Source: Paraburkholderia phenazinium | GTDB taxonomy: Bacteria > Pseudomonadota > Gammaproteobacteria > Burkholderiales > Burkholderiaceae | Length of the DNA stretch: 64,000 nucleotides | Direction of reading: 5' to 3' | Assembly: GCF_900141745.1 (NCBI RefSeq) | Contig: NZ_FSRM01000002.1 | Coordinates: 2,418,001-2,482,000 of the forward strand | Shown: one piece after another, positions 1 to 64,000 of the stretch | How the letters are laid out: each line of letters opens with the position of its first letter | Numbering within the stretch: the first letter of the stretch is position 1 | Position numbers and translations under genes: made by a program | Notes under the pieces: model-generated | Databases searched by the model: none | Told to the model about the DNA's origin: nothing | What the model saw: the letters and a program-made list of their open reading frames with translations, nothing else

Positions 1-127
1 CCGAGGGGTTTATTCCATGGTCTTGCAAATTTTTATGCCGGCCGTCTGGAATACATGGGCATCAGCCGGCGTTTACCGTGCGTTGACGCTTGATGTGTCG
101 AGCCCACCCGGTGCCGGGATGCTGTTC

Positions 128-1123
128 ATGAGTTCCAATGGTTCACGACGCTGGAGAAGGCTGTCTGCTGTGGGCCCGCAGGCAAGCGCGCGGACCTGGC
201 GGCGCGTGCTCGCGTTCGCATTGACTTGCCTGACGGTTTCAGCGGGCGCTTTCGCCCAATCGACCGGTGCGGTATCGGCGGCCATGTCCGGCGCGTCGAT
301 GGCATGCAGCCATGCCGCGACACAGGATGCCGTGAGCGCGGACATCGAACGGTTCCGCTGTCTCACAGCCGAAGAGCAGGCGAAGTCCTTGCGCGCACGA
401 ATCGAAAATCATTCGCTGCTGTCGCTCTCCGACGATCAGATCCTTTCCCTGATGAACGCAATGAAGCCGGAGGCCTTCGTCGAGTACGCGAAGTTCGACA
501 TGGCGCTCGACAACGGCTACGAGTACAGCATGTTCCGGCAGGAGCGTATTTCCGGCCGATGGTCCGAGCGGCCCGATCACATGATCATCCGTTACCAGGA
601 CACGCCGCGAAAGGTCTACGCAAAGTGGCTGCCAGACGGCGCCCATGCGGGACAGGAGATCCTGTACGACGAAACGACGGATCCGGACAGCCTCTACGGT
701 CACGCTGGCGGCCTGCTGCGTCTCGTGTCAGGCAAGGTGGCGGTGGATGGGTCGTTCGCACATGCCCAGTCGCGCCATAGCGTGCGCGATCTGGGTCTGC
801 AGTTCATCGCCCGTACCGTCGAACATGACGCGCGCAGCTTTCGTGACGAGGGCCTGAGCGAAAAGCCGACCCGCATCGAGCTCATGAACGCGCAGGGGAC
901 GCGCCTGCTTGCGTGGACATGGGTTGCCCGCTCAGGGCCGCCGGCCCACTATGCGCCACGTGTGCGGCTGCTGTTCGATCTTCAGCACCCGTGGCCCAGC
1001 GGCGAAGCCGCGTGGGACGCGCACGGCAACCTGCTGGAGATGATCCGTTTCGAAAACGTCGTGCCTCGCCACTGGAGCGATGCCACTTTCGACCGGCACA
1101 ATCCCGAGTACGCTTTCCGCTGA
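128..1123 (+). CDS. Exported DUF1571-like protein
   Basis: The protein is about 331 aa from the chosen ATG. The first ~45 residues are basic and then hydrophobic (RRVLAFALTCLTVSAGAFAQ), which looks like a signal peptide cleaved after AFAQ, so it should act in the periplasm or envelope. The body (SLRARIENHSLLSLSDDQ onward) resembles DUF1571 proteins, which have no established biochemical role; the assignment is by pattern memory and moderate. An in-frame ATG at 17 would add 37 residues ahead of the signal sequence, so I prefer 128, preceded by GGGATG. No transmembrane segment follows the signal. It stands alone and converges on the phosphonate-linked transferase with 18 bp between the stop codons. 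Confidence 0.7.
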   Translation: MSSNGSRRWRRLSAVGPQASARTWRRVLAFALTCLTVSAGAFAQSTGAVSAAMSGASMACSHAATQDAVSADIERFRCLTAEEQAKSLRARIENHSLLSLSDDQILSLMNAMKPEAFVEYAKFDMALDNGYEYSMFRQERISGRWSERPDHMIIRYQDTPRKVYAKWLPDGAHAGQEILYDETTDPDSLYGHAGGLLRLVSGKVAVDGSFAHAQSRHSVRDLGLQFIARTVEHDARSFRDEGLSEKPTRIELMNAQGTRLLAWTWVARSGPPAHYAPRVRLLFDLQHPWPSGEAAWDAHGNLLEMIRFENVVPRHWSDATFDRHNPEYAFR

Positions 1124-1141
1124 CGCCGTGCCCGGCATCCC

Positions 1142-1798
1142 CTACTTATAGTATTTTTCCGCGAATTCGACCGCGCTGAGTTCGCGGAAATCGGCCAGTG
1201 CGCCGTCGATCTGCGCCGCACTCCAGTCCCACCAGGCGATCTGCTGCAAGCGCTCCGCAGTCTGCTCGTCCACGCGAAAGCGCAGTACGCGCGCCGGTAC
1301 GCCTACGACGATCGCGAACGGCGGCACGTCTTTGGTGACGACGGCGCCCGAGCCGATTGCCGCACCGGTGCCGATCTTCACGCCCGGCATGACGATGGCA
1401 TCGTGGCCGATCCACACGTCATGACCGATTTCCACGCAGTCCTGTGCGCGCCATTCAAAAATGCTGGCGTCGTCGTCAAGCGACAAGCCGTAGGAGCGTG
1501 AGCGATACGTGAAGTGATGGAGCGTCGCGCGCCATGCCGGGTGGTTCGGCGGGTTGATACGCACGCCCGTAGCGATATTTGCGAACTTGCCGATATGGGC
1601 ATGGGCGATCTGGTTGTCTCCCATCGCATAACCGTAGTCGCCCAGCACCGATTGCGCCACATGGCTACGCGGTCCGAGATAGGTGTAGCGGCCGAAGTCG
1701 CTGGCGCCCACCAGCGCCGTAGGGTGGATGTCCGGCTCTTCCGTCAAGGGACGGCCTAGCGTCCACGGGTCGGCTCCGACGCCATGATTGATCAGCAT
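1142..1798 (-). CDS. Hexapeptide-repeat (left-handed beta-helix) acyltransferase of phosphonate loci
   Basis: 218 aa with the irregular [LIV]-G-x4 hexad repeats of left-handed beta-helix acyltransferases ([20 protein letters not shown] near residue 40; [20 protein letters not shown] near 125; closing [11 protein letters not shown] near 180). It matches the xenobiotic/DapD-GlmU-like subgroup that is regularly found inside phosphonate utilisation clusters. It is the last gene of the phnMDCE block, 42 bp after phnE. By family it should transfer an acyl group from acyl-CoA; its substrate in phosphonate loci is not settled, and acetylation of an aminoalkylphosphonate is a reasonable inference only. 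Confidence 0.85.
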
Positions 1799-1840
1799 GC
1801 GAATTCTCGTGACTCGATAAGGAGGGGAAGCCGTCGCAGG

Positions 1841-2641
1841 TTAGGCGACCAGACCGCGCAGATAGGCCGATGCGCGTTCGGCGCATGCTACCAGCACAAA
1901 CGTAGCGATCAACAGGAACGACACCGTCTGGTACTGGAACAGGTTCATGGCGGTCAACAACTGGAAGCCGATGCCACCTGCGCCCACGAAGCCGAGCACC
2001 AGCGACGAGCGCAGGTTTTCGTCGAAGCGGAACAGGCCGATGCCGAGTAGCGAGGGCAACACGCCCGGCACCACAGCATGGCTCAGGATCTGCAAGCGGC
2101 CGGCGCCGGTCAGCGTGAGCGCTTCGACCGGACCCATGTCCATGTCTTCGATCACCTCGGCGAAGAGCCGCCCCAGCATGCCGATCGAATGCACCGCCAG
2201 CGCCAGCGCACCCGGAAACGGCCCCAATCCGACCGCAGTCACGAACAGCAGCGCCCACACCAGATCGGGCACGGCACGTGTGACGCCGATCACCGCACGC
2301 GCAGCATAGTAGAGAGGCTTCGCGGGCGTGACATTGGCGGCGGCGAGGATTGCCAGCGGGAACGCGAGCAGCACGCCGAACACAGTGCCGAAAATGGCGA
2401 GGTCAATCGTTTCGAGCACTGGCCACAGATTCGGCACGAACTGATCGAAGGCCGGCGGCATGGCGCGCGAAATGATATCGGCCATACCGTGAGCGCCGGT
2501 CACCAGATCCTGCGGACGAGCCTGTACCACGATCCACGCCTGGACGAACAGCGCGAGGATGACGACGATGACAGTGGCAGACCAGAAAGTTCGCACTCCG
2601 GATGACGCAACCGGCGTGCGCATGTCGAGCACCTTGTTCAT
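1841..2641 (-). CDS. phnE: Phosphonate ABC transporter, permease PhnE
   Basis: 266 aa inner-membrane protein with about six hydrophobic spans and the binding-protein-dependent permease signature (EAAA-like loop seen as EVIEDMDMGPVEALTLTGAG near residue 160). Segments such as ARAVIGVTRAVPDLVWALLF and DENLRSSLVLGFVGAGGIGF are typical of PhnE. Together with PhnC and PhnD it forms the inner-membrane importer for phosphonates (and possibly phosphite or phosphate esters). The start codon overlaps the phnC stop by four bases, so translation is probably coupled. Only one phnE copy is present. Confidence 0.93.
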   Translation of the reverse strand: MNKVLDMRTPVASSGVRTFWSATVIVVILALFVQAWIVVQARPQDLVTGAHGMADIISRAMPPAFDQFVPNLWPVLETIDLAIFGTVFGVLLAFPLAILAAANVTPAKPLYYAARAVIGVTRAVPDLVWALLFVTAVGLGPFPGALALAVHSIGMLGRLFAEVIEDMDMGPVEALTLTGAGRLQILSHAVVPGVLPSLLGIGLFRFDENLRSSLVLGFVGAGGIGFQLLTAMNLFQYQTVSFLLIATFVLVACAERASAYLRGLVA

Positions 2642-3498
2642 GCCGCCTCGGCCAGATAGAGACTTGCAATCTGCTGGCTGGAAACTGCCGAAGCGGGGCG
2701 GTCGAACTCCAGTTGTCCGCTGCGCAGGCCGACCAGCCGGTCGGCATAGCGGGTGGCCAGTTCGGGCTGATGCAGCACGCAGACCACCGCGAGACCGTCT
2801 TCCGTAGCGAGGCGGCGCAGCAGGCGCATGACTTCGTCTGCCGCTTCGGGGTCGAGACTGGCGACCGGTTCGTCAGCTAGCAGGACGTGTGGATGCTGCG
2901 CAAGCGCACGGGCCACAGCCACACGCTGCGCCTGTCCACCGGAAAGCGTACCGGCGCGTTGCCCGGCCAGATGCAGCAGGCCGACTTCGTCGAGGTAAGC
3001 GCGGGCCGGTTCGATTTCCTCGCGCGGCACGCGTCCCAGCGCGGTGCTGAGCGTCTTGTGGCGACCCAGCGTGCCGCAGCAGACGTTCGCCAGCACACTG
3101 CGGCGCTTCACGAGATTGGCGTTCTGCGAGATCAGTGCGAGCGGCAGACGGGCCTGCCGGAGCGCCTTGCCCGAAAGCGCGGCCAGATCGCGGCCGGCCA
3201 GTTCGACCGCGCCGCCCGTCGGCCGGTTCAAGCCGACCACGCACTTCATGAACGTCGACTTGCCGCTGCCGTTGCTGCCCAGCACCACGACCATTTCACC
3301 GGCCTTCACCGCGAGATTGAAATTGCGCAACGCGGCGTGACCATTTGCATAGCGCATCGACAGATCGCGCACGGCGAGCTTCACGCCGGGAGCGAGCTTG
3401 GCACGCGGTGCCGTTGCCGGCACGCTGGAGGCAGCGGCCGCACGGTCGCCGGCCGGGTCCAGCGGCAATGCGCCGGAGGTGCTGGAGAGGGTATTCAC
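2638..3498 (-). CDS. phnC: Phosphonate ABC transporter, ATP-binding protein PhnC
   Basis: 286 aa ATPase. Walker A GSNGSGKST lies near residue 74, the ABC signature LSGGQAQR near 185, Walker B VLLADEP near 205 and the switch His in VLHQPE near 240. The first ~40 residues (Ala/Pro-rich) are an extension relative to PhnC of ~260 aa; the conserved fold begins at KLAVRDLSMRYANG. It energises import through PhnE. The start overlaps the end of phnD by four bases and the stop overlaps phnE, giving a tightly coupled D-C-E order. An internal start would remove the extension, so the exact N-terminus is less certain than the gene. Confidence 0.93.
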   Translation of the reverse strand: MNTLSSTSGALPLDPAGDRAAAASSVPATAPRAKLAPGVKLAVRDLSMRYANGHAALRNFNLAVKAGEMVVVLGSNGSGKSTFMKCVVGLNRPTGGAVELAGRDLAALSGKALRQARLPLALISQNANLVKRRSVLANVCCGTLGRHKTLSTALGRVPREEIEPARAYLDEVGLLHLAGQRAGTLSGGQAQRVAVARALAQHPHVLLADEPVASLDPEAADEVMRLLRRLATEDGLAVVCVLHQPELATRYADRLVGLRSGQLEFDRPASAVSSQQIASLYLAEAA

Positions 3499-4394
3499 AG
3501 TTTTGCCAGGTCGATATGAAGCGTGGAAACCAGGTCGCGAATCTGGTTATAGGCGGCATCCGTTTGCGGGACCGTCTTCAACTGGGGATTCTCGTTTGCT
3601 GCGAGGAATTTCTGGTCGGCTTCCGGTAACTCGCGGAAATCGAGTGAACTCAGCACGGCTGCCAGACGCGCCTTGAAATCGGCGGGCAGGTCGGCACGCA
3701 CTGCCAGAGGATCGAGCGGAATGGGCTCGGATTTCCAGAGCGTGATGTAGCCGGCGGGATCGTACTCGTTATGCAGTTTGGCGCTCGCGATCTCTTCGCT
3801 GTTCAGCTCACCCGCATCCACCTTGTGGTTGCGCAGCGCTTCGAACGATGCGGTGTGACTACCCGCGTAGATTGCCTTGACGCCCTTGTCCGGATCGACG
3901 CCGTTCTTGCTGAGACCATACGCAGGGAACAGATGCCCGGAGGTGGAGGCCGGATCGGCGTAAGCGAATGAATGACCGTTGGTATCGGCAAGCGTTTTCA
4001 CGCCCGAGCCCGGCCACGTGACGATAGAAGCGTAGTAGGTGGCCGGCTTGTCGCCTTCGCCGGCAAACGTCGCGACCGCTTCGGCGTGCGCAACCTGATG
4101 GGCGAGCACATAGCCCAGCGGGCCGAACTGACCAAACTCGAGCTTGTTGTTGCGCATTGCCTCGATCTCGGCGTTGTAGCTGGTCGCAACGTAGATATCA
4201 ACCTTGCAGCCGAGCTTGTCGCCGATCAGCTTGGCGAGATCGTTGTACACGGGCAGCATGCGCTGCGCCGATTCGTACGGTTCGACGCCGAAACGGACCA
4301 CGCCGTCGTTCGGACAGGTGCCGGCCGCATGGGCAGCGCCGGAAATGAAACTGACTGCCAGTGCCGAAGCGGCAAAAACTTTGGACAACTTCAT
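3495..4394 (-). CDS. phnD: Phosphonate ABC transporter, periplasmic binding protein PhnD
   Basis: 299 aa with a clear signal peptide (MKLSKVFAASALAVSFISGA, cleavage near AHA-AG). The mature part has the PhnD/PBP-like pattern: RFGVEPYESAQRMLPVYNDL near residue 34, FGQFGPLGYVLA near 88 and the SGHLFPAYGL ligand-binding loop near 153. It delivers phosphonate-type ligands to PhnC/PhnE. It is 208 bp downstream of phnM on the same strand; that gap carries a TCTAGA-containing motif, so a second promoter is possible. Confidence 0.93.
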   Translation of the reverse strand: MKLSKVFAASALAVSFISGAAHAAGTCPNDGVVRFGVEPYESAQRMLPVYNDLAKLIGDKLGCKVDIYVATSYNAEIEAMRNNKLEFGQFGPLGYVLAHQVAHAEAVATFAGEGDKPATYYASIVTWPGSGVKTLADTNGHSFAYADPASTSGHLFPAYGLSKNGVDPDKGVKAIYAGSHTASFEALRNHKVDAGELNSEEIASAKLHNEYDPAGYITLWKSEPIPLDPLAVRADLPADFKARLAAVLSSLDFRELPEADQKFLAANENPQLKTVPQTDAAYNQIRDLVSTLHIDLAKL

Positions 4395-4554
4395 AAATTC
4401 CTCAAGTTAGTTTTGAACCGCAGCGAACATTCGACGACTTGTGAACCCCGCATCAGTCTCGCGCCTTTTAGGGCAGGAGCGCTGCAAACGCGGTCCGAAA
4501 ATTCAATCTGCACCATTCTAGAAATCTCATATGACACATCGGTGTACGGATAGA

Positions 4555-4564
4555 GACGTCTAGA
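4555..4564. promoter_or_regulatory. TCTAGA-type motif in the phnM-phnD gap
   Basis: The bases GACGTCTAGA share eight positions (CGTCTAGA) with the perfect palindrome in front of phnM at 5829-5838. A shorter TTCTAGAA palindrome-like element lies nearby at 4516-4523. Both sit in the 208-bp gap upstream of phnD. A GntR-family regulator such as PhnF is the natural candidate to bind here, but no such regulator is in the window, so the role is inferred. Confidence 0.4.
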
Positions 4565-4602
4565 TGAATTTGACGGCACCAGCATGGTGGCGGCCCGCGC
4601 GC

Positions 4603-5736
4603 CTAGACGATCCGTTCACCCGCGCGCCACGTGGCGCGGGGAATGGGGAGTTGGTCGTGCATCCGCACCCGCACGAAATCCGCACGCAGGCCTGCTGTAA
4701 TCGAGCCGCGGTCGTGCAACCCCACCACGCGGGCGGGTTCGCTTGAGACGGTCCTCATGGCACGCGGCAGCGTCCAGCCCGCCTTGTCGACCAGTTCGAA
4801 CGCCGCGCTCAGCAGGCTAGAGGGCACGTAGTCTGACGAAAGGATATCCAGCAGACCGGATTTCGCGAGTTCAAGCGCGGACACGTTGCCGGAATGCGAA
4901 CCGCCGCGCACGATGTTCGGAGCGCCCATGATCGTCGAGATACCGTATTGGTGTGCGGCCTTGGCGGCATCGTGGGTAGTGGGAAATTCCGCCAGGACGA
5001 TGCCTTCGGCGGCGGCCTGCTCGACGTGCTCGACCACTGTGTCGTCGTGGCTCGCCACCGGCACGCCGAGCGTCGCGCAACGGGCGACGATCTGGCGGCG
5101 GTGTTGATCTGCGTAACGCTCCTGGCCTTCTGAAAGCTCGGCCACCACAGCGGCAAAGTGTTCGTCAGTCAGTTTGCCGTGGCGCTCCTGAAAGCGGCGC
5201 CACTGGTCGCGGTCCTGCCATTGCCGCTGGCCGGGGGTGTGATCCATCACTGAAGCGAGCCGCAGAAGGGGGTGGGTGTAGAGCGAGTCGAACACCTCTA
5301 CGACATCGGGGGCGGCGATTTCACAGCGCAAATGCAGGAAATGGTCGGCACGCAACAACTGACACTCGGACAGGCGCGCTAGCGCTTGCGTGCAACGCGT
5401 CTGCAAGTCGCGGTTGTGCATGTCGACGTCCGAACGCGCGCCGATTCTGAGCGAATCGAAAACCGTCGTGATTCCGGCTGCGGCTACCTGGGCATCGTGG
5501 ATCACGAATGCGGCGTCGATATTCCAGCGCACGCCTGGGCGGGGCGCGAGATGCTTCTCGAGGTTGTCGGTGTGCAGTTCGATCAGACCGGGCAGCAGAT
5601 AGTCGCCGTCCCAGTCCTCGGCATTCGGCGCGGACGTGCTGCCGCGCTCCACATCGCGGATGAAACCGTCTTCGATGCGCACGGTTCCGAGAAATTCTTC
5701 GTCTCGCGTGACGACGCGAGCGTTCCTGATCAGCAT
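4603..5736 (-). CDS. phnM: PhnM, alpha-D-ribose 1-methylphosphonate 5-triphosphate diphosphatase
   Basis: 377 aa amidohydrolase-superfamily enzyme. In the C-P lyase pathway PhnM removes diphosphate from 5-triphosphoribosyl alkylphosphonate to give the 5-phosphate that the PhnJ lyase cleaves. The metal-binding segment LIELHTDNLEKHLAPRPGVR (near residues 47-66) is diagnostic, with further ligands in VASHDDTVVEH near 225 and the SSDYVPSSLL segment near 300. The ATG at 5736 follows GGAG at the right distance and gives the usual length; the frame stays open 29 codons upstream to 5823 but those codons are not PhnM-like. The phnGHIJKL core is absent here, so it must act with enzymes encoded elsewhere. 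Confidence 0.93.
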   Translation of the reverse strand: MLIRNARVVTRDEEFLGTVRIEDGFIRDVERGSTSAPNAEDWDGDYLLPGLIELHTDNLEKHLAPRPGVRWNIDAAFVIHDAQVAAAGITTVFDSLRIGARSDVDMHNRDLQTRCTQALARLSECQLLRADHFLHLRCEIAAPDVVEVFDSLYTHPLLRLASVMDHTPGQRQWQDRDQWRRFQERHGKLTDEHFAAVVAELSEGQERYADQHRRQIVARCATLGVPVASHDDTVVEHVEQAAAEGIVLAEFPTTHDAAKAAHQYGISTIMGAPNIVRGGSHSGNVSALELAKSGLLDILSSDYVPSSLLSAAFELVDKAGWTLPRAMRTVSSEPARVVGLHDRGSITAGLRADFVRVRMHDQLPIPRATWRAGERIV

Positions 5737-5825
5737 GGACTTGCTCCGTTTGGTGCCGGATATCGCGCAATGACGTTTTGCGGGCGCGGCCGCCTCCGGG
5801 GGAATCGAGGAGGACCAATACATCT

Positions 5826-5841
5826 AATCGTCTAGACGTTT
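5826..5841. promoter_or_regulatory. Palindromic operator candidate in front of phnM
   Basis: CGTCTAGACG (5829-5838) is a perfect 10-bp palindrome, extended by AA/TT on the outside with one mismatched pair. It lies ~90 bp upstream of the phnM start, where an operator for the phosphonate block would be expected. Related half-site CGTCTAGA occurs before phnD. PhnF-type GntR repressors control phn genes in many proteobacteria; the link to this site is inference. Confidence 0.45.
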
Positions 5842-6072
5842 TGGATGATGCTCAATCGCCCCGAGAAGGCGTGCCTTCACCCTGCATCGCTGCTCGCGCG
5901 CTGAAATGCACAGTAAGGCTTTCATTGAAACCGATGTGCGTGACAGCACCATGACACGCGCCGAGGTGCGAGCGGGAGATTGTTCACGGAGGCAAGAGGG
6001 TCCCGCGCCGATCCGTAGACGATACGGGCGAGAAAGGGAGCTGGTGGAAAAGGTGTAAAAAGCGCCAGACGA

Positions 6073-6106
6073 AAAAGGGTCCGCCCCACGGTCAATAAGG
6101 CGGACC
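6073..6106 (-). terminator. Rho-independent terminator candidate, minus strand
   Basis: GGTCCGCC (6078-6085) pairs perfectly with GGCGGACC (6099-6106). Read on the minus strand the stem is followed by CTTTTTC. It would end transcription coming leftwards before phnM, yet no confident minus-strand gene lies between it and the TonB receptor start. Confidence 0.45.
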
Positions 6107-6665
6107 TAAACAGGTATTTACGACCACTGCGACGAGTAAGAAGCAGTGTGAGCGCATCGTATGCCGATGAATATGCCGTGGTGTGGGCAAGTAACGTTGA
6201 GTAAGCGAATTTGGCTGCTGCCAGATGCATCGTTCGCTTCGTCGCCCGGGGCGGGAACTGTTGGGCTTACCGGGTAAGGTGACGAAAGGTAAATACTGTG
6301 ATTGAGATGCCACGTTTGTCAAAAAAAGTTTGATGCAGCGTTAATGTCTTGCTAACTTTCGTTTGCCGCGTGACGAAGCCAGCTTGGACAGAACGTGATT
6401 GAGTTTGGTTCGTATACCGAATCATTTTCAAAAGACAGGCTGGTTGCGGCTTGTAACCGGTCTGGGTGACTTGCTCCTGGTTTGTCTTGCCTGAGTTCGG
6501 CTGGTCCGGGACCGCTTTGGCGGCATCTGGATCGATACCACTCATCAATGCAATGTAATTCGCTATTCGTTCAGGCGAAGGACGCTGCACGCGTGTGCCC
6601 ATCGATGTCTGTTGCACTTGATATGCCGTGCCGTGCTAGCCGGTCACAGGGTACGACGATCTGAA

Positions 6666-6700
6666 AGTTCATACGATTAGTACTGCGATTCGTATGAACT
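6666..6700. repeat. 11-bp inverted repeat upstream of the TonB receptor
   Basis: AGTTCATACGA (6666-6676) and TCGTATGAACT (6690-6700) are perfect reverse complements separated by 13 bases. The element lies ~127 bp upstream of the receptor start. It could be an operator or the stem of a leader RNA; there is no T tract to call it a terminator. Confidence 0.5.
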
Positions 6701-6826
6701 GGAATTGACGGGTTCGCTTCAGAACGGACGAAGGTCGAGTGAGGCCTTCGTGTTTGCAGATCGGGGTGATGGGTCCAAAAGACTTCTCACTATGAATTGG
6801 GTCCCTACTGACAAGAGAGAAGGGCA

Positions 6827-9448
6827 ATGAAACTACGGGGTTTGACGCTCGCCATCCAACGAATCGTTTGGGCAGAAGTGGCGCTAACAGCTGCATGTGG
6901 TGTACCGGCATACGCGCAGAGCCAACCGGCGGCCGCTACCGCAGATGCGGCATCCGCAACGGCGGCGAAACCGGCAACTGCGACTTCGGCATCTTCGCCG
7001 GCGGCCACGTCCGGCAATGTGAAGCAGCTGCAAAAGTTCGAGGTTACCGGTTCGCTGATCCGCAGTTCGGACAAGACGGGCTTCAATCAGGTCCAGACGA
7101 TTTCGCAGAAAGACATCGAGGACAGCGGCTCCACGACGGTCGCCGACTACCTGCGTACGACAACCGCCAACTCGGCAAGCAGCTGGAGCGAGGGCACGTC
7201 CGCGAGCTTTGCCCCGGGCGGCGCGGGGATCGCGCTGCGCGGCATGAGCGAAAAATACACGCTGGTGTTGGTCGACGGCCAGCGCGTCGCGCCCTTTGCC
7301 TTTGCAGTCAACGGCACCGATACCTTCTTCGATCTGAACACGTTGCCGACGAACATGATCGACCGCATCGAGATCGTTAAGACCGGCGCAGTTTCGCAAT
7401 ACGGCTCGGACGCAATCGCCGGCGTGGTCAACATCATCACGAAGAAGGATTTCCAGGGGCTGCAACTCGACGGCAGCATTGGCGGTGCCCAGCACGGCGG
7501 TGCAGGAACGACGAACTTCAGCGTGCTCGGTGGCTTCGGCAATCTGACGTCGGACGGCTTCAACGTGACAGCCGCGGCGAGCTACTACCGCTCGAGCGGC
7601 ATCACCATGGCCGAGCGGGACATCACCAGCGACCAGGACTACTCCAGCAAGAACGGCGGCTTCTTCTCGCAGCCCGCCTCCTTCTGGAACACGGCTACCG
7701 GCACCCAGGCGCTGAGCGATTGCGCGGCATCGGGTGGCACCGTGACGTCGGCGGCAAACAACCTCGCGACCCAAGGGTCCGGCACGGTGTGTTCGCGCAA
7801 TGGTGCAAGTGCTGAGTCCATCGAGCCCGAAACCCAGCGCAGCAGTGTCAAGGTCCATGCCGACTTCAAGATCAACGACACCACGCAGGCGTATGCCGAC
7901 GTGTGGGAGAGCTACAACACCACCAAAACGGATCTGGGCCTCGCCGGGTTCAGTGATGGAGATAACCTGGGTACTTCACTCTACGAGGTAAATGGAGTTG
8001 TCTCGCCGTTTCCCGCTACAGTGGGCGGAACGGGACTAACCTATGTCTTCCCGACCGAGCAATCGGTGACGACGGTCTCGAACTTCTACCGCCTCTCGAC
8101 CGGGGTGAAGGGCACCATCAGCACAGACAAGTTCGGCGACTGGGATTGGAATACGTCATACGGCCACTCGCAAAGCGAAGTGTCCAACGCGTACGGCAAT
8201 CAGATCAATGCCTCCGTGCTGTCAAGCTATCTCAGCAGCGTAACGCAGAGCACGTTTAGTTCGTCGACCCTCAATTCGTTGCCGGGCCTGTTTGGCACGT
8301 CTTACGATCAGGCTATTTCGAAGCTCGATGTGCTCGATGCGACGATCTCCACGGCGAATCTGTTCTCGCTGCCGGCAGGCGATGTGGGTCTTGGCTTTGG
8401 TGCGCAGTTCCAGCATCAGAGCGAATATATCGGCGCGGGCTCTACGGAATATCTGAACCCGCTCACGCAGGCGGTGGATGGCGAACGCAATGTTGCGGCG
8501 GTCTACTACCAGATCGACATTCCGTTGCTGCGTGGCCTGACCTTCAGCCAGTCGGGACGCTACGACCATTACAACGATTTCGGCGGCGCCTTCTCGCCAC
8601 GCTTTGCACTGCGTTACCAGCCAGTTTCGGCTCTGACGATGTATACGTCTTATAATCGCGGCTTCCGCGCACCGACACTGGTCGAAACGTCTGAAAAGGC
8701 GAGCCTCGGCTACCAGACCGTCGACGGCAAGGATGTCTACGAAAATTCAGTCGGCAATCCGAACCTGCAACCTGAACGCACGAAGAACTACAACATCGGC
8801 TTTGAGTTGTCGCCGGCCCGCAATACCGACATTGGCTTCGACTGGTACAAGATCGACGTGACCAATGTGATCGGTCAGGAGAGCATCGCGGCGCTGGTTG
8901 CTGCTGATCCGAACGCGACGGTCTACAACGTAACCTACGAAAACCTTGCCTATCTGCATACGGATGGTTTCGAAGGGACGTTCAAGCAGGCGTTGCCGAC
9001 AAGTATCGGTACGTTCACGCTGTCCGGCGACTGGGCGTACGTGTGGCACTTCGTTATGCCTAACGACGGCGTCGCCGACGATTATGCCGGCAACAATGGC
9101 GCAATCGACACGGTGTTCGGTGCATCGTTCCCGCGGTGGAGGGGCAACACGCAGTTGAGCTGGGCTTTCCACAAGTGGACGACCACGCTGAGCTGGCAGT
9201 TCACCGGTCCGTACGCACAAGCGATTGTTGCCGGATCGCCTGCTGTGGGATCGTATAGCCAGTTCAATATCTACACGAGCTACAGTGGCTTCAAACACTG
9301 GACGCTGTACGCGGGCATCGACAACATTTTCAACCACAAGCCGCCGTACGACCCGGTGTGGCAGTACGAAGCCCGGGGCTACTATGACACCTCGCTTTAC
9401 ACGTATGTTGGCCTATATGGCCAGGTTGGCGCGACGTACAAGTTCTGA
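6827..9448 (+). CDS. TonB-dependent outer-membrane receptor
   Basis: 873 aa. A signal region ends near AYAQS (residue ~31), followed by an Ala/Thr-rich linker (~32-62), a TonB-box-like LQKFEVTGS and the plug domain (QTISQKDIEDSGSTTVADYL; IEIVKTGAVSQYGSDAIAGV near 185, the typical plug end). The rest is a beta-barrel, including the YNRGFRAPTLVE and NPNLQPERTKNYNIGFELSP motifs and a terminal aromatic (TYKF). It should import a ligand across the outer membrane using TonB energy; the substrate cannot be read from the sequence. AGAAGGG precedes the ATG. There is no coupled importer next to it, so the partner system is elsewhere. Confidence 0.93.
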   Translation: MKLRGLTLAIQRIVWAEVALTAACGVPAYAQSQPAAATADAASATAAKPATATSASSPAATSGNVKQLQKFEVTGSLIRSSDKTGFNQVQTISQKDIEDSGSTTVADYLRTTTANSASSWSEGTSASFAPGGAGIALRGMSEKYTLVLVDGQRVAPFAFAVNGTDTFFDLNTLPTNMIDRIEIVKTGAVSQYGSDAIAGVVNIITKKDFQGLQLDGSIGGAQHGGAGTTNFSVLGGFGNLTSDGFNVTAAASYYRSSGITMAERDITSDQDYSSKNGGFFSQPASFWNTATGTQALSDCAASGGTVTSAANNLATQGSGTVCSRNGASAESIEPETQRSSVKVHADFKINDTTQAYADVWESYNTTKTDLGLAGFSDGDNLGTSLYEVNGVVSPFPATVGGTGLTYVFPTEQSVTTVSNFYRLSTGVKGTISTDKFGDWDWNTSYGHSQSEVSNAYGNQINASVLSSYLSSVTQSTFSSSTLNSLPGLFGTSYDQAISKLDVLDATISTANLFSLPAGDVGLGFGAQFQHQSEYIGAGSTEYLNPLTQAVDGERNVAAVYYQIDIPLLRGLTFSQSGRYDHYNDFGGAFSPRFALRYQPVSALTMYTSYNRGFRAPTLVETSEKASLGYQTVDGKDVYENSVGNPNLQPERTKNYNIGFELSPARNTDIGFDWYKIDVTNVIGQESIAALVAADPNATVYNVTYENLAYLHTDGFEGTFKQALPTSIGTFTLSGDWAYVWHFVMPNDGVADDYAGNNGAIDTVFGASFPRWRGNTQLSWAFHKWTTTLSWQFTGPYAQAIVAGSPAVGSYSQFNIYTSYSGFKHWTLYAGIDNIFNHKPPYDPVWQYEARGYYDTSLYTYVGLYGQVGATYKF

Positions 9449-9763
9449 TGCCTGAGTAGCACAGTTGTTCAAGCGCCCGCGCCGGTCCCTTGCAATGGGA
9501 CTGGCGCGGGCGCGTTTTCGTTTGTGACGCAGCACACGGCGCCGTGCCTCAGCCCACCGCACGTAGGGGTCGGGTAACGGCTTATTTCCTGCGGAAACCT
9601 TTCGTAAGCACTCGCGTCCTACGGCCTTTTCTTCGCGCCTAGATAGCGCCCAAGCCGACTATTCTGCCCTCACGCGACCTGCATCGTTCTGTTTATGCCA
9701 GCTTGCGCCAGGGAACGCATGCCGCGCGCCCCAATCCGACACTTTCCTCGTACAGGGTTAGTC
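9449..9763. other. Intergenic region after the TonB receptor
   Basis: 315 bp without a gene. It starts with the strong terminator of the receptor (9473-9520); beyond that I see no repeat or recognisable RNA, only the promoter region expected for the LprI-like gene. Confidence 0.6.
9473..9520 (+). terminator. Strong rho-independent terminator of the TonB receptor
   Basis: GCGCCCGCGCC-GGTCCC pairs with GGGACT-GGCGCGGGCGC with one G-T pair, leaving a short loop (TTGCAAT), and is followed by GTTTTCGTTT. It starts 25 bp after the receptor stop codon. Confidence 0.85.
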
Positions 9764-10273
9764 ATGTCTACATCGAAAACTGCTTTTCCATTTGTTACCC
9801 GACTCCTTGCAGATTCCTCGCCGACGCTGTCGCTCTGCGTGCTGGCGGTCTGCGCGACGCTGGCTGGCAACGCGTCGGCTGCGAGCTTTCATTGCAGCAC
9901 CAGGTCTTCGGCTTCCGAGAAGATCGTCTGCGCCGACCCGGAGCTATCCAGCCTCGACGATCGTCTCGCGGTGAGCTATCAACGCGCACGGGATACGAGT
10001 CCCGACCCGCGTTCGGTGGAGACTGCGCGGATCCAGCAATGGCTCTGGCGTCAGCACAACTGTACCGACAAGGCATGCGTGCTGAACTGGTATCAACGTC
10101 GTATCGCCGAACTGGATGCAGACTACGAGCAAGGCAAACAGGCTCAGCACGATGCCTTTGAAGCGGCGCTGGTCGACCAGAAGCTGGTCCCCTCCGCGGC
10201 GGACGCCGTCAGGCAGTTGAAGAATGAGTCGATCGTGGCGACCGCCCAGGGCGCGAACCCGGCGACGAAGTGA
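9764..10273 (+). CDS. LprI-like (DUF1311) secreted protein
   Basis: 169 aa. A long N-terminal hydrophobic stretch (SLCVLAVCATLAGNASAASF, ~25-44) is a signal peptide. The mature part has the LprI/DUF1311 pattern: paired cysteines in FHCSTRSSASEKIVCADPEL, then SLDDRLAVSYQRAR, then the WLWRQHNCTDKACVLNWYQR segment with two more cysteines. Proteins of this family include the lysozyme inhibitor LprI, but most members are uncharacterised. The ATG at 9764 places the signal peptide correctly; the frame is open 23 codons further upstream. Confidence 0.8.
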   Translation: MSTSKTAFPFVTRLLADSSPTLSLCVLAVCATLAGNASAASFHCSTRSSASEKIVCADPELSSLDDRLAVSYQRARDTSPDPRSVETARIQQWLWRQHNCTDKACVLNWYQRRIAELDADYEQGKQAQHDAFEAALVDQKLVPSAADAVRQLKNESIVATAQGANPATK

Positions 10274-10315
10274 GTTTCTTCGAAACACGGCGCGGCGAAC
10301 TGAGGATAACTACGT

Positions 10316-10534
10316 ATGCGCCAAGGGCCATCGGTAAGGCTGATCGTTTCAATAGAGGAAGGGCCGCTAGATAGCGTTGGCGGTATTGTCGAGCTCGGCG
10401 GGCGCAAAGTCGGCGTCTGGTATTACGACGCGATGGAAAGCATCGTCGTGACGCGGGCCTTCCGCAACAAGGTAGTGATTGGAAGCGCGGCCGAGGTGGT
10501 CTCGCAGTTGCGCCGGCTCGCCATCCGGCGTTGA
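10316..10534 (+). CDS. Small hypothetical protein
   Basis: 72 aa (begins MRQGPSVRLIVSIEEGPL), with no signal peptide or membrane span. GAGG stands ~10 nt before the ATG and it lies 42 bp after the LprI-like gene in the same direction. The second half has the high-GC third positions of the neighbours (VVTRAFRNKVVIGSAAEVVS). I do not recognise the family. A frame on the other strand (10367-10750) overlaps it and is judged a shadow. Confidence 0.45.
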   Translation: MRQGPSVRLIVSIEEGPLDSVGGIVELGGRKVGVWYYDAMESIVVTRAFRNKVVIGSAAEVVSQLRRLAIRR

Positions 10535-10567
10535 TAAGGCAGGGCGCTTCGCGCTCTTGCCACCGAA

Positions 10568-10596
10568 CGACACCAGCGTCTGACACGCTGGTGTCG
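10568..10596. terminator. 12-bp perfect stem-loop after the small ORF
   Basis: CGACACCAGCGT (10568-10579) pairs perfectly with ACGCTGGTGTCG (10585-10596) around a 5-base loop, 33 bp after the stop codon. There is no clear T tract, so termination is likely but not certain. Confidence 0.5.
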
Positions 10597-10801
10597 ACCC
10601 ATTCCCGTCGGTAAGCCTCTCAGGCGCATATAGCGCCGCTACGCGATCTTCAGCATCGCGTGGATCAATCCTTTGTCGAGAATGATGGACGCTTTCGACA
10701 ATGCGACACAAATCTCCACAAACGACCGATAGATCGCGGAGTTTGTTCAATCTAATATTAATTCAAATTTCCATGTAGAAACCTTTCGGCATGCAGAGCA
10801 A

Positions 10802-11662
10802 ATGATACAAACCGCTGAATCGTTTGCGAATTCGGTACCGGTAGTGATGTATCACCATGTTTCATCGTCTGGCGGACCGCTCACCCTATCGCCGGAGAAC
10901 TTCGAGTCGCAGATAAAGTGGCTGGCGAACAACGGCTATATCACGCTGACCGCAGATGAATTTGCGCGCTTCCTGCGCGGGGCGCCGATGCCTCGGAGAT
11001 CGGTCTTGCTGACGTTCGATGACGGTTATCTGGACAACTACATTTACGCCCATCCCATCCTTTTGCGTTACGGATTCAACGCGGTCATGTTTCTGGTGAC
11101 GGGCCGCGTGCATGACGGCGCGTTTCGCAGCATCGACGCGCTGCGTGCGGAACCGGCGCACACACATCAGGCGTGCGAGCACCTGGTTCGCAACGGCCGC
11201 GCGGACGAGGTGACCGTACGCTGGAGCGAGGTGGAGATAATGCGCGCAGCAGGCACGTTCGAATTTCATAGTCATACGCATAGCCATCTTCGCTGGGACG
11301 TGCTGTGCGATGACGCTATCGGAAAGTATCAGCAAATCAGGGCGGACATCGAACAGTCGAAAGCGATCCTGACAAAGCGTCTCGGCGCAGGTTCGCAACA
11401 CCTGTGCTGGCCCGAAGGCTATTTCGACGCCGACTATATCGACGCCGCTAAAGCAGCGGGATTCGAATACCTCTACACGACACGGAATCTGCGACGCAAC
11501 GTAGCGGGTAGCGACACCTTGCGGATTCACCGCCTGGCCGATAACGGCAGGGGCGCGGATTGGCTCGCAAAGAAACTGCGGCGTTACCAGGATCCATTGT
11601 GGGGCGGGGCGTATTACTGGTTCAAACGCGCCAGACAATTCCGGTGCGAAGCGTGGTTATGA
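10802..11662 (+). CDS. Polysaccharide deacetylase (NodB domain)
   Basis: 286 aa cytoplasmic-looking carbohydrate esterase family 4 protein. VPVVMYHHVS near residue 13, the catalytic/metal motif SVLLTFDDGYLDN near 65 and the metal-binding FHSHTHSHLRWD near 158 are all present. It should remove acetyl (or formyl) groups from an amino sugar in a surface polysaccharide or lipid-linked glycan. Its stop overlaps the start of the glycosyltransferase (ATGA), so the two are co-translated. Similar deacetylase-glycosyltransferase pairs occur in LPS-core regions of Burkholderia relatives. Confidence 0.88.
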   Translation: MIQTAESFANSVPVVMYHHVSSSGGPLTLSPENFESQIKWLANNGYITLTADEFARFLRGAPMPRRSVLLTFDDGYLDNYIYAHPILLRYGFNAVMFLVTGRVHDGAFRSIDALRAEPAHTHQACEHLVRNGRADEVTVRWSEVEIMRAAGTFEFHSHTHSHLRWDVLCDDAIGKYQQIRADIEQSKAILTKRLGAGSQHLCWPEGYFDADYIDAAKAAGFEYLYTTRNLRRNVAGSDTLRIHRLADNGRGADWLAKKLRRYQDPLWGGAYYWFKRARQFRCEAWL

Positions 11663-12834
11663 AAATCCTCTACACCAATTTTCACGCAGGCGACGGTGGC
11701 GGACACACCACCTACATCCTCACCTTGGCGGCGGCGCTTGCGGAGCGCCATCACGTGACGGTTGCGGCGCCGGGCTCGAGTCGCCTCTATTCAAGTGCGA
11801 AAGTGATCCCCGGCGTCGAAGCGATTGCGCTCGAGTTTCGTAACAGACTGGGCGCCATGGTCGGAACGGGCTGGCGCTTGCGGCAACTGATCGAAAAGAG
11901 CGGCTTCGACATCATTCACGTCAACGGTTCAGCGGATCACCGGATCGCGATGCTGGCGACGCTGGGATTGAAACGCACCCGGCCTTGCATCGTCTTCACC
12001 AAGCACAACGATTTGCCTGTGAGCGGCTTGAGCACCTGGTTCAAAGGGAAGCTTGCGACCGATTCGGTGATCTGCGTATCCGACTACACGCGCCGGCACC
12101 TCGCGAAAACCGTGTATGACACGAAGGCGGTGTCGGTCGTGCATCACGGTATCGATCTGCGCCGCTTTGCGCCGGTCGCAAGCGGCGTAAGCGAGCGGCT
12201 TCGCAGACGCTGGGGTACGGCGATCCCAGACGGAGCGTTGGTGGTCGGCAGTATCGCGGGCACGGACGATAACAAGGGCTGGCTGCATATGGTCGAGGCA
12301 GTCGCATTGCTGCCTCCGGCACAACGCGAACGGATTCGCGTGGTCTTGGGGGGGCGGACGCCCAATGCACAACAACGAGCCAGGGTCGGTGCATTAGGCA
12401 TGGCGGGCCTGTTGATCTGCACGGGCTTACTGCGCGACGTGCGGCCCCTGGTGGCAGCATTCGATGTGGGTTTTGTGCTGTCACGGCGTGAAACCTTGTC
12501 GTTCGCTTGCCGGGAGATGATGGCGATGGGCAAGCCTGTGATCGTGTCGGACTCGGGCGGCCTGCCGGAAAATATCGAAGCGGGCGTAAGCGGGTGGATC
12601 GTCGGACCTCACGAGCACGAACGGATTGCGCAACTGTTGATGCGCCTGCTCGACAACCGGCTTGAGGTCACGCTTGCGGGCATGGCGGCGCGTGCGAGAA
12701 GCGTGGCGCAATTCTCGCTGCAGGATTTCGCTGACCGAACCGAGGTGGTCTACCAGGAGAGCCTTGCTAGAATGCGGCCTTGGGCAGGCAGCGGCGGCGT
12801 GGCGAAATGGAAGGTCCAGCGCCACTCGGGCTGA
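11659..12834 (+). CDS. Glycosyltransferase family 4
   Basis: 391 aa with the two-Rossmann GT-B fold: N-terminal LYTNFHAGDGGGHTTYI acceptor-side loop, the hinge-following GTDDNKGWLHMVEAV near residue 195 and the nucleotide-sugar EX7E region ETLSFACREMMAMGKP near 278, followed by VIVSDSGGLPE. It transfers a sugar, probably to LPS or another envelope glycan. The ATG at 11659 overlaps the deacetylase stop and begins exactly at the conserved MKILYTN start. The frame is open 33 codons upstream inside the deacetylase gene. Confidence 0.88.
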   Translation: MKILYTNFHAGDGGGHTTYILTLAAALAERHHVTVAAPGSSRLYSSAKVIPGVEAIALEFRNRLGAMVGTGWRLRQLIEKSGFDIIHVNGSADHRIAMLATLGLKRTRPCIVFTKHNDLPVSGLSTWFKGKLATDSVICVSDYTRRHLAKTVYDTKAVSVVHHGIDLRRFAPVASGVSERLRRRWGTAIPDGALVVGSIAGTDDNKGWLHMVEAVALLPPAQRERIRVVLGGRTPNAQQRARVGALGMAGLLICTGLLRDVRPLVAAFDVGFVLSRRETLSFACREMMAMGKPVIVSDSGGLPENIEAGVSGWIVGPHEHERIAQLLMRLLDNRLEVTLAGMAARARSVAQFSLQDFADRTEVVYQESLARMRPWAGSGGVAKWKVQRHSG

Positions 12835-13193
12835 CCTGCGGTGGAGGTAGCCTTAAACCTCAGATCACCCAGGGCTCTCACATGGAACAGATCGTCTTTT
12901 CATGCGCTGCCCTCAAACGCATCCATTCACGACATGGACTATAGTGTCATCGGCATGCGCATGAGCGGTCATGTCGCCATGTCAGTTATGCCGGCTTGCA
13001 ACCGTAAGGTCTGCAACATCCGTCACGCTTATCTGCTGGATTACTTGCTGAATAACCGGTTGAACAGGTTCGATGCGGTATGACTACGTGACGTAGAAAG
13101 AAAAACTGCCAAAGGGTTGCGTCATGCACCCGCACGGCAAGTTGGAGACAATCGGTGTCCGGCACGATCAACCGATAACAAGGAGGTGATTTA
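12835..13193. other. Gap before the NHL-repeat gene
   Basis: About 360 bp with no defensible gene; an 80-codon frame at 12841-13083 has no Shine-Dalgarno sequence and no recognisable domain. The right end carries the exceptional ribosome binding site of the next gene. Confidence 0.6.
13180..13190 (+). promoter_or_regulatory. Near-complete anti-16S Shine-Dalgarno sequence
   Basis: AAGGAGGTGAT lies three bases before the ATG at 13194. It matches the full complement of the 16S rRNA 3' end, much longer than the 4-5 base matches before other genes here, and argues for strong translation of the NHL protein. Confidence 0.75.
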
Positions 13194-14351
13194 ATGAACC
13201 ACCGTCATTCGGAATCCTGTCCATGCTGCGGGGATCTGCAGCAACGTGCCGTCACGCGGCGCCGCTTCCTGGCGCTGGCAGGCGAGGGTGCAGCAGCGCT
13301 TGCCCTGATGCCTCGCTTTGGCTATGCGGAAACGGAAACCACGGTTCCGACCATCGCTTACGACTCGGTTCCTGACCCGGTGAAGTTGCCGATCGACATG
13401 TACTTCGGCGAGTGCTCGGGCGTAGCGCTCAATTCTAAAGGCCACATTTTCGTACTGTCGCGCGGCAATACCAGCGGGCCGGCTTACGCGGCGGCAGCGA
13501 CCCAGTTGCTTGAGTTCGCACCGAACGGCCGCTTTATCCGTGAGATTGGACGCAACCTGTATGCGTGGTCGTTCGCGCACTCCGTCAAGGTCGATGTTCA
13601 CGACAATATCTGGGTGACGGACAAAGGTTCGGACATGGTGATCAAGTTCACCCCGGAAGGACGCGTTGCGATGGTGTTCGGCCGCAAACAGGAAGCGGCC
13701 GACGAAGAAACCGGTCCGCTCAAGCATCCGAACCCGCCGCTACCGGCCGAGCCAGGCCGCTTCCGGCAGGTGACAGACGTGGCGTGGGATGCTGCCGGCA
13801 ATACGTATATCAGCGACGGCTATATCAACTCGCGCGTCGCCAAGGTCGACAAGGACGGCAACTGGCTCAAGTCGTGGGGCGAGCGCGGCACGGGTCCAGG
13901 CCAGTTCCATACACCGCATAGCATCGCGTTAGACGCGAACGGCAGCGTCTATGTGGCCGATCGCAGCAACCGGCGTGTTCAGGTGTTCGACGGCGAAGGT
14001 AACTTCCAGCGCCAGTTCACCATCGACGTGCCAGTGCCGCCGAATGCAAGGCCCGCTATCGGCTATGCACCCGATGAAGCGGCCATCGCCGCGGGCACCT
14101 TCGCCCCAGGCTCGCCCTGGACAATCGCCATTTCACCGGGTCCTGATCAGGTGATGTACTGTTCCGATGCCTTTCCTGGCCGCATCTACAAGCTCACGCT
14201 CGACGGCAAGGTGCTGGGCGTGCTCGGTGAGTCCGGCAAGCAACTGAAGCAGTTCGGCTGGATTCACCAGATGGCTTGCCCATCGGAAAACACGCTGTTC
14301 GTCGCCGAGTTGTTGAACTGGCGCGTGCAGAAGCTCGTGCTGCATGCCTGA
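13194..14351 (+). CDS. Tat-exported NHL-repeat (six-bladed beta-propeller) protein
   Basis: 385 aa. A twin-arginine signal TRRRFLALAGEGAAALAL lies at ~22-40, preceded by a short cysteine-rich head (ESCPCCGDLQ), so it should be folded in the cytoplasm and exported. The rest holds NHL-type blades, for example SGVALNSKGHIFVLSRGN, VKVDVHDNIWVTDKGSDMV, TDVAWDAAGNTYISDGYINS and HSIALDANGSVYVADRSNRR. The layout resembles the peptidyl-alpha-hydroxyglycine alpha-amidating lyase-like propellers, but catalytic function is unproven. It is a single gene with a very strong ribosome binding site. Confidence 0.82.
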   Translation: MNHRHSESCPCCGDLQQRAVTRRRFLALAGEGAAALALMPRFGYAETETTVPTIAYDSVPDPVKLPIDMYFGECSGVALNSKGHIFVLSRGNTSGPAYAAAATQLLEFAPNGRFIREIGRNLYAWSFAHSVKVDVHDNIWVTDKGSDMVIKFTPEGRVAMVFGRKQEAADEETGPLKHPNPPLPAEPGRFRQVTDVAWDAAGNTYISDGYINSRVAKVDKDGNWLKSWGERGTGPGQFHTPHSIALDANGSVYVADRSNRRVQVFDGEGNFQRQFTIDVPVPPNARPAIGYAPDEAAIAAGTFAPGSPWTIAISPGPDQVMYCSDAFPGRIYKLTLDGKVLGVLGESGKQLKQFGWIHQMACPSENTLFVAELLNWRVQKLVLHA

Positions 14352-14405
14352 GCGAACGTGGGCTCGGCCTTCGCATGGGGCAGATGCATTGCTCCGTGCA
14401 GCTGA

Positions 14406-14445
14406 CGCTAAAGCCAAAGCTAAGGCTAAAGCGCAGGCTTTAGCG
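14406..14445. terminator. Inverted repeat between the convergent NHL and AraC genes
   Basis: CGCTAAAGCC (14406-14415) and GGCTTTAGCG (14436-14445) are perfect complements. The right arm lies in the last codons of the AraC gene. Several GCTAAAGC-like units lie between. It is placed to end transcription from both sides. Confidence 0.5.
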
Positions 14446-15277
14446 CCGCATAGGCGCCAGGCGTGATGCCGTAAGCGCGCTTAAAGACGCGGTTAAGGTG
14501 ACTTTGATCGTAAAAGCCCGCGCTCACAGCTGCCTCCGCCGCGCTGCTTCCGGCCACGAGCAATTGCTTGGCGGCCATCAACCGCACCTGGTTCGCGTAC
14601 GCGTGAGGTGGCAGCCCGTATTCCTTACAGAACGCGCGTATCAGGTGATAGCGGCTAAGGTTGGCCACTTCCGCCAGTTCGTCGATCGGGATATCGCGCG
14701 CATATTCAGCGCTGATGTAATCGCGCACGCGTGCCATTTTCTGCGTGTCGCGGCCCAGTTCGGTGACGACGGGTTTGGGCTGACCATAGCGGCCAAACAG
14801 CATGCCCATTGCCGCCCACCAGTTCGCTTGACGTTCCATTAGCGGCGCAGGGCAGTTCTCGTCGAGACTTGCATGCGCTTTCAACAGCAGCCGGCACAAC
14901 TGCGGGTCGCAGTAAAGTCCTGGCGGGATGGTCAAGGGCCGGTCGCTGCGTGAGTCGTCGCTAAAGACGGCGCTTAGTGCCGCGAGTCCCTGCATATCGA
15001 GGTAAATCGCGCGGTAGTGCCACGCCTTGTTCTCCCAGACCACACCGCAATGGTATTCGCCGGGGCCGAACACCCACACGGTGCCGGCCCCGGATACGTC
15101 GCTGCCGGTGCGCGTGCGGCATTGGCCTGCGCCGAACTCGGTCATCACGATCACGAGCTCGTCGTGCATATGGCGCTCGAACTCGTGTGCGCCGTAACGC
15201 GCGGTAGCGAGCGCCGCGCCCTCGAGCGCACCGTCTCGCCAGTAAACGACTTCCTTGCCCAAGCTACCGTCTGGCAT
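14426..15277 (-). CDS. AraC-family transcriptional regulator
   Basis: 283 aa. The N-terminal half is a cupin-type ligand domain (AHEFERHMHDELVIVMTEFG near 30; WVFGPGEYHCG near 66). The C-terminal ~100 residues are the double HTH: DIPIDELAEVANLSRYHLIR and AAEAAVSAGFYDQSHLNRVF followed by YGITPGAYA, the canonical AraC signature. The ATG at 15277 has AAGGA eight bases upstream and lies 10 bp after the alaX stop, so the two genes form an operon. The frame is open 17 codons further up inside alaX, which I do not use. The inducer is unknown. Confidence 0.9.
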   Translation of the reverse strand: MPDGSLGKEVVYWRDGALEGAALATARYGAHEFERHMHDELVIVMTEFGAGQCRTRTGSDVSGAGTVWVFGPGEYHCGVVWENKAWHYRAIYLDMQGLAALSAVFSDDSRSDRPLTIPPGLYCDPQLCRLLLKAHASLDENCPAPLMERQANWWAAMGMLFGRYGQPKPVVTELGRDTQKMARVRDYISAEYARDIPIDELAEVANLSRYHLIRAFCKEYGLPPHAYANQVRLMAAKQLLVAGSSAAEAAVSAGFYDQSHLNRVFKRAYGITPGAYAALKPAL

Positions 15278-15287
15278 GACTGCTTCC

Positions 15288-16019
15288 TTAAAATACCAGG
15301 TTATCCTCTGTAAGTTCGATCCGGACACGGCGATTGCGGCGGCCTTTGTTCTCGATCTTCGTCATCCGTATCGCACGCGACTGCCCGGTGTTCGTCAGAT
15401 GTGTCCCTCCACACGCCTGCTGGTCGAGCCCATCAATCTCGACGATCCGGATCGTTCCGTCCGGCGTGGGCGGAGGCGCGACCGAGAGGCTGCGGATCAG
15501 TCCAGGCGTTGCCTGGGCGTCGCGCAGGCCGACGTAGCTGGCGCGAACCTCCAGAGCCTGGCGAATCACGTCGTTGAGCGGCCCTTCGAGCGATCGCAAG
15601 GCGTCGTTATCCGCTTCAGGCAGATCGAAGTCCATGCGCGCGCTGCCGTCTGCGTTGATCTGCGCACCGGTCACCAGTGCGCCGGCGAACTGCTGGTACA
15701 CGAGCGCGTTCAGGATGTGGGTCGCGGTATGGAGTTGTGCAAGCGTGGCGCGCCGCGGCGCGTCGATCGAGACGTGCAGCTCGCCCGCCAGTTCAATCGA
15801 CGTATCGAGCTGATGCCAGTACTGGCCGTCTTCCACGGAAACACCAACAATGCGCGCCATGCCATGGGCATGTTGGAGTGTTGCGGTGTCGCAGACCTGG
15901 CCGCCGCCACCGGGATGAAGTGCCGAGCGTGACAGCAGCACCGCACCAGGACGGGCGTCGACTACGCTGGCGTCGAACTCGAGCAGATCGGGCTGCTCGT
16001 GGCAAAGATAATGAGGCAT
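15288..16019 (-). CDS. AlaX-type alanyl-tRNA editing hydrolase
   Basis: 243 aa, the size of AlaX-M proteins, which deacylate mischarged Ser-tRNA(Ala) or Gly-tRNA(Ala) in trans. The zinc-binding set is complete: H97 and H101 in LHTATHIL and C203 and H207 in CGGTH. The glycine-rich SALHPGGGGQ loop (~33-40) of the editing domain is also present. The start at 16019 (MPHYLCHEQPD) gives the family length; the open frame continues far upstream without homology. Pairing with an AraC regulator 10 bp downstream is unusual for a translation-quality gene. Confidence 0.9.
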   Translation of the reverse strand: MPHYLCHEQPDLLEFDASVVDARPGAVLLSRSALHPGGGGQVCDTATLQHAHGMARIVGVSVEDGQYWHQLDTSIELAGELHVSIDAPRRATLAQLHTATHILNALVYQQFAGALVTGAQINADGSARMDFDLPEADNDALRSLEGPLNDVIRQALEVRASYVGLRDAQATPGLIRSLSVAPPPTPDGTIRIVEIDGLDQQACGGTHLTNTGQSRAIRMTKIENKGRRNRRVRIELTEDNLVF

Positions 16020-16251
16020 CGCAGCAAACCGGGTGACGGGAGACTGATTTCGATGGGGACAGTATAGACGCCAGGGCGCGGGGTCGGTCTTGGTCAAAAG
16101 TGCTGTTTGACATGCGGAATGTTGCTCGGTGCCACTGTGGCTGAGGCTTTTGCCGGACGGCTCCGCAACGTGCTTACGCGAAATCTTTGTAGAATGGCGT
16201 TGTCCGACCCCGCTTCGATTCACGACAACACTTTCAAGAGATCCATCGATC

Positions 16252-16734
16252 ATGGCGCCGCCCAAGTCCCCTTCCGAGCCGACGCCACCCACGCAGGTCG
16301 ATATATCCACGTATGAGTTCTCGGAGCAGATCGGTCATCTGCTGCGCCGGGCCTACCAGCGCCACCTCGCGATCTTCGCGCAGACCATCGACGATCCTCA
16401 ATTGACGGCGGTGCAGTTCGCGGTGCTCAGTGCGAACCGGCGGCTCGGGCCTTCGTCAATGAGCGATCTCGGCAAGGCGACGGCCATCGATGGGGCGACC
16501 GTGCGCGGCATCATCGAACGTCTGCAGGCACGCGGGCTTGTGGAGTTGCAAGCCAATCAGGACGATCGGCGCAAGAGCGTGGTAGAACTCACGGAGCGCG
16601 GGCGCCAGTTGCTCGAACTGACCACGCCGACCGCTGCGCGTATCAGCGAACTCACGATGAGCGATCTCAACGCTGTCGAGCGGGTGGCGGTGTTGTATCT
16701 GCTACGCAAGCTTTGCGGTCCTGAGCTGGAGTAG
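16252..16734 (+). CDS. MarR-family transcriptional regulator
   Basis: 160 aa winged-helix protein: dimerisation helices at both ends (SEQIGHLLRRAYQRHLAIF near 22) and a central wHTH (MSDLGKATAIDGATVRGIIE near 73, wing ANQDDRRKSVVELTERGRQL near 105). The ATG at 16252 removes 41 open codons that look non-coding. It is divergent from alaX and 362 bp upstream of, and co-directional with, the ABC importer/QPRTase operon, so it is the best candidate regulator of that operon, responding to an aromatic or pyridine ligand as many MarR proteins do (inference). Confidence 0.88.
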   Translation: MAPPKSPSEPTPPTQVDISTYEFSEQIGHLLRRAYQRHLAIFAQTIDDPQLTAVQFAVLSANRRLGPSSMSDLGKATAIDGATVRGIIERLQARGLVELQANQDDRRKSVVELTERGRQLLELTTPTAARISELTMSDLNAVERVAVLYLLRKLCGPELE

Positions 16735-17096
16735 CGCAGACGTTTGCGAGCGCCGGTGTGCCTGCGCCTGGCAGTGCACCAAGCGTGGGCCGAATCTGAA
16801 AAGTGCGCATTTATAGTGTGTACATGTTGTTTGATGGTGCGGCCTGTTTCTGCGGCGGTGCTTGCTTTGAGCGCCTCAAGCACGATCGTTCGAAATGCAG
16901 AACGTTGAATTTAAAGGGGTTGACGCATTTTTTCCGGCCATTGAACCGGATCGGGTAAACACCGCTAACAGTGGCATAGAGGTTGCAACTAAGCTTGGAA
17001 TTACCGCGTGTACGCTCATTTGACACTTATAGATCGAGCGCTTTGGCGGTACCCAGCTTCTATAGCCGTCTGATTTCGTGATCGGGAGTGCTCTAT
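16735..17096. other. Promoter-side gap of the importer/QPRTase operon
   Basis: 362 bp without a gene. It has a lower GC content than its neighbours and should contain the promoter of the operon starting at 17097. A TTGACA hexamer lies near 17020, but no convincing -10 partner and no clear MarR palindrome could be assigned by eye. Confidence 0.5.
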
Positions 17097-18101
17097 ATGA
17101 AGTGGTTCGTCAGGCAGATCGGCGCAGCGCTCGGCGCGTCGTTCCTGCTATCGGTGGCCGGTGTGTTCTGCGGGTCCGTCAGCGTCACGCAGGCGGATGA
17201 AATCTCCGTCACGCAGTGGGGCAGCAGCCTCTACGGCCTTCCGTATGCCGTCGCGATGGACAGAGGCCTGTTCAAGAAGGCCGGCGTCGACATCACCGGC
17301 ATTCTCACCTCGAGCGGCGGCGGCACGACCGTGCGCAATATCCTCGCCAGCAAGACACCGTACGGCGAAGTCGCAGTCGCGGCCGCGCTTGCCGCGCAGC
17401 GCCAGGGGATGGATCTCGTCATCGTGAATGTCGGCACGCGCAGCGTCGCGGAGGCGTCGATGGTTGCCATGCCCAACGGCAACGTGCAAACCGTTGCTGA
17501 TCTGGCCGGCAAGAAGGTCGCGATTACGTCGCCCCGAGGCGTGTCCGAAATGCTGTTGCTGATGGTGCTCAAGCAAAAGGGCGTCGACGCAGGCAAGGTG
17601 ACCCGCGTCGCCTCGGGTGGCTACGTCAACGGTCTGACGATGCTTGAGCAGGGGGCCGTCTCCGGTGCAGTGCTGATTGAACCGCTTTCGATTGTGCGCA
17701 AAGCCAATTACCGCACCGTGTACCGGGCGGGCGACATTCTGCAGCCCATGACCACCTCGGTCGGCATTACCACCCGCGAGTTCGCCAGGTCCCACCCGGA
17801 TGAGTTGCGGGCGATCATTGCCGGGCGGCGTTCGGGTGTGGATGCGTTGTACGCGGATCCGGCCGGAGCCGCGAAACTACTGGAGACAAGCTTCAAACTC
17901 ACGCCAGACGTCGCACGCGAAGCCGTGGACAACATGGTCAAGTCACGCATGTGGAGCGACGGTGAATTCAACCGCGGTGAACTTGACCGCATGACGGACG
18001 GCCTGAAGCTTGTAGGCGAGCTGAACGGCGATGTCGACTGGTCGAAGCTGGTCGACACGAGCTTTCTGCCCCCCGATCTGAAAGCGAAGAGTACGCTATG
18101 A
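17097..18101 (+). CDS. ABC transporter substrate-binding protein (NitT/TauT/SsuA type)
   Basis: 334 aa with a signal region (hydrophobic GAALGASFLLSVAGVFCGSV, mature near QADEISVTQW). The fold is that of SsuA/TauA/ThiY proteins: WGSSLYGLPYAVAMDRGLFK, then ITGILTSSGGGTTVRNILAS and ADLAGKKVAITSPRGVSEML near 140. Such proteins bind sulfonates, nitrate, thiamine precursors or phthalate-like aromatic acids; which one applies cannot be read directly. The ATG at 17097 follows GGGAG. It overlaps the ATPase start (ATGA) and leads a seven-gene same-strand run. Confidence 0.88.
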   Translation: MKWFVRQIGAALGASFLLSVAGVFCGSVSVTQADEISVTQWGSSLYGLPYAVAMDRGLFKKAGVDITGILTSSGGGTTVRNILASKTPYGEVAVAAALAAQRQGMDLVIVNVGTRSVAEASMVAMPNGNVQTVADLAGKKVAITSPRGVSEMLLLMVLKQKGVDAGKVTRVASGGYVNGLTMLEQGAVSGAVLIEPLSIVRKANYRTVYRAGDILQPMTTSVGITTREFARSHPDELRAIIAGRRSGVDALYADPAGAAKLLETSFKLTPDVAREAVDNMVKSRMWSDGEFNRGELDRMTDGLKLVGELNGDVDWSKLVDTSFLPPDLKAKSTL

Positions 18102-18955
18102 AGGCACGCAACGGTCATCCGACACTGCAGGTTGTCGAGTCGCCTGCGCAACAGGCGCCGGCCTCGCCCGAGGCGCATGTCGAGCTAACCGGCGTTACCC
18201 GCTATTTCACACGCAGCGATTCGAAGGAACTGTTTCATGCGCTCGGCCCGATCGATCTCACGCTGACCAAGGGCGAGTTCTTCTCGGTGGTCGGTCCGTC
18301 CGGATGTGGCAAGTCCACTCTGCTCGATGCGCTTGCGGGACTCTCCAGACCCAGCTCCGGCACGGTAATGTTCGAAGGACAACCTGTGACGGGCGTGCCC
18401 GATGGAGTAGGCGTCGTGTTCCAGGAAGACGCGTCTTTTCCATGGCTGAATCTGCGCGACAACATTTCGTTCGGACTGCGCATGGCGGGCGTGGATGGCG
18501 CCGAGATTCAGCGGCGGGTTGACTATGCGATGGGTTTCATGGGCCTGAAGGATTTCGCCAAGGCGTATCCTTCGCAGTTGTCGGGCGGCATGCGGCAACG
18601 CGTGTGCATCGCCCGAACGCTGGTGTTGCAGCCTCGCCTGATTTTGCTCGATGAGCCGTTCGGCGCGCTCGATCAGCAAACACGCCTGCTGATGGGCGAC
18701 GAGTTGCTGCGCCTGTGGCGCGAAACGTCTGCCACGGTGCTGCTGATCACCCACGCACTCGACGAAGCGGCGATGCTGTCCGACCGGGTCGGCGTGATGT
18801 CGGCGCGGCCCGGGCTCTTCATCGATATCGTCGAGACCGGCTGGGAGCGTTCGCGCGATAGCCGCGTCGTCTCGACACCGCGCTTCGGCGAGATCAATGC
18901 CCGCCTGTGGGAGAAGCTGCGTGTCGAATCATTGAAGGTGATGGGCGCGCACTAG
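18098..18955 (+). CDS. ABC transporter ATP-binding protein (SsuB/TauB type)
   Basis: 285 aa. Walker A GPSGCGKST near residue 66, Q-loop VVFQEDASFPWLNLRDN near 107, signature LSGGMRQR near 160, Walker B LILLDEPFGALD near 178 and switch LLITHALDEA near 214. The sequence type is the NitT/TauT group, consistent with the preceding binding protein and two following permeases. The first ~30 residues are a variable extension. It overlaps the previous gene by four bases. Confidence 0.92.
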   Translation: MKARNGHPTLQVVESPAQQAPASPEAHVELTGVTRYFTRSDSKELFHALGPIDLTLTKGEFFSVVGPSGCGKSTLLDALAGLSRPSSGTVMFEGQPVTGVPDGVGVVFQEDASFPWLNLRDNISFGLRMAGVDGAEIQRRVDYAMGFMGLKDFAKAYPSQLSGGMRQRVCIARTLVLQPRLILLDEPFGALDQQTRLLMGDELLRLWRETSATVLLITHALDEAAMLSDRVGVMSARPGLFIDIVETGWERSRDSRVVSTPRFGEINARLWEKLRVESLKVMGAH

Positions 18956-19003
18956 GTGCGCAGTGTTTTTCGCAGTATTTCTATGCGAACCTGGGAGTTC
19001 GAA

Positions 19004-19753
19004 GTGAAGACGGAAAGTCTGATCCGTATCGCTGTGGTGGTTGGCTTCATCGTGCTGATCGAGCTGCTGTGCCGCAGCGGCATCATTGCGCCGAGCGTGC
19101 TGATTGCGCCATCCGCGATGTTCACGCATGGCATCGAGCTGCTGCGCGGCGGCAAATTCGACTACGACATTGTTACGAGTCTGATCGAGATCGTCGCCGC
19201 GTCGATTGTCTCCGTGCTGCTCGGTTTCGTCCTGGGTCTCGGCATTCACGCGCTACCGTCGCTGCGCCGCTCGATCGAACCGCTGCTGTCGAGCTACTAC
19301 GCCATCCCCACCTTCATTTTCTATCCCATCTTTATCGTCGTGCTCGGCGTCGGCTCGCTGCCGATCATTGCCATTGCCGTGATGCTTTCGGTGGTGACGA
19401 TGATTACCGCGACGCTAAACGGACTCGACCGCATTCCGCGCGCCTTGCATAAAAGCGCTCAGGTGATGCGTCTTTCGCCGTGGCGTTGCGCGCTTCATAT
19501 CAAGCTGCCTGCCACGCTGCCGTATCTGTTCACCGGCGTGAAGCTTGCGGTGGCCTATGCGTTCATCGGCGTGATCGCATCGGAATTCATCCTGTCCGGT
19601 TCGGGTATCGGCTATGCAATCGGTTACGCATACAACAACTTCCAGAACGACGACATGTATTCGCTGATGCTGTTCGTGCTCGTGCTGGTGACGCTCGTCA
19701 ACGCCGTGCTGAACCGGATCGATCAACGGTTTCAGTCGCGCCGGCAACGCTAG
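19004..19753 (+). CDS. ABC transporter permease 1 of the importer/QPRTase operon
   Basis: About 249 aa with six hydrophobic spans and the permease loop in SAQVMRLSPWRCALHIKLPA near residue 165 (from the frame start). The frame opens at 18956; I choose GTG 19004 because GGGAG sits seven bases upstream and the protein then begins just before the first membrane helix (LIRIAVVVGFIVLIELL); ATG 18983 is the alternative. Two different permeases, this one and the next, would form a heterodimeric channel, which is not the usual SsuC/TauC homodimer. Confidence 0.85.
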   Translation: MKTESLIRIAVVVGFIVLIELLCRSGIIAPSVLIAPSAMFTHGIELLRGGKFDYDIVTSLIEIVAASIVSVLLGFVLGLGIHALPSLRRSIEPLLSSYYAIPTFIFYPIFIVVLGVGSLPIIAIAVMLSVVTMITATLNGLDRIPRALHKSAQVMRLSPWRCALHIKLPATLPYLFTGVKLAVAYAFIGVIASEFILSGSGIGYAIGYAYNNFQNDDMYSLMLFVLVLVTLVNAVLNRIDQRFQSRRQR

Positions 19754-19778
19754 CACTGCGTATAGCGGAGACGCCACC

Positions 19779-20510
19779 ATGAAAAAATTCCTCGATCCGC
19801 TGCTGGTTGCGCTGGCCATTGTCGTTTGCTGGCAATGCCTGCACTGGGCGATCGGCGAGCATTCGTTGAGTTCGCCATGGAGCACGCTCGAGGCGCTGGC
19901 CCAGATGCTCGGCACCGAAGCATTCTGGGGCAACGTCGCGGAGACCGCCCGTGCCCTTGTCTATGCACTCTTGATAGCACTGATCGGCGGGGTGGCGCTT
20001 GGTGTACTGTTCGGCATCAACCGCATGTCGGGCCGCGTCGCGGAGCCGATTCTGTTGAACCTGTATTCGCTGCCGAAGGTGACGTTGTATCCCCTGGTGT
20101 TGCTCGTATTTGGCCTCGGCCTGTCGGCGAAAGTGGCCTTTGGCGTGATGCACGGCCTGATCCCGATCCTGATGTTCACGATGAATGCGATCCGCCAGAT
20201 GCGGCCGGTCTATCTGCGTGCGTCGAAGACCATGCGTCTGTCGTTTTTCCGTACGATTGTGCATGTCGTGCTGCCGGCGATCTTTCCGGAGGTGGTTGCC
20301 GGCCTGCGGCTCGGCTTCTCGTTGACTTTACTGGGCGTGCTGATCGGCGAGATGTTCGCCTCGCAGCGCGGGCTAGGTTATATGCTGACCAGTGCGATGA
20401 ACCTTGGGGATATCCGCACGATCATGGCAGTTGCCCTGTTTCTTACCGTGTTTGCCCTCGCATGTAACGGCCTCCTGATGATGGCCGACCGGCGCATGAA
20501 GCACCGATGA
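19779..20510 (+). CDS. ABC transporter permease 2 of the importer/QPRTase operon
   Basis: 243 aa, about six membrane segments, with the permease loop RASKTMRLSFFRTIVHVVLP near residue 148 and the RLGFSLTLLGVLIGEMFAS segment near 178. GGAG precedes the ATG by eight bases; it lies 25 bp after permease 1. It is diverged from permease 1 but belongs to the same NitT/TauT permease group. Confidence 0.88.
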   Translation: MKKFLDPLLVALAIVVCWQCLHWAIGEHSLSSPWSTLEALAQMLGTEAFWGNVAETARALVYALLIALIGGVALGVLFGINRMSGRVAEPILLNLYSLPKVTLYPLVLLVFGLGLSAKVAFGVMHGLIPILMFTMNAIRQMRPVYLRASKTMRLSFFRTIVHVVLPAIFPEVVAGLRLGFSLTLLGVLIGEMFASQRGLGYMLTSAMNLGDIRTIMAVALFLTVFALACNGLLMMADRRMKHR

Positions 20511-20568
20511 ACGGCGCTTCACCGGTTATGAACAACCAAATTCCATTTCACCTGGAAAGGAAGACAAA

Positions 20569-21405
20569 ATGTACGATGTATTCCAGACGGATCGCCTGAT
20601 CGATCTTTGGCTGACCGAAGATATCGGCTATTGCGACCTCACTGCGCAACTGATGATCGAAGCGGACGAGACCGGCGCTTTCTTCATGAACGCGCGCGAG
20701 ACACTGATCGTGGCCGGCATCGACGTGGCGGCGCGCATCTTCAAACGCTATGACCCGACGCTCGAAGTGTCGGTGCGCGTGAAAGACGGGCAAAAGGTGG
20801 AGCGGGGCACGGTGATGCTCAATGTGAGCGGCACGGCGCGCAGCGTACTGACGGCTGAGCGCACTGCGCTCAATATCGTGCAACGGCTGTCGGGGATTGC
20901 CAATCTCACCGAGCAATATGTTGCGGCGGTGGCGGGCACGCGGGCGCGTCTGATCGATACACGCAAAACTACGCCAGGTCTGCGCATGCTGGAAAAGCAC
21001 GCGGTGACCTGCGGTGGCGGCCTGAATCACCGTCTCGGGCTCGATAACGGTGTGATGATCAAGGACAACCATATTGCCGTGTGCGGTGGCATCGCCAAGG
21101 CCGTGCAGCGCGCGCGCCGGCAATTGCCGGTGCTGACCAAGCTGGAAGTCGAATGCGACCGCCTTGAGCAGGTCAAGGAGGCGCTGGATGCCGGTGTCGA
21201 TGTGATCATGCTCGATAACATGTCCGTCGAGGACATGACCCGCGCGGTGGAACTGGTCGGCCGACGCGTGTTGCTGGAAGCGTCCGGGGGCATCAGCCTC
21301 GCGACCATCGGTGCGGTGGCGAAGACCGGCGTCGATTACATCTCCACCAGCAAGATCAATCAGGCGGCGGCGTGCGTCGACATTGGTCTCGACGAGGCCG
21401 AGTGA
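20569..21405 (+). CDS. nadC: Nicotinate-nucleotide diphosphorylase (QPRTase), NadC family
   Basis: 278 aa. NadC converts quinolinate and PRPP to nicotinate mononucleotide, CO2 and PPi. The active-site blocks are all visible: RLIDTRKTTPGLRMLEKHAV near 124, GGGLNHRLGLDNGVMIKDNH near 147, EVE near 193, DNMSVEDM near 216 and LEASGGI near 236, ending with DYISTSKI. It is somewhat shorter at the N-terminus than housekeeping NadC. It sits between an importer and a PRPP-forming fusion protein, not next to nadA/nadB, so it may serve salvage or a related pyridine/pyrimidine acid rather than de novo NAD synthesis. A role like ModD is possible but the transporter is not of the molybdate type. Confidence 0.88.
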   Translation: MYDVFQTDRLIDLWLTEDIGYCDLTAQLMIEADETGAFFMNARETLIVAGIDVAARIFKRYDPTLEVSVRVKDGQKVERGTVMLNVSGTARSVLTAERTALNIVQRLSGIANLTEQYVAAVAGTRARLIDTRKTTPGLRMLEKHAVTCGGGLNHRLGLDNGVMIKDNHIAVCGGIAKAVQRARRQLPVLTKLEVECDRLEQVKEALDAGVDVIMLDNMSVEDMTRAVELVGRRVLLEASGGISLATIGAVAKTGVDYISTSKINQAAACVDIGLDEAE

Positions 21406-21441
21406 TGAGCCAATGGATCGGGCAGGTCGGATAAGCGGCTC

Positions 21442-23211
21442 ATGGCCTCCGGCATTCTCTTCTTCGTGGTGGGTCCGAGCGGCGCCGGCAAGGATGCGCT
21501 GATCGAGGGCGCGCGTCATCTCGCAGACCGGTTCTGCTTTGCCCGTCGCGTGATTACCCGGCCCGCGGGGTCGCCCGGCGAGAATCACGAAGCGCTCGAT
21601 GAAGCGGCATTCGCCGAACTCGAGCGTACCGGTGCTTTCCTGATCTCCTGGTCGGCACACGGTCTGCGCTATGGCCTGCGGCGTGAATTGCTCGACGTAT
21701 TGGCCGAAGGCCGGCATGTGATTGCAAACGGCTCGCGCGGCATGATTGCGGAGTTGGCGGCGCGGGTGCCGGGCATGGTGGTGATCGAAGTGAGTGCGCC
21801 GCATGAAATGCTGGCCGCGCGAATTCTGGCGCGTGGCCGGGAAACACCCGAGCAGGTGCGCCTGAGAGTGCAACGCCAGGTTGAAGCGCATACGGCGGAT
21901 GTGCCCACCGTGCAGGTTTTCAATGACGGCACGTTGCAGCAAGGCATCGCGCGTTTCATTGCAGCGCTCGAACGCGCCATTCTTCCACCACCTGCGAGTG
22001 CCCCGTTTCTGCGTGCCAAGCTGGCGGGCGACGCGCTCAATGAGGCTCAATACGATGCGTTGTTCGACGACATGCTGGCGTTGCGCTACGCCGAGAGCGA
22101 CATCAACCGCTTTCTGCTGCATGCGTGCGAGCATCTGAGCGACGCGGAGGTGTTGGCGCTTGCCAAAACCCGCACCAGGCTGATGCCGCGCATAGAGTGG
22201 AACGAACCGATTGTCGTCGACAAGCATTCGATGGGCGGCATTCCCGGCAGCCGGATCACGCTGATCGTGGTGCCGATTGTCGCGGCCTACGGCCTGGCGA
22301 TGCCGAAGACTTCCTCGCGCGCCATTACCTCCGCCGCCGGCACCGCCGATGCGATGGAGACGCTCGCGCGCGTCGACCTGACGGCGGAGGACGTGCGGCG
22401 CTGCGTCCATGAAGCGCGGGCCTGCATTGCGTGGAATGGCCGTCTGAATCATTCGCTGGTCGACGAGCGGATCAACGCATTCACGCGGCCGCTTGGGCTG
22501 GCGTCCAACCGTTGGTCGGTGGCGTCGATCCTGTCGAAAAAGTGCTCTGCTGGATCGACGCACGTAATGGTCGATCTTCCGTGCGGGCCGCGCGCCAAGC
22601 TGAAAACCAGCGAGGAAGCGCGCTCGCTTGGCGATCTGTTCGAATACGTCGGCAATGGGCTGGGGGTGACGGTCAAGGCGCTGGTGACCGATGGCACGGC
22701 GCCGATCGGCCGCGGTATCGGCCCTGCGCTCGAGGTCCGCGACGTGGGTCTGGTGCTCGATAACCATCCCGATGCGCCCGTCGACCTGCGTGACAAGGCA
22801 TTGACATTTGCCGCGCATATTCTGGCATGGGCACCGGATGTGCAGGACGTAGCCGACGGCAAGCGGATTGCCGCAGAGCTGCTGGCAAGCGGTGCAGCGC
22901 GCGCGGCGTTCGAACGGATCGTCGATTCGCAGGGGCGGCATGCATCGCCGGCGTTACCTGCACGAGAGGTCCGTGATGTCATGGCCACGCATGCAGGCAT
23001 CGTCACGTCGATCGATGGCTGGCTGATCGCGGAGATCGCGCGTGAAGCGGGCGCGCCCGCAGACGCCGGCGCTGGCATCGACCTGCTGTGCAGGATCGGC
23101 CAGACGGTGGCGGCAGGCGAGCCGCTGTATCGGGTTCACGGCAACGAGACGGGCGCGCTCGAGCGCGCAATGCGTATGGCGGCGCGCGATTCGGCCTGCA
23201 GGATCGAGTGA
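21442..23211 (+). CDS. Fusion: PhnN-type ribose 1,5-bisphosphokinase + thymidine/AMP phosphorylase family
   Basis: 589 aa, two enzymes in one chain. Residues 1 to ~182 match PhnN, which phosphorylates ribose 1,5-bisphosphate to PRPP: Walker A GPSGAGKD (11-18), ITRPAGSPGENHEAL near 38, LISWSAHGLRYGLR near 67, NGSR near 96 and RGRE near 131. Residues ~188-585 match the AMP phosphorylase-like group of thymidine phosphorylases: helical domain ~190-250, phosphate loop VVDKHSMGGIPGSR (258-271), KTSSRAITSAAGTADAME (289-306) and GNGLGVTVKALVTDG near 404. The N-terminal ~85-residue domain usual in the stand-alone phosphorylases appears to be replaced by the kinase. Inferred joint reaction: NMP + Pi to base + ribose 1,5-bisphosphate, then PRPP. 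It is 36 bp after nadC. There is no stop or frame change at the join. Confidence 0.88.
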   Translation: MASGILFFVVGPSGAGKDALIEGARHLADRFCFARRVITRPAGSPGENHEALDEAAFAELERTGAFLISWSAHGLRYGLRRELLDVLAEGRHVIANGSRGMIAELAARVPGMVVIEVSAPHEMLAARILARGRETPEQVRLRVQRQVEAHTADVPTVQVFNDGTLQQGIARFIAALERAILPPPASAPFLRAKLAGDALNEAQYDALFDDMLALRYAESDINRFLLHACEHLSDAEVLALAKTRTRLMPRIEWNEPIVVDKHSMGGIPGSRITLIVVPIVAAYGLAMPKTSSRAITSAAGTADAMETLARVDLTAEDVRRCVHEARACIAWNGRLNHSLVDERINAFTRPLGLASNRWSVASILSKKCSAGSTHVMVDLPCGPRAKLKTSEEARSLGDLFEYVGNGLGVTVKALVTDGTAPIGRGIGPALEVRDVGLVLDNHPDAPVDLRDKALTFAAHILAWAPDVQDVADGKRIAAELLASGAARAAFERIVDSQGRHASPALPAREVRDVMATHAGIVTSIDGWLIAEIAREAGAPADAGAGIDLLCRIGQTVAAGEPLYRVHGNETGALERAMRMAARDSACRIE

Positions 23212-23263
23212 CCCAATCGGGTGGGTTCGAACTGAATGACGCAACCAGATGAGGGGGAGCAAG

Positions 23264-24067
23264 GTGAAGACGACGGTGGTTTCGAGTTGGCAGCAGTTCA
23301 TGAGTTTGACTGCCGAGCTCGATGGCTGGGCATTTCGTGGTCAGCAGGATGCCAACTGGTTGTTGCAGAGTTCGCTGTCACGTTACCTTGCGGCCTTTGT
23401 GCCCGACCGCTCGACATGGCGCATTCAGGAGCAGCGCGCCATCCGTATCTTTCGCCGCAAGGCCCACAACTATCTCTCCGATGTGCGCGCGCTATCGGAC
23501 GATCTGCGCTGCCTCGGCCTGATGCAGCACCATGGCGCACCAACCCGGATGCTCGATTTCACGAAGTCGCCCTTCGTTGCGGCTTTCTTTGCGCTGGAGC
23601 GCGCGGTTTCGGATGCCGCGATTTTCGCGGTGAATACGCCGGCCCTATGGACTAACCGCGCCATTCCGGCGAGCACGCCGCATCTCACGCGCGACATGAT
23701 CGATCCGCGCCGCAAAGGCAACTTCGAAAAATTCTTTCTGACCGACAAGAATCCGGTGATCTGGTTTGGCGAGCCGTCGGAGATGGATCAGCGGCTGATT
23801 GCCCAGGCCGGCACCTTCGTCTTGCCCGGTTTGCTGCAAAAGCCGCTTGATGAAATCCTTAACAATTACTCAAGCGATGACGAACTGCTGCGCAAGATCG
23901 TCCTGCCGCGCGCGGTCCGGGACGATGCCATGCGTGCGCTCTACCGGATGAACATTACCAACGCGTCGTTGTTTCCGGATATGGAGGGGCTTGCGCGCTC
24001 GATTGCGCTGGAGCTGGAGATGGTCTGGCCGACGGTTGACCGGATCGCCCCGCCAACAAGGCAGTAG
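23264..24067 (+). CDS. FRG-domain protein
   Basis: 267 aa. The FRG domain is recognisable from WAFRGQQDANWLLQSSLSRY (F24-R25-G26) and the later MQHHGAPTRMLDFTKSPFVA (~90-110) followed by AAFFALE. FRG proteins are widespread and poorly characterised; some occur in defence and toxin contexts. The GTG at 23264 follows AGGGGGAG; an in-frame ATG at 23249 lies inside that ribosome binding site and is less likely. It is only 52 bp after the kinase-phosphorylase fusion and probably shares its transcript, which is an unusual setting for this domain. Confidence 0.78.
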   Translation: MKTTVVSSWQQFMSLTAELDGWAFRGQQDANWLLQSSLSRYLAAFVPDRSTWRIQEQRAIRIFRRKAHNYLSDVRALSDDLRCLGLMQHHGAPTRMLDFTKSPFVAAFFALERAVSDAAIFAVNTPALWTNRAIPASTPHLTRDMIDPRRKGNFEKFFLTDKNPVIWFGEPSEMDQRLIAQAGTFVLPGLLQKPLDEILNNYSSDDELLRKIVLPRAVRDDAMRALYRMNITNASLFPDMEGLARSIALELEMVWPTVDRIAPPTRQ

Positions 24068-24069
24068 GG

Positions 24070-24121
24070 CGTCAGGCAGGACACCAGGGGCTGCCCCCGG
24101 CTGGCGGCAGGACACCTGACG
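24070..24121. repeat. Stem-loop with internal direct repeat after the FRG gene
   Basis: CGTCAGG (from 24070) is complementary to CCTGACG (to 24121). Inside, GGCAGGACACC occurs twice (24075-24085 and 24106-24116). It could fold into a terminator-like structure between the FRG gene and the MFS gene; there is no T tract. Confidence 0.4.
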
Positions 24122-24181
24122 TCGTACACTTGCGCTAGCAGAATAATGATTAATTGCGCATTTAACGATTCAGGAGACGAC

Positions 24182-25501
24182 ATGGAATCCGTTCAACCCA
24201 CCGAGGCGCCTGGCGGTACCGCTCCGCGTCTTTCGAAGTTCGGCGCGGTACTGCGCGTGACGAGCGGCAATTTCCTCGAACAATTCGACTTCTTCCTGTT
24301 CGGCTTCTACGCCACGTACATCGCGAAGACGTTTTTCCCGGCCGCCAGCGAGTTCGCCTCGCTGATGCAGACCTTCGCCGTCTTCGGGGCCGGCTTCCTG
24401 ATGCGGCCGTTAGGGGCGATCGTTCTCGGTGCATATATCGACAAGGTGGGGCGCCGCCGCGGCCTGATCGTCACACTGGCGATCATGGCGAGCGGCACGA
24501 TCCTGATCGCGATTGTGCCGGGCTTCGCCACGATCGGTCTGCTGGCGCCGGCATTGGTCCTTCTGGGCCGTCTGCTGCAGGGCTTTTCCGCGGGAGCGGA
24601 GCTGGGCGGCGTGTCGGTCTATCTGGCCGAAATGGCGACACCCGGCAAGAAAGGCTTTTACACGTCATGGCAGTCGGCCAGCCAGCAGGTAGCGATCGTC
24701 GTGGCGGCGGCACTCGGCTATGCGCTGAACCTGCTGCTGACGTCTGCGCAAATCGGTGCCTGGGGCTGGCGCCTGCCGTTCCTGATCGGTTGCTTGATCG
24801 TGCCGTTCCTGTACGTGCTGCGCCGCTCGCTGCAGGAAACCGCTGAGTTCCAGGCGCGCCGGCATCATCCGGCGACGGCTGAAGTGTTCCGCTCGATGCT
24901 GACCAACTGGAAGACCGTCATTGCCGGGATGATGATGGTCGCGATGACCACGACCACGTTCTACCTGATCACCGTCTATACGCCGACCTTCGGCCGCGCC
25001 GTGCTGCATCTGAGCACATCGGACGCGCTCGTCGTCACGCTGCTGGTGGGCGTATCGAACTTTATCTGGCTGCCTATCGGCGGGGCGATCTCGGATCGTA
25101 TCGGCCGGCGTCCACTGTTGCTGTTCATTTCCGCGCTGGCCATCGTGACGGCGTATCCGGCATTGGAATGGCTCGCGCATGCGCCGAGCTTCCTGCGCAT
25201 GCTGACCGTGCTGCTGTATTTCTCGTTCTTCTTCGGTGCCTACAACGGTGCGATGGTGCCGGCCTTGACCGAGGTGATGCCAGTCGAGGTGCGGGTGGCC
25301 GGCTTCTCGCTCGCGTTCAGTCTGGCAACCGCAATTTTTGGCGGATTCACCCCGGCCGTTTCGACTTTCCTGATCGAGATGACCGGCGACAAGGCCGCGC
25401 CCGCCTATTGGCTGATCTTTGCGGCCCTGTGCGGTTTCGTGGCGACGCTGGTGCTGTATCGCCGCGGCGGCGCGGCCGAGTTGCAGGCGAAACTGGGGTG
25501 A
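24182..25501 (+). CDS. MFS transporter, metabolite:H+ symporter type (citrate/tricarballylate-like)
   Basis: 439 aa with 12 predicted membrane spans. The N-terminus ([20 protein letters not shown], then [11 protein letters not shown]) and the [20 protein letters not shown] loop between TM2 and TM3 are those of the MHS subfamily closest to CitA/TcuC citrate or tricarballylate symporters. [20 protein letters not shown] marks TM4-5. AGGAGA precedes the ATG at 24182; 12 open codons upstream are not used. It lies 114 bp after the FRG gene and could belong to the same unit or be independent. Substrate is probably a polycarboxylate. Confidence 0.88.
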
Positions 25502-25546
25502 CACCAACAGCGCACGGGACGCGTGAGTGGCGGTGTCCCGTGCCTG

Positions 25547-26452
25547 CTATCGCAGTGCCGCAGCCAGCCGCTTGCGCGTAAGCCAGCGCACAGCGAGAAG
25601 ACAGCTCACCATTACCGTGAGCGACAACACCGTGGTCATCGTGCCGAGCGCGTAGATCACCGGTGTCGTGACCGACGTAGTAAGTCCCTGCAATTCCAAC
25701 GGCAACGTGTTCTGATCGCCGATAGCCTGCGAGGTCCGGGCAATCTCGTCCCACGAAAGCGTGAAGCCAAACATGGCCACGCCGATCACGGAAGGCCCGA
25801 TGATCGGCAGCACGATATGCCTGAAGTTTTGCCATGGCGTCGCGCCAAGATCGCGTCCCGCTTCTTCATAGGCCGGATTGAAGCGATTGAATACGGCGAA
25901 CATCACGAGCAGACCGAACGGCAAGGTCCACGTCAGATGCGCACCGAGTGCCGAGGTGAAGAGGCCCATCGTAGTGGAATAGTTGTCGACGAATGCCTGG
26001 TTGCCCAAAGCAGTGGCCAGATACTTGATACCGCTATCGAGCAGACGAAACGTCAGGCCGATGCCAAGCGACACGATGATCGAAGGCATGATCAGGCTCG
26101 CCACCGACACATAAAACACCGCCGTATCGCCGCGAAACCGCTTGCGGAACGCGAGTCCCGCTGCCACTGAGAACAGCACGGTCAACACCGTCACGGCCAG
26201 CGCGAGGCGCACCGAGCGCAAAAACGCTGCCCAGATATCGATATCGCCGACGCCGTCGCGCAGCACCGAGAACCAGTGCAGCGAGACGCCGCGCATCGGG
26301 AACGTGAGGCCGCCTTCCGGTCCCTGGAACGAGAGAATGAAGATGGTGATGACGGGGCCATACAGAAACAGCACGAATAGCCCGAACAGCAGCGCCAGCC
26401 AGTAGAAACTGGCCGGGCGGCGCTCGCGATGCTTGCGGCGGGCGATCTGCAT
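25547..26452 (-). CDS. ABC transporter permease, PotC type
   Basis: 301 aa with six hydrophobic spans and the permease loop YEEAGRDLGATPWQNFRHIV near residue 190. It belongs to the spermidine/putrescine group of type-I permeases. It is the last gene of a four-gene minus-strand importer (ATPase, binding protein, PotB-like, PotC-like), with one base between the PotB-like stop and its start. Substrate is a polyamine-like or other cationic compound by family; not proven. Confidence 0.9.
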   Translation of the reverse strand: MQIARRKHRERRPASFYWLALLFGLFVLFLYGPVITIFILSFQGPEGGLTFPMRGVSLHWFSVLRDGVGDIDIWAAFLRSVRLALAVTVLTVLFSVAAGLAFRKRFRGDTAVFYVSVASLIMPSIIVSLGIGLTFRLLDSGIKYLATALGNQAFVDNYSTTMGLFTSALGAHLTWTLPFGLLVMFAVFNRFNPAYEEAGRDLGATPWQNFRHIVLPIIGPSVIGVAMFGFTLSWDEIARTSQAIGDQNTLPLELQGLTTSVTTPVIYALGTMTTVLSLTVMVSCLLAVRWLTRKRLAAALR

Positions 26453-26453
26453 G

Positions 26454-27368
26454 TCAAAGCTCCTTGCGGATGTCGACCACCCGCGTCAAACCCCACACGA
26501 TCATCAACACCACGGCGAGCAGGATGATCGCGTTGGCCGCCGCCGCCGGAAACTGCAGATAACCGGTTTGCACCTGAATGATCTTGCCGACCGAAGCGAT
26601 CTGCTGGCCGCCCATCACGCCGACGGTCAGGAAGTCGCCCATCACGATGGTGATCACGAAGATCGAGCCGATCACAATGCCGGTTTTGGATAACGGCAGC
26701 ACCACGTCGCGGATCACCTGCCAGCCGCTGGCGCCAGCGTCGCGCGCGGCTTCGAGGAGCGAACGGTCGATCCGCATCATCGCGTTGAAGATCGGCACGA
26801 TCATGAAGAATGTGAAAAGGTGGACGAAGGCGAGCACCACCGAGAAATTCGAGTACAGCAGCCATTCGAGTGGCGCGTCGATCAGATGCGCGCCAAGCAG
26901 CGCCTGGTTGACGAGGCCATTGCGGCCGAGCAGCGGGATCCACGAGATCATGCGGATAACGTTCGACGTCCAGAACGGAATCGTGCAGATCAGGAACAGG
27001 ATGGTCTGCATCGCCGTCGTGCGCACGTGGAAGGCCAGAAAGTAGGCAATCGAGAAACCCAGTACGAGCGTCACCGCCCAGACGATCACGCAGAATTTGA
27101 TGGTGGACAGGTACGTCTTGAAGGTGACGCACATATCCGTCATCGACGAACAGCCGTCGAAAATCGCCCGGTAGTTTTTCAGCGTGAAGGCGGGGATGAT
27201 CTGATATTCGTTGTAGTCCCAGAAGCTGACGATCAACGTAATGACGAGCGGCACAATGAAGAACAGCAGGAAGGTCAGCGTCAGCGGCGTCGCCTGCAGC
27301 CAGGCCGGCGTGCGGCGGTGCCGCACCGGTTGATCCTGCGCGTGGGTGGAAAGCTCGATCGATGCCAT
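26454..27368 (-). CDS. ABC transporter permease, PotB type
   Basis: 304 aa. The first membrane helix (TPLTLTFLLFFIVPLVITLI) is followed by a periplasmic loop with a conserved tryptophan (SFWDYNEYQIIPAFTLKNYR), then five more spans, with the coupling loop LEAARDAGASGWQVIRDVVL near residue 205. It pairs with the PotC-like permease as a heterodimer. 88 bp separate it from the binding-protein gene. Confidence 0.9.
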   Translation of the reverse strand: MASIELSTHAQDQPVRHRRTPAWLQATPLTLTFLLFFIVPLVITLIVSFWDYNEYQIIPAFTLKNYRAIFDGCSSMTDMCVTFKTYLSTIKFCVIVWAVTLVLGFSIAYFLAFHVRTTAMQTILFLICTIPFWTSNVIRMISWIPLLGRNGLVNQALLGAHLIDAPLEWLLYSNFSVVLAFVHLFTFFMIVPIFNAMMRIDRSLLEAARDAGASGWQVIRDVVLPLSKTGIVIGSIFVITIVMGDFLTVGVMGGQQIASVGKIIQVQTGYLQFPAAAANAIILLAVVLMIVWGLTRVVDIRKEL

Positions 27369-27456
27369 GGCGGGATATCCGTCGTCGGGAAAACTGCGGT
27401 TGCTACCGCGTTATGCAGCAGCAACCGCGGCCTGTCTTATACAGGTGTGCGAAGAA

Positions 27457-28752
27457 CTATGCGGCGATGAACTCGTTCCACTTCTGGACCATATAGATGT
27501 TCTCGTCCATCACGGCGTTCCAGCACGCAATCGCACCCATGCGCTCGTCGTACGAGCCGCCGTCGCGCACGGTGCCGGCTTTCTCCAGCAACTGCCCGTC
27601 CGGCGCATGGATGTCCTGCGCGGCCGGCTTGCCTTCGATCCAGTAGTCCCACTCGTACGGTTGCATGTGCGTCTTCGCGGTCTCGAGCACACCTGAGTAA
27701 TAGCCCTGGCGCATCAGATAGGCACCCGCCCAGCCGTCCTGGAACCAGTTGACGAACTCGTAGCCGGCATCGAGCTTGCGGCCTGTCAGCGAGCGCGGGA
27801 AGGCGAAGCCCGAGGCCCACGAGCGATAGCCTTCCTTGAGGGGCTGGAACTTGCAGGCAACGCCCATCGTGCGCACCTTCGTCACGGCTGGTGACCACAT
27901 CGACTGGATCACCACTTCGCCGGAGGCCATCAGGTTGACGCTCTCGTTGAAGTCCTTCCAGAAAGCGCGGAACTGGCCGGAGCGCTTGGCGTCGATCAGG
28001 ATCTTGATGGTCTGATCGATCTCGGCCTTGGTCATGTTGCCCTTGTCGCCGTACTTGACGTGGCCCATTGCTTCGATGGCCATCGCCGAATCCATGATGC
28101 CGATCGCGGGAATGTTGAGCAGCGCTGCCTTGCCCTTGAACTCGGGGTTCAGCAATTCGGCCCAGCTGTTGATAGGGCGTTTGATCAGGTCAGGCCGAAT
28201 ACCGAGCGTGTCCGCGTTATAGGTGGTCGGAATCAGCGTCATCCACTCGGTTGGTGTGGCCGAGAACTCGGTGGAGCGCGGACCCGTCAGGAACATCACC
28301 TTCTTCGGCGCAGTGCCCTGGTCGCCGATCTTCTTGCCGTTCACTTCGCCCTTGGTGAGCACCGGCGTGATCTTGTCGGCGAGCTTGATCTTCTTTGCGT
28401 CCATGCCTGCGAGCGTGCCCGCGGGAATCAGCTTCTTCAGCGAGAAATATTCGGTATCGACGATATCGAACGAATTGGGCTGCGTGATGATGCGTTTGGC
28501 GACGTCGTCGGTCGTGACCGGAATATATTGAATCTCGATGCCGGTATCTTCCTTGAACTTCTTCGCGATGTCGGAGCTCTGGTTGACGGCCGTGCCCAGA
28601 TAGCGCAATACGATTTTCTCTTGCGCATGCACGTACGGGAAGCCGGCAATGCCGGCCGCTGCAACCGCGCCCTTGATGAGCGTGCGGCGCTTCTGGCCTT
28701 TGTCCGTCAGCTCGGATTCGGCCGCGGCCGGGCGCTCGTTCTGCTCACTCAT
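27457..28752 (-). CDS. ABC transporter periplasmic binding protein, PotD type, Tat signal
   Basis: 431 aa. A twin-arginine motif in GQKRRTLIKGAVAAAGIAGF (~19-38) predicts Tat export, unusual for a PotD homologue. The mature part has the spermidine/putrescine-binding layout (VLRYLGTAVNQSSDIAKKFK near 50; VDTEYFSLKKLIPAG near 98; FVNWFQDGWAGAYLMRQGYY near 355). The ATG at 28752 has AGGAG upstream; the open frame runs 10 codons further but without a ribosome binding site. Ligand: polyamine-like, inferred. Confidence 0.9.
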   Translation of the reverse strand: MSEQNERPAAAESELTDKGQKRRTLIKGAVAAAGIAGFPYVHAQEKIVLRYLGTAVNQSSDIAKKFKEDTGIEIQYIPVTTDDVAKRIITQPNSFDIVDTEYFSLKKLIPAGTLAGMDAKKIKLADKITPVLTKGEVNGKKIGDQGTAPKKVMFLTGPRSTEFSATPTEWMTLIPTTYNADTLGIRPDLIKRPINSWAELLNPEFKGKAALLNIPAIGIMDSAMAIEAMGHVKYGDKGNMTKAEIDQTIKILIDAKRSGQFRAFWKDFNESVNLMASGEVVIQSMWSPAVTKVRTMGVACKFQPLKEGYRSWASGFAFPRSLTGRKLDAGYEFVNWFQDGWAGAYLMRQGYYSGVLETAKTHMQPYEWDYWIEGKPAAQDIHAPDGQLLEKAGTVRDGGSYDERMGAIACWNAVMDENIYMVQKWNEFIAA

Positions 28753-28849
28753 TGCATTCTCCTCAGGTGACGTTCTGCTCATATGACGTTCTGGTGGGGT
28801 GTGACAAAAAAACGGTAAAGGCTAGTCTGGGTAACCCAAAAGAGACGGC

Positions 28850-29908
28850 TTAGGCGGCCAGCGGATGAGCATCTTGCTCGTTCCACCACACGACCACCCG
28901 TGCCTCGGGTCCGAGACGCGCGGGGTCGTAGTCGGCGTCGCTCACGAGTGAGACGAGTTCCGGTGAGCCGTCGAGTGGCACGAGTGTCATGCGCAGATGG
29001 GTACCCTGGTATTCGGCTTCGCGTACGATGCAGGGCACGCCGCCGATCCGCGCGAGACCGCCGTCGCCTGCGGCCGCCTGAACAGGTGTGACGCCATGCG
29101 GCACCACGCGCAAATGGTCCGCACGCACGGTAAACAGGCGCCCATTGGTACTGAATACGTTGTGGCCGCCGAGAAAACGCGCCACGAACTCGGTACGCGG
29201 ACGGTTGAAGACTTCGTGCGGGGTGCCGCTTTGTTCAATATGGCCGTGACTCATCACGACGACCAGATCGGCCAGCGCCATCGCCTCTTCCTGGGAGTGC
29301 GTAACATGCACGAAGGTGATGCCGAGCTCCTTCTGCCAGCGCTTGAGCTCGGCGCGCATCTGTACGCGCAGGAACGGGTCGAGTGCCGAGAGCGGTTCGT
29401 CGAGCAACAGGCAGCGCGGCTGGTTCAGCAGTGCCCGCGCGAGCGCGACGCGTTGTTGCTGGCCACCGGACAATTGCGCGGGCTTGCGTTCGGCGTAGGC
29501 GGACATGGCGACCAGTTCCAGCAGTTCGCCGGCACGCTTGCGGCGCGCGTCTTTCGCGACGCCGCGCATCTTCAGGCTGAACGCGACGTTGTCGAGCGCG
29601 CTCAGGTGGGGAAACAGGGCATAGCTCTGAAATACCATCGCCGTGCCGCGCGCCGCGGGTTCTTCGCGGGTGACGTTGCGCCCGCCAAGCAGTATGTCGC
29701 CCTCGGTGACCGATTCATGTCCCGCGATCATCCTGAGCGTCGACGTCTTGCCGCATCCGGACGGGCCGAGCAGACAACAGTACTGGCCGCCCGGTATGCG
29801 CAGGTCGATCGCGTCGACGGCGAGTGCATCGCCGTATTGCTTCGAGACGTGCACCAGCTCGATATCGGCGGCCTCCGTGTGGAGCACGGTTGAAGCAGGC
29901 TGGATCAT
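28850..29908 (-). CDS. ABC transporter ATP-binding protein, PotA type
   Basis: 352 aa. Walker A GPSGCGKTS near residue 48, Q-loop MVFQSYALFPHLSALDN near 91, signature LSGGQQQR near 144, Walker B CLLLDEPLSALD near 166 and a C-terminal TOBE-like domain (~280-350) as in PotA. First gene of the four-gene importer; 97 bp upstream of the binding protein gene and divergent from the NodB-like hydrolase, with 283 bp between their starts that must hold both promoters. Confidence 0.92.
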   Translation of the reverse strand: MIQPASTVLHTEAADIELVHVSKQYGDALAVDAIDLRIPGGQYCCLLGPSGCGKTSTLRMIAGHESVTEGDILLGGRNVTREEPAARGTAMVFQSYALFPHLSALDNVAFSLKMRGVAKDARRKRAGELLELVAMSAYAERKPAQLSGGQQQRVALARALLNQPRCLLLDEPLSALDPFLRVQMRAELKRWQKELGITFVHVTHSQEEAMALADLVVVMSHGHIEQSGTPHEVFNRPRTEFVARFLGGHNVFSTNGRLFTVRADHLRVVPHGVTPVQAAAGDGGLARIGGVPCIVREAEYQGTHLRMTLVPLDGSPELVSLVSDADYDPARLGPEARVVVWWNEQDAHPLAA

Positions 29909-30191
29909 GAAGAAGAGGTCCTCGTGAACGGTACAGGCGGATCGCGTGCGAACCTCTCAAATGCAAGACATATGCCATGCGCTTCGACTCGGCCCTGACA
30001 ATCGCCAACGCGTTGCGCCGTCTAATGTCTGCAAGTTGGCTCACATATTGCAAACGATCGGAAGCTCGAATCGCTAACGATCTGAAGCCCCGTTCTTGCG
30101 CAATAGCGGTGCGTCTTCGGTCCGTTGCGGGGCATGGCAACGCCAAACCGGTTCATGTGGAGCGCTAACCGTTACTCATGGCTCATTTGAA

Positions 30192-31157
30192 ATGACAGAC
30201 TCACGGAACATGCCTGAAGCGCGCGATCGCGCCCGCGACCCGATCGCAACGCATGGGCGCTTTCCTTATCGGCCTATTACGGATACCGACGGCTTTCGCT
30301 GGCCGGGAGACACCGGACTTGCGGTGTATCTGGGCTTCAATATCGAACACTTTGCTTTTGGCGAGGGTCTGGGCGCGGCGCTCGGCCCCATCTCGCCGCA
30401 GCCGGATGTGCTCAATTACAGCTGGCGCGAATACGGCAACCGGGTGGGCGCATGGCGTTGCCTCGAACTGTTCGACCAGCTCGAGATGCCGGCAGGTACG
30501 CTCATCAATACAGCGCTCTACGATCACTGCCCGGAGTTGATTGCCGCCTGCGTTGCACGTGGCGACGAACTGATCGGCCATGGACACACCAACGCGCACC
30601 GGCAGAGCGATCTCGACGAAGACGCCGAGCGCGAGCTGCTCGTGCATTGCCGCGAACGGATTGCGGCGCAAAGCGGCACGGCGCCTTCGGGCTGGCTCTC
30701 GCCGTGGATCTCCGAATCGCACCTGACGCCTGATCTGCTCGCGCAGACCGGCTATCGCTACACACTGAACTGGTGCCACGACGACCGGCCTGTGCGCATG
30801 GCGACCCGTGGTGCACCGCTATGGTCGATTCCTTATCCGCAGGAACTGAACGACTTGCCGATGCTGGTGGGCCGGCAGATGGACGCGTGCGCGTTTGCCG
30901 ACATGATCGTCGATCAGTTCGACGAAATGCTCGAGCAGGCCAACCGCGGCAGCAAGCCCCAGGCGCTGGTGATGGGGATTGCCCTGCACCCCTATCTGGT
31001 GGGGCAGCCTTACCGGCTCCGTCATCTGCGCCGTGCGCTCCAGCATATTGCCGCGGCACGTTCGAGCGGTGACGTGTGGGTGACCACGCCAGGGGGCATC
31101 GTGGCACACATGGATGAAGTGGAGCGCAACGCGGGCACACATCAGAGAACACTATGA
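30192..31157 (+). CDS. NodB/PuuE-like polysaccharide deacetylase family hydrolase
   Basis: 321 aa. The overall pattern is that of the PuuE allantoinase / peptidoglycan-deacetylase-like branch: YLGFNIEHFAFGEG near 36 (where NodB proteins carry TFDDG), GDELIGHGHTNAHRQSDLDE near 125 with the metal-type histidines, and PSGWLSPWISESHLTPDLLA near 165. It should hydrolyse a C-N bond of an acyl amide or cyclic amide. The ATG at 30192 is used, 32 codons inside the open frame. It overlaps the GntR gene by four bases (ATGA) and is divergent from the PotABCD-like importer, so it probably processes the imported compound. Confidence 0.82.
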   Translation: MTDSRNMPEARDRARDPIATHGRFPYRPITDTDGFRWPGDTGLAVYLGFNIEHFAFGEGLGAALGPISPQPDVLNYSWREYGNRVGAWRCLELFDQLEMPAGTLINTALYDHCPELIAACVARGDELIGHGHTNAHRQSDLDEDAERELLVHCRERIAAQSGTAPSGWLSPWISESHLTPDLLAQTGYRYTLNWCHDDRPVRMATRGAPLWSIPYPQELNDLPMLVGRQMDACAFADMIVDQFDEMLEQANRGSKPQALVMGIALHPYLVGQPYRLRHLRRALQHIAAARSSGDVWVTTPGGIVAHMDEVERNAGTHQRTL

Positions 31158-31891
31158 CCGTGAAATCCAAGGCGGCCGCCACCGGGCAGAAGACCAAAGA
31201 CCATGATGCCGAAGACGACACTGCGGTGGAAGCCCGCATCTATCAGTCGATCTTCGACGGTGTGCTCGACCATCGTCTGACGCCGGGCACGAAGCTGCCG
31301 GAGCCGCAGCTATGCCAGTTGTTCGGAGTAGGGCGCGCGGTCGTGCGGCGGGTGCTCGAAAAGCTGGCCTATGACGGTATCGTCGTCCTGCGGCCTAACA
31401 AGGGTGCGGTGATCGCAGCGCCCACTCCCGAGGAAACCCGCGAGATTTTTGAGGCACGCCGCGCGCTGGAGCGCACGCTCGTGGAACTGGCTGTGGAGAA
31501 GGCCAGTGCCCGCGATATCGAAGCACTGCGGCAGCAGCTTGCCGAGGAGCACAAGGCAATGCACCGCTTCGACCAACCGGCGTGGGCCCGCCTGACGAGC
31601 TGCTTTCATTTGCGCATCGGTGCGCTGGCCGGCAACTCGATCCTGCAAAACTATTTGACGGAGCTGATTTCGCGTACTTCGCTGATTGTTGGGGTATACG
31701 AAGCACCGGGCAATGCGCCGTGCGAGCACGACGAACATGCGGCGATCGTCGATTGCATCGAGGCGCGCGATGCAGCTGGCGCGGTCGCCCGCATGACCTC
31801 GCATCTGCGCGAGCTGGAAGAGCGTATCGAAACATCGCGCATGCCGGGTGAGAAGAGCCTCGCGCAATTGCTGGGGATGACCGAGGCCTGA
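31154..31891 (+). CDS. GntR-family regulator, FCD (FadR) subgroup
   Basis: 245 aa. Winged HTH in the N-terminal third (LPEPQLCQLFGVGRAVVRRV near 50; YDGIVVLRPNKGAVIAAPT near 74), then the all-helical FCD ligand domain with the metal-type residues in CFHLRIGALAGNSILQN near 157 and HDEHAAIVDCIEARDA near 195. Translationally coupled to the NodB-like hydrolase, so it is the probable repressor of the hydrolase and divergent importer, with a metabolite of the pathway as effector. Confidence 0.9.
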   Translation: MTVKSKAAATGQKTKDHDAEDDTAVEARIYQSIFDGVLDHRLTPGTKLPEPQLCQLFGVGRAVVRRVLEKLAYDGIVVLRPNKGAVIAAPTPEETREIFEARRALERTLVELAVEKASARDIEALRQQLAEEHKAMHRFDQPAWARLTSCFHLRIGALAGNSILQNYLTELISRTSLIVGVYEAPGNAPCEHDEHAAIVDCIEARDAAGAVARMTSHLRELEERIETSRMPGEKSLAQLLGMTEA

Positions 31892-31923
31892 CTACTCGCG
31901 GTGTGCCTGTCGCCAGATCGCGT

Positions 31924-33537
31924 TCAGGGCGCAGCGTCCACGTCTTCGTCTTCAACGCTCATGGCCCGGCCATCGCTGCGGGGGTCGTGCGCACCGTAGG
32001 CGGTGCCGTCCGCATCGATTCGTATCGCGCCGGGATGGCCCGCAAGCGGACTTTGTGCCGGGATCGCGCTCACATCATGACCGCGTGCGGCCAGCGCCGC
32101 GAATACGTCGGGGCCGGCATCCTCTTCGAGTTTGAGCGCATCGCGTGTGTCCGAGAAGGTCTTGCCGAGTAGAAAGCGCGGACGGGCGAGGGCGCTGAGC
32201 GGGTCCATGCCGTAGTCGATCACGCGCGTGAGCACGGCCGCGAGCGTTTGCGGTTGACCATCTGCTCCTTGCGTGCCGAACAGCAGGTGCGGACGTCCAT
32301 CCTTCAGATACATGCCGGGGTTAAGCGTGTGAAATGGCCGCTTGCCAGGCTGCAATGCATTGTGATGCGTGGGATCGGTGCTGAACGATGCGCCGCGGTT
32401 GTGCCACAGAATCCCGGTGTCGCCTGCGACGACGCCACTGCCCCAGTCGAAGTAGACCGTCTGCAGGACGCTGACGCTGCGGCCGTCGCGATCCGTGGCG
32501 CCGATGAACACCGTGTCGCCGGGGCGAAACACATGCGGCCAGGGACGCGCGGTCTGCATGCTGATGGAGCGGGCATGAGCGTCGAGCGTGGCATCCGCGA
32601 GCATCGTGTCGACCGGTACAGTCCGGAAATCCGGATCGCAGACGAAGCGGTCCCGGTCGATGAACGCGCACTTCACCGCTTCCACAAGCAGATGGTAATA
32701 GTCGGCGCTGCCTTCTGCGATGGATCCGAGATCGAAGCGTTCGAGGATGCCCATGATCTGCAAGGTCGTGACACCTTGCGTGGGCGGGCGCATGCTTACC
32801 AGTTCACCGCCACGATAGGCGACGCGCACGGGAGGCTCGCCGCGTGCGCGGGTTTTCGCGAGGTCGGCTTGTGTCAGTGGCGAGCCGGCTTCCTGCAAGC
32901 CGCGCGCGATTCGTCCGGCCAGTTCGCCCTCATAAAACTCGCGCGCACCGAAGCGCGCGATGTGCTCGAGGCTACGTGCCAGCGCGGGTTGGACGAAGCG
33001 ATCGCCGATGGCAGGAATCCGGCCGTCTGGTGCAAACGTCTTCGAGAAGCCCGGCAGTGCCTGCAGTTCGCCCGCACGCAGACTTTGCCAGAAGTGCTGC
33101 GAGGGCGTGATGGGAAAGCCGTTGGAAGCGTAATCGATCGCCTTTGCGAACAGCGTCGACCAGGGCGTTTGGCCTTGCCATGCAGACTGGCTGATCGCAT
33201 ACACCTGATCCCATGTGTCGACGGTCGCCGCTGTGGTTAGCGCGGCTGCAGCGCCGCGCACAGGGATGGCGCCGGAGAACGCAGGCAGTGCAGCCGCCGC
33301 CTGGCCGATGCCCGACACGGTGCGCAACAGGCCGTTGCGATCGCCGATCACCCAGAATGCGTCACCACCGAGGCCGGTGAAATGCGGGTAGGTCACACCT
33401 AGCGCTGCGCCGATGGCGATCGCCGCCTCGATTGCATTGCCGCCTGTGCGCAGCACATCGAGCCCCGCGGCGCTGGCCAGCGCATGCGGACTGGTAACCA
33501 TGCCTCCATTGGAACAGGCGAGTTTTGGGTTGTGCAT
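31924..33537 (-). CDS. Gamma-glutamyltransferase family protein
   Basis: 537 aa from the ATG at 33537 (GGAG upstream; 18 further open codons ignored). The Ntn-hydrolase fold of gamma-glutamyltranspeptidase is clear: N-terminal MVTSPHALASAAGLDVLRTG, TGLGGDAFWV near 54 and the processing site RPGDTVFIGATDRDG, where Thr342 aligns with the catalytic N-terminal threonine of E. coli Ggt (T391). Downstream GSGVVAGDTGILWHNRG is canonical. No signal peptide is seen, so it may be cytoplasmic, unlike classical periplasmic Ggt. It converges on the GntR gene with 32 bp between and may hydrolyse a gamma-glutamyl derivative made or imported by the neighbouring cluster. Confidence 0.88.
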   Translation of the reverse strand: MHNPKLACSNGGMVTSPHALASAAGLDVLRTGGNAIEAAIAIGAALGVTYPHFTGLGGDAFWVIGDRNGLLRTVSGIGQAAAALPAFSGAIPVRGAAAALTTAATVDTWDQVYAISQSAWQGQTPWSTLFAKAIDYASNGFPITPSQHFWQSLRAGELQALPGFSKTFAPDGRIPAIGDRFVQPALARSLEHIARFGAREFYEGELAGRIARGLQEAGSPLTQADLAKTRARGEPPVRVAYRGGELVSMRPPTQGVTTLQIMGILERFDLGSIAEGSADYYHLLVEAVKCAFIDRDRFVCDPDFRTVPVDTMLADATLDAHARSISMQTARPWPHVFRPGDTVFIGATDRDGRSVSVLQTVYFDWGSGVVAGDTGILWHNRGASFSTDPTHHNALQPGKRPFHTLNPGMYLKDGRPHLLFGTQGADGQPQTLAAVLTRVIDYGMDPLSALARPRFLLGKTFSDTRDALKLEEDAGPDVFAALAARGHDVSAIPAQSPLAGHPGAIRIDADGTAYGAHDPRSDGRAMSVEDEDVDAAP

Positions 33538-33653
33538 CGGAACTCCGGTACGGCAGAGGTGCCGCTCTGTGTCCGAGTATAGAGGGCACATCAGCGCTGG
33601 AAAAGTGCAGATGGCGTGATACGGCGCATCTGTGCTTTTGCGTGTCTCCGCGC

Positions 33654-34358
33654 TTATTCCGGCGTCGGCTGCGCTTCAAGCCCCAGCCAGCTCACGCTCG
33701 ACACGCCTTTTTCCATGCTTAGCCGGCTGGCGATGTGCTCGAGCTTGGGTTGATCCTTCGGATGCAGCTTAAGGGTCGCGGTGACTTCGATACGTCGTGG
33801 ATCGTTCTCGTAGTCGCGGCTCGTGAGACTCTGAAACGATAACGGCGTCGACGACATCGAATTGGACAGCGCTGCGCGGATATGGATTTCGTCCTCCTCG
33901 CGGCACACTACAGTCAGCGTGTAATCGCGCACGAGGTCAGCCGCCGACACTGGCGCGGTGTTGATGGCACGGCTCACTTCGCGCAGCACGGTGTTGGTGA
34001 TAAGCACGATGGCGGTCCCGGCGAGGGCGGGACCGTAGTGTCCCGCGCCGCATAGCACGCCGACGGCCGCCGCGCACCAAAGCGTCGCTGCCGTATTGAT
34101 GCCCTGAATCGAACCCTTGTCGCGCATGATGACGCCGCCACCGAGAAAGCCGACGCCGGACACCACATACGAGGCAATTTGCGTGACCCCGGTGCCGTTT
34201 CCGGTCAACACGCCAAGTGTGACGAACAGACACGCACCGCTCGCGACGAGCGTAATGGTGCGCAGCCCGGCTGTGCGTTGCCGCATCTGGCGCTCGAGGC
34301 CGATGGCAATGCCGCACGCAAATGCGGCAAGCAGGCGGATAACAAAATCGAGTGTCAT
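33654..34358 (-). CDS. MgtC/SapB family membrane protein
   Basis: 234 aa. Four to five hydrophobic spans with the MgtC signature (VIRLLAAFACGIAIGLERQM at the start; GLRTITLVASGACLFVTLGV near 33; GVGFLGGGVIMRDKGSIQGI near 72), followed by a soluble ACT-like C-terminal domain (~145-230). MgtC proteins are linked to magnesium limitation and, in pathogens, to survival in host cells. The ATG at 34358 follows AGGGAA; 40 upstream open codons are ignored. It is divergent from the NRAMP-type transporter, so both may respond to the same metal. Confidence 0.9.
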   Translation of the reverse strand: MTLDFVIRLLAAFACGIAIGLERQMRQRTAGLRTITLVASGACLFVTLGVLTGNGTGVTQIASYVVSGVGFLGGGVIMRDKGSIQGINTAATLWCAAAVGVLCGAGHYGPALAGTAIVLITNTVLREVSRAINTAPVSAADLVRDYTLTVVCREEDEIHIRAALSNSMSSTPLSFQSLTSRDYENDPRRIEVTATLKLHPKDQPKLEHIASRLSMEKGVSSVSWLGLEAQPTPE

Positions 34359-34551
34359 GGTTCCCTGTTCATCTTGTGTGTGGGTGCGCGCAGCGCCTGC
34401 CCGAGCGGCTACGACCGGCGGCGTTCCCGGTACTCTCGCCACACTCCTGCTATCGTACGGTGTCACGCATGTCCCCATGCGTGGAAATCAGGCCGCATGG
34501 TGATGCGCGGCCAGGCTCGTTCAACTCAACCTTTGCTTCTTTTCATAACGC

Positions 34552-35799
34552 ATGTCCGGCGCATCTCTGCCCAAACCGAAGACCTCCCGCAATCTGCGTT
34601 GGCTTGCCCTTTGGGGCCCCGGCCTGCTCGTCATGCTGGCCGATTGCGACGCCGGCAATGTCGTCACTGCTGCGCAAGCGGGCGCTCAATGGGGACTGCA
34701 GTTGCTGGTGGTGCTGCTTGTCCTGATCCCGTTGCTTTACATGGTCCAGGAACTCACGGTGAGGCTCGGCATCTTCGCGGGCCGCGGCCATGGCGAACTG
34801 ATCCGCTCGAACTTCGGTCCCGTGTGGGCATGGATCTCTGCCGCTGGCCTCGTGATTGCGGTACTCGGCTCGCTGGTCACGGAGTTCACAGGCGTAGCGG
34901 GCATCGGTGAAATGTATGGTGTGTCGCGCTCCCTGACTTTACCCCTTGCCGTGTTTGCCTTGATAGCCGTGGTGCTGACCGGCTCGCACAAGCGCGTCGA
35001 CAAGGCGGCCATCCTGATCGGCGCCTTCGAGTTGACGTTCTTCGTGGTGGCCTGGAAAGCCCACCCCGATATCCGTAACGCTTTCCAGCAAATAAAAAGC
35101 CTCCCGTTCAGCAATCGCCAGTTTGGTTATATGGCAGCTGCGCTGATCGGAGCGACCTTCAATCCGTGGATGGTGTTCTATCAACAGGCCGCGGTCGCCG
35201 ATAAAAAACTCACGGCACAAGACTACGGCGCGGCTCGCGCAGAAACAGCGTTGGGCGCCGTCCTTACCCAGTTGCTGACAGCAGCGGTGCTGGTCGCCGC
35301 TGCCGCCACGCTGTCGGGTGACGGCAAACCGCATGCGCTCGAGAGCGTCGGCGAGATCAGCGACGCGCTCGCCACGGTCGTCGGCCCGCACGCCGGACGC
35401 TTCCTGTTTAGCGCGGGTGTGCTCGGGGCGTCGATGGTGGCGGCCATCGTCTGTTCGCTGTCGCTCGCCTGGGGGCTCGGTGAAGTGGCGGGCTACAAGC
35501 GCTCGCTCGAAGACCGTCCCACCGGTGCGCCATGGTTTTACGGCGTGTACATCGTGTCCGTCGCCGGCAGTGCGTATCTTGTCTGGCTTGCGCCGAACCT
35601 CGTGTCGTTGAACGTCGCCGCTCAGGTGGTCAATGCCTTGATGTTGCCTCTGGTGGTCGGCCTGCTTATCGCCCTTAGCGTGACCTCGCTTTCCAGACAA
35701 CACCGTCCGCGTGGTCTTTACCTTTGGCTGGTGTCAGGCGTGGCGGCACTGGTTAGCGTCGCCGCTATTGTTGGCGCAGTCTCGGGTTGGATGTCCTGA
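34552..35799 (+). CDS. NRAMP-related transporter with non-canonical metal-site motifs
   Basis: 415 aa, about 11 membrane spans, NRAMP fold. In TM1 the canonical DPGN is D33-A34-G35-N36 (GPGLLVMLADCDAGNVVTAA). In TM6 the usual A-x-x-M-P-H reads A201-T-F-N204-P205-W206 (GATFNPWMVFYQQ). Thus the metal-coordinating methionine is Asn and the gating histidine is Trp. The soft-metal-selecting methionine of Mn/Fe transporters is missing, which suggests a harder cation such as Mg2+ or Al3+, or another substrate. The neighbouring divergent mgtC gene supports a magnesium link. Functional assignment is inference. Confidence 0.85.
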   Translation: MSGASLPKPKTSRNLRWLALWGPGLLVMLADCDAGNVVTAAQAGAQWGLQLLVVLLVLIPLLYMVQELTVRLGIFAGRGHGELIRSNFGPVWAWISAAGLVIAVLGSLVTEFTGVAGIGEMYGVSRSLTLPLAVFALIAVVLTGSHKRVDKAAILIGAFELTFFVVAWKAHPDIRNAFQQIKSLPFSNRQFGYMAAALIGATFNPWMVFYQQAAVADKKLTAQDYGAARAETALGAVLTQLLTAAVLVAAAATLSGDGKPHALESVGEISDALATVVGPHAGRFLFSAGVLGASMVAAIVCSLSLAWGLGEVAGYKRSLEDRPTGAPWFYGVYIVSVAGSAYLVWLAPNLVSLNVAAQVVNALMLPLVVGLLIALSVTSLSRQHRPRGLYLWLVSGVAALVSVAAIVGAVSGWMS

Positions 35800-36449
35800 G
35801 CGGCGTGCCGCCTCCGCGCGAGGCGAAAACGGCATGCGTTTCCCAAGCAAAGAACGCCTTGACGCGTTGCCACAGTGCCGCGAGGCGATGCTCGCGACAC
35901 GGTGCCATACGGACGCACGAAACCACTGCGTTCATATGACGCTTAAGGTGCACGGGGAGTATTGCTACGGCGCGCACGTCTGCCTGCTGGCAAGACGGCG
36001 GCTAATAGAAGAGAGCGCGGACGTCCTGCCGGTCAGGCAGCGAAACTATTCGAAGATCGACAACTACTGGAGTCCAAGGCATTAGCCCCTTTTGTAAAGA
36101 CGCCCGGATTTTAGGCGCGCGCACAAACGGAAGTCAACATGATTCGCCAGGCAGAGCAAAGATAGGTTGAAGTCCCGTACATATGTCTTTCAGATGTACC
36201 GAAACAGCGTACATAAGCCTTTCATCTTCCCGCTGCCGCTACAACGCCGCGCGCCATTACACAATCTTTGCAGCTACCCCGTCCGGTTTTGCGGGTTCTT
36301 GACGCGGCATGTGCTGAAATACAAGCATCATGATGGACTCGTTAGAGCATTCGGAGTTCTAAGTGTAGGGAGCGTTATTGCCGGTGAACAGGGCGGTGAC
36401 GTCGTACGGGCCGCACTTCGGCGCGGCTGCCGACAGTCGAGGCTGGAAA
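35800..36449. other. 650-bp gap after the NRAMP gene
   Basis: No confident gene. The best frame is plus-strand 35834-36085 (83 aa, begins MRFPSKERLDALPQCREA), which lacks a clear ribosome binding site and any recognisable domain. The right half (36160-36450) is less GC-rich and has short AT-rich stretches; it probably contains the promoter of the small genes that follow. Confidence 0.5.
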
Positions 36450-36743
36450 ATGACAAATGACGAGATCAAGGCGTTGATCGTGGAGATCCGGCGCTATGCG
36501 GCGCATCGTCTCAGCGACGTCGCCCGAGGCGTAGAAACGCCGGCGCTGGCGGCATTGATGGTCGAGAAATTCGGCGAGGGAATCGCGAAAGCCACCCAAC
36601 TGCTCGGGGTGGAAGGCTGCAGTGAACTCGGTCGGGAAATCGACCGGCTGGTGCGTGAAGTGGATCCGCATTATCCGACGCATCTTCAGTACCGCTTCGA
36701 AGCACGCCCAGCAGGTCTCGCCATCAACGGCGCGGCGCACTGA
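36450..36743 (+). CDS. Small hypothetical protein
   Basis: 97 aa (starts MTNDEIKALIVEIRRYAAHR), predicted mostly helical, no signal or membrane segment. A weak GGAAA precedes the ATG. It precedes another short gene in the same direction. Family not recognised; the frame is supported by amphipathic composition (KFGEGIAKATQLLGVEG, LGREIDRLVREV) and high-GC third positions. Confidence 0.55.
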   Translation: MTNDEIKALIVEIRRYAAHRLSDVARGVETPALAALMVEKFGEGIAKATQLLGVEGCSELGREIDRLVREVDPHYPTHLQYRFEARPAGLAINGAAH

Positions 36744-36828
36744 GGCGAAGCAGCAAGGCGTGCCGCCCGCTGGCGATGCGCCCGACAGTATGGGGAATCG
36801 TATGGCGTTCAAACAATCCAGGGGAAAC

Positions 36829-37017
36829 ATGACCGTAGAGGCCTGCGTGTTTCCCGCTCCGGGACAGATGTTCAAAGGCGCGCTTCGCGTGACCACTACG
36901 CGTAACGAAAAGACGCTGCAACAGATCACTGGACGTGGCTGTGGCCGGCCGATGCGCAGCTCCGATGCTGCGCTCGAGCTGGCGGAACTCGAAGCCCGGC
37001 GCATTCTCGGCCTCTGA
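36829..37017 (+). CDS. Small hypothetical protein
   Basis: 62 aa from the ATG at 36829, which has AGGGGAAAC directly upstream; in-frame ATGs at 36790 and 36802 are possible alternatives. The sequence ends SSDAALELAELEARRILGL and has a basic middle (TTTRNEKTLQQITGRGCGRP). No domain recognised. It lies 85 bp after the other small gene and before the EIIA-like gene. Confidence 0.5.
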   Translation: MTVEACVFPAPGQMFKGALRVTTTRNEKTLQQITGRGCGRPMRSSDAALELAELEARRILGL

Positions 37018-37170
37018 GACAGGCGGCATGATATTCCGACCTTTTTTCCGGTCGCGTTCGCACGCGCTGAGCGCGACGGGAAAAGCGGTTGGGCCATGCC
37101 GAGAAATTTTTACGCGAGCTTAACGCCAATTCGTGTAGCCTGAGATCAGGCAATTGAAACGAGGCGCGAC

Positions 37171-38058
37171 ATGGCGCACCCAATGACAAGCCTGCGGGCT
37201 CTTCTCGGAACAGGCAAGAGCCGGGTACAACCCCGATCCCACGCCCCCGCGGGCCGCAACGTGATGATGCACGTCACGCTCGACGCACAACACGCCACAC
37301 CTTTACGCCAGGCGCTGACCCGCGACTGCGGCGACCAGCCTTGGACCATCCGGGTTGCGCCACTGCCCGGAACGGGCCGCGTGCGGCTCTCTCTCTATCT
37401 GCCCAAGACCGCAGTCGATGGCGCGATCCAGCGTGTGGCCGTTCTGGCGCCCACGGCGGAATTGGGTCAACTGTTCGAAGTCCCCGATACGGTTACCGAT
37501 AGCTGGCGTGGCTTGATGCACGCCGAGACCCCGCCACGTATCAACGTGTCCAGCGAGTCTGAAGTGGAGGTGTCGCAGGAGGATGAGAATGCCGTTGCAG
37601 GTAGCGCAATCGCACAACTGATGTCGCGGGATCACGTGCTGCTCGGTCTGGACGTCGCGGACCGGCAAGCTCTGTTCGACGAACTCGGCCGCTTTTTCCA
37701 GCAACGCTATGGGTTGCCGGCGGACGCTGTGACCGCTGGCCTTGCCGCGCGAGAAGCGATGGGCTCGACGGGACTGGGTCAGGGCGTGGCGGTTCCGCAT
37801 GGCCAGATCAAGGGTCTGCGCGAGGCGATGGTGCTGTACGTCAGGCCGGCCACGCCGATCGCCTTCGATGCGCCGGACGGAAAACCGGTTGGCGATATCG
37901 TGGTGCTGCTCGTGCCGAAATGGGCCAATACCGCGCATTTGCGTCTGCTGGCGGAAGTGGCGGAGCGATTTTGCGACCAGCAGTTCCGTGAACAGCTTCA
38001 TGCCTGCGAAGATGAGCATGCCGTCTGCCAGCTGTTTGTCGAGTACGAGGCGGCTTGA
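37171..38058 (+). CDS. PTS EIIA type-2 domain protein with unusual N-terminal half
   Basis: 295 aa. Residues ~145-293 form a PTS EIIA domain of the fructose/nitrogen (PtsN) type with the phosphorylatable histidine H210 in GQGVAVPHGQIKGL and the GDIVVLLVPK strand near 241. Residues 1-140 are not part of EIIA; ~32-105 (MHVTLDAQHATPLRQALTRD and onward) looks like an alpha/beta domain, perhaps ACT-like, which would be a regulatory input. PtsN-like proteins act in nitrogen/potassium regulation; here no PTS membrane component, EI or HPr is adjacent. A hairpin terminator follows at 38088-38122. Confidence 0.78.
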   Translation: MAHPMTSLRALLGTGKSRVQPRSHAPAGRNVMMHVTLDAQHATPLRQALTRDCGDQPWTIRVAPLPGTGRVRLSLYLPKTAVDGAIQRVAVLAPTAELGQLFEVPDTVTDSWRGLMHAETPPRINVSSESEVEVSQEDENAVAGSAIAQLMSRDHVLLGLDVADRQALFDELGRFFQQRYGLPADAVTAGLAAREAMGSTGLGQGVAVPHGQIKGLREAMVLYVRPATPIAFDAPDGKPVGDIVVLLVPKWANTAHLRLLAEVAERFCDQQFREQLHACEDEHAVCQLFVEYEAA

Positions 38059-38087
38059 GCTTGATTGAGCCTGGTTGACGGGAAACG

Positions 38088-38122
38088 ACAAGGGCCGCGC
38101 TTTTAGAAAGCGCGGCCCTTGT
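38088..38122. terminator. Bidirectional terminator hairpin with a 16-bp stem
   Basis: ACAAGGGCCGCGCTTT (38088-38103) pairs perfectly with AAAGCGCGGCCCTTGT (38107-38122) around a 3-base loop. It lies 30 bp after the EIIA stop and ~80 bp beyond the stop of the convergent DapA-family gene, and can serve both. Confidence 0.8.
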
Positions 38123-38176
38123 CTATTGAGCCGGTTAGTAACACTAATCAGCCTGGCGAGCCCGTTTTGTGAGTCA

Positions 38177-38200
38177 ACTCATCGAGTCGACTCACCGAGT
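38177..38200. repeat. Tandem ACTCAYCGAGT palindromic units
   Basis: ACTCATCGAGT (38177-38187) and ACTCACCGAGT (38190-38200) are two copies of the same 11-mer with one change. Each copy is itself a near-palindrome (ACTC...GAGT). They lie right after the DapA-family stop codon and could be part of an RNA 3' structure or a protein-binding site. Confidence 0.4.
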
Positions 38201-38204
38201 CGGC

Positions 38205-39089
38205 TTAGTGAGCCGCTCCAGCAAACTCCGCGCGCAAATCCTGCAAAGCTTCGCGAGCAGTACCCAGGCTCGCCACCAGTTGCGCGGAGGCTCGCGTGAT
38301 CGGCATGCGCGTCTCGTCCGTCATGGGGTGATCGAACGCCAGCATGGCCTTGATCGCAGACGGGTTGGGCGCGGAGAACAGCAGCTTGATGACCGGCAGC
38401 AGGCTCGTGAAGAGCGTTTGCGCTTCTGCTACATGGTCCGATTCGACGAGCGCCTGCACTTCGATCAGCAGATCGGCGCAGACATGCGCACTGGCGAGAA
38501 TCCCACCCGCGCCGCCGGAACGCAGGCAGTCGAGGAACGCATCGTCCGTGCCGCAGAGTAGACTGATGGGCGCGCTACGCAGTTTGTCGAAGTGATCTTT
38601 TACGCACTCCTTGATCGCCACGACGTTGTCCAGTTCGGTCAGGCGCGCGACCGTCTCAGGCGCGATGGCGACGCCGCTTCGATGCGGTACGTCGTACAGC
38701 ACGATCGAGCGGTCGGTTGCGAGCGCAATCTGTTCGAAGTGCCATTGCACGCCGGCCTGATCGGGACAGATATACGAAGGGGGTGAGACCAGATAGCCGC
38801 TGCAGTCCCAATGTTCATAGCGGCGTAGCTCGCGGATCACTTCGCGTGTGTCCGACCCGCCGACGCCGACCAGTACCGGCAGGCGGCTGCCAACTGCGTC
38901 GGTGATAGCCTGCAGCACCGTGACGCGTTCGGTCTCGGACAGCAGCGCGGCTTCGCCGGTTGTGCCCAGCGCCACCATGCCGCTGATCTCGGTGCGCGAG
39001 TAGTACTCCGCCAGATGCTGTAGCGCGTCGATGTCGACCTCGCCGTTGCGCATCGGCGTAACGAGCGGCAACCAGATGCCTGAATACAT
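38205..39089 (-). CDS. DapA-family (dihydrodipicolinate synthase-like) aldolase/lyase
   Basis: 294 aa, the size of DapA. GTTGE (42-46), the catalytic Tyr132 in LYDVPHRSG and Schiff-base Lys160 in VAIKECVKDHF are all conserved. It could be a second 4-hydroxy-tetrahydrodipicolinate synthase or another pyruvate-using lyase; the location away from lysine genes does not decide. It lies two bases after the stop of a 113-residue hypothetical gene and must be co-expressed with it. Confidence 0.88.
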   Translation of the reverse strand: MYSGIWLPLVTPMRNGEVDIDALQHLAEYYSRTEISGMVALGTTGEAALLSETERVTVLQAITDAVGSRLPVLVGVGGSDTREVIRELRRYEHWDCSGYLVSPPSYICPDQAGVQWHFEQIALATDRSIVLYDVPHRSGVAIAPETVARLTELDNVVAIKECVKDHFDKLRSAPISLLCGTDDAFLDCLRSGGAGGILASAHVCADLLIEVQALVESDHVAEAQTLFTSLLPVIKLLFSAPNPSAIKAMLAFDHPMTDETRMPITRASAQLVASLGTAREALQDLRAEFAGAAH

Positions 39090-39091
39090 GA

Positions 39092-39433
39092 TTAGCGCGC
39101 CTCCTTGCTGGCGTTGCGGCGCCTGAGCGGTCCGATCATCGCGTAGGGCAGCGAGGTAATCAATGCGTGCATCGTGAAGTCGAGGTCGTCTGGAGCAATA
39201 TCGAGGTCGAGGTGAACATGGTCGTGCACGACCTCGGTGCTGACCACATACACGCCTAGCGGCGAGTGCAATAGCGACTTGAGTTGTGCGCGGGCGTCGC
39301 GCTCGGAGTCGCCGAGCAGCGTCACCGGCAACAGTACGCGTGGCGAAGGAAAGGGGATGACGTTGTGGTGTGAGGCGGGTTGCGCGCGGTGAGTTCCGGC
39401 GTCGTAGACCTGGAGTGTTTGCGGAAGTGCCAT
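39092..39433 (-). CDS. Hypothetical protein coupled to the DapA-family gene
   Basis: 113 aa from the ATG at 39433 (24 upstream open codons ignored). No signal or membrane span. The C-terminal half (VYVVSTEVVHDHVHLDLDIA, then DLDFTMHALITSLPYAMIG) has an alternating alpha/beta look; family not recognised. Only two bases separate its stop from the DapA-family start, so a linked function, for example as a regulatory or binding partner, is plausible. Confidence 0.65.
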   Translation of the reverse strand: MALPQTLQVYDAGTHRAQPASHHNVIPFPSPRVLLPVTLLGDSERDARAQLKSLLHSPLGVYVVSTEVVHDHVHLDLDIAPDDLDFTMHALITSLPYAMIGPLRRRNASKEAR

Positions 39434-39823
39434 GAGATCAGATTCGCTGCTGTGGTTGTTCAACACAGTGACTAGAGTAGACCCCGCGGTGTAAACATCG
39501 CGCAAAAATCCGATCGCTTGATGGAAAAATGCGGTGGTGGCTGGCGCGTTGGGATCGTGCTTTCAGTGCTGAGTTTCTGCGAAGCGTTGAGTTCCGCGAG
39601 CGCAATTCCGCCATGCCAGCCATTAGCCACATCATTGCAGAACACCCCCATCCAGACAAACCCTGATTGCTGCATGGAATTGGCCGCTGCTATCGTTCGC
39701 AGGTCTTGTGGAAGCGCTTCCACCCAGCTTCCACCCAACCGGTTTCAGCGGTTCTGCGTAACGAATTGCATGGGATTAGAGTAGCGCGCTCGAGCGCAGG
39801 CTCTGGTCGATAAAGGAGAATCT
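39434..39823. other. Divergent promoter region before the beta-glucoside operon
   Basis: About 390 bp between the 113-aa gene and the GH1 gene. It holds the LacI-type operator at 39708-39723 and a half-site GCTTCCAC shortly after it (39727-39734). No protein-coding frame here is convincing. Confidence 0.6.
39708..39723. promoter_or_regulatory. LacI-family operator of the beta-glucoside operon
   Basis: GTGGAAGCGCTTCCAC is a perfect 16-bp palindrome with the central CG of LacI/GalR-family operators. It lies ~100 bp upstream of the GH1 start and matches the LacI regulator gene at the other end of the operon. A nearby GCTTCCAC repeats half of it. Confidence 0.8.
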
Positions 39824-41215
39824 GTGGCAAACGACGTATCCGCGCTGTCCCAGGACCTGAACGGTGATCCGTTCTCGCCATCGGCCGATTCGGTGCTCTG
39901 GCGCAAGCAGTTCCTGCTCGGCGCGGCTACCGCGTCGTATCAGATCGAGGGAGCCGTTCATGAAGACGGGCGTCTGCCGTCGATCTGGGACACCTTCTCA
40001 GCCACTCCAGGCAAAGTGCTGGCCGGCGATACAGGCGAGGTGGCCTGCGATCACTATCATCGCTGGGAAGCCGATTTCGACCTTCTGAGCTCGCTCAATT
40101 TCGAGGCCTATCGTCTCTCGATTGCATGGCCGCGCATCATGGACGAACACGGCAAACCGAACCAGAAGGGCCTCGACTTCTACAAGCGCCTGCTCGGCCG
40201 TCTCAAGGAGAAGGGCCTCAAGACCTTTGTCACGCTGTACCACTGGGACTTGCCGCAGCATCTGGAAGATCGCGGTGGCTGGCTCAACCGCGACACCGCT
40301 TACCGCTTCGCCGACTACGCAGACCTGATGAGCCGCGAACTCGCGGGCCAGGTCGATGCATGGATGACCCTCAACGAGCCGTGGTGCTCGGCATATCTCG
40401 GCTACGGTAACGGTCATCATGCGCCGGGTCTGTCGAATGCGCGCTTTGCCACCCAGGCCATGCATCATCTGCTGCTTGCACACGGCTTGGCGATTCCGGT
40501 GTTGCGCGCCAATGATCCGGCGTCGCTGAAAGGGATCGTCGCCAACGTGGGCAGAGGCACCGCAAATTCGGAAAGTGGCGCTGATCGCCGCGCCGCGCAT
40601 CTGTTCGAAGTTCAGCACAATGCGTGGATTCTCGACCCGCTATTGAAGGGCGCGTATCCGGACGATCTGTTCGAACTCTGGCCGGGTACCGAGCCGCTGG
40701 TGCTCGACGGCGATCTGAAGACTATTTCCGCACCGCTCGACTTCCTGGGTATCAACTACTACTTCCGCACCAACGTGAAGAGCGACGGCGCGCATGGCTT
40801 TACCGAGGTCCCGCTGGAAGGTGTCGAGCGCACGCAGATGGGCTGGGAGGTGCACCCTGATGGGCTGCGCGATCTCCTGATCGGTTTTAACAAGAACTAC
40901 GCGAACCTGCCGCCGATCTATATCACTGAGAACGGTATGGCTTCAGATGACCAGGTGATCGAGGGCCGCGTCGACGATCTGCAACGGATCTCGTTCCTCA
41001 AGCGCCACCTTGCAGCGGTGGACAGCGCGGTCAAGGCTGGTGTCGATATTCGGGGTTATTTCGTCTGGTCGCTGATGGACAATTTCGAATGGGCCTTCGG
41101 TTATGAACGGCGCTTTGGCGTGGTGCACGTCGACTACGATACGCAAAAGCGCACCATCAAACACAGTGCCGAGCTGATCGCAAAGTTCCTGGCAGAACGT
41201 AAGGCACGCAACTGA
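39824..41215 (+). CDS. Glycoside hydrolase family 1 beta-glucosidase
   Basis: 463 aa, a full-length GH1 enzyme. The acid/base glutamate is E185 in MTLNEPWCSAY and the nucleophile is E369 in PPIYITENGM; substrate-binding ATASYQIEGAVHEDGR near 36 and the C-terminal WSLMDNFEWAFGYERRFGV are canonical. It hydrolyses cellobiose or aryl/alkyl beta-glucosides, in the cytoplasm as no signal peptide is present. Start is GTG with AAGGAGAATCT in front. It heads an operon with a sugar ABC importer that presumably supplies the disaccharide. Confidence 0.93.
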   Translation: MANDVSALSQDLNGDPFSPSADSVLWRKQFLLGAATASYQIEGAVHEDGRLPSIWDTFSATPGKVLAGDTGEVACDHYHRWEADFDLLSSLNFEAYRLSIAWPRIMDEHGKPNQKGLDFYKRLLGRLKEKGLKTFVTLYHWDLPQHLEDRGGWLNRDTAYRFADYADLMSRELAGQVDAWMTLNEPWCSAYLGYGNGHHAPGLSNARFATQAMHHLLLAHGLAIPVLRANDPASLKGIVANVGRGTANSESGADRRAAHLFEVQHNAWILDPLLKGAYPDDLFELWPGTEPLVLDGDLKTISAPLDFLGINYYFRTNVKSDGAHGFTEVPLEGVERTQMGWEVHPDGLRDLLIGFNKNYANLPPIYITENGMASDDQVIEGRVDDLQRISFLKRHLAAVDSAVKAGVDIRGYFVWSLMDNFEWAFGYERRFGVVHVDYDTQKRTIKHSAELIAKFLAERKARN

Positions 41216-41304
41216 GTCACTCAACTGAGGCACGTAACTGAACAAGCTGAGCTGGTTTGTATGTCGACCGGAAACAAAAAGGCGCAAAGCCTCAAGGAGA
41301 CGGA

Positions 41305-42543
41305 ATGAACTGCAGAAGGAAACTCTTGAGCGGCATTGCCTTGGCCCTCGCTCTCAATGGCGTGGTTGCCCATGCCGATCCGTTGAAGGCCAACGTGATC
41401 CACTGGTGGACCTCGGGCGGCGAATCTGCCGCGATCAAGCAGTTCGCGGATGCGTACAACAAGGCCGGTGGCCTGTGGGTCGATAACGCGGTGGCCGGTG
41501 CCGATCAGGCACGCTCCACGGCCATCAACCGGATCGTAGGCGGCGATCCACCCACAGCAGCGCAGTTCAATACGTCCAAGCAGTTTCATGACCTGATCGA
41601 TCAGGGCATGCTCAACAATGTCGACACGGTAGCCGCCAAGGAAAACTGGAACGCCATTTTCCCGCAGTCGATTCTCGAGTCTATCAAGGTCAACGGGCAC
41701 TTCTATGCCGCGCCCGTCGACATTCATATGCAGGACTGGTTCTTCTATTCGAAGCCTGCGTTCAAGAAGGCGGGCATTGCAGCGGAGCCGCAGACCTTCG
41801 ATGAACTGTTCACCGATCTCGACAAGCTGAAAGCCGCCGGCTACATTCCGCTCGCGCTGGGCGGCCAGGCATGGCAGGAAAAAATCACCTTCGATGCGGT
41901 GTTTGCCGATGTCGGCGGCACGGACCTCTATATGAAGGTCTATCGCGACCGCGACCAGAATGCGGTGAATTCGGCTGCGTTCAAGAATGTGCTGACCACC
42001 TTCAAGCGCCTGCACAACTACGTGGATCCGGGTTCGCCCGGCCGCAACTGGAATGACGCGACGGCGTTGGTGATTTCCGGCAAGGCGGGCATGCAGATCA
42101 TGGGCGACTGGGCAAAGGGCGAGTTCTCTGCGGCCAACCAGGTGGCGGGCAAGGATTTCGGCTGCTTCCCGGGTTTTGGTCCGCATTCGCCGTATATGGT
42201 GGCGGGCGACGTCTTCGTATTCCCGAAGACAGACAACGCCAACGCGATCAAGGCGCAGAACCTGCTCGCGACTGTCATGACTTCTCCTGAGGCGCAGGTG
42301 GCCTTTAGCGCGAAGAAAGGCTCGATCCCGATCCGTCCGGACGTGGATACCTCGAGCCTCGATATCTGCGCGAAAGAGGGCATTGCGATCATGAAGGACA
42401 AGTCGCGCCAGTTGCCGAATCCGGAAATGCTGATTTCGCCGGACGTGCAGGGTGCGCTGACCGACGTCATCACCAACTTCTGGAACAAGAACGAGTCGGC
42501 TGAAGATGCGCAAAAGGCGTTTGCCAGCGCGCTGAAGAGCTGA
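41305..42543 (+). CDS. Sugar ABC transporter substrate-binding protein
   Basis: 412 aa. Signal peptide RRKLLSGIALALALNGVVAH (cleavage near AHA-DP). The mature protein matches the glucose/mannose-type family-1 extracellular solute-binding proteins: VIHWWTSGGESAAIKQFADA at the N-terminus and GKAGMQIMGDWAKGEF near 266. AAGGAGA precedes the ATG. With the GH1 enzyme it points to uptake of a beta-glucoside or glucose. Confidence 0.9.
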   Translation: MNCRRKLLSGIALALALNGVVAHADPLKANVIHWWTSGGESAAIKQFADAYNKAGGLWVDNAVAGADQARSTAINRIVGGDPPTAAQFNTSKQFHDLIDQGMLNNVDTVAAKENWNAIFPQSILESIKVNGHFYAAPVDIHMQDWFFYSKPAFKKAGIAAEPQTFDELFTDLDKLKAAGYIPLALGGQAWQEKITFDAVFADVGGTDLYMKVYRDRDQNAVNSAAFKNVLTTFKRLHNYVDPGSPGRNWNDATALVISGKAGMQIMGDWAKGEFSAANQVAGKDFGCFPGFGPHSPYMVAGDVFVFPKTDNANAIKAQNLLATVMTSPEAQVAFSAKKGSIPIRPDVDTSSLDICAKEGIAIMKDKSRQLPNPEMLISPDVQGALTDVITNFWNKNESAEDAQKAFASALKS

Positions 42544-42551
42544 GCACCGCG

Positions 42552-43487
42552 ATGCGCGCACTCGGCCTGGCCTCGGCATCTCGACGACCGGCGAGGCGGT
42601 CGAAGCCGCTTGGGCGGCGCTGGCCGCTCGCCGCCTGGATTGCGCTGTTGCCGATGGTGGTGACGGTCGTTTTTGCCTACCTTGGCACGATGCTATGGAC
42701 GGCTAAGGTATCGTTTACCTTGTCGCGCACGTTTCCTTCCGATCGCTTCGCCGGGGTGTCGCAATACGTGCGGCTGTTTCAGAACGATCGCTGGATGGTG
42801 TCGCTGCAGCACATCGTGATCTATGGCGTGTTGTTTATCATCGCGTGCATGGTGATCGGTTTGCTGCTGGCGATCTTTATCGATCAGAGAGTGGTGGCAG
42901 AGGGCGCATTGCGTACGGTATTTCTGTATCCGTATGCGATGTCGTTTGTCGCCACCGGTCTCGTCTGGCAGTGGATTCTCAATCCCCAACTGGGCATACA
43001 GGAGGTATTGCATCGCATCGGCTTTGCGCACGCACGCTTCGACTGGATCGTCGATCAGGACTGGGTGATCTATACGCTCGTGATCGCCACGGTCTGGCAG
43101 GCCTCCGGGCTCGTAATGGCGTTGTTGCTGGCCGGCCTGCGCGGCATCGACGACGAGATCTGGAAGGCGGCACGCATCGACGGCATTCCACGCTGGCGGG
43201 TCTATGCGAGTATCGTGGTGCCGATGCTCAAGACCTCGATGTCCACCGCATTCGTGCTGCTGTTCGTGATGGTGGTGAAGCTATACGACGCAGTGGTAGC
43301 GATGACCCTGGGCGGCCCTGGCACGGCGAGCGAAGTGCCGGCCAAGTTCATCATGGATTACCTGTTTGGCCGCGCCAATATCGGACTTGCCTCCGCGGCG
43401 TCGGTCGTATTGTTGACCACCGTGCTGGCAATTCTCGCGCCGTTCTTCTATGTGCGCAGTCGCGCCGCCTTCCGAAAGGACGTCTGA
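42552..43487 (+). CDS. Sugar ABC transporter permease 1
   Basis: 311 aa with six predicted spans; an N-terminal basic head is followed by WIALLPMVVTVVFAYLGTML. The permease loop is DEIWKAARIDGIPRWRVYAS near residue 200. UgpA/MalF-type member of the importer. It starts 8 bp after the binding-protein stop, and its stop overlaps the next permease start (TGATG). Confidence 0.9.
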   Translation: MRALGLASASRRPARRSKPLGRRWPLAAWIALLPMVVTVVFAYLGTMLWTAKVSFTLSRTFPSDRFAGVSQYVRLFQNDRWMVSLQHIVIYGVLFIIACMVIGLLLAIFIDQRVVAEGALRTVFLYPYAMSFVATGLVWQWILNPQLGIQEVLHRIGFAHARFDWIVDQDWVIYTLVIATVWQASGLVMALLLAGLRGIDDEIWKAARIDGIPRWRVYASIVVPMLKTSMSTAFVLLFVMVVKLYDAVVAMTLGGPGTASEVPAKFIMDYLFGRANIGLASAASVVLLTTVLAILAPFFYVRSRAAFRKDV

Positions 43488-44419
43488 TGAATACGCTCCC
43501 TTCCGGTGTATCTTCAGTTGGCAAACCCGCAATCGCAACTACGCCCAAACCTCGGCCGAAACGTCACTCGCGCTTCACGCCCGCGCGTTTCGGCATTTAC
43601 GCATTCCTGATTACCGCGGCCTTGTTCTTCCTGTTGCCGCTATATGTGATGCTCGTCACCTCGGTCAAGCCGATGAGCGAGATCCGCGTAGGCAACATTC
43701 TGGCGCTGCCGCTGCATTTCACGCTCGCGCCGTGGCGTGATGCGTGGGCATCGGCCTGCACGGGCCTCGACTGTAACGGGATTCAGGTCGGTTTCTGGAA
43801 CTCCGTGCGCATTGTGGTGCCCAGCACCATTCTCTCTATCGCGATCGGCGCGGTGAATGGCTATGCGCTGTCGTTCTGGCGGCCACGCGGCGCAGGGATC
43901 CTGTTCGCCGTTCTGCTGATGGGTGCCTTTATCCCCGTGCAGGTGATGGTCTATCCGCTTGTGCGCGTGCTGGCGAGCGTGCACCTGTTCAGTTCGCTGC
44001 CAGGCATCGTGGTGATCCATACAATCTTCGGTATGCCGATCATGACGCTGCTGTTTCGCAACTACTACGCATCGATCCCGCTTGAACTGTTCAAGGCGGC
44101 CCGTGTCGACGGCGGCGGTTTCTGGCGCATCTTCCTGCAGTTGATGTTGCCGATGTCCACGCCGATCATCGTGGTTGCGGTGATCATGCAGGTCACCGGC
44201 ATCTGGAACGACTTCATTCTCGGGCTGGTGTTCGCGGGAACCAGGAACCTGCCGATGACAGTGCAGCTGAACAACATCATCAATACCACTACGGGCGAGC
44301 GTCTCTACAACGTCAACATGGCGGCGACCATCCTCACTTCGATGGTGCCGCTCGCGATCTACTTCATTTCGGGCCGCTGGTTTGTGCGCGGCATCGCTTC
44401 GGGCGCAGTCAAAGGGTAG
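43487..44419 (+). CDS. Sugar ABC transporter permease 2
   Basis: 310 aa. Basic N-terminal extension (TTPKPRPKRHSRFTPARF), then six spans, with a periplasmic loop bearing two cysteines (ASACTGLDCNGIQ). Permease loop LFKAARVDGGGFWRIFLQLM near residue 203, followed by MSTPIIVVAVIMQVTGIWN; UgpE/MalG-type. The ATG overlaps the permease-1 stop by one base. An unrelated open frame continues upstream to 42845 in the same phase and is not coding. Confidence 0.9.
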   Translation: MNTLPSGVSSVGKPAIATTPKPRPKRHSRFTPARFGIYAFLITAALFFLLPLYVMLVTSVKPMSEIRVGNILALPLHFTLAPWRDAWASACTGLDCNGIQVGFWNSVRIVVPSTILSIAIGAVNGYALSFWRPRGAGILFAVLLMGAFIPVQVMVYPLVRVLASVHLFSSLPGIVVIHTIFGMPIMTLLFRNYYASIPLELFKAARVDGGGFWRIFLQLMLPMSTPIIVVAVIMQVTGIWNDFILGLVFAGTRNLPMTVQLNNIINTTTGERLYNVNMAATILTSMVPLAIYFISGRWFVRGIASGAVKG

Positions 44420-44435
44420 GCCAAGGGATAGGGGC

Positions 44436-45518
44436 ATGACCAACGTATCGAATGTATCGGTTCGCAATCTGCGCATCGAGCTGGGCGCGAACACGGTCAT
44501 CGAGTCGCTCGATCTCGATGTGAATGCCGGCGAATTCGTCGTGCTGCTCGGGCCGTCGGGCTGCGGCAAGTCCACCTTGCTGCATAGCATTGCAGGCCTG
44601 ATCGATGTCACCGACGGCAGCATCGAAATAGGCGGCGAGGATATGACCTGGGCCGATCCAAAAGATCGCCGCATCTCGCTGGTGTTCCAGTCGTATGCGC
44701 TGTATCCGACCATGAGCGTCGAACGCAATCTGTCGTTTGCGCTGCGTATCAACGGCACGCCGAAGGCGGAGATCGAACGGCGCGTGACGCGTGCTTCCGA
44801 GATGTTGCAACTCGGGCCGCTGCTCAAACGCAAGCCGGCACAACTGTCCGGCGGCCAGCGTCAACGCGTGGCGATTGGCCGCGCAATCGTACGCGAAGCG
44901 GATGTGTTCCTGTTCGACGAGCCGCTCTCGAATCTCGACGCCAAGCTGCGCACCGAGTTGCGCCGCGAATTGAAACAGCTGCATCAACGGCTCGGCGCGA
45001 CGATGATCTACGTCACGCACGACCAGGTGGAAGCGATGACGCTCGCTACCCGCATGGCGGTGATGCGGGGCGGCGTGATCCAGCAGATCGGCACGCCTGC
45101 CGAAGTCTATGCGCGGCCGGATAATCTGTTCGTGGCGGGCTTTCTCGGCGCACCCGCGATGAATATGCTGCAAGGACGGCTGGAGCGGCGCGAGGAGGGC
45201 ATGCGCTTTCGCACAGACCATCTCGACCTCGACGTGTCGCGCTATCCGTTCAAGGCGCTCCCCGATACGACGCGGCCCTGCGTGCTGGGCGTGCGCCCCG
45301 AGGATGTGCGCGTCGGCGGCGACTTTACAGATCGCGGCACCGTTTCGCTGATCGAACCGATGGGCAACCACCGGGTTATTTGGCTCGATTATCATGGCGT
45401 CCAGATCGCGTCGATCGATCAGGACAAAGCGCCCATCGAGGTAGGGGAGGCGCGCGCCTTTTCGCTCGACAGCGCACATATTTCGCTGTTCGACGAGGCT
45501 GGTGGCGCCCGTCTGTGA
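44436..45518 (+). CDS. Sugar ABC transporter ATP-binding protein (MalK/UgpC type)
   Basis: 360 aa. Walker A GPSGCGKST near residue 38, Q-loop LVFQSYALYPTMSVERN near 82, signature LSGGQRQR near 135, Walker B VFLFDEPLSNLD near 157, then a C-terminal OB/TOBE regulatory domain (~240-360; DTTRPCVLGVRPEDVRVGG). MalK-type ATPases may serve several sugar importers. It is followed after 24 bp by the LacI regulator. Confidence 0.93.
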   Translation: MTNVSNVSVRNLRIELGANTVIESLDLDVNAGEFVVLLGPSGCGKSTLLHSIAGLIDVTDGSIEIGGEDMTWADPKDRRISLVFQSYALYPTMSVERNLSFALRINGTPKAEIERRVTRASEMLQLGPLLKRKPAQLSGGQRQRVAIGRAIVREADVFLFDEPLSNLDAKLRTELRRELKQLHQRLGATMIYVTHDQVEAMTLATRMAVMRGGVIQQIGTPAEVYARPDNLFVAGFLGAPAMNMLQGRLERREEGMRFRTDHLDLDVSRYPFKALPDTTRPCVLGVRPEDVRVGGDFTDRGTVSLIEPMGNHRVIWLDYHGVQIASIDQDKAPIEVGEARAFSLDSAHISLFDEAGGARL

Positions 45519-45542
45519 ACGGCACGGTTTGATGGAGCGCGT

Positions 45543-46568
45543 GTGGCAACCCTGAAAGACGTGGCGGAGTTAGCCGGAGTCGGCATGTCGACGGCATCGC
45601 GGGTGATTTCCGGCAAAGGACCGGTCTCGGCCGACGCCGAGCGCCGCGTCAGGGCCGCCATCGAGGCGCTGAATTTCCGGCCATCCTCGATCGGCCGCGC
45701 CATGGCGACGCAGTCGCTCGGCATGATCGGCCTGTTCGTGCCGACTTTCTTCGGTTCGTACTACGGCACGATCCTCAAACAGACCGATACCGAGTTGCGC
45801 GCGGTGCACCGGCACGTCGTCGTAGCGACCGGTTGCGGCGAGTCGTCGCCGCGCGAGCAGGCGCTCGAAGCAGTGGAGTTTCTGATTGGCCGCGACTGCG
45901 ATGGCGTGATCGTGATCAGCCATGACCTGCATGACGACGACCTCAACCGTCTGCATCGCATGCACCCGAAGATGGTGTTTCTCAATCGCTCTTTCGGTCA
46001 GCTGCCGGAGGCGTCGTTCTGCGCGGATCATAGGCGCGGCGGCGAACTGGCCGCACGCACCTTGCTCGAGCATGGGCATCGCGAGCTTGCGGTGATCTCG
46101 GGGCCCTTTAGTGCTTCGGACAATCAGGCGCGTGTGGACGGTTTCTTTGCGGAACTGGCGCGCCACGGCATCGAACGGGCGGACGTGACCTTGATCGAAT
46201 CGGACTTCTCGCCGGAGGGCGGCTATGCAGCCGCGCAAACGCTGCTCGACTCGAAGCGGTCCTTTACCGCGGTGTTCTGCGCCAACGACACCATGGCAAT
46301 CAGCGTATTGGCGCGCTTTCAGCAGGCAGGTGTTTCGGTGCCGAACGACGTCTCCGTGATCGGCTACGACGACGACTACTCGGCAGCGTATGCAGCGCCC
46401 GCGCTGACGTCAGTGCATATTCCGACTGCGGACCTGACGCAGAACGCGGTACGCTGGCTGGTGAATCAATGCTATGGAACCTCGTGGGAAATCTTCCGCG
46501 AGTTTCCCGTGACGGTGACGATGCGCGCCTCGGTGGGCGCGCCACGGCAGCGCGTGGTGGCCCGGTAG
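45543..46568 (+). CDS. LacI-family transcriptional regulator of the beta-glucoside operon
   Basis: 341 aa. N-terminal HTH ATLKDVAELAGVGMSTASRV with hinge helix (RPSSIGRAMATQ), then a periplasmic-binding-type effector domain (LGMIGLFVPTFFGSYYGTI near 60; SVIGYDDDYSAAYAAPALTS near 272). It should bind the GTGGAAGCGCTTCCAC site in front of the operon and release it on sugar binding. The start is GTG. Last gene of the operon, converging on the RIO kinase gene. Confidence 0.93.
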   Translation: MATLKDVAELAGVGMSTASRVISGKGPVSADAERRVRAAIEALNFRPSSIGRAMATQSLGMIGLFVPTFFGSYYGTILKQTDTELRAVHRHVVVATGCGESSPREQALEAVEFLIGRDCDGVIVISHDLHDDDLNRLHRMHPKMVFLNRSFGQLPEASFCADHRRGGELAARTLLEHGHRELAVISGPFSASDNQARVDGFFAELARHGIERADVTLIESDFSPEGGYAAAQTLLDSKRSFTAVFCANDTMAISVLARFQQAGVSVPNDVSVIGYDDDYSAAYAAPALTSVHIPTADLTQNAVRWLVNQCYGTSWEIFREFPVTVTMRASVGAPRQRVVAR

Positions 46569-46574
46569 GTGCGC

Positions 46575-47432
46575 TTAGCTGCCCTCGCGCAGCGATTGCT
46601 CATGGCGCACGCGAGCTTCTTCCTCGAGACGCGTGTCTTCGAGTTCCTGCAGCACCGCGTCGAGGTCGACCGGCGTGGTGTCGAGTTCGACACGCCCGGT
46701 CAATTGCACCTCAGGGTGCAGGCCGCCGCCTTCGAATAGCGCCCAGATCTCCTTGCCGTACTTCGCCGTTAGCAGATGAGGCGCGAAGCGGCCAAAGTAT
46801 GTCGCGAGGTTGTCCACGTCGCGCTCGAGCATGGCGGGCGCTTCGAGATTGCCGGCGGCGTCGACGGCCTGCGGCAGGTCGATGATCACCGGGCCGTCCG
46901 CGGCGAGCAGGATGTTGTACTCGGACAGGTCGCCGTGAATCACACCGGCGCATAGCATACGCACCACTTCGTTGAGCAGCCGCGTGTGCAGTTCGACCGC
47001 ACGCGTTTCGCTCATCTCCACATCGTTCAGACGCGGCGCGACGTTGCCGTCTTCGTCGGTCACCAGTTCCATCAACAGGACGCCGTCTGTGCAGATATAC
47101 GGCTGCGGCACGCGCACGCCGGCGTTGGCTAAACGGAACAGCGCGTCGACCTCGGCGTTCTGCCAGTGCTGTTCCTGCACTTCGCGGCCGTAACGGCTGC
47201 CTTTTTCAATGGCGCGCGCTTCACGGCTGTTCTTGACCTTGCGGCCCTCGCGATACGAGGCGGCCTGGCGGAAACTGCGCTGTTTTGCGTCCTTGTAGAC
47301 CTTCGCGCAACGGGTCGAATCGCCACTGCGTACGACGTAGACGGTGGCTTCCTTGCCGCTCATCAACTGGCTGATGACTTCGTCGATCAGGCCTTCTTCA
47401 ACGAGCGGGAGCAGGCGTTTGGGTGTTTTCAT
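46575..47432 (-). CDS. RIO-type serine protein kinase
   Basis: 285 aa. RIO1-like kinase: nucleotide loop SQLMSGKEATVYVVRSGD near 22, Lys in RCAKVYKDAKQRSF near 42, catalytic loop VIHGDLSEYNILL near 176 and metal-binding Asp in VIIDLPQAVDA near 193 (LPQ replaces the DFG found in eukaryotic protein kinases). Bacterial RIO kinases of this type occur across proteobacteria; their targets are largely unknown. The start at 47432 gives the usual length; the frame is open 134 codons upstream but not conserved. No obvious partner gene is adjacent. Confidence 0.9.
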   Translation of the reverse strand: MKTPKRLLPLVEEGLIDEVISQLMSGKEATVYVVRSGDSTRCAKVYKDAKQRSFRQAASYREGRKVKNSREARAIEKGSRYGREVQEQHWQNAEVDALFRLANAGVRVPQPYICTDGVLLMELVTDEDGNVAPRLNDVEMSETRAVELHTRLLNEVVRMLCAGVIHGDLSEYNILLAADGPVIIDLPQAVDAAGNLEAPAMLERDVDNLATYFGRFAPHLLTAKYGKEIWALFEGGGLHPEVQLTGRVELDTTPVDLDAVLQELEDTRLEEEARVRHEQSLREGS

Positions 47433-47881
47433 GCGGCCACCGCCTGCACTGTGCACGGGACGGCAACGGCGGCGCGACGGAGGACGGCGGGGCGGGTAAG
47501 CATGGCCGCCTGTGAAAAGGGGGCTTGGAGCGGAGATAAAGTCATGCCCGATTATAAGGTGTACCGGGCAATCGGCAGAATTCATGGGGCATAACGACGT
47601 TTGACTGGGGTTGCGTGGCTGTTCGTCCGAGACATCTTGCGCATTGCCTGGTGGGTCTGTCTGGCTGCTATTCGAGTGCCAAGTCATGGCTTTCGGCACC
47701 GTAAGATTCGTAGGCGTCCTGTTGGTGGCGGTAAAGAGAGCTTTCGGCCGCGTCAGGTAGAGGGCGTGTGCCAAATGTGGGCCGAATGTTGCCTGGACCC
47801 CTTGTTTTGCGGGGTTTACCTGATTTAAAAGCACGGTCGATCCTTTACACTCGCGGAAAATTATTTGTTACGGGGTGAAAG

Positions 47882-47980
47882 ATGCTGGTCACTTTCCTCA
47901 TTGCATGTCCGCTCCTGATCGCGGCACTGTTCGGCTTTGCCAGGATCGTCGACCCGCGTACCGGGCAGCTCAGGCGCTAG
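47882..47980 (+). CDS. Small 32-residue hydrophobic ORF
   Basis: Short frame below usual length limits: begins MLVTFLIACPLLIAALFGFA and ends RIVDPRTGQLRR. The first ~22 residues form one membrane helix and the tail is basic, the layout of single-span small membrane proteins. GGGGTGAAAG lies directly before the ATG. It is 105 bp upstream of the SulP gene on the same strand and stands in a promoter-like, AT-richer stretch (47820-47880). Coding status is inferred from composition and ribosome binding site only. Confidence 0.5.
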   Translation: MLVTFLIACPLLIAALFGFARIVDPRTGQLRR

Positions 47981-48085
47981 CCGGGACTGGCCGCTGTCTT
48001 GATGGATTGGCAATCGAGTCTTGCGTTGAAGTGCCCACTCGCGGCACGATGCGGGATTGCCACCTGATTAAGACCCCATTCCTGC

Positions 48086-49795
48086 ATGCAAGAGACCCCA
48101 GAAAAACTGGCCAGGCGCTTTGGCCTGCTAAAAGGCATCCTCCCTCTTGATCGTGCGTCTGCGTTGCGCGACGCTTTTGCCGGCATCACGCTGGCGTCGA
48201 TGGATATTCCCCAGGTACTCGGGTACGCGCGCATCGCCGGCATGCCGGCTGTGACTGGCCTCTATACCGTGTTCCTGCCGCTGGTGGCATTCGCGTTCTT
48301 CGGCGCGTCACGGCACCTTGTGGTTGCTGCAGACTCGGCGACTGCGACCATTTTCTCCAGTCAGCTCTCCACCATGGCGCCGCTCGCGAGCGCCCAATAC
48401 GTTGCACTGGCCGGCATGGTTGCGTTGCTGACTGCCGTGCTGTTGCTGGTGGCCCGGATCTTTAAACTCGGCTTTCTCGCCGACTTTCTGTCGCGTACCG
48501 TACTGGTCGGCTTTCTCGCGGGCGTAGGCGTGCAGGTGGGCATCGCGATGCTGGGCGATATGCTCGGCATCGCCTTCACGTCGTCGCACAGCACGGCCCA
48601 GTTAGCGCAGATCGCGAGTCATCTGGGGCAGGTCAGCTTTCCGACCCTCGCGGTTTCAGCAGGCGTGGTCGTCTGCATTCTGTTGGCAAAGCGCTTCTCG
48701 CCGCGTTTGCCGGTGCCTTTGCTGGCGGTGGTGGGTGGCATCGCCGCCAGCGACCTCTACGACTTCGCCGGACACGGGATTTCGATTCTCGGCCCAGTCG
48801 CTGGTGGTCTTCCGCCGTTCCGGCTGCCGGTTGCGAGCTGGCACCAGATGGTCGAACTGCTGCCGGTGGCGGCCTCCTGCTTCGTGATGATCGTCGCCCA
48901 GAGCGCGGCCGCCGGGCGCGTGTTTGCGCAGCGCTATCATGAGGAAGTCGATCTGAATGCCGACATTCTCGGGCTGGCGGTGGCCAATACCGTGGCTGCT
49001 TTTTCCGGCGCATTCGTGGTGAACGGCAGCCCGACCCAGACCGCCATGGCCGAGCGTGCCGGCACGCGCAGTCAGTTCGGACAACTGGCGTTTGCGGGCG
49101 TGGTCGTCGTGGTGCTGCTGTTTTTCAGCCGGTATCTGCAATATCTGCCGCACTGCATCCTCGCCAGCATCGTGTTCACGATTGCGATCGGGCTCATCAA
49201 TGTGCAAAGCCTGAGGGCGATCCGCCGCGAAACGCCAGGGGAGTTCACGCTGGCCGTGATCACGGCGCTTGCTGTGGTGGTGCTCGGTGTCGAGCATGGG
49301 ATTCTGTTGGCGGTCGTGCTTTCGTTGCTGCGACACGTGCGGCACAGCTACAGGCCGCATACGATGATGCTGGCACCCGGTGCCGGTGGACGCTGGCAAC
49401 CGGTGCCGGCGAGGCCAGGCACGCAGACCGCACCGGGGTTGATCGTCTATCGCTTCGGTGCGGACCTGTTCTATGCCAACGACCATTTCTTCGTCGAAGA
49501 TGTGCGCGCGCTGATCGGCCAGGCACCGAGCAAGGTGCGCTGGTTCGTCGTGGACGCGAGTGCGATCACAGACCTCGATTATTCGGCAGCACGCTCATTG
49601 AACGATCTGCTTGACCTCCTGAAGCAGCAGAATGTCGAGGTGGTGTTCGCGCGCGTGAACCGCTATCTGCGCTCGGACATGGACCGGCATGGCATTACGG
49701 AAGCGGTCAAGGCATCGTGCGTCTTCAGCACGATGCATGAGGCACTGGCTGCGGTGGGCGTGACGCCACAGGTGTCGACGCCGGGAGTGATATAG
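48086..49795 (+). CDS. SulP-family anion transporter with STAS domain
   Basis: 569 aa. About 11-12 membrane spans (~25-415), opening with the SulP signature DAFAGITLASMDIPQVLGYA and IAGMPAVTGLYTVFLPLVAF, then a C-terminal STAS domain (~450-555; LIVYRFGADLFYANDHFF, VVDASAITDLDYSAARSL). SulP proteins carry sulfate, bicarbonate or dicarboxylates; the substrate here is undetermined. The STAS phospho-loop position has DLDY rather than the DSTG of anti-sigma antagonists, as usual in transporters. Confidence 0.92.
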   Translation: MQETPEKLARRFGLLKGILPLDRASALRDAFAGITLASMDIPQVLGYARIAGMPAVTGLYTVFLPLVAFAFFGASRHLVVAADSATATIFSSQLSTMAPLASAQYVALAGMVALLTAVLLLVARIFKLGFLADFLSRTVLVGFLAGVGVQVGIAMLGDMLGIAFTSSHSTAQLAQIASHLGQVSFPTLAVSAGVVVCILLAKRFSPRLPVPLLAVVGGIAASDLYDFAGHGISILGPVAGGLPPFRLPVASWHQMVELLPVAASCFVMIVAQSAAAGRVFAQRYHEEVDLNADILGLAVANTVAAFSGAFVVNGSPTQTAMAERAGTRSQFGQLAFAGVVVVVLLFFSRYLQYLPHCILASIVFTIAIGLINVQSLRAIRRETPGEFTLAVITALAVVVLGVEHGILLAVVLSLLRHVRHSYRPHTMMLAPGAGGRWQPVPARPGTQTAPGLIVYRFGADLFYANDHFFVEDVRALIGQAPSKVRWFVVDASAITDLDYSAARSLNDLLDLLKQQNVEVVFARVNRYLRSDMDRHGITEAVKASCVFSTMHEALAAVGVTPQVSTPGVI

Positions 49796-49852
49796 CGCTG
49801 GTTCGGGTTTGGCCGCAGCGTGTGTTTGACGTCGGTTCTCGATGTGCGAGCG

Positions 49853-50818
49853 CTACTTCGAGAATTCGTCGGGTACTTCGGTGACGCGCCGCTGCGAAAT
49901 GTGGTTCATCCATTCCGTGTCGCTCACGTTGTCGCGACGCGCTGGCGGCGGTGCGAGTGTTTCATGGCTCGCACGCGCATCCGTTGGCATCGTGATGGTG
50001 GCATATTCATCGTGGCCCAGTCTTGCGGGCGCGAATGGCGAGTAGTTGCCGGCTGCCGATGCCCGCGCCAACGACCGGTGCGTGTGGCTTGCATGGGCGA
50101 GTCGGTGTGACGTGCCCGACGATACTGCGTGACCAGCATGTTGCCTGTTTTTCACTGCCCGCGTAGCGGATGTATGAGCGATATGCCGTCGTGCGTGTTT
50201 CGTTTCGCGCAAGCCGTGACGTGTGTGGTCTGTTTCTTCCGGGCGCGGTTGCGAAGCCGTTGGTACGAGTTTTTGTGCGATGGCCTGGCTGGTGTCGCCA
50301 TGTCGTGGTACTTGCAGGGGTGCGGATATGCGACTGCCTTTCGCGAGCCCGGGTTGCGGCATCGCTGCAGTGTCCCGTTTCGCATGTTGATGCGACAGAT
50401 ACGCGATACCGATGCACGCCAGAATCGCTACACCGCCGATCGCGCACAAGCTGGCTGCGCGTGTGGCGGAACGGTTTGCAAACGACTGCTGCACCGCGGG
50501 CAGGTCCGGCGCCACGCGTACCGCAGACGAGGCCGCTGGCACACGCTCATCAAGCGCCGTCACGCAGAGCTGCCCTGACGCGGCCGGGGCGGCAGACGGC
50601 TGCCCAGGCCGCGTCGATGCCCAGTGACACATTGACCAGATGGTCTCTTCGCGTAGACAGAAGGTTCGCAGCAATGCCCTCAGACCGGCACGCAAGCCGC
50701 CTTCCGGAACAAGCAAAGTCCATTCGCCGCCGAAGGGCAGCGGCAGATGACCCGCTGCACCCAGACGCGGCTGGCCGATGCTGCCTTCGACCCAGACGAA
50801 AGGGGTGATCGTCGACAT
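49853..50818 (-). CDS. Hypothetical single-span protein with histidine-rich tail
   Basis: 321 aa, family not recognised. One membrane helix at ~121-142 (SLCAIGGVAILACIGIAYLS) separates an N-terminal domain (~1-110) from a basic, strongly His-rich linker (~190-265, with runs such as HRLAHASHTHRS) and a polar tail. The topology suggests an inner-membrane anchor with a periplasmic linker, possibly binding metal through histidines; this is inference. The start is ATG with a poor ribosome binding site. A minus-strand terminator stands only ~23 bp in front of it. Confidence 0.55.
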   Translation of the reverse strand: MSTITPFVWVEGSIGQPRLGAAGHLPLPFGGEWTLLVPEGGLRAGLRALLRTFCLREETIWSMCHWASTRPGQPSAAPAASGQLCVTALDERVPAASSAVRVAPDLPAVQQSFANRSATRAASLCAIGGVAILACIGIAYLSHQHAKRDTAAMPQPGLAKGSRISAPLQVPRHGDTSQAIAQKLVPTASQPRPEETDHTRHGLRETKHARRHIAHTSATRAVKNRQHAGHAVSSGTSHRLAHASHTHRSLARASAAGNYSPFAPARLGHDEYATITMPTDARASHETLAPPPARRDNVSDTEWMNHISQRRVTEVPDEFSK

Positions 50819-51256
50819 GGTCTTGAGTTAAGTCGCATTCCTTTAAAAAAGACGCCCGCAACGTGCGGGCGTTTCATCGGCCACGACCGAGAGATGGTCG
50901 TAACGTGCGGGGAACCATCAAGGAATGCTAACGGACTGTGTGACAAGTCTAGTTCAAATTTTCACGGCTGGCTGGAAAAAGAGTCGATAAAAGATAAATT
51001 TATTCGGACGAAGATTTTAAAAGTCTTGTTTACGTTTACGACTTTCTTTCATATTCATTTGGCGGAGAGGCTTGCGTGGCGTGGCGTTTCGTCGAATGAA
51101 AATATTGATTAAATTAATTCGGTTGTCGAAACCGGAAAAAATGGTTAGTAAAACTTATTTATATTTAATCGCTTCCCTGCGCATAAAAAATTGAGTATCG
51201 TGGACTTTCTTTCCGGTGCTGTCTGTCACCAGGAACGTTCCCCCGGGAGATCTTCA
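50819..51256. other. AT-rich gap with a minus-strand terminator
   Basis: 438 bp without a gene. The left part holds a terminator read leftwards (50845-50872). The right part (about 50940-51190) is strikingly AT-rich for this genome, with runs such as TTAAATTAATTC and TTATTTATATTTAATCG, and contains no open frame of note. The AT-rich block precedes the hypothetical gene at 51257 and may be its promoter or a silencer-binding region. Confidence 0.6.
50845..50872 (-). terminator. Rho-independent terminator, minus strand
   Basis: ACGCCCGCA (50852-50860) pairs with TGCGGGCGT (50864-50872). On the minus strand the stem is followed by CTTTTTTAAAGG, a good T tract. It lies directly upstream of the minus-strand hypothetical gene that ends at 50818, with no minus-strand gene to its right before 52078. 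Confidence 0.7.
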
Positions 51257-51982
51257 ATGAAAGTCGCATCGCACGCTACCACGGTCTTTAGATCCGTCAT
51301 TACAAGTGGTGCCCAATTCGAAGAATACGTCAACGCGATCGGCCGACCGCGCTTTGCCATCAGTTGCGGAGGCGACGATCCAGGCGGGGCCCGGGCCGAG
51401 CTCGATGAATGGGTGTTTGCGGATGACGTCGAATGCCTGATGCGGGAGTTCCTGGATTGGGACGCACGCGGCATTCGCATGGAGTTCGATCAACCGGTCA
51501 CCGGGTATGCAGACGCTGTCGCAAGCTGGACCGTCGTCGGCCTGCCGCCCCACTTCAACGATGCGACATCGAACCTCAATAGCGGGTTGCTAGGCGTGAT
51601 GTGCAAAGCGATGGGTGCAGAGGGCGCGCGGCGGGCATTCCTCGAATCGGTGTTCAACGACGCGTGGACCTATGATTTCGTGGCGTTGCGCGCGAATCGC
51701 TACGACAGCTTTATCGAGGAATGGAAGTCGGATGACGACAAGAACGCCAGGCCCGAACACTATCGGGCGCAGAAGCATTTCGGCGTGGTCGTAGATGCCG
51801 GTGGGCTCGGCGTTGGCAGCCGGCCGCTGCAGTACTGGGTGTTTATCGGTGTGGCCAGCGGTAGTTTGACGGCGCAACAACTTGGAGATGCCGGACTGAG
51901 CTGGGAGGAACTGATCGGTCAGGCGTGTGTGATCAACGGACTGGGCGAGGTGGAGCGGATCGGCAACCACCGCGTGATCTAG
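51257..51982 (+). CDS. Hypothetical protein
   Basis: 241 aa from the ATG at 51257 (GGGAG upstream; an in-frame ATG at 51191 lies in AT-rich DNA). No signal peptide or membrane span. Sequence starts MKVASHATTVFRSVITSGA; it has an acidic, Trp-rich character (LDEWVFADDVECLMREFLDW, DAVASWTVVGLPPHFND). No family recognised. It has normal high-GC codon use although the upstream DNA is AT-rich. Confidence 0.65.
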   Translation: MKVASHATTVFRSVITSGAQFEEYVNAIGRPRFAISCGGDDPGGARAELDEWVFADDVECLMREFLDWDARGIRMEFDQPVTGYADAVASWTVVGLPPHFNDATSNLNSGLLGVMCKAMGAEGARRAFLESVFNDAWTYDFVALRANRYDSFIEEWKSDDDKNARPEHYRAQKHFGVVVDAGGLGVGSRPLQYWVFIGVASGSLTAQQLGDAGLSWEELIGQACVINGLGEVERIGNHRVI

Positions 51983-52077
51983 CGATCGACTCAGGTGACG
52001 GAGGCGCACGAGGGACGAGCCGTCCGCGTTGCGCTCCCTGCCTGCATGTCCGGCCATGTTCTCGCGATCCAGATGGG

Positions 52078-52467
52078 CTAGTCCTGATCGTCAGTCTCTT
52101 CATATGCCGGTTCGAAGAACCGGCTACGGGCCGCCAGAATACAGGCGCCAGCAAGCACAACACATAAAAACGCCACCGTATACGCAAGCGGCTTGCCATG
52201 CCACAGGCTGTCGAACCATTGATGAAACTCAGCCAACGCCACCTCGGCTGTGCCGCCGATGCGCTGCAGTTCGAGCAGATATTGCTGGTTGTTGGCGACG
52301 CCGTAGATCAGTTCTGCGCTGTCCCTGGCTGGGGCCGCGACATAAATGATGGCGGCACCGATCAGGCCCACCACAAGAATGACCGCACTTGCCACATAAA
52401 GACGAATCTGCAACGGCGTGTGCTGCTGCGCTGTGTTCTGCCCGTCCTGTGTTTGCCGACTGCTCAT
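52078..52467 (-). CDS. Hypothetical two-span membrane protein
   Basis: 129 aa. Two hydrophobic helices: ~24-44 (YVASAVILVVGLIGAAIIYV) and ~95-112 (AYTVAFLCVVLAGACILAA), with a polar loop of ~50 residues between (SAELIYGVANNQQYLLELQR) and charged ends. The loop would face the periplasm if the N-terminus is cytoplasmic. Family not recognised. It stands between the hypothetical gene and lysE. Confidence 0.6.
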   Translation of the reverse strand: MSSRQTQDGQNTAQQHTPLQIRLYVASAVILVVGLIGAAIIYVAAPARDSAELIYGVANNQQYLLELQRIGGTAEVALAEFHQWFDSLWHGKPLAYTVAFLCVVLAGACILAARSRFFEPAYEETDDQD

Positions 52468-52556
52468 CTCATGTCCGTAGCGCTGCGCTCATGTGGCATC
52501 CGCCACAGTAGCGCAAGGCTAACACGCGTTGCACGCGCAGGCCGCGCTTCGTTCGT

Positions 52557-53195
52557 CTAGCTGCGCGAGGTCAGAAGTTTGACACCAGCCACGCTAAACA
52601 CGACGGCGAGTGAGCCGTCTAGCCAGCGCCGGATCGAACCGTACACGCGGCGTGCGGTTTCAGTTGAAAACAGCACGGCGTAACTGCTGAATACAAACAC
52701 GCCAATCGCCATGCAACCGAGTACGACGGGAGCCGTGCGGCCAGCGCCGCCTGCTGCAGGAACGGCGAGCGAGACAATCGACAGCCAGACCAGAATCGCC
52801 TTGGGGTTGGTGAGATGCAGCAACAGGCCGCGCACGTAGAGCCGTCGTGAAGATTCGGGCGCACGCGTAGTGCGGGTGATCGGCACCTGCGGCGTGAGGG
52901 CCGAGCGGGCCGATTTCCACGCGAGCCAGAGCAGGTACACACCGCCCACGACGCGGATTGCTACCAGCAGTTGCGAATAGGTGGCAAGGACCGCAGACAG
53001 GCCCAGCGACGCTAGCAGCGCCCACGAGAACGAACCCGACATGACGCCAAGCGCGAAGGCGAAAGCCGACTTGCGGCCTGAACCCATGGCGAGCGACATG
53101 ATGGCGAGGTTGCTCGGGCCGGGGCTCGCGGTGCCGACAAAGTAGGCGGTGTAGGCGAGCAGGACATTGGCCGACAGGAAGGCGCTGGCAGTCAT
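52557..53195 (-). CDS. LysE/RhtB-family amino-acid exporter
   Basis: 212 aa with six spans. The N-terminus has the family signature YTAYFVGTASPGPSNLAIMS, and the KSAFAFALGVMSGSFSWALL segment and SRRLYVRGLLLHLTNPKAIL near 120 are typical of RhtB/LysE exporters. It exports an amino acid such as threonine, homoserine or leucine; the substrate is not readable. Single gene; no LysR partner adjacent. Confidence 0.92.
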   Translation of the reverse strand: MTASAFLSANVLLAYTAYFVGTASPGPSNLAIMSLAMGSGRKSAFAFALGVMSGSFSWALLASLGLSAVLATYSQLLVAIRVVGGVYLLWLAWKSARSALTPQVPITRTTRAPESSRRLYVRGLLLHLTNPKAILVWLSIVSLAVPAAGGAGRTAPVVLGCMAIGVFVFSSYAVLFSTETARRVYGSIRRWLDGSLAVVFSVAGVKLLTSRS

Positions 53196-53396
53196 GGGAC
53201 GGTTATCCAGGGATAGGTTCGCGGCGGCGACGCGGTGTGGCTAGCCTGGACGGATTAGTCCTCCACGTGGCCGGTCAGTATGCCTGGCTATTCTGCACGA
53301 CGCCGCCGCTGTTCTCACAGATACAGTTGGGGCCAACGCGAGCAGCACAATCAGTCCGGGGCCATCACTGGCAAGCCGGCCGCGCTTGTCCCCTGT

Positions 53397-54704
53397 CTAC
53401 CGGTTGACGAGCCGCGCGGGGATAAACGCCAGAATCAATACTGCGGACAGTGTCAGCGTACCGGCCACGACGAACAGTCCCGAAGACAACGTGTGGGTGA
53501 GCGTCTTCAGCCAGCCGATCACGGCCGGGCTGATGAACCCAGCGAGATTGCCGGTGCAGTTGATCAAGGCGATCCCCGCGGCGGCGCCGGTTCCGCCCAG
53601 AAATGCGGTGGGCAGCGCCCAGAACATCGGCAGCGCGGTCACCACGCCCGCTGCGGCGAGCGTGAGTCCGAGCATGGAGAGCGCGGAGCTATCGCCGTTC
53701 GTCGCGCAGATGCAGAAGCCGGTGGCAGCGATCAGCGCAGGCAGCACGATATGCCAGCGCCGCTCGCGGGTGCGGTCGGCATTGCGGCCAACCGCGATCA
53801 TCGAGATCAGGGCAACGGAATAGGGAATCGTCGTCAGAAGGCCGATCGTGAGCGGGTCGCTGACGCCTGTGGCGCGAATGATAGTGGGTTGCCAGAAGCC
53901 CAGTGCGTACGAGCCCATCACGACGCCGAACAGGATCAGGCAGAGCAGCCAGACGCGCGCCGAGGTGAACACCGCGCGCACCGAACCATGCGTGCGGACG
54001 GCCGCGTCGGCGTCGATTTCGCTCTGGATCTGGCTCTTCTCGGCGGTGCTGAGCCATGTCGCATCCGCGACGCGATCGTCAAGGTAGCGAAGGATGACGA
54101 CGCCAAGGACAATCGAAGGCAGCGCTTCGACAACGAAGAGCCATTGCCAGCCATCCAGTCCCCACGTGCCTTGCAACGCGTGCATCAGATAGCCAGACAA
54201 CGGACCGCCTAGCAGCCCCGATACCGGATTGCCGGCCATCAGCAGCGCAACCATCTTGCCGCGGCGGTGCGACGGGAACCAGTAGGTCAGATAGAGCACC
54301 ATGCCGGGGAAGAAGCCTGCTTCGGCCACGCCCAGAAAGAAGCGCACCACGTAGAATTCAAGCGGTGTGCTGACCCATGCGTTGGCCATCGACAGCAGCG
54401 CCCACGTGACCATGATGCGGGCAATCCAGCGTCTCGCGCCGAGCTTGTGCAGCAACAGATTGCTTGGCACTTCGAACAGAAAATAGCCAATGAAGAAGAG
54501 GCCGGCGCCGAGTCCATACGCTGCCTCGCTCAGATGCAGGCTGTTGAGCATCTGCAGCTTCGCAAAGCCGACGTTGACGCGGTCCAGATAAGCTACCACG
54601 TAGCCGATAAACAGCAGCGGCATGAAGCGGAAGGCGACGCGCCGGAACAGCAGATCGGCCGGGTCGGCCTCGAGCGCGGGGGAAAGCGAGGTACGGGTGA
54701 ACAA
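53397..54704 (-). CDS. MFS transporter, anion:cation symporter family (sugar-acid type)
   Basis: 435 aa, 12 spans. The signature YVVAYLDRVNVGFAKLQMLN near residue 35, the R/K-rich loop in FPSHRRGKMVALLMAGNPVS near 146 and the ILRYLDDRVADATWL segment place it in the ACS group (hexuronate, tartrate, 4-hydroxyphenylacetate carriers). The first codon appears to be TTG at 54704: AGGAG stands eight bases upstream, and the next ATG (residue 29) would cut into the start of TM1. It shares strand with the DapA-family gene and probably imports the sugar acid degraded by the cluster. Confidence 0.88.
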   Translation of the reverse strand: MFTRTSLSPALEADPADLLFRRVAFRFMPLLFIGYVVAYLDRVNVGFAKLQMLNSLHLSEAAYGLGAGLFFIGYFLFEVPSNLLLHKLGARRWIARIMVTWALLSMANAWVSTPLEFYVVRFFLGVAEAGFFPGMVLYLTYWFPSHRRGKMVALLMAGNPVSGLLGGPLSGYLMHALQGTWGLDGWQWLFVVEALPSIVLGVVILRYLDDRVADATWLSTAEKSQIQSEIDADAAVRTHGSVRAVFTSARVWLLCLILFGVVMGSYALGFWQPTIIRATGVSDPLTIGLLTTIPYSVALISMIAVGRNADRTRERRWHIVLPALIAATGFCICATNGDSSALSMLGLTLAAAGVVTALPMFWALPTAFLGGTGAAAGIALINCTGNLAGFISPAVIGWLKTLTHTLSSGLFVVAGTLTLSAVLILAFIPARLVNR

Positions 54705-54823
54705 AGCGTGTCTCCTGACCCGTCACGCGGGTTGTTTTAGTGAGCGTGCGGGCGAATTATTGTGTGGCGATGCGCCAATCTGCGCAGCGCCGTTAGCTGT
54801 CCGGCGCAGCGGTCTCCCGACTT

Positions 54824-55819
54824 CTAACGCTCGGCGAGCGAGGCCGCCCCAGGGATCTCAAAGCCGATCTGCGACAGCCCCGTCTGCAGATCGTGGCGCT
54901 GCCCGGCGTCGAGTTCGACGAGCGGCGGCCGCATCGCGGCCCATCCTTCGTCGCCCGATTGCCACGCAATCGCGGCCTTCATGGCGGCGATCATCGGAAA
55001 GCGCTGAAACACGGCGCGGGTGGTGTCGAGTCGTTGCTGTTGCTGCGGAGCGTCGGCGTCGCGCCAGTGGGAGGCGAGGTGTGCGATTGCCGTGGAATTG
55101 ACGTTGCCGGTCGCCGTGATGCAGCCCGCGCCGCCGCCTTTCAGCGTGGCGAGCAGGAAGGTCTCGCTGCCGGCGAACACGTCGAAGCCTTCCGGCTGGA
55201 ATTCGCTCAGCATGCCGGCGGTGTTGTTCCAGTCGCCCGAACTGTCCTTGATGCCCGCCACTACGCCCGGATAACGCTTGAGCAGGCGCTCGATCAGGCC
55301 GAAGCTGAGCCCCACCTGAGAGACCTGTGGGATGTGATACAGGTAGACCCGCAAGCGCGCATCGGCCACCGTATCGATCACCTGAGCGAAGCTGCGAAAC
55401 AGGCCTTCGTCGCTTACGCCTTTGTAATAGAAGGGCGGCAGCATCAGCACGCCGGCGCAGCCGCTTTGCACTGCATGGCGCGTCAGTTCGATGGTGTCGG
55501 GCAGCGCGCACGCGCCGGTGCCCGGCATCATGCGCGCTGCCGGCAAGCCGGCGTCGAGCAGGGCGTCGAGCAACTGGCGCTTTTCCGGCACGCTGAGCGA
55601 GTTGGCTTCCGAGTTCGTGCCGAATGCGGCCAGCCCGAGGCCCTGACTGAGCAGCGCGCGGCAGTGTTTGACGAAGCGTCCCACCGAGGCTGAGCCGTCC
55701 GCGTTGAACGGTGTCAGGACCGGCGCCAGGACGCCACGCAGGCCTGCGCCATGCGAAGCCTGGCCCTGGGTGGCCGGCGGCGTTTGCGTGGCTGGCAGGA
55801 CATCAGTGGGGATGCTCAT
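54824..55819 (-). CDS. DapA-family lyase of the acid-sugar cluster
   Basis: 331 aa from the ATG at 55819 (AAGGAGA upstream). The pyruvate-aldolase/dehydratase fold residues are Tyr161 in YLYHIPQVSQVG and Lys191 in VAGIKDSSGDWNNT. The substrate loop reads FGTNSEANSLS instead of GTTGE, typical of non-DapA members (keto-deoxy sugar-acid or hydroxyaryl-pyruvate lyases). An N-terminal ~25-residue Ala/Thr/Pro stretch is extra. With the adjacent enolase-superfamily gene it could handle a 2-keto-3-deoxy acid. Two separate DapA-family proteins exist in this window. Confidence 0.87.
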   Translation of the reverse strand: MSIPTDVLPATQTPPATQGQASHGAGLRGVLAPVLTPFNADGSASVGRFVKHCRALLSQGLGLAAFGTNSEANSLSVPEKRQLLDALLDAGLPAARMMPGTGACALPDTIELTRHAVQSGCAGVLMLPPFYYKGVSDEGLFRSFAQVIDTVADARLRVYLYHIPQVSQVGLSFGLIERLLKRYPGVVAGIKDSSGDWNNTAGMLSEFQPEGFDVFAGSETFLLATLKGGGAGCITATGNVNSTAIAHLASHWRDADAPQQQQRLDTTRAVFQRFPMIAAMKAAIAWQSGDEGWAAMRPPLVELDAGQRHDLQTGLSQIGFEIPGAASLAER

Positions 55820-56094
55820 GGGACGTGTCTCCTTCGGTTTCCGTTTGGCCGGGCCGCCTGGCCGGACCTCGTTTGTCTGGGCGCGATAGGCCCGTGGTGG
55901 GCCGGGCCGCGACAGGCTGGCTGTGGCACCCATGCCGGGCATTCAGGTGCCAATGCAGTATTGCGTGCCCGCAAACGACGAAGAAGAGTGGCGCGGTTGC
56001 TTCAAACGTTAATTATTTTTGTGTTTGCCTGCGTTTTCTCGTGTTCTGGCTTATGTGTTCGCCGTAAACGGCCGGATACGGGCCCCGGCGTGGC

Positions 56095-57006
56095 CTAAGC
56101 CTTGGGTTGGCTCGCGGCCGGCGCGCCCGGAGCTTCGAGCCCCAGATCCATCGCCGTCTGCAGGAACGCCTGTACCAGCCGCATGCGCGCCGACGAACGT
56201 CCCCACAGCAGCCCCACCACGCGTTTCGGGAACGCATGCGGCAGCGGCCATTTGGCGAGCGCCAGGCCGCCAAAACGGGTCATCAGCCAGTCCGGCACCA
56301 GCGACACGCCAAGGCCCCGGTCGACCATCACCGCAATCGCATCGAGCCCGTCCAGTTCGCAGCGCTGATGCGGCTTGATGCCATGCTGATGCAAGTAGCC
56401 GTCGGCGAGCTGACCGCCTACCACGTTGCGGTCGTAGCGCAGGAATGGCTGGCTGCGCAGTGCTTCGTGCACATCGCTCACCTGCATCGAAGCTGGCGTG
56501 AGCAACACCAGCGGTTCTTCACGAAACGTATGCCAGTCGCAGCTTTTGGGCAGATCGAAGAGCGGCTGAACCAGCACTGCGGCATCCAGATCGCCATTGA
56601 CGACCTTGCGGTACAGATCGACCGAGGTGCCCGGCTCCAGATAGATATCCATCTGCGGATGCCGCGCGAGCAGTTTGCCGAGCACGTCAGGGATCAGGCT
56701 CGTCATCATGGTGGGCGTGCCGCCCAGGCGGAGTTCGCCGGCCAGCTCCGAAGCGTCGTTCAGATCCGACTTCAGATCGCGGATGTCGTGCAGGACGGCG
56801 CGCGCCCGCTCGAGAATGCGCTCGCCGGCTTCGGTCGTTCCGACCGTGCGTCCCGAGCGGCGCACGAGTTTGGCTCCCAGCTCTTCTTCGAGCATCTTGA
56901 CGCGTTGCGCCACCGCGGCAGGCGTCAGATCGAGCCTGCGGGCGGCTTCCGCAATCGAGCCCAACTCGACCACGTAGACAAAGCTTTGCAGATAGCGCGA
57001 GTCCAT
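56095..57006 (-). CDS. LysR-family transcriptional regulator
   Basis: 303 aa. N-terminal wHTH (YLQSFVYVVELGSIAEAARR, then LDLTPAAVAQRVKMLEEEL) and a C-terminal periplasmic-binding-type effector domain (LRLGGTPTMMTSLIPDVLG near 90; DRGLGVSLVPDWLM near 230). It is divergent from the enolase-superfamily gene (starts 129 bp apart) and transcribed toward the DapA-family gene, so it most likely regulates the acid-sugar cluster with a sugar acid as inducer. Confidence 0.92.
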   Translation of the reverse strand: MDSRYLQSFVYVVELGSIAEAARRLDLTPAAVAQRVKMLEEELGAKLVRRSGRTVGTTEAGERILERARAVLHDIRDLKSDLNDASELAGELRLGGTPTMMTSLIPDVLGKLLARHPQMDIYLEPGTSVDLYRKVVNGDLDAAVLVQPLFDLPKSCDWHTFREEPLVLLTPASMQVSDVHEALRSQPFLRYDRNVVGGQLADGYLHQHGIKPHQRCELDGLDAIAVMVDRGLGVSLVPDWLMTRFGGLALAKWPLPHAFPKRVVGLLWGRSSARMRLVQAFLQTAMDLGLEAPGAPAASQPKA

Positions 57007-57135
57007 CGAATAAAACTTTTATCTTTTGAAGAAGCCAAAGCATACTGTTTTTGATGCCTCACGGCTATCACACTGCGTTCATGCCAGATCCGCGCAACAC
57101 GTGGACCGGTACCCAAAAAATGGAGGAGTGTTGAA

Positions 57136-58260
57136 ATGCCCAGAATTGAATCAGTGTCGGTCTGCGCAGCCGGCGTCCCGCTCGATCGCGTCACATCGTT
57201 TGCCACCCGTACTGTGTCCACCCGCCACTATGGCCTCGTGAAGGTGCGTTCGAGCGACGGCGTCGAGGGCATTGGCTTTTGCTACGTGGGCAGTGCGGGC
57301 GGTGAGCTGCTGCGTATCGCGGTGGAGCAGTTGCTGGCACCGGTACTGATCGGTAAGGACTCTTATGCAGTGGAGGGCCTGTGGCAGGCGATGTACCAGG
57401 AAGCGCTGCTGCAGGGGCGCGCCGGGACGGTGATGCGTGCCATCAGTATTCTCGATACGGCGCTGTGGGATCTGAATGCGCGCACGCACGGCGTGCCGCT
57501 GCACAAGTACCTCGGCGCCAACGAACTCGAAACCGTGCCGGCCTACGCGAGCGGTGGCTATTATCTGGAGGGCAAGACGCCGGAAATGCTCGGTGAGGAG
57601 ATGGCGAGCTACGTCGAACTGGGCTTCAAGGCCGTCAAGATGAAGGGCGGGCGTCTCTCGCCGCGTGAAGAGGAGGCGCGGGTGAGGGCGGCACGCGAGG
57701 CGGTTGGTCCGGACGTCGAACTGATGATCGACATCAACAATGGCTGGGCCGATGTCACGCAAGCGCTGCAGCACGTGCGCCGTATCGAGCAGTTCGATCC
57801 GTACTTTATTGAAGAGCCGTTTTCACCGGACGACATCGATAATCATGCGCGTCTCGCCAGGCTTACGCGTGTGCCGGTTGCCACTGGCGAGATCGGTTAC
57901 GGCCGCTGGTACCACAAGGAACTGCTCGACAAGGGCGGTGCGGCGATCCTGCAGTCGGATGCGCTGGTGTGCGGCGGCATTACCGAGTGGCGTCGCATCG
58001 CGGCGACTGCGGCGAGCTATGGCGTCGTGATGTGCCCGCACTGGTTCCACGATGCGCATGCGCCGCTTGTGGCGGCCACTCCGAATGCCCGGTACGTGGA
58101 GTACTTCTGGGATGATCAGGTACTCAATTTCCGTCGCTTGATCGACCGGCAACTCGCGCACAAGAACGGCAGGATCATCTTGCATCAGACGCCGGGGCTT
58201 GGCTTCGACTTCGATGAACAGGCGGTGGCGAAGTATGGGACGTGGAGTGTGGTGAAGTAG
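57136..58260 (+). CDS. Mandelate racemase-type enolase superfamily enzyme (acid-sugar dehydratase-like)
   Basis: 374 aa. The catalytic set aligns position by position with mandelate racemase: K168-x-K170 in AVKMKGG, metal ligands D199, E226 and E252 (MIDINNGW, YFIEEPFS, VATGEIGYG), and the D275/H302 dyad (LQSDALVC; CPHWFHD). An active enzyme of the MR subgroup is therefore expected, abstracting the alpha proton of a carboxylate; most relatives are sugar-acid dehydratases. The product, a 2-keto-3-deoxy acid, suits the neighbouring DapA-family lyase. A perfect 34-bp palindrome follows the stop. Confidence 0.9.
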   Translation: MPRIESVSVCAAGVPLDRVTSFATRTVSTRHYGLVKVRSSDGVEGIGFCYVGSAGGELLRIAVEQLLAPVLIGKDSYAVEGLWQAMYQEALLQGRAGTVMRAISILDTALWDLNARTHGVPLHKYLGANELETVPAYASGGYYLEGKTPEMLGEEMASYVELGFKAVKMKGGRLSPREEEARVRAAREAVGPDVELMIDINNGWADVTQALQHVRRIEQFDPYFIEEPFSPDDIDNHARLARLTRVPVATGEIGYGRWYHKELLDKGGAAILQSDALVCGGITEWRRIAATAASYGVVMCPHWFHDAHAPLVAATPNARYVEYFWDDQVLNFRRLIDRQLAHKNGRIILHQTPGLGFDFDEQAVAKYGTWSVVK

Positions 58261-58340
58261 GCGCCCGGTGCAGGCTGAACTGCGCTGGCAATTGCGTCGG
58301 CCCCCGCGGCCTGTCTAGCTGCCCTTTCCAGAGAGACGAA

Positions 58341-58374
58341 AAGAACGGCACAACAGATCTGTTGTGCCGTTCTT
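58341..58374. terminator. Perfect 34-bp palindrome after the enolase gene
   Basis: The sequence centred on AACAGATCTGTT reads identically on both strands over 34 bases, from AAGAACGGCACA to TGTGCCGTTCTT. It starts ~80 bp after the enolase stop and can act as terminator for it; alternatively it belongs to the regulatory region of hicA, which begins 58 bp downstream. The absence of a free loop and T tract leaves both readings open. Confidence 0.6.
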
Positions 58375-58402
58375 GTGTAACACAACACAAATGTTGTATT
58401 AT
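58373..58402 (+). promoter_or_regulatory. hicAB promoter with operator-like inverted repeat
   Basis: A -35-like TTGTGT (58373-58378) and -10-like TATTAT (58397-58402) are 18 bp apart. Between them ACAAC (58382-58386) and GTTGT (58393-58397) form an inverted repeat, a sensible place for HicB autorepression. The AT-rich character contrasts with the neighbours. Confidence 0.5.
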
Positions 58403-58431
58403 TGCCGTAACTTGTAAACGAGAGGAGGTTT

Positions 58432-58611
58432 ATGAGTTATAGCGAGTTCAGACGGTGGCTAAAAAAACTAGGTGCCGAATTCGAACCCGCCAAAGGTAGC
58501 CACTTCCGGGTAACGCTCAATGGCAAGACCACGATTTTTCCGGACCATGGCAAGAAGGAAATAGGAACTGGGTTAGTTGAGCAGATCAAGAAGCAACTTG
58601 GTATCAAGTGA
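58432..58611 (+). CDS. hicA: HicA-type toxin (mRNA interferase)
   Basis: 59 aa, the typical HicA size. The dsRBD-like fold shows in MSYSEFRRWLKKLGAEFEP, the active-site histidine in KGSHFRVTLNGK (H24) and the C-terminal PDHGKKEIGTGLVEQIKKQL. HicA toxins cleave mRNA and are neutralised by HicB. GAGGAGG precedes the ATG. It is followed by hicB after ~127 bp, a longer gap than the usual overlap. Confidence 0.9.
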   Translation: MSYSEFRRWLKKLGAEFEPAKGSHFRVTLNGKTTIFPDHGKKEIGTGLVEQIKKQLGIK

Positions 58612-58738
58612 GGTGACGGCCCCGGCGAAGGTTTTTTTCACAACTGTTCCGTGAGGTGGGCCAAAAGGTTGTTGTATGCATAGATGTGTGACTCACACTT
58701 CTATCAATGGGTGTGATAACCAGGAGAATCAAATCGCC

Positions 58739-59158
58739 ATGCTGTCTTATCCTGTGAAACTGGAGCTGGATACGAACAACACGTACCTGGTGACCTTCCC
58801 GGATATCCCCGAAGCTGTATCGGTCGGAGACGATAAAGACGAGGCGCTGCTTAACGCGCTGGACGCACTGGAAAGCGCCATCGAGATTTACTTCGATGAG
58901 AAGCGGGAAATTCCTGCTCCCTCAAAGCCGAAGAAAGGACAAGCAGTTGTGACGTTGCCGGCACTCGTCGTCTCCAAGGTTTTGCTTGCCAACGAGATGA
59001 TGCGCCAAGGGATCAGGAAATCAGAACTTGCACGTCGTCTGGACGTACACATGCCGCAGGTCGATCGGTTACTCGATCCGCGTCACTCGTCCAAACTCGA
59101 CGCCATTGAAGCGGCGTTTAACAAGCTGGGCAAGCGACTGGAAGTGTCTATCGTCTGA
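58739..59158 (+). CDS. hicB: HicB-type antitoxin
   Basis: 139 aa. N-terminal partial RNase H-like domain (PVKLELDTNNTYLVTFPDIP, then DDKDEALLNALDALESAIEI) and a C-terminal DNA-binding HTH (GIRKSELARRLDVHMPQVDR). It binds HicA and represses the operon. The ATG at 58739 has AGGAGA 12 bases upstream; the frame is open 21 codons earlier to 58676 but those codons lack a ribosome binding site. Confidence 0.88.
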   Translation: MLSYPVKLELDTNNTYLVTFPDIPEAVSVGDDKDEALLNALDALESAIEIYFDEKREIPAPSKPKKGQAVVTLPALVVSKVLLANEMMRQGIRKSELARRLDVHMPQVDRLLDPRHSSKLDAIEAAFNKLGKRLEVSIV

Positions 59159-59177
59159 CGAGAGCGATACGAGATTC

Positions 59178-59217
59178 GTCCCCGGAGTGCGTTCGTGCCT
59201 CCGGGGACTTTGTATTT
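59178..59217 (+). terminator. Terminator of hicAB
   Basis: GTCCCCGGAG (59178-59187) pairs perfectly with CTCCGGGGAC (59199-59208) and is followed by TTTGTATTT. It starts 20 bp after hicB and just before the end of the convergent EamA-type gene. Confidence 0.8.
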
Positions 59218-59236
59218 GCGGTCGAGTTGCCCCGGA

Positions 59237-60256
59237 TTATCCCAGAGCCGTAACCCGCCGCGCCCGGCGCCGTAAATACAGATTGTTGAGAACCAGCGCG
59301 GCGCCGGTCATGCAGGCACCGGCAATCTGCACCGGCGTGGCGATCACGCCGGCCAACGCCGAGACGATAAACGTCGTGAGCGGCACGACGTCCATGAAAA
59401 GCACCCCGTTCAATGGCGTCAGGATCCGGTTGCCGAGATTCCAGCTGAGGATGCCGATAAAGCCCGCGCCAAGTCCCATATACAGCAGATGCGGTGTGAT
59501 CGCGCCCACCGCCGCGAGCCGCGGCACCGCGATCGCGTGCGCTGCAAAGAGCGCGAGGTTGAGTGCGATGATCGTGGTGAGGCCAAGCCAGATCGTCAGC
59601 GTCGTGTATCTGAGCGGCGACCACTGCTTGAAAAACGTCGCACCGAACGTGTAGATCACCCAGCAGAGCGCGCCGGCCACGATAAGTGCATTGGCCGCGT
59701 AATGCTGTGGCTCGTGCAGCAGCCCGCCGATATCCCCCTTGGTCACCACCAGTGCCACACCGCAAAACGACAGCAGAATGAACAGAAAGGAATAGACCGG
59801 CGGCAACACACGCCGGACTACCGAATTGACGAGCAGCCCGAGCATGGGCTGGGTGGCCATCATGATCGACGCGGTGAGCGCGCCATCGCGTCCTGCCAGT
59901 TGCTGGCCGAGAAAGACGAATGCGCCAAAACCCGCGAAACCGATCGAACCAAGCAGCCACGCGAGCACGACCGGCTCGCCTTGCAGACGAAAAGCGGCGC
60001 TGCCTTCCTTGCGATGCAGCAGCATCAGAAACGCTGCTCCCGCAACCAGATAGCGCAGCGACGTGAAGGAGAACGGATCGATGCGAGTGAGCGCACTCGT
60101 CATCACCGGAAACATCAGTCCGAAGGACACCGTTGCGACGAGACAGCAAAACAGGCCTTTCGCATAGCTGCCATACGCGGCGACGAGTGGGCCTGGAGCG
60201 GCCGCAGCGCTGGATTCATGATTCACGGCGACGGACGGTTCGAGTGTTTTATTCAT
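59237..60256 (-). CDS. EamA/RhaT drug/metabolite transporter
   Basis: 339 aa with ten spans in two EamA repeats: ATVSFGLMFPVMTSALTRID, then SFTSLRYLVAGAAFLMLLHR in the first, and YTFGATFFKQWSPLRYTTLT with GFIGILSWNLGNRILTPLNG in the second. Such transporters export or import small metabolites; substrate unknown. An N-terminal ~25-residue polar head precedes TM1. Stands alone, convergent with hicAB. Confidence 0.9.
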   Translation of the reverse strand: MNKTLEPSVAVNHESSAAAAPGPLVAAYGSYAKGLFCCLVATVSFGLMFPVMTSALTRIDPFSFTSLRYLVAGAAFLMLLHRKEGSAAFRLQGEPVVLAWLLGSIGFAGFGAFVFLGQQLAGRDGALTASIMMATQPMLGLLVNSVVRRVLPPVYSFLFILLSFCGVALVVTKGDIGGLLHEPQHYAANALIVAGALCWVIYTFGATFFKQWSPLRYTTLTIWLGLTTIIALNLALFAAHAIAVPRLAAVGAITPHLLYMGLGAGFIGILSWNLGNRILTPLNGVLFMDVVPLTTFIVSALAGVIATPVQIAGACMTGAALVLNNLYLRRRARRVTALG

Positions 60257-60942
60257 GAATGAATGGTCAAAAATAGATAAAGACGAGCCGCCGTGGCGTC
60301 TTCGCCGTGGAACTGTCCGTGTCCATACGTCTTATCTGAACGCTGTTATTTCGTGGTGTTTTACTTAGAAAACCCCGCAAGCGGCCACGTTCTGAACCGC
60401 ATGCACCAATAAGCCCATCGGCCCAACATTGGTCCGAATATTATGACTGATCGTTCAATAATACAAGGCGAGTTTCGAAGCCATAGAGCAAATCACAGCC
60501 ACCTCGATGCACACCGTTCGCAACCCCGCGCAGACCGCCCAGGTGGGAACATACCCGATGCTCGTCGTCACACGGACAGGCTATGCTGAGCACGTTTTTG
60601 CTCGCCCGTCAGGCCGGCAGAATCAGCCGTCGACACCCGTCAGCTTACATTCTCCTTCCTGACAGATTTGCCATTTTGGCGCCATGCAGACGTTGGTGCC
60701 AACCAACTAGCATAGGCTCAGATTTACCGTGGGACATGTGTGGCTTCGCCGGTCAGCGGGGGCGACCGGTTTGGCATTGCGTCCGCTAGCGTTGCGGCAC
60801 GCGGCGTTCATCCGTTTATGATTCGCCCGGATGTCATGCGTGCACGTCACCGTTGATCCGGCGTGAACGTAACGCGTACGACGCGTACGTTCAGGTCACG
60901 GCGACTTCTCATCCTTTCCAGAATTCTTTCGGGCGCGTTTCA
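60257..60942. other. 686-bp gap between the EamA gene and the RND pump
   Basis: No gene is supported; a 68-codon frame at 60583-60789 has no ribosome binding site or domain. The gap must carry two divergent promoters. It contains TATTAT/ATAATA (60439-60444 and 60458-60463) and a second inverted repeat close to the RND start at 60864-60893. Confidence 0.6.
60864..60893. promoter_or_regulatory. Operator-like inverted repeat upstream of the RND pump
   Basis: TGAACGTA (60864-60871) and TACGTTCA (60886-60893) are perfect reverse complements, 14 bases apart. The spacer carries ACGCGTACG, repeated directly at 60872-60880 and 60881-60889. It ends 49 bp before the pump start, fitting a TetR-family repressor site; no such regulator lies in the window. 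Confidence 0.5.
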
Positions 60943-63900
60943 ATGTGGATTGTCAACGTTGCGCTAAAGCGGCCATACACGTTCATCGTGATGGCTATTC
61001 TGATCCTGCTGGCGACGCCGTTCGTGCTGTTGACGACGCCAGTCGACGTGTTGCCGGAAATCAATATTCCGGTCGTCAGCATCATCTGGAGCTACACGGG
61101 TCTGTCGGCCGAAGACATGGCCAACCGGATCACCTCCGTCAATGAGCGGAGTCTGACGACGACGGTGAACGACATCGAGCACATCGAGTCGCAATCGCTC
61201 GCCGGCATCACGATCATCAAGCTGTTCCTGCAGCCGAACGCCAACATTCAAACCGCCATCGCCCAGACGGTCGCGGTCGAACAGGCGCAGTTGAAGCAGA
61301 TGCCGCCGGGCGCCACGCCGCCGCTGGTGATCAGCTATTCGGCCTCGAGTATTCCGGTGATCCAGCTCGGCCTGTCGAGTCCGAAAGAGTCAGAGCAGGA
61401 TCTCAACGACGTCGCGCTCAACTTCCTGCGTCCGCAACTCGTGACGATCCCAGGAGCTGCCGTGCCTTACCCCTACGGCGGTAAAACACGGCTCGTTTCA
61501 GTCGACCTGAACACGCGCGCCTTGCTCGCAAAAGGCATGACGCCTTCCGACGTGGTGAATGCCTTTAACGCGCAGAACCTGATTTTGCCAACCGGCACGG
61601 CCAAGATCGGGCCCAAGGAATACACCGTCAACATGAACGGGTCGCCCGCCACGATCGCGGGCCTCAACGACATGCCGGTGCGCACGCTCAATGGCGCGAC
61701 CACCTATCTGCGAGAGGTCGCGCATGTGCGCGACGGCTACTCTCCTCAGACCAATATCGTGCGCCAGGATGGCCATCGCGGCGTGCTGATGTCGGTGCTC
61801 AAGACCGGCAGTGCCTCGACACTGGCGATCGTCGATTCGTTGAAGGCGCTGCTGCCCACCGCGCGCGCCGCCTTGCCGCCTGACCTCGACGTCAAGGCGC
61901 TGTTCGACCAGTCGGTGTTCGTGAAGGCGGCGGTGCAGGGCGTGATCCGCGAAGCGCTCGTTGCGGCCGCGCTGACCGCAGCGATGATTCTGCTGTTTCT
62001 CGGCAACTGGCGAAGTACCTGCATTATTGCGGTGTCGATTCCTCTGTCGATTCTCACCTCGCTGATCGTCCTGCATGCGTTAGGCCAGACGATCAACATC
62101 ATGACGCTGGGCGGCCTTGCGCTGGCGGTCGGGATCCTGGTGGACGACGCCACGGTGACAATCGAGAACATCGAACGGCACCTGCATATGGGCACGGATC
62201 TGCACGAGGCGATTCTCGAAGGTGCCGGCGAAATCGCGGTGCCTGCGCTCGTCTCCACGCTGTGTATCTGTATCGTGTTCGTGCCGATGTTCTTCCTGAC
62301 GGGCGTGGCGAAATACCTGTTCGTTCCGCTTGCCGAAGCCGTGGTGTTCGCGATGATCGCGTCGTACATCCTCTCGCGTACGCTGGTGCCGACGCTCGCC
62401 ATGCTGCTGATGGGTCACGCGCACGCGCCGAAAGCGGGCAGCAAGCCAAATCTGTTCATGCGGCTTTACCATCGCTTCGACGCCGGCTTCGAGCGCATGC
62501 GTGCAGCTTATATCGTCATCCTGAGTACCGTGCTGGTACGTCGCGGCAGGTTCGGCACCATCTTCCTCGGTTTCTGCATAGTTTCGATGGGCCTGGTGTT
62601 CGTGCTCGGCGAAGATTTCTTCCCGGCGGTCGATGCCGGCGACATCCGTCTGCACATGCGCGCACCGACCGGCACGCGGATTGAAGAAACCGCGCGTCTT
62701 GCCGATGAAGTGGAAAAGGTTGTACGTGAAGTGGTGCCGCAGAAAGAACTGGTGACGATTCTCGACAACCTGGGGTTGCCGTATAGCGGTATCAACCTAT
62801 CCTATAGCAATTCCGGCACGATCGGCACGCTCGACGGCGAGATTCAGGTGGCGCTTAACGAGGACCACAAGCCTACCCAGACCTATGTCGACAAGCTGCG
62901 CCAGATCCTGCCGCAGCGCTTTCCGGGCGTGGAATTTTTCTTCCAGCCGGCCGACATCGTGACGCAGATCCTGAACTTCGGGTTGCCTGCCGCCATCGAC
63001 GTGCAGGTTGTCGGCAACGACCAGCAAGGCAACTTCGACGTGGCGCGTAAGCTCTACAAGCAGGTGAGGCTGATTCCCGGCACGGTGGACACGCACATCC
63101 AGCAACTGGTCGACGAGCCGGTGATCAATCTGGACATGGATCGCACCCGCTTGCAGCAGTTGAACCTCAACGCCAACAACGTGGCGCAGAACGTGCTCAT
63201 CTCATTGTCGGGCAGCACGCAGACATCGCCGAGCTTCTGGTTCAACAACAAGAACGGCGTCGAGTACAGCGTGGCGATACAGACGCCGCAGTACGACATC
63301 TCGTCGATCGATCAGTTGTTGCGCACGCCGGTGTCGGCGACGGCCAACGGGCCGACGCAACTGCTCGGCAACCTGGTGCGGGTCGGGCCGCAAACGCAGT
63401 TCGCACTCGTGTCGCACTACAACATCCGGCCGGTGATCGACCTGTATGTGAGTGTCGAAAAACGCGACCTGGGCAGCGTCGCGGCGCAGGTGAACAAGCT
63501 GGTGGAGCAGGCCCGTGCGACGCTGCCGCGCGGCAGCCAGATCGTGGTGCGCGGCCAGGTGCAGACCATGCGCACGTCGTTCTTCGGTTTGGGCGTGGGC
63601 GTTGCGATGGCCATCGTGCTGGTGTATCTGCTGATCGTCGTGAACTTCCAGTCGTGGGTCGATCCGCTGATCATCATTAGCGCGTTGCCGGCGGCTTTGG
63701 CGGGGATCATGTGGATGCTGTTCCTCACCGGCACGCACCTGAGCGTGCCGGCGTTGACCGGCGCCATCATGACCATGGGCGTGGCGACCGCGAACAGTAT
63801 TCTGATGGTGTCGTTCGCGCGGCAACGGTTGCACGCCGGCGCGCCGCCGCTGACCGCGGCGCTCGAGGCAGGCGCGAGCCGGATCCGTCCGGTGCTGATG

Positions 63901-64000
63901 ACGGCCTTCGCCATGATTATCGGCATGATTCCGATGGCGCTGGGTCTCGGCGAAGGGGCAGAACAGAATGCGCCGCTTGGCCGTGCGGTGATCGGCGGCC
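60943..64000 (+). CDS. RND efflux transporter permease (AcrB/HAE1 type), cut by window end
   Basis: At least 1019 aa, open to the window edge; members are typically ~1040-1060 aa, so about 30-40 residues are missing. The N-terminus (MWIVNVALKRPYTFIVMAIL) is a membrane helix, followed by the periplasmic porter domain (VDVLPEINIPVVSIIWSYTG). The proton-relay helix carries LGGLALAVGILVDDATVTIE with the paired aspartates near residue 405. The second half repeats the architecture (FFGLGVGVAMAIVLVYLLIV; GVATANSILMVSFARQRL). It should pump substrates with a membrane-fusion and an outer-membrane protein, which presumably follow outside the window. ATG 60943 starts at the first helix. Confidence 0.93.
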   Translation, partial: MWIVNVALKRPYTFIVMAILILLATPFVLLTTPVDVLPEINIPVVSIIWSYTGLSAEDMANRITSVNERSLTTTVNDIEHIESQSLAGITIIKLFLQPNANIQTAIAQTVAVEQAQLKQMPPGATPPLVISYSASSIPVIQLGLSSPKESEQDLNDVALNFLRPQLVTIPGAAVPYPYGGKTRLVSVDLNTRALLAKGMTPSDVVNAFNAQNLILPTGTAKIGPKEYTVNMNGSPATIAGLNDMPVRTLNGATTYLREVAHVRDGYSPQTNIVRQDGHRGVLMSVLKTGSASTLAIVDSLKALLPTARAALPPDLDVKALFDQSVFVKAAVQGVIREALVAAALTAAMILLFLGNWRSTCIIAVSIPLSILTSLIVLHALGQTINIMTLGGLALAVGILVDDATVTIENIERHLHMGTDLHEAILEGAGEIAVPALVSTLCICIVFVPMFFLTGVAKYLFVPLAEAVVFAMIASYILSRTLVPTLAMLLMGHAHAPKAGSKPNLFMRLYHRFDAGFERMRAAYIVILSTVLVRRGRFGTIFLGFCIVSMGLVFVLGEDFFPAVDAGDIRLHMRAPTGTRIEETARLADEVEKVVREVVPQKELVTILDNLGLPYSGINLSYSNSGTIGTLDGEIQVALNEDHKPTQTYVDKLRQILPQRFPGVEFFFQPADIVTQILNFGLPAAIDVQVVGNDQQGNFDVARKLYKQVRLIPGTVDTHIQQLVDEPVINLDMDRTRLQQLNLNANNVAQNVLISLSGSTQTSPSFWFNNKNGVEYSVAIQTPQYDISSIDQLLRTPVSATANGPTQLLGNLVRVGPQTQFALVSHYNIRPVIDLYVSVEKRDLGSVAAQVNKLVEQARATLPRGSQIVVRGQVQTMRTSFFGLGVGVAMAIVLVYLLIVVNFQSWVDPLIIISALPAALAGIMWMLFLTGTHLSVPALTGAIMTMGVATANSILMVSFARQRLHAGAPPLTAALEAGASRIRPVLMTAFAMIIGMIPMALGLGEGAEQNAPLGRAVIGG

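Follow-up and report, generated by a model that had tools for sequence, protein, structure and literature searches.

The window, by which we mean the whole stretch of 64,000 nucleotides of Paraburkholderia phenazinium DNA analysed here, carries on its plus strand genes for a MarR-family regulator, an ABC importer, the quinolinate phosphoribosyltransferase NadC, a fused protein and an FRG-domain protein. The fused protein (589 aa, 21442-23211, plus strand) is encoded by a frame with no internal stop and joins a PhnN kinase to an AMP-phosphorylase-like enzyme. The features are the following:

16129-16734, plus strand: MarR-family regulator, related to that of the G439 nic cluster, with 6pco/6pcp as best solved relatives; the ATG at 16252 is probably the true start
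17088-18101, plus strand: NitT/TauT-type ABC substrate-binding protein (NMT1/SsuA-like, PF09084), with a relative in 7 of 16 fusion loci
18098-18955, plus strand: ABC transporter ATPase
18956-19753, plus strand: ABC transporter permease 1
19779-20510, plus strand: ABC transporter permease 2
20569-21405, plus strand: NadC, quinolinate phosphoribosyltransferase (TIGR00078), the only nadC found in its own genome
21442-23211, plus strand: PhnN-phosphorylase fusion, 589 aa, from the open frame and profile matches
21451-21972, plus strand: PhnN half of the fusion, residues 4-177 (TIGR02322), with Walker A at 21472-21495
21988-23208, plus strand: phosphorylase half of the fusion, residues 183-589, AMP-phosphorylase-like but lacking an N domain (NF003338; TIGR02645 from position 83)
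22171-22476, plus strand: stretch of the phosphorylase half with the fused-clade residues R244, S263, N332, H337 and N345, from the alignment
23249-24067, plus strand: FRG-domain protein, possibly with an ADP-ribosyltransferase-like fold

The PhnN half of the window fusion matches TIGR02322 over residues 4-177 with 167.2 bits, above the equivalog cut-off of 156, and ten further fusions score 164-192 bits, the cut-off being passed by all 11 fusions scanned. The phosphorylase half matches NF003338, a family of bacterial proteins named 'thymidine phosphorylase' and related to AMP phosphorylase, with 548.5 bits (cut-off 434). Both halves lie above their cut-offs, and this confirms the preliminary description, which had read the frame as PhnN joined to an AMP-phosphorylase-like enzyme. 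The motifs it quoted are also present, namely Walker A (residues 11-18), ENH (47-49), NGSR (96-99) and RGRE (131-134) in the PhnN half, and VDKHSMGG (259-266) and TSSRAIT...AGTADAM (290-305) in the phosphorylase half. Its description of the phosphorylase as complete holds for the family assignment but not for the length, since the TIGR02645 match begins only at profile position 83 and an N domain of about 80 residues is therefore absent.

Comparison with 18 stand-alone PhnN-like proteins (same-genus search matches, taken without a profile check) gave 33 positions of the PhnN half that are common to at least 15 of the 16 fusions and to at least 17 of the 18 stand-alone proteins; Walker A and the family-conserved residues are kept, and two positions differ (67 and 72). 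The half thus resembles PhnN of the TIGR02322 family both in profile score and in these positions, and differs from it in having a phosphorylase in the same chain and nadC as its neighbour. A separate PhnN-like gene, with a product 38% identical to the fusion PhnN, lies elsewhere in the same genome. In the phosphorylase half the phosphate-loop and SILSKK motifs are retained, and the alignment shows the conserved residues intact in both halves, which supports the consecutive-activity logic put forward earlier, in which ribose 1,5-bisphosphate from one half is the substrate of PhnN and the sequence ends in PRPP. A structure model of the fusion, built from a three-row alignment, reached a pLDDT of 40 and was unusable.

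We found 16 fusion loci, in the Burkholderiales, in an alphaproteobacterium and in further members of the phylum; they come from genome samples, one scan of genome contigs and a plasmid collection, so their number should not be read as a census. Within the genus, 6 of 117 genomes carry the fusion, its own included, the other five at 94, 89, 78, 73 and 59% identity, and among named records the nearest belong to a Paraburkholderia MAG (94%) and to Burkholderia sp. 4M9327F10 (89%). In samples drawn evenly, where each match over the E-value limit was opened and checked for PhnN, the fusion is present in 5/398 genomes of the phylum (G000, G439, G496, G565 and G575), in 4/385 of the class of G575 (G575, G637, G899 and G923) and in 1/369 of the window's own class (G000). 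Three fusions are plasmid-borne (Variovorax SRS16, Paraburkholderia 22B1P and the alphaproteobacterium Pacificitalea manganoxidans), and the search of viral contigs for relatives of the fusion gave a single match, one distant phosphorylase. An artefact of sequencing, which the preliminary description named as a possible refutation, or of assembly, by which two genes would have been run together, is refuted by these conserved homologues, and we regard its probability as negligible: a single uninterrupted frame is found at 16 loci whose identity goes down to about 44%, both in the genus-mates listed above and in other families.

The fusions fall into two size classes of eight each, 589-612 aa and 678-718 aa (with script-chosen start codons), the additional sequence of the long class being located between the PhnN and phosphorylase halves. 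Three members of the long class (L184, L183 and L108) match TIGR02645 from position 1-4, and the remaining five from position 22-57. In a tree with 39 un-fused proteins (every second of 78), the fused phosphorylase halves form one clade with an SH-aLRT of 99, obtained with a quick method.

The key context, overlooked in the preliminary description, is the neighbouring nadC, which is found directly upstream of the fusion, on the same strand and with a gap of 3-41 bp (script-chosen starts), at all 16 loci. The window NadC matches TIGR00078 with 321.6 bits (cut-off 198.4), and an assignment as ModD was discarded, as TIGR01334 gives 123 bits, below its cut-off of 178.85. In the alignment the NadC of the module retains ER..N, DTRKT, NHR, IKDNH, EVE and LDN, which we take to be the conserved active-site motifs of NadC, and no column separates the 16 fusion-linked NadC proteins from the 17 other NadC rows. 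In the NadC tree, from which four duplicate rows were dropped, all 16 linked proteins group in a single clade (98/98) within which four unlinked ones are nested, and therefore the fusion was at times lost or left behind. Compared with the NadC of nadA-nadB loci, the module protein is ordinary by profile and active site, but belongs to a separate clade and sits with the fusion.

Fourteen genomes of the genus were searched for the usual nad genes; nadA and nadB are both present in all of them, and nadC lies between the two in ten. In G000, G059, G048 and G079 the matched nadA and nadB stretches are about 170-385 bp apart with nadC absent between them, and no nadC remnant or pseudogene was found in this interval in any of the four (L206-L209). 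The module NadC stands in for the missing usual nadC in these four genomes: it is the only nadC of two genomes that are 100% complete, G000 and G079, and the sole copy seen in G059 (86% complete), and in G048 a second module-type copy is present. In G000 and G079 it must therefore make NaMN from quinolinate.

Module-type NadC is also seen in other surroundings. L057 (from G027) and L058 (from G113) combine it with the same type of ABC importer without a fusion, and at L056:9309-11023 it adjoins a DapB-like reductase, near gene families in common with L058; these families resemble an anthranilate-dioxygenase cluster in L058.

The un-fused relatives of the phosphorylase, 123 loci from the same searches of which 119 are distinct, most of them with flanks of 1.5-3 kb, served as control. 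NadC is found in 0/119 distinct loci, a PRK07199-type ribose-phosphate diphosphokinase (PRPP synthetase) in 99/119, and a separate PhnN-like gene in two, where some 9 kb to each side contain no NadC; the corresponding counts for the first 87 loci (83 distinct) were 0, 67 and 2. The diphosphokinase is absent from all 16 fusion loci. The phosphorylase subfamily thus generally accompanies a PRPP enzyme, and the fused clade switches to PhnN and NadC. The un-fused gene with its PRK07199-type diphosphokinase is in itself a widespread pair: it belongs to the same NF003338 subfamily as the fusion half and likewise has a PRPP enzyme as partner, but differs in the adjacent PRPP synthetase, in the lack of NadC and in never having four of the residues described below.

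Five residues of the phosphorylase half (R244, S263, N332, H337 and N345) are invariant in 16/16 fused proteins and absent from the 78 un-fused ones aligned, at least 76 of which have M, C, G, L and I, respectively, at these positions. When all 119 distinct un-fused proteins are considered, R244, N332, H337 and N345 occur in none and S263 in four. H337 replaces L/F and N345 replaces I/V of the un-fused proteins. In the DeoA-type phosphorylase of the same genome the position of N345 is occupied by the YAxRD-motif tyrosine, a residue that presumably lines the base pocket. We infer from this alignment that the fused-clade residues belong to the base site, where the exchange of L and I for polar side chains would favour a carboxylated pyridine over a neutral base.

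The best solved relative of residues 183-589 is the protein of 4ga4/4ga5, which we take to be the archaeal AMP phosphorylase (about 249 bits); the fusion keeps its phosphate-loop motifs, but lacks its N domain and has N332, H337 and N345 where 4ga5 has G, L and I. The window fusion scores 343.9 bits against TIGR03327, the archaeal AMP phosphorylase equivalog, under the cut-off of 535, and ten other fusions score 338-417 bits. An identity as an ordinary AMP phosphorylase was rejected, the cut-off being missed by 11/11 fusions scanned.

These observations bear on the substrates proposed in the preliminary description. According to this explanation, the fusion would salvage AMP, CMP or UMP to PRPP, which would be supplied to the neighbouring NadC for NAD synthesis. 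This is consistent with the fold family, that of AMP phosphorylase, with the PRPP requirement of NadC, of which the module copy is the only one in G000 and G079, and with the un-fused relatives, which pair with a PRPP enzyme as well (99/119 distinct loci). However, the fused-only residues, H337 and N345 among them, make AMP, CMP and UMP less likely substrates, as does the AMP phosphorylase cut-off, reached by 0/11 fusions (344 against 535 bits in the window), and nucleotide salvage leaves the importers, the regulator and the nicC linkage unexplained. In our view it is an unlikely explanation.

We propose instead that the fusion regenerates PRPP within a module for quinolinate utilisation and that NaMN is the substrate of the phosphorylase, to which we give an even chance. 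Several lines of context point towards nicotinate. Among solved structures, 6pco/6pcp are the best relatives of the window MarR, with 149 bits, the next protein giving 81 bits; we assume these entries to be Bordetella BpsR, which binds 6-hydroxynicotinate. They are also the best solved relatives of the G496 module MarR and of the MarR of the G439 nic cluster, the three searched including that of the window. The window MarR is 50% identical to the G439 nic-cluster MarR, and at 9/16 loci the module MarR shows 50-77% identity to it. The G565 module MarR is weaker in this respect (38%), and that of the Variovorax locus is unrelated (21% identity, and at 1e-8 no match among solved structures). Nor does the regulator type mark nic clusters strictly, since in G575 the nic-cluster MarR resembles 2nnn more than 6pcp. 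When 12 upstream stretches of modules and nic genes were compared for palindromes by a simple method, no shared operator rose above shuffles.

A physical link is seen in G496, where nicC, an MFS gene, nadC, the fusion and a SIR2-like gene follow each other on one strand. Divergent from them are genes for a 2Fe-2S protein and a molybdopterin/cytochrome c protein, which we take to resemble those of NicA and NicB. The nicC product matches the 6-hydroxynicotinate 3-monooxygenase 5eow with 571 bits. In G439 and G575, nicC with isochorismatase-like and Amdase-family genes is found elsewhere in the genome, and we read these groups as probable nic clusters from their gene content. Known nic clusters start from nicotinate. 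The module shares with them a related MarR, and in G496 adjoining nicC and nicA/nicB-like genes; it differs in that its entry would be quinolinate and in that the six same-genus fusion genomes have no NicC.

A recognised importer is present at 15 of the 16 fusion loci: ABC in seven, TRAP-TAXI in four, MFS in three (G027, G439 and G496) and a TTT-type binding protein in one; an MFS match in L183 was taken as a distant family match, since that locus has an ABC importer. At the G565 locus no importer was recognised among the genes scanned, which cover part of the locus. For the ligand of the ABC importer, the solved relatives gave weak matches only. A TcuC-like tricarballylate/proton symporter gene (24146-25501) adjoins the module in the window and in L006, and was not seen in L007, L053, L054 and L055. 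Upstream of the module in L055 (7285-8829) lies an sCache_2 chemoreceptor gene, suggesting an extracellular attractant, and a gene of the window at 31924-33591 resembles, by its translation, gamma-glutamyltransferase.

The last gene of the group encodes the FRG protein, present at 11/16 fusion loci, and a SIR2-like protein is encoded beside the fusion at 2/16 (L109:7479-8684 and L184:7825-9024), both of which lack an FRG gene in the flanks retrieved. At three loci the retrieved flanks contain neither gene. In a PADLOC scan of six proteins the window FRG protein (23249-24067) matched the PDC-S15 models, and its AlphaFold model weakly resembles the ADP-ribosyltransferase fold; FRG may be an NAD+-using family. 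A unit of NAD homeostasis or defence, in which FRG or the SIR2-like protein consumes NAD+ while NadC and the fusion replenish or deplete the nucleotide pool, would account for this association, for the weak fold likeness and for the PADLOC matches. It would not account for the loci with neither gene, nor for the importers that accompany the module and the catabolic genes in G496, and the phosphorylase would oppose NAD synthesis if NaMN is its substrate. We consider such a unit very unlikely.

In the proposed quinolinate loop, the importer (ABC in the window; TRAP, MFS or TTT-type elsewhere) would bring in quinolinate, which NadC would convert with PRPP to NaMN, CO2 and PPi. With Pi, the phosphorylase half would then release nicotinate from NaMN and leave ribose 1,5-bisphosphate, which would pass between the two halves of the fusion, the PhnN half using it with ATP to give PRPP and ADP. 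The net conversion would be quinolinate + Pi + ATP to nicotinate + CO2 + PPi + ADP, with PRPP acting catalytically. The NadC step is proposed because of the family of the protein and the loss of the usual nadC, and the PhnN step because of the PhnN family. Because a glycosidic bond to a pyridinium ring is rich in energy, phosphorolysis of NaMN should proceed in the direction of ribose 1,5-bisphosphate. The joining of the phosphorylase and PhnN activities in one chain fits an intermediate better left unreleased.

In favour of the loop we count the nadC linkage at 16/16 fusion loci against 0/119 distinct un-fused ones, the active-site motifs kept by this NadC, its being the sole nadC of G000 and G079, the MarR kin of the nic regulator, nicC in G496, the nic-type clusters of G439 and G575, the PhnN cut-off passed in 11/11, the fused-specific residues and the importer class, which differs between loci. 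Against it, NAPRTase-family genes are widespread (11/13 fusion genomes and 20/20 un-fused genus-mates), so nicotinate could be wastefully rejoined to PRPP; an absence of NAPRTase as a sign that this futile loop is avoided was considered and rejected, given the 11 carriers. In addition, a module NadC that is the only copy must also supply NAD synthesis, from which a NaMN phosphorylase would divert the NadC product. The four fusion-less NadC proteins inside the module clade count against the loop, and so do the six fusion loci where such a MarR is absent from the fetched flanks, or where an unrelated or weaker one is present. NicC was found in 0/6 same-genus fusion genomes, the window's own included, G048 having only a 41% relative, which is a further point against; the NicC search left out G899, G637, G923 and the three plasmid hosts. 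A co-occurrence of fusion and NicC within the genus was therefore dropped, NicC being found in 4/20 un-fused genus-mates (at least 64% identity). Finally, we know of no NaMN phosphorylase activity in the AMP-phosphorylase superfamily.

The ligand of NadC and the phosphorylase is a prediction from sequence, and the same loop could serve a quinolinate analogue, such as a pyridine or azole carboxylate, that is activated, decarboxylated and released while PRPP is regenerated. The 6pco/6pcp-type regulator, with its presumed binding of 6-hydroxynicotinate, and the other catabolic-type genes around the G565 and Variovorax loci would suit such a ligand, but in G000 and G079 NadC alone serves NAD synthesis and hence accepts quinolinate, and no residue is peculiar to the linked NadC proteins. 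We think an analogue quite improbable.

Taken in full, the quinolinate reading describes a loop that to our knowledge is previously unrecognised, in which a pyridine dicarboxylate would be activated with PRPP and decarboxylated by NadC, nicotinate freed by phosphorolysis and PRPP regenerated by the fused kinase; in such a loop PRPP would be a catalytic handle in catabolism and NaMN a catabolic intermediate. For this complete scheme we hold a tentative expectation, somewhat short of even.

If the loop is true, ribose 1,5-bisphosphate and PhnN would gain a role outside phosphonate breakdown, and NMP-phosphorylase chemistry would have another fate beside the archaeal RuBisCO route. It would also point to FRG proteins as possible NAD+-using enzymes, and for annotators the 'PhnN' records of Variovorax and Pacificitalea would be two-part proteins of a NadC module. 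Bacteria carrying it would have a way to obtain nicotinate from quinolinate that needs no decarboxylase acting on the free ring.
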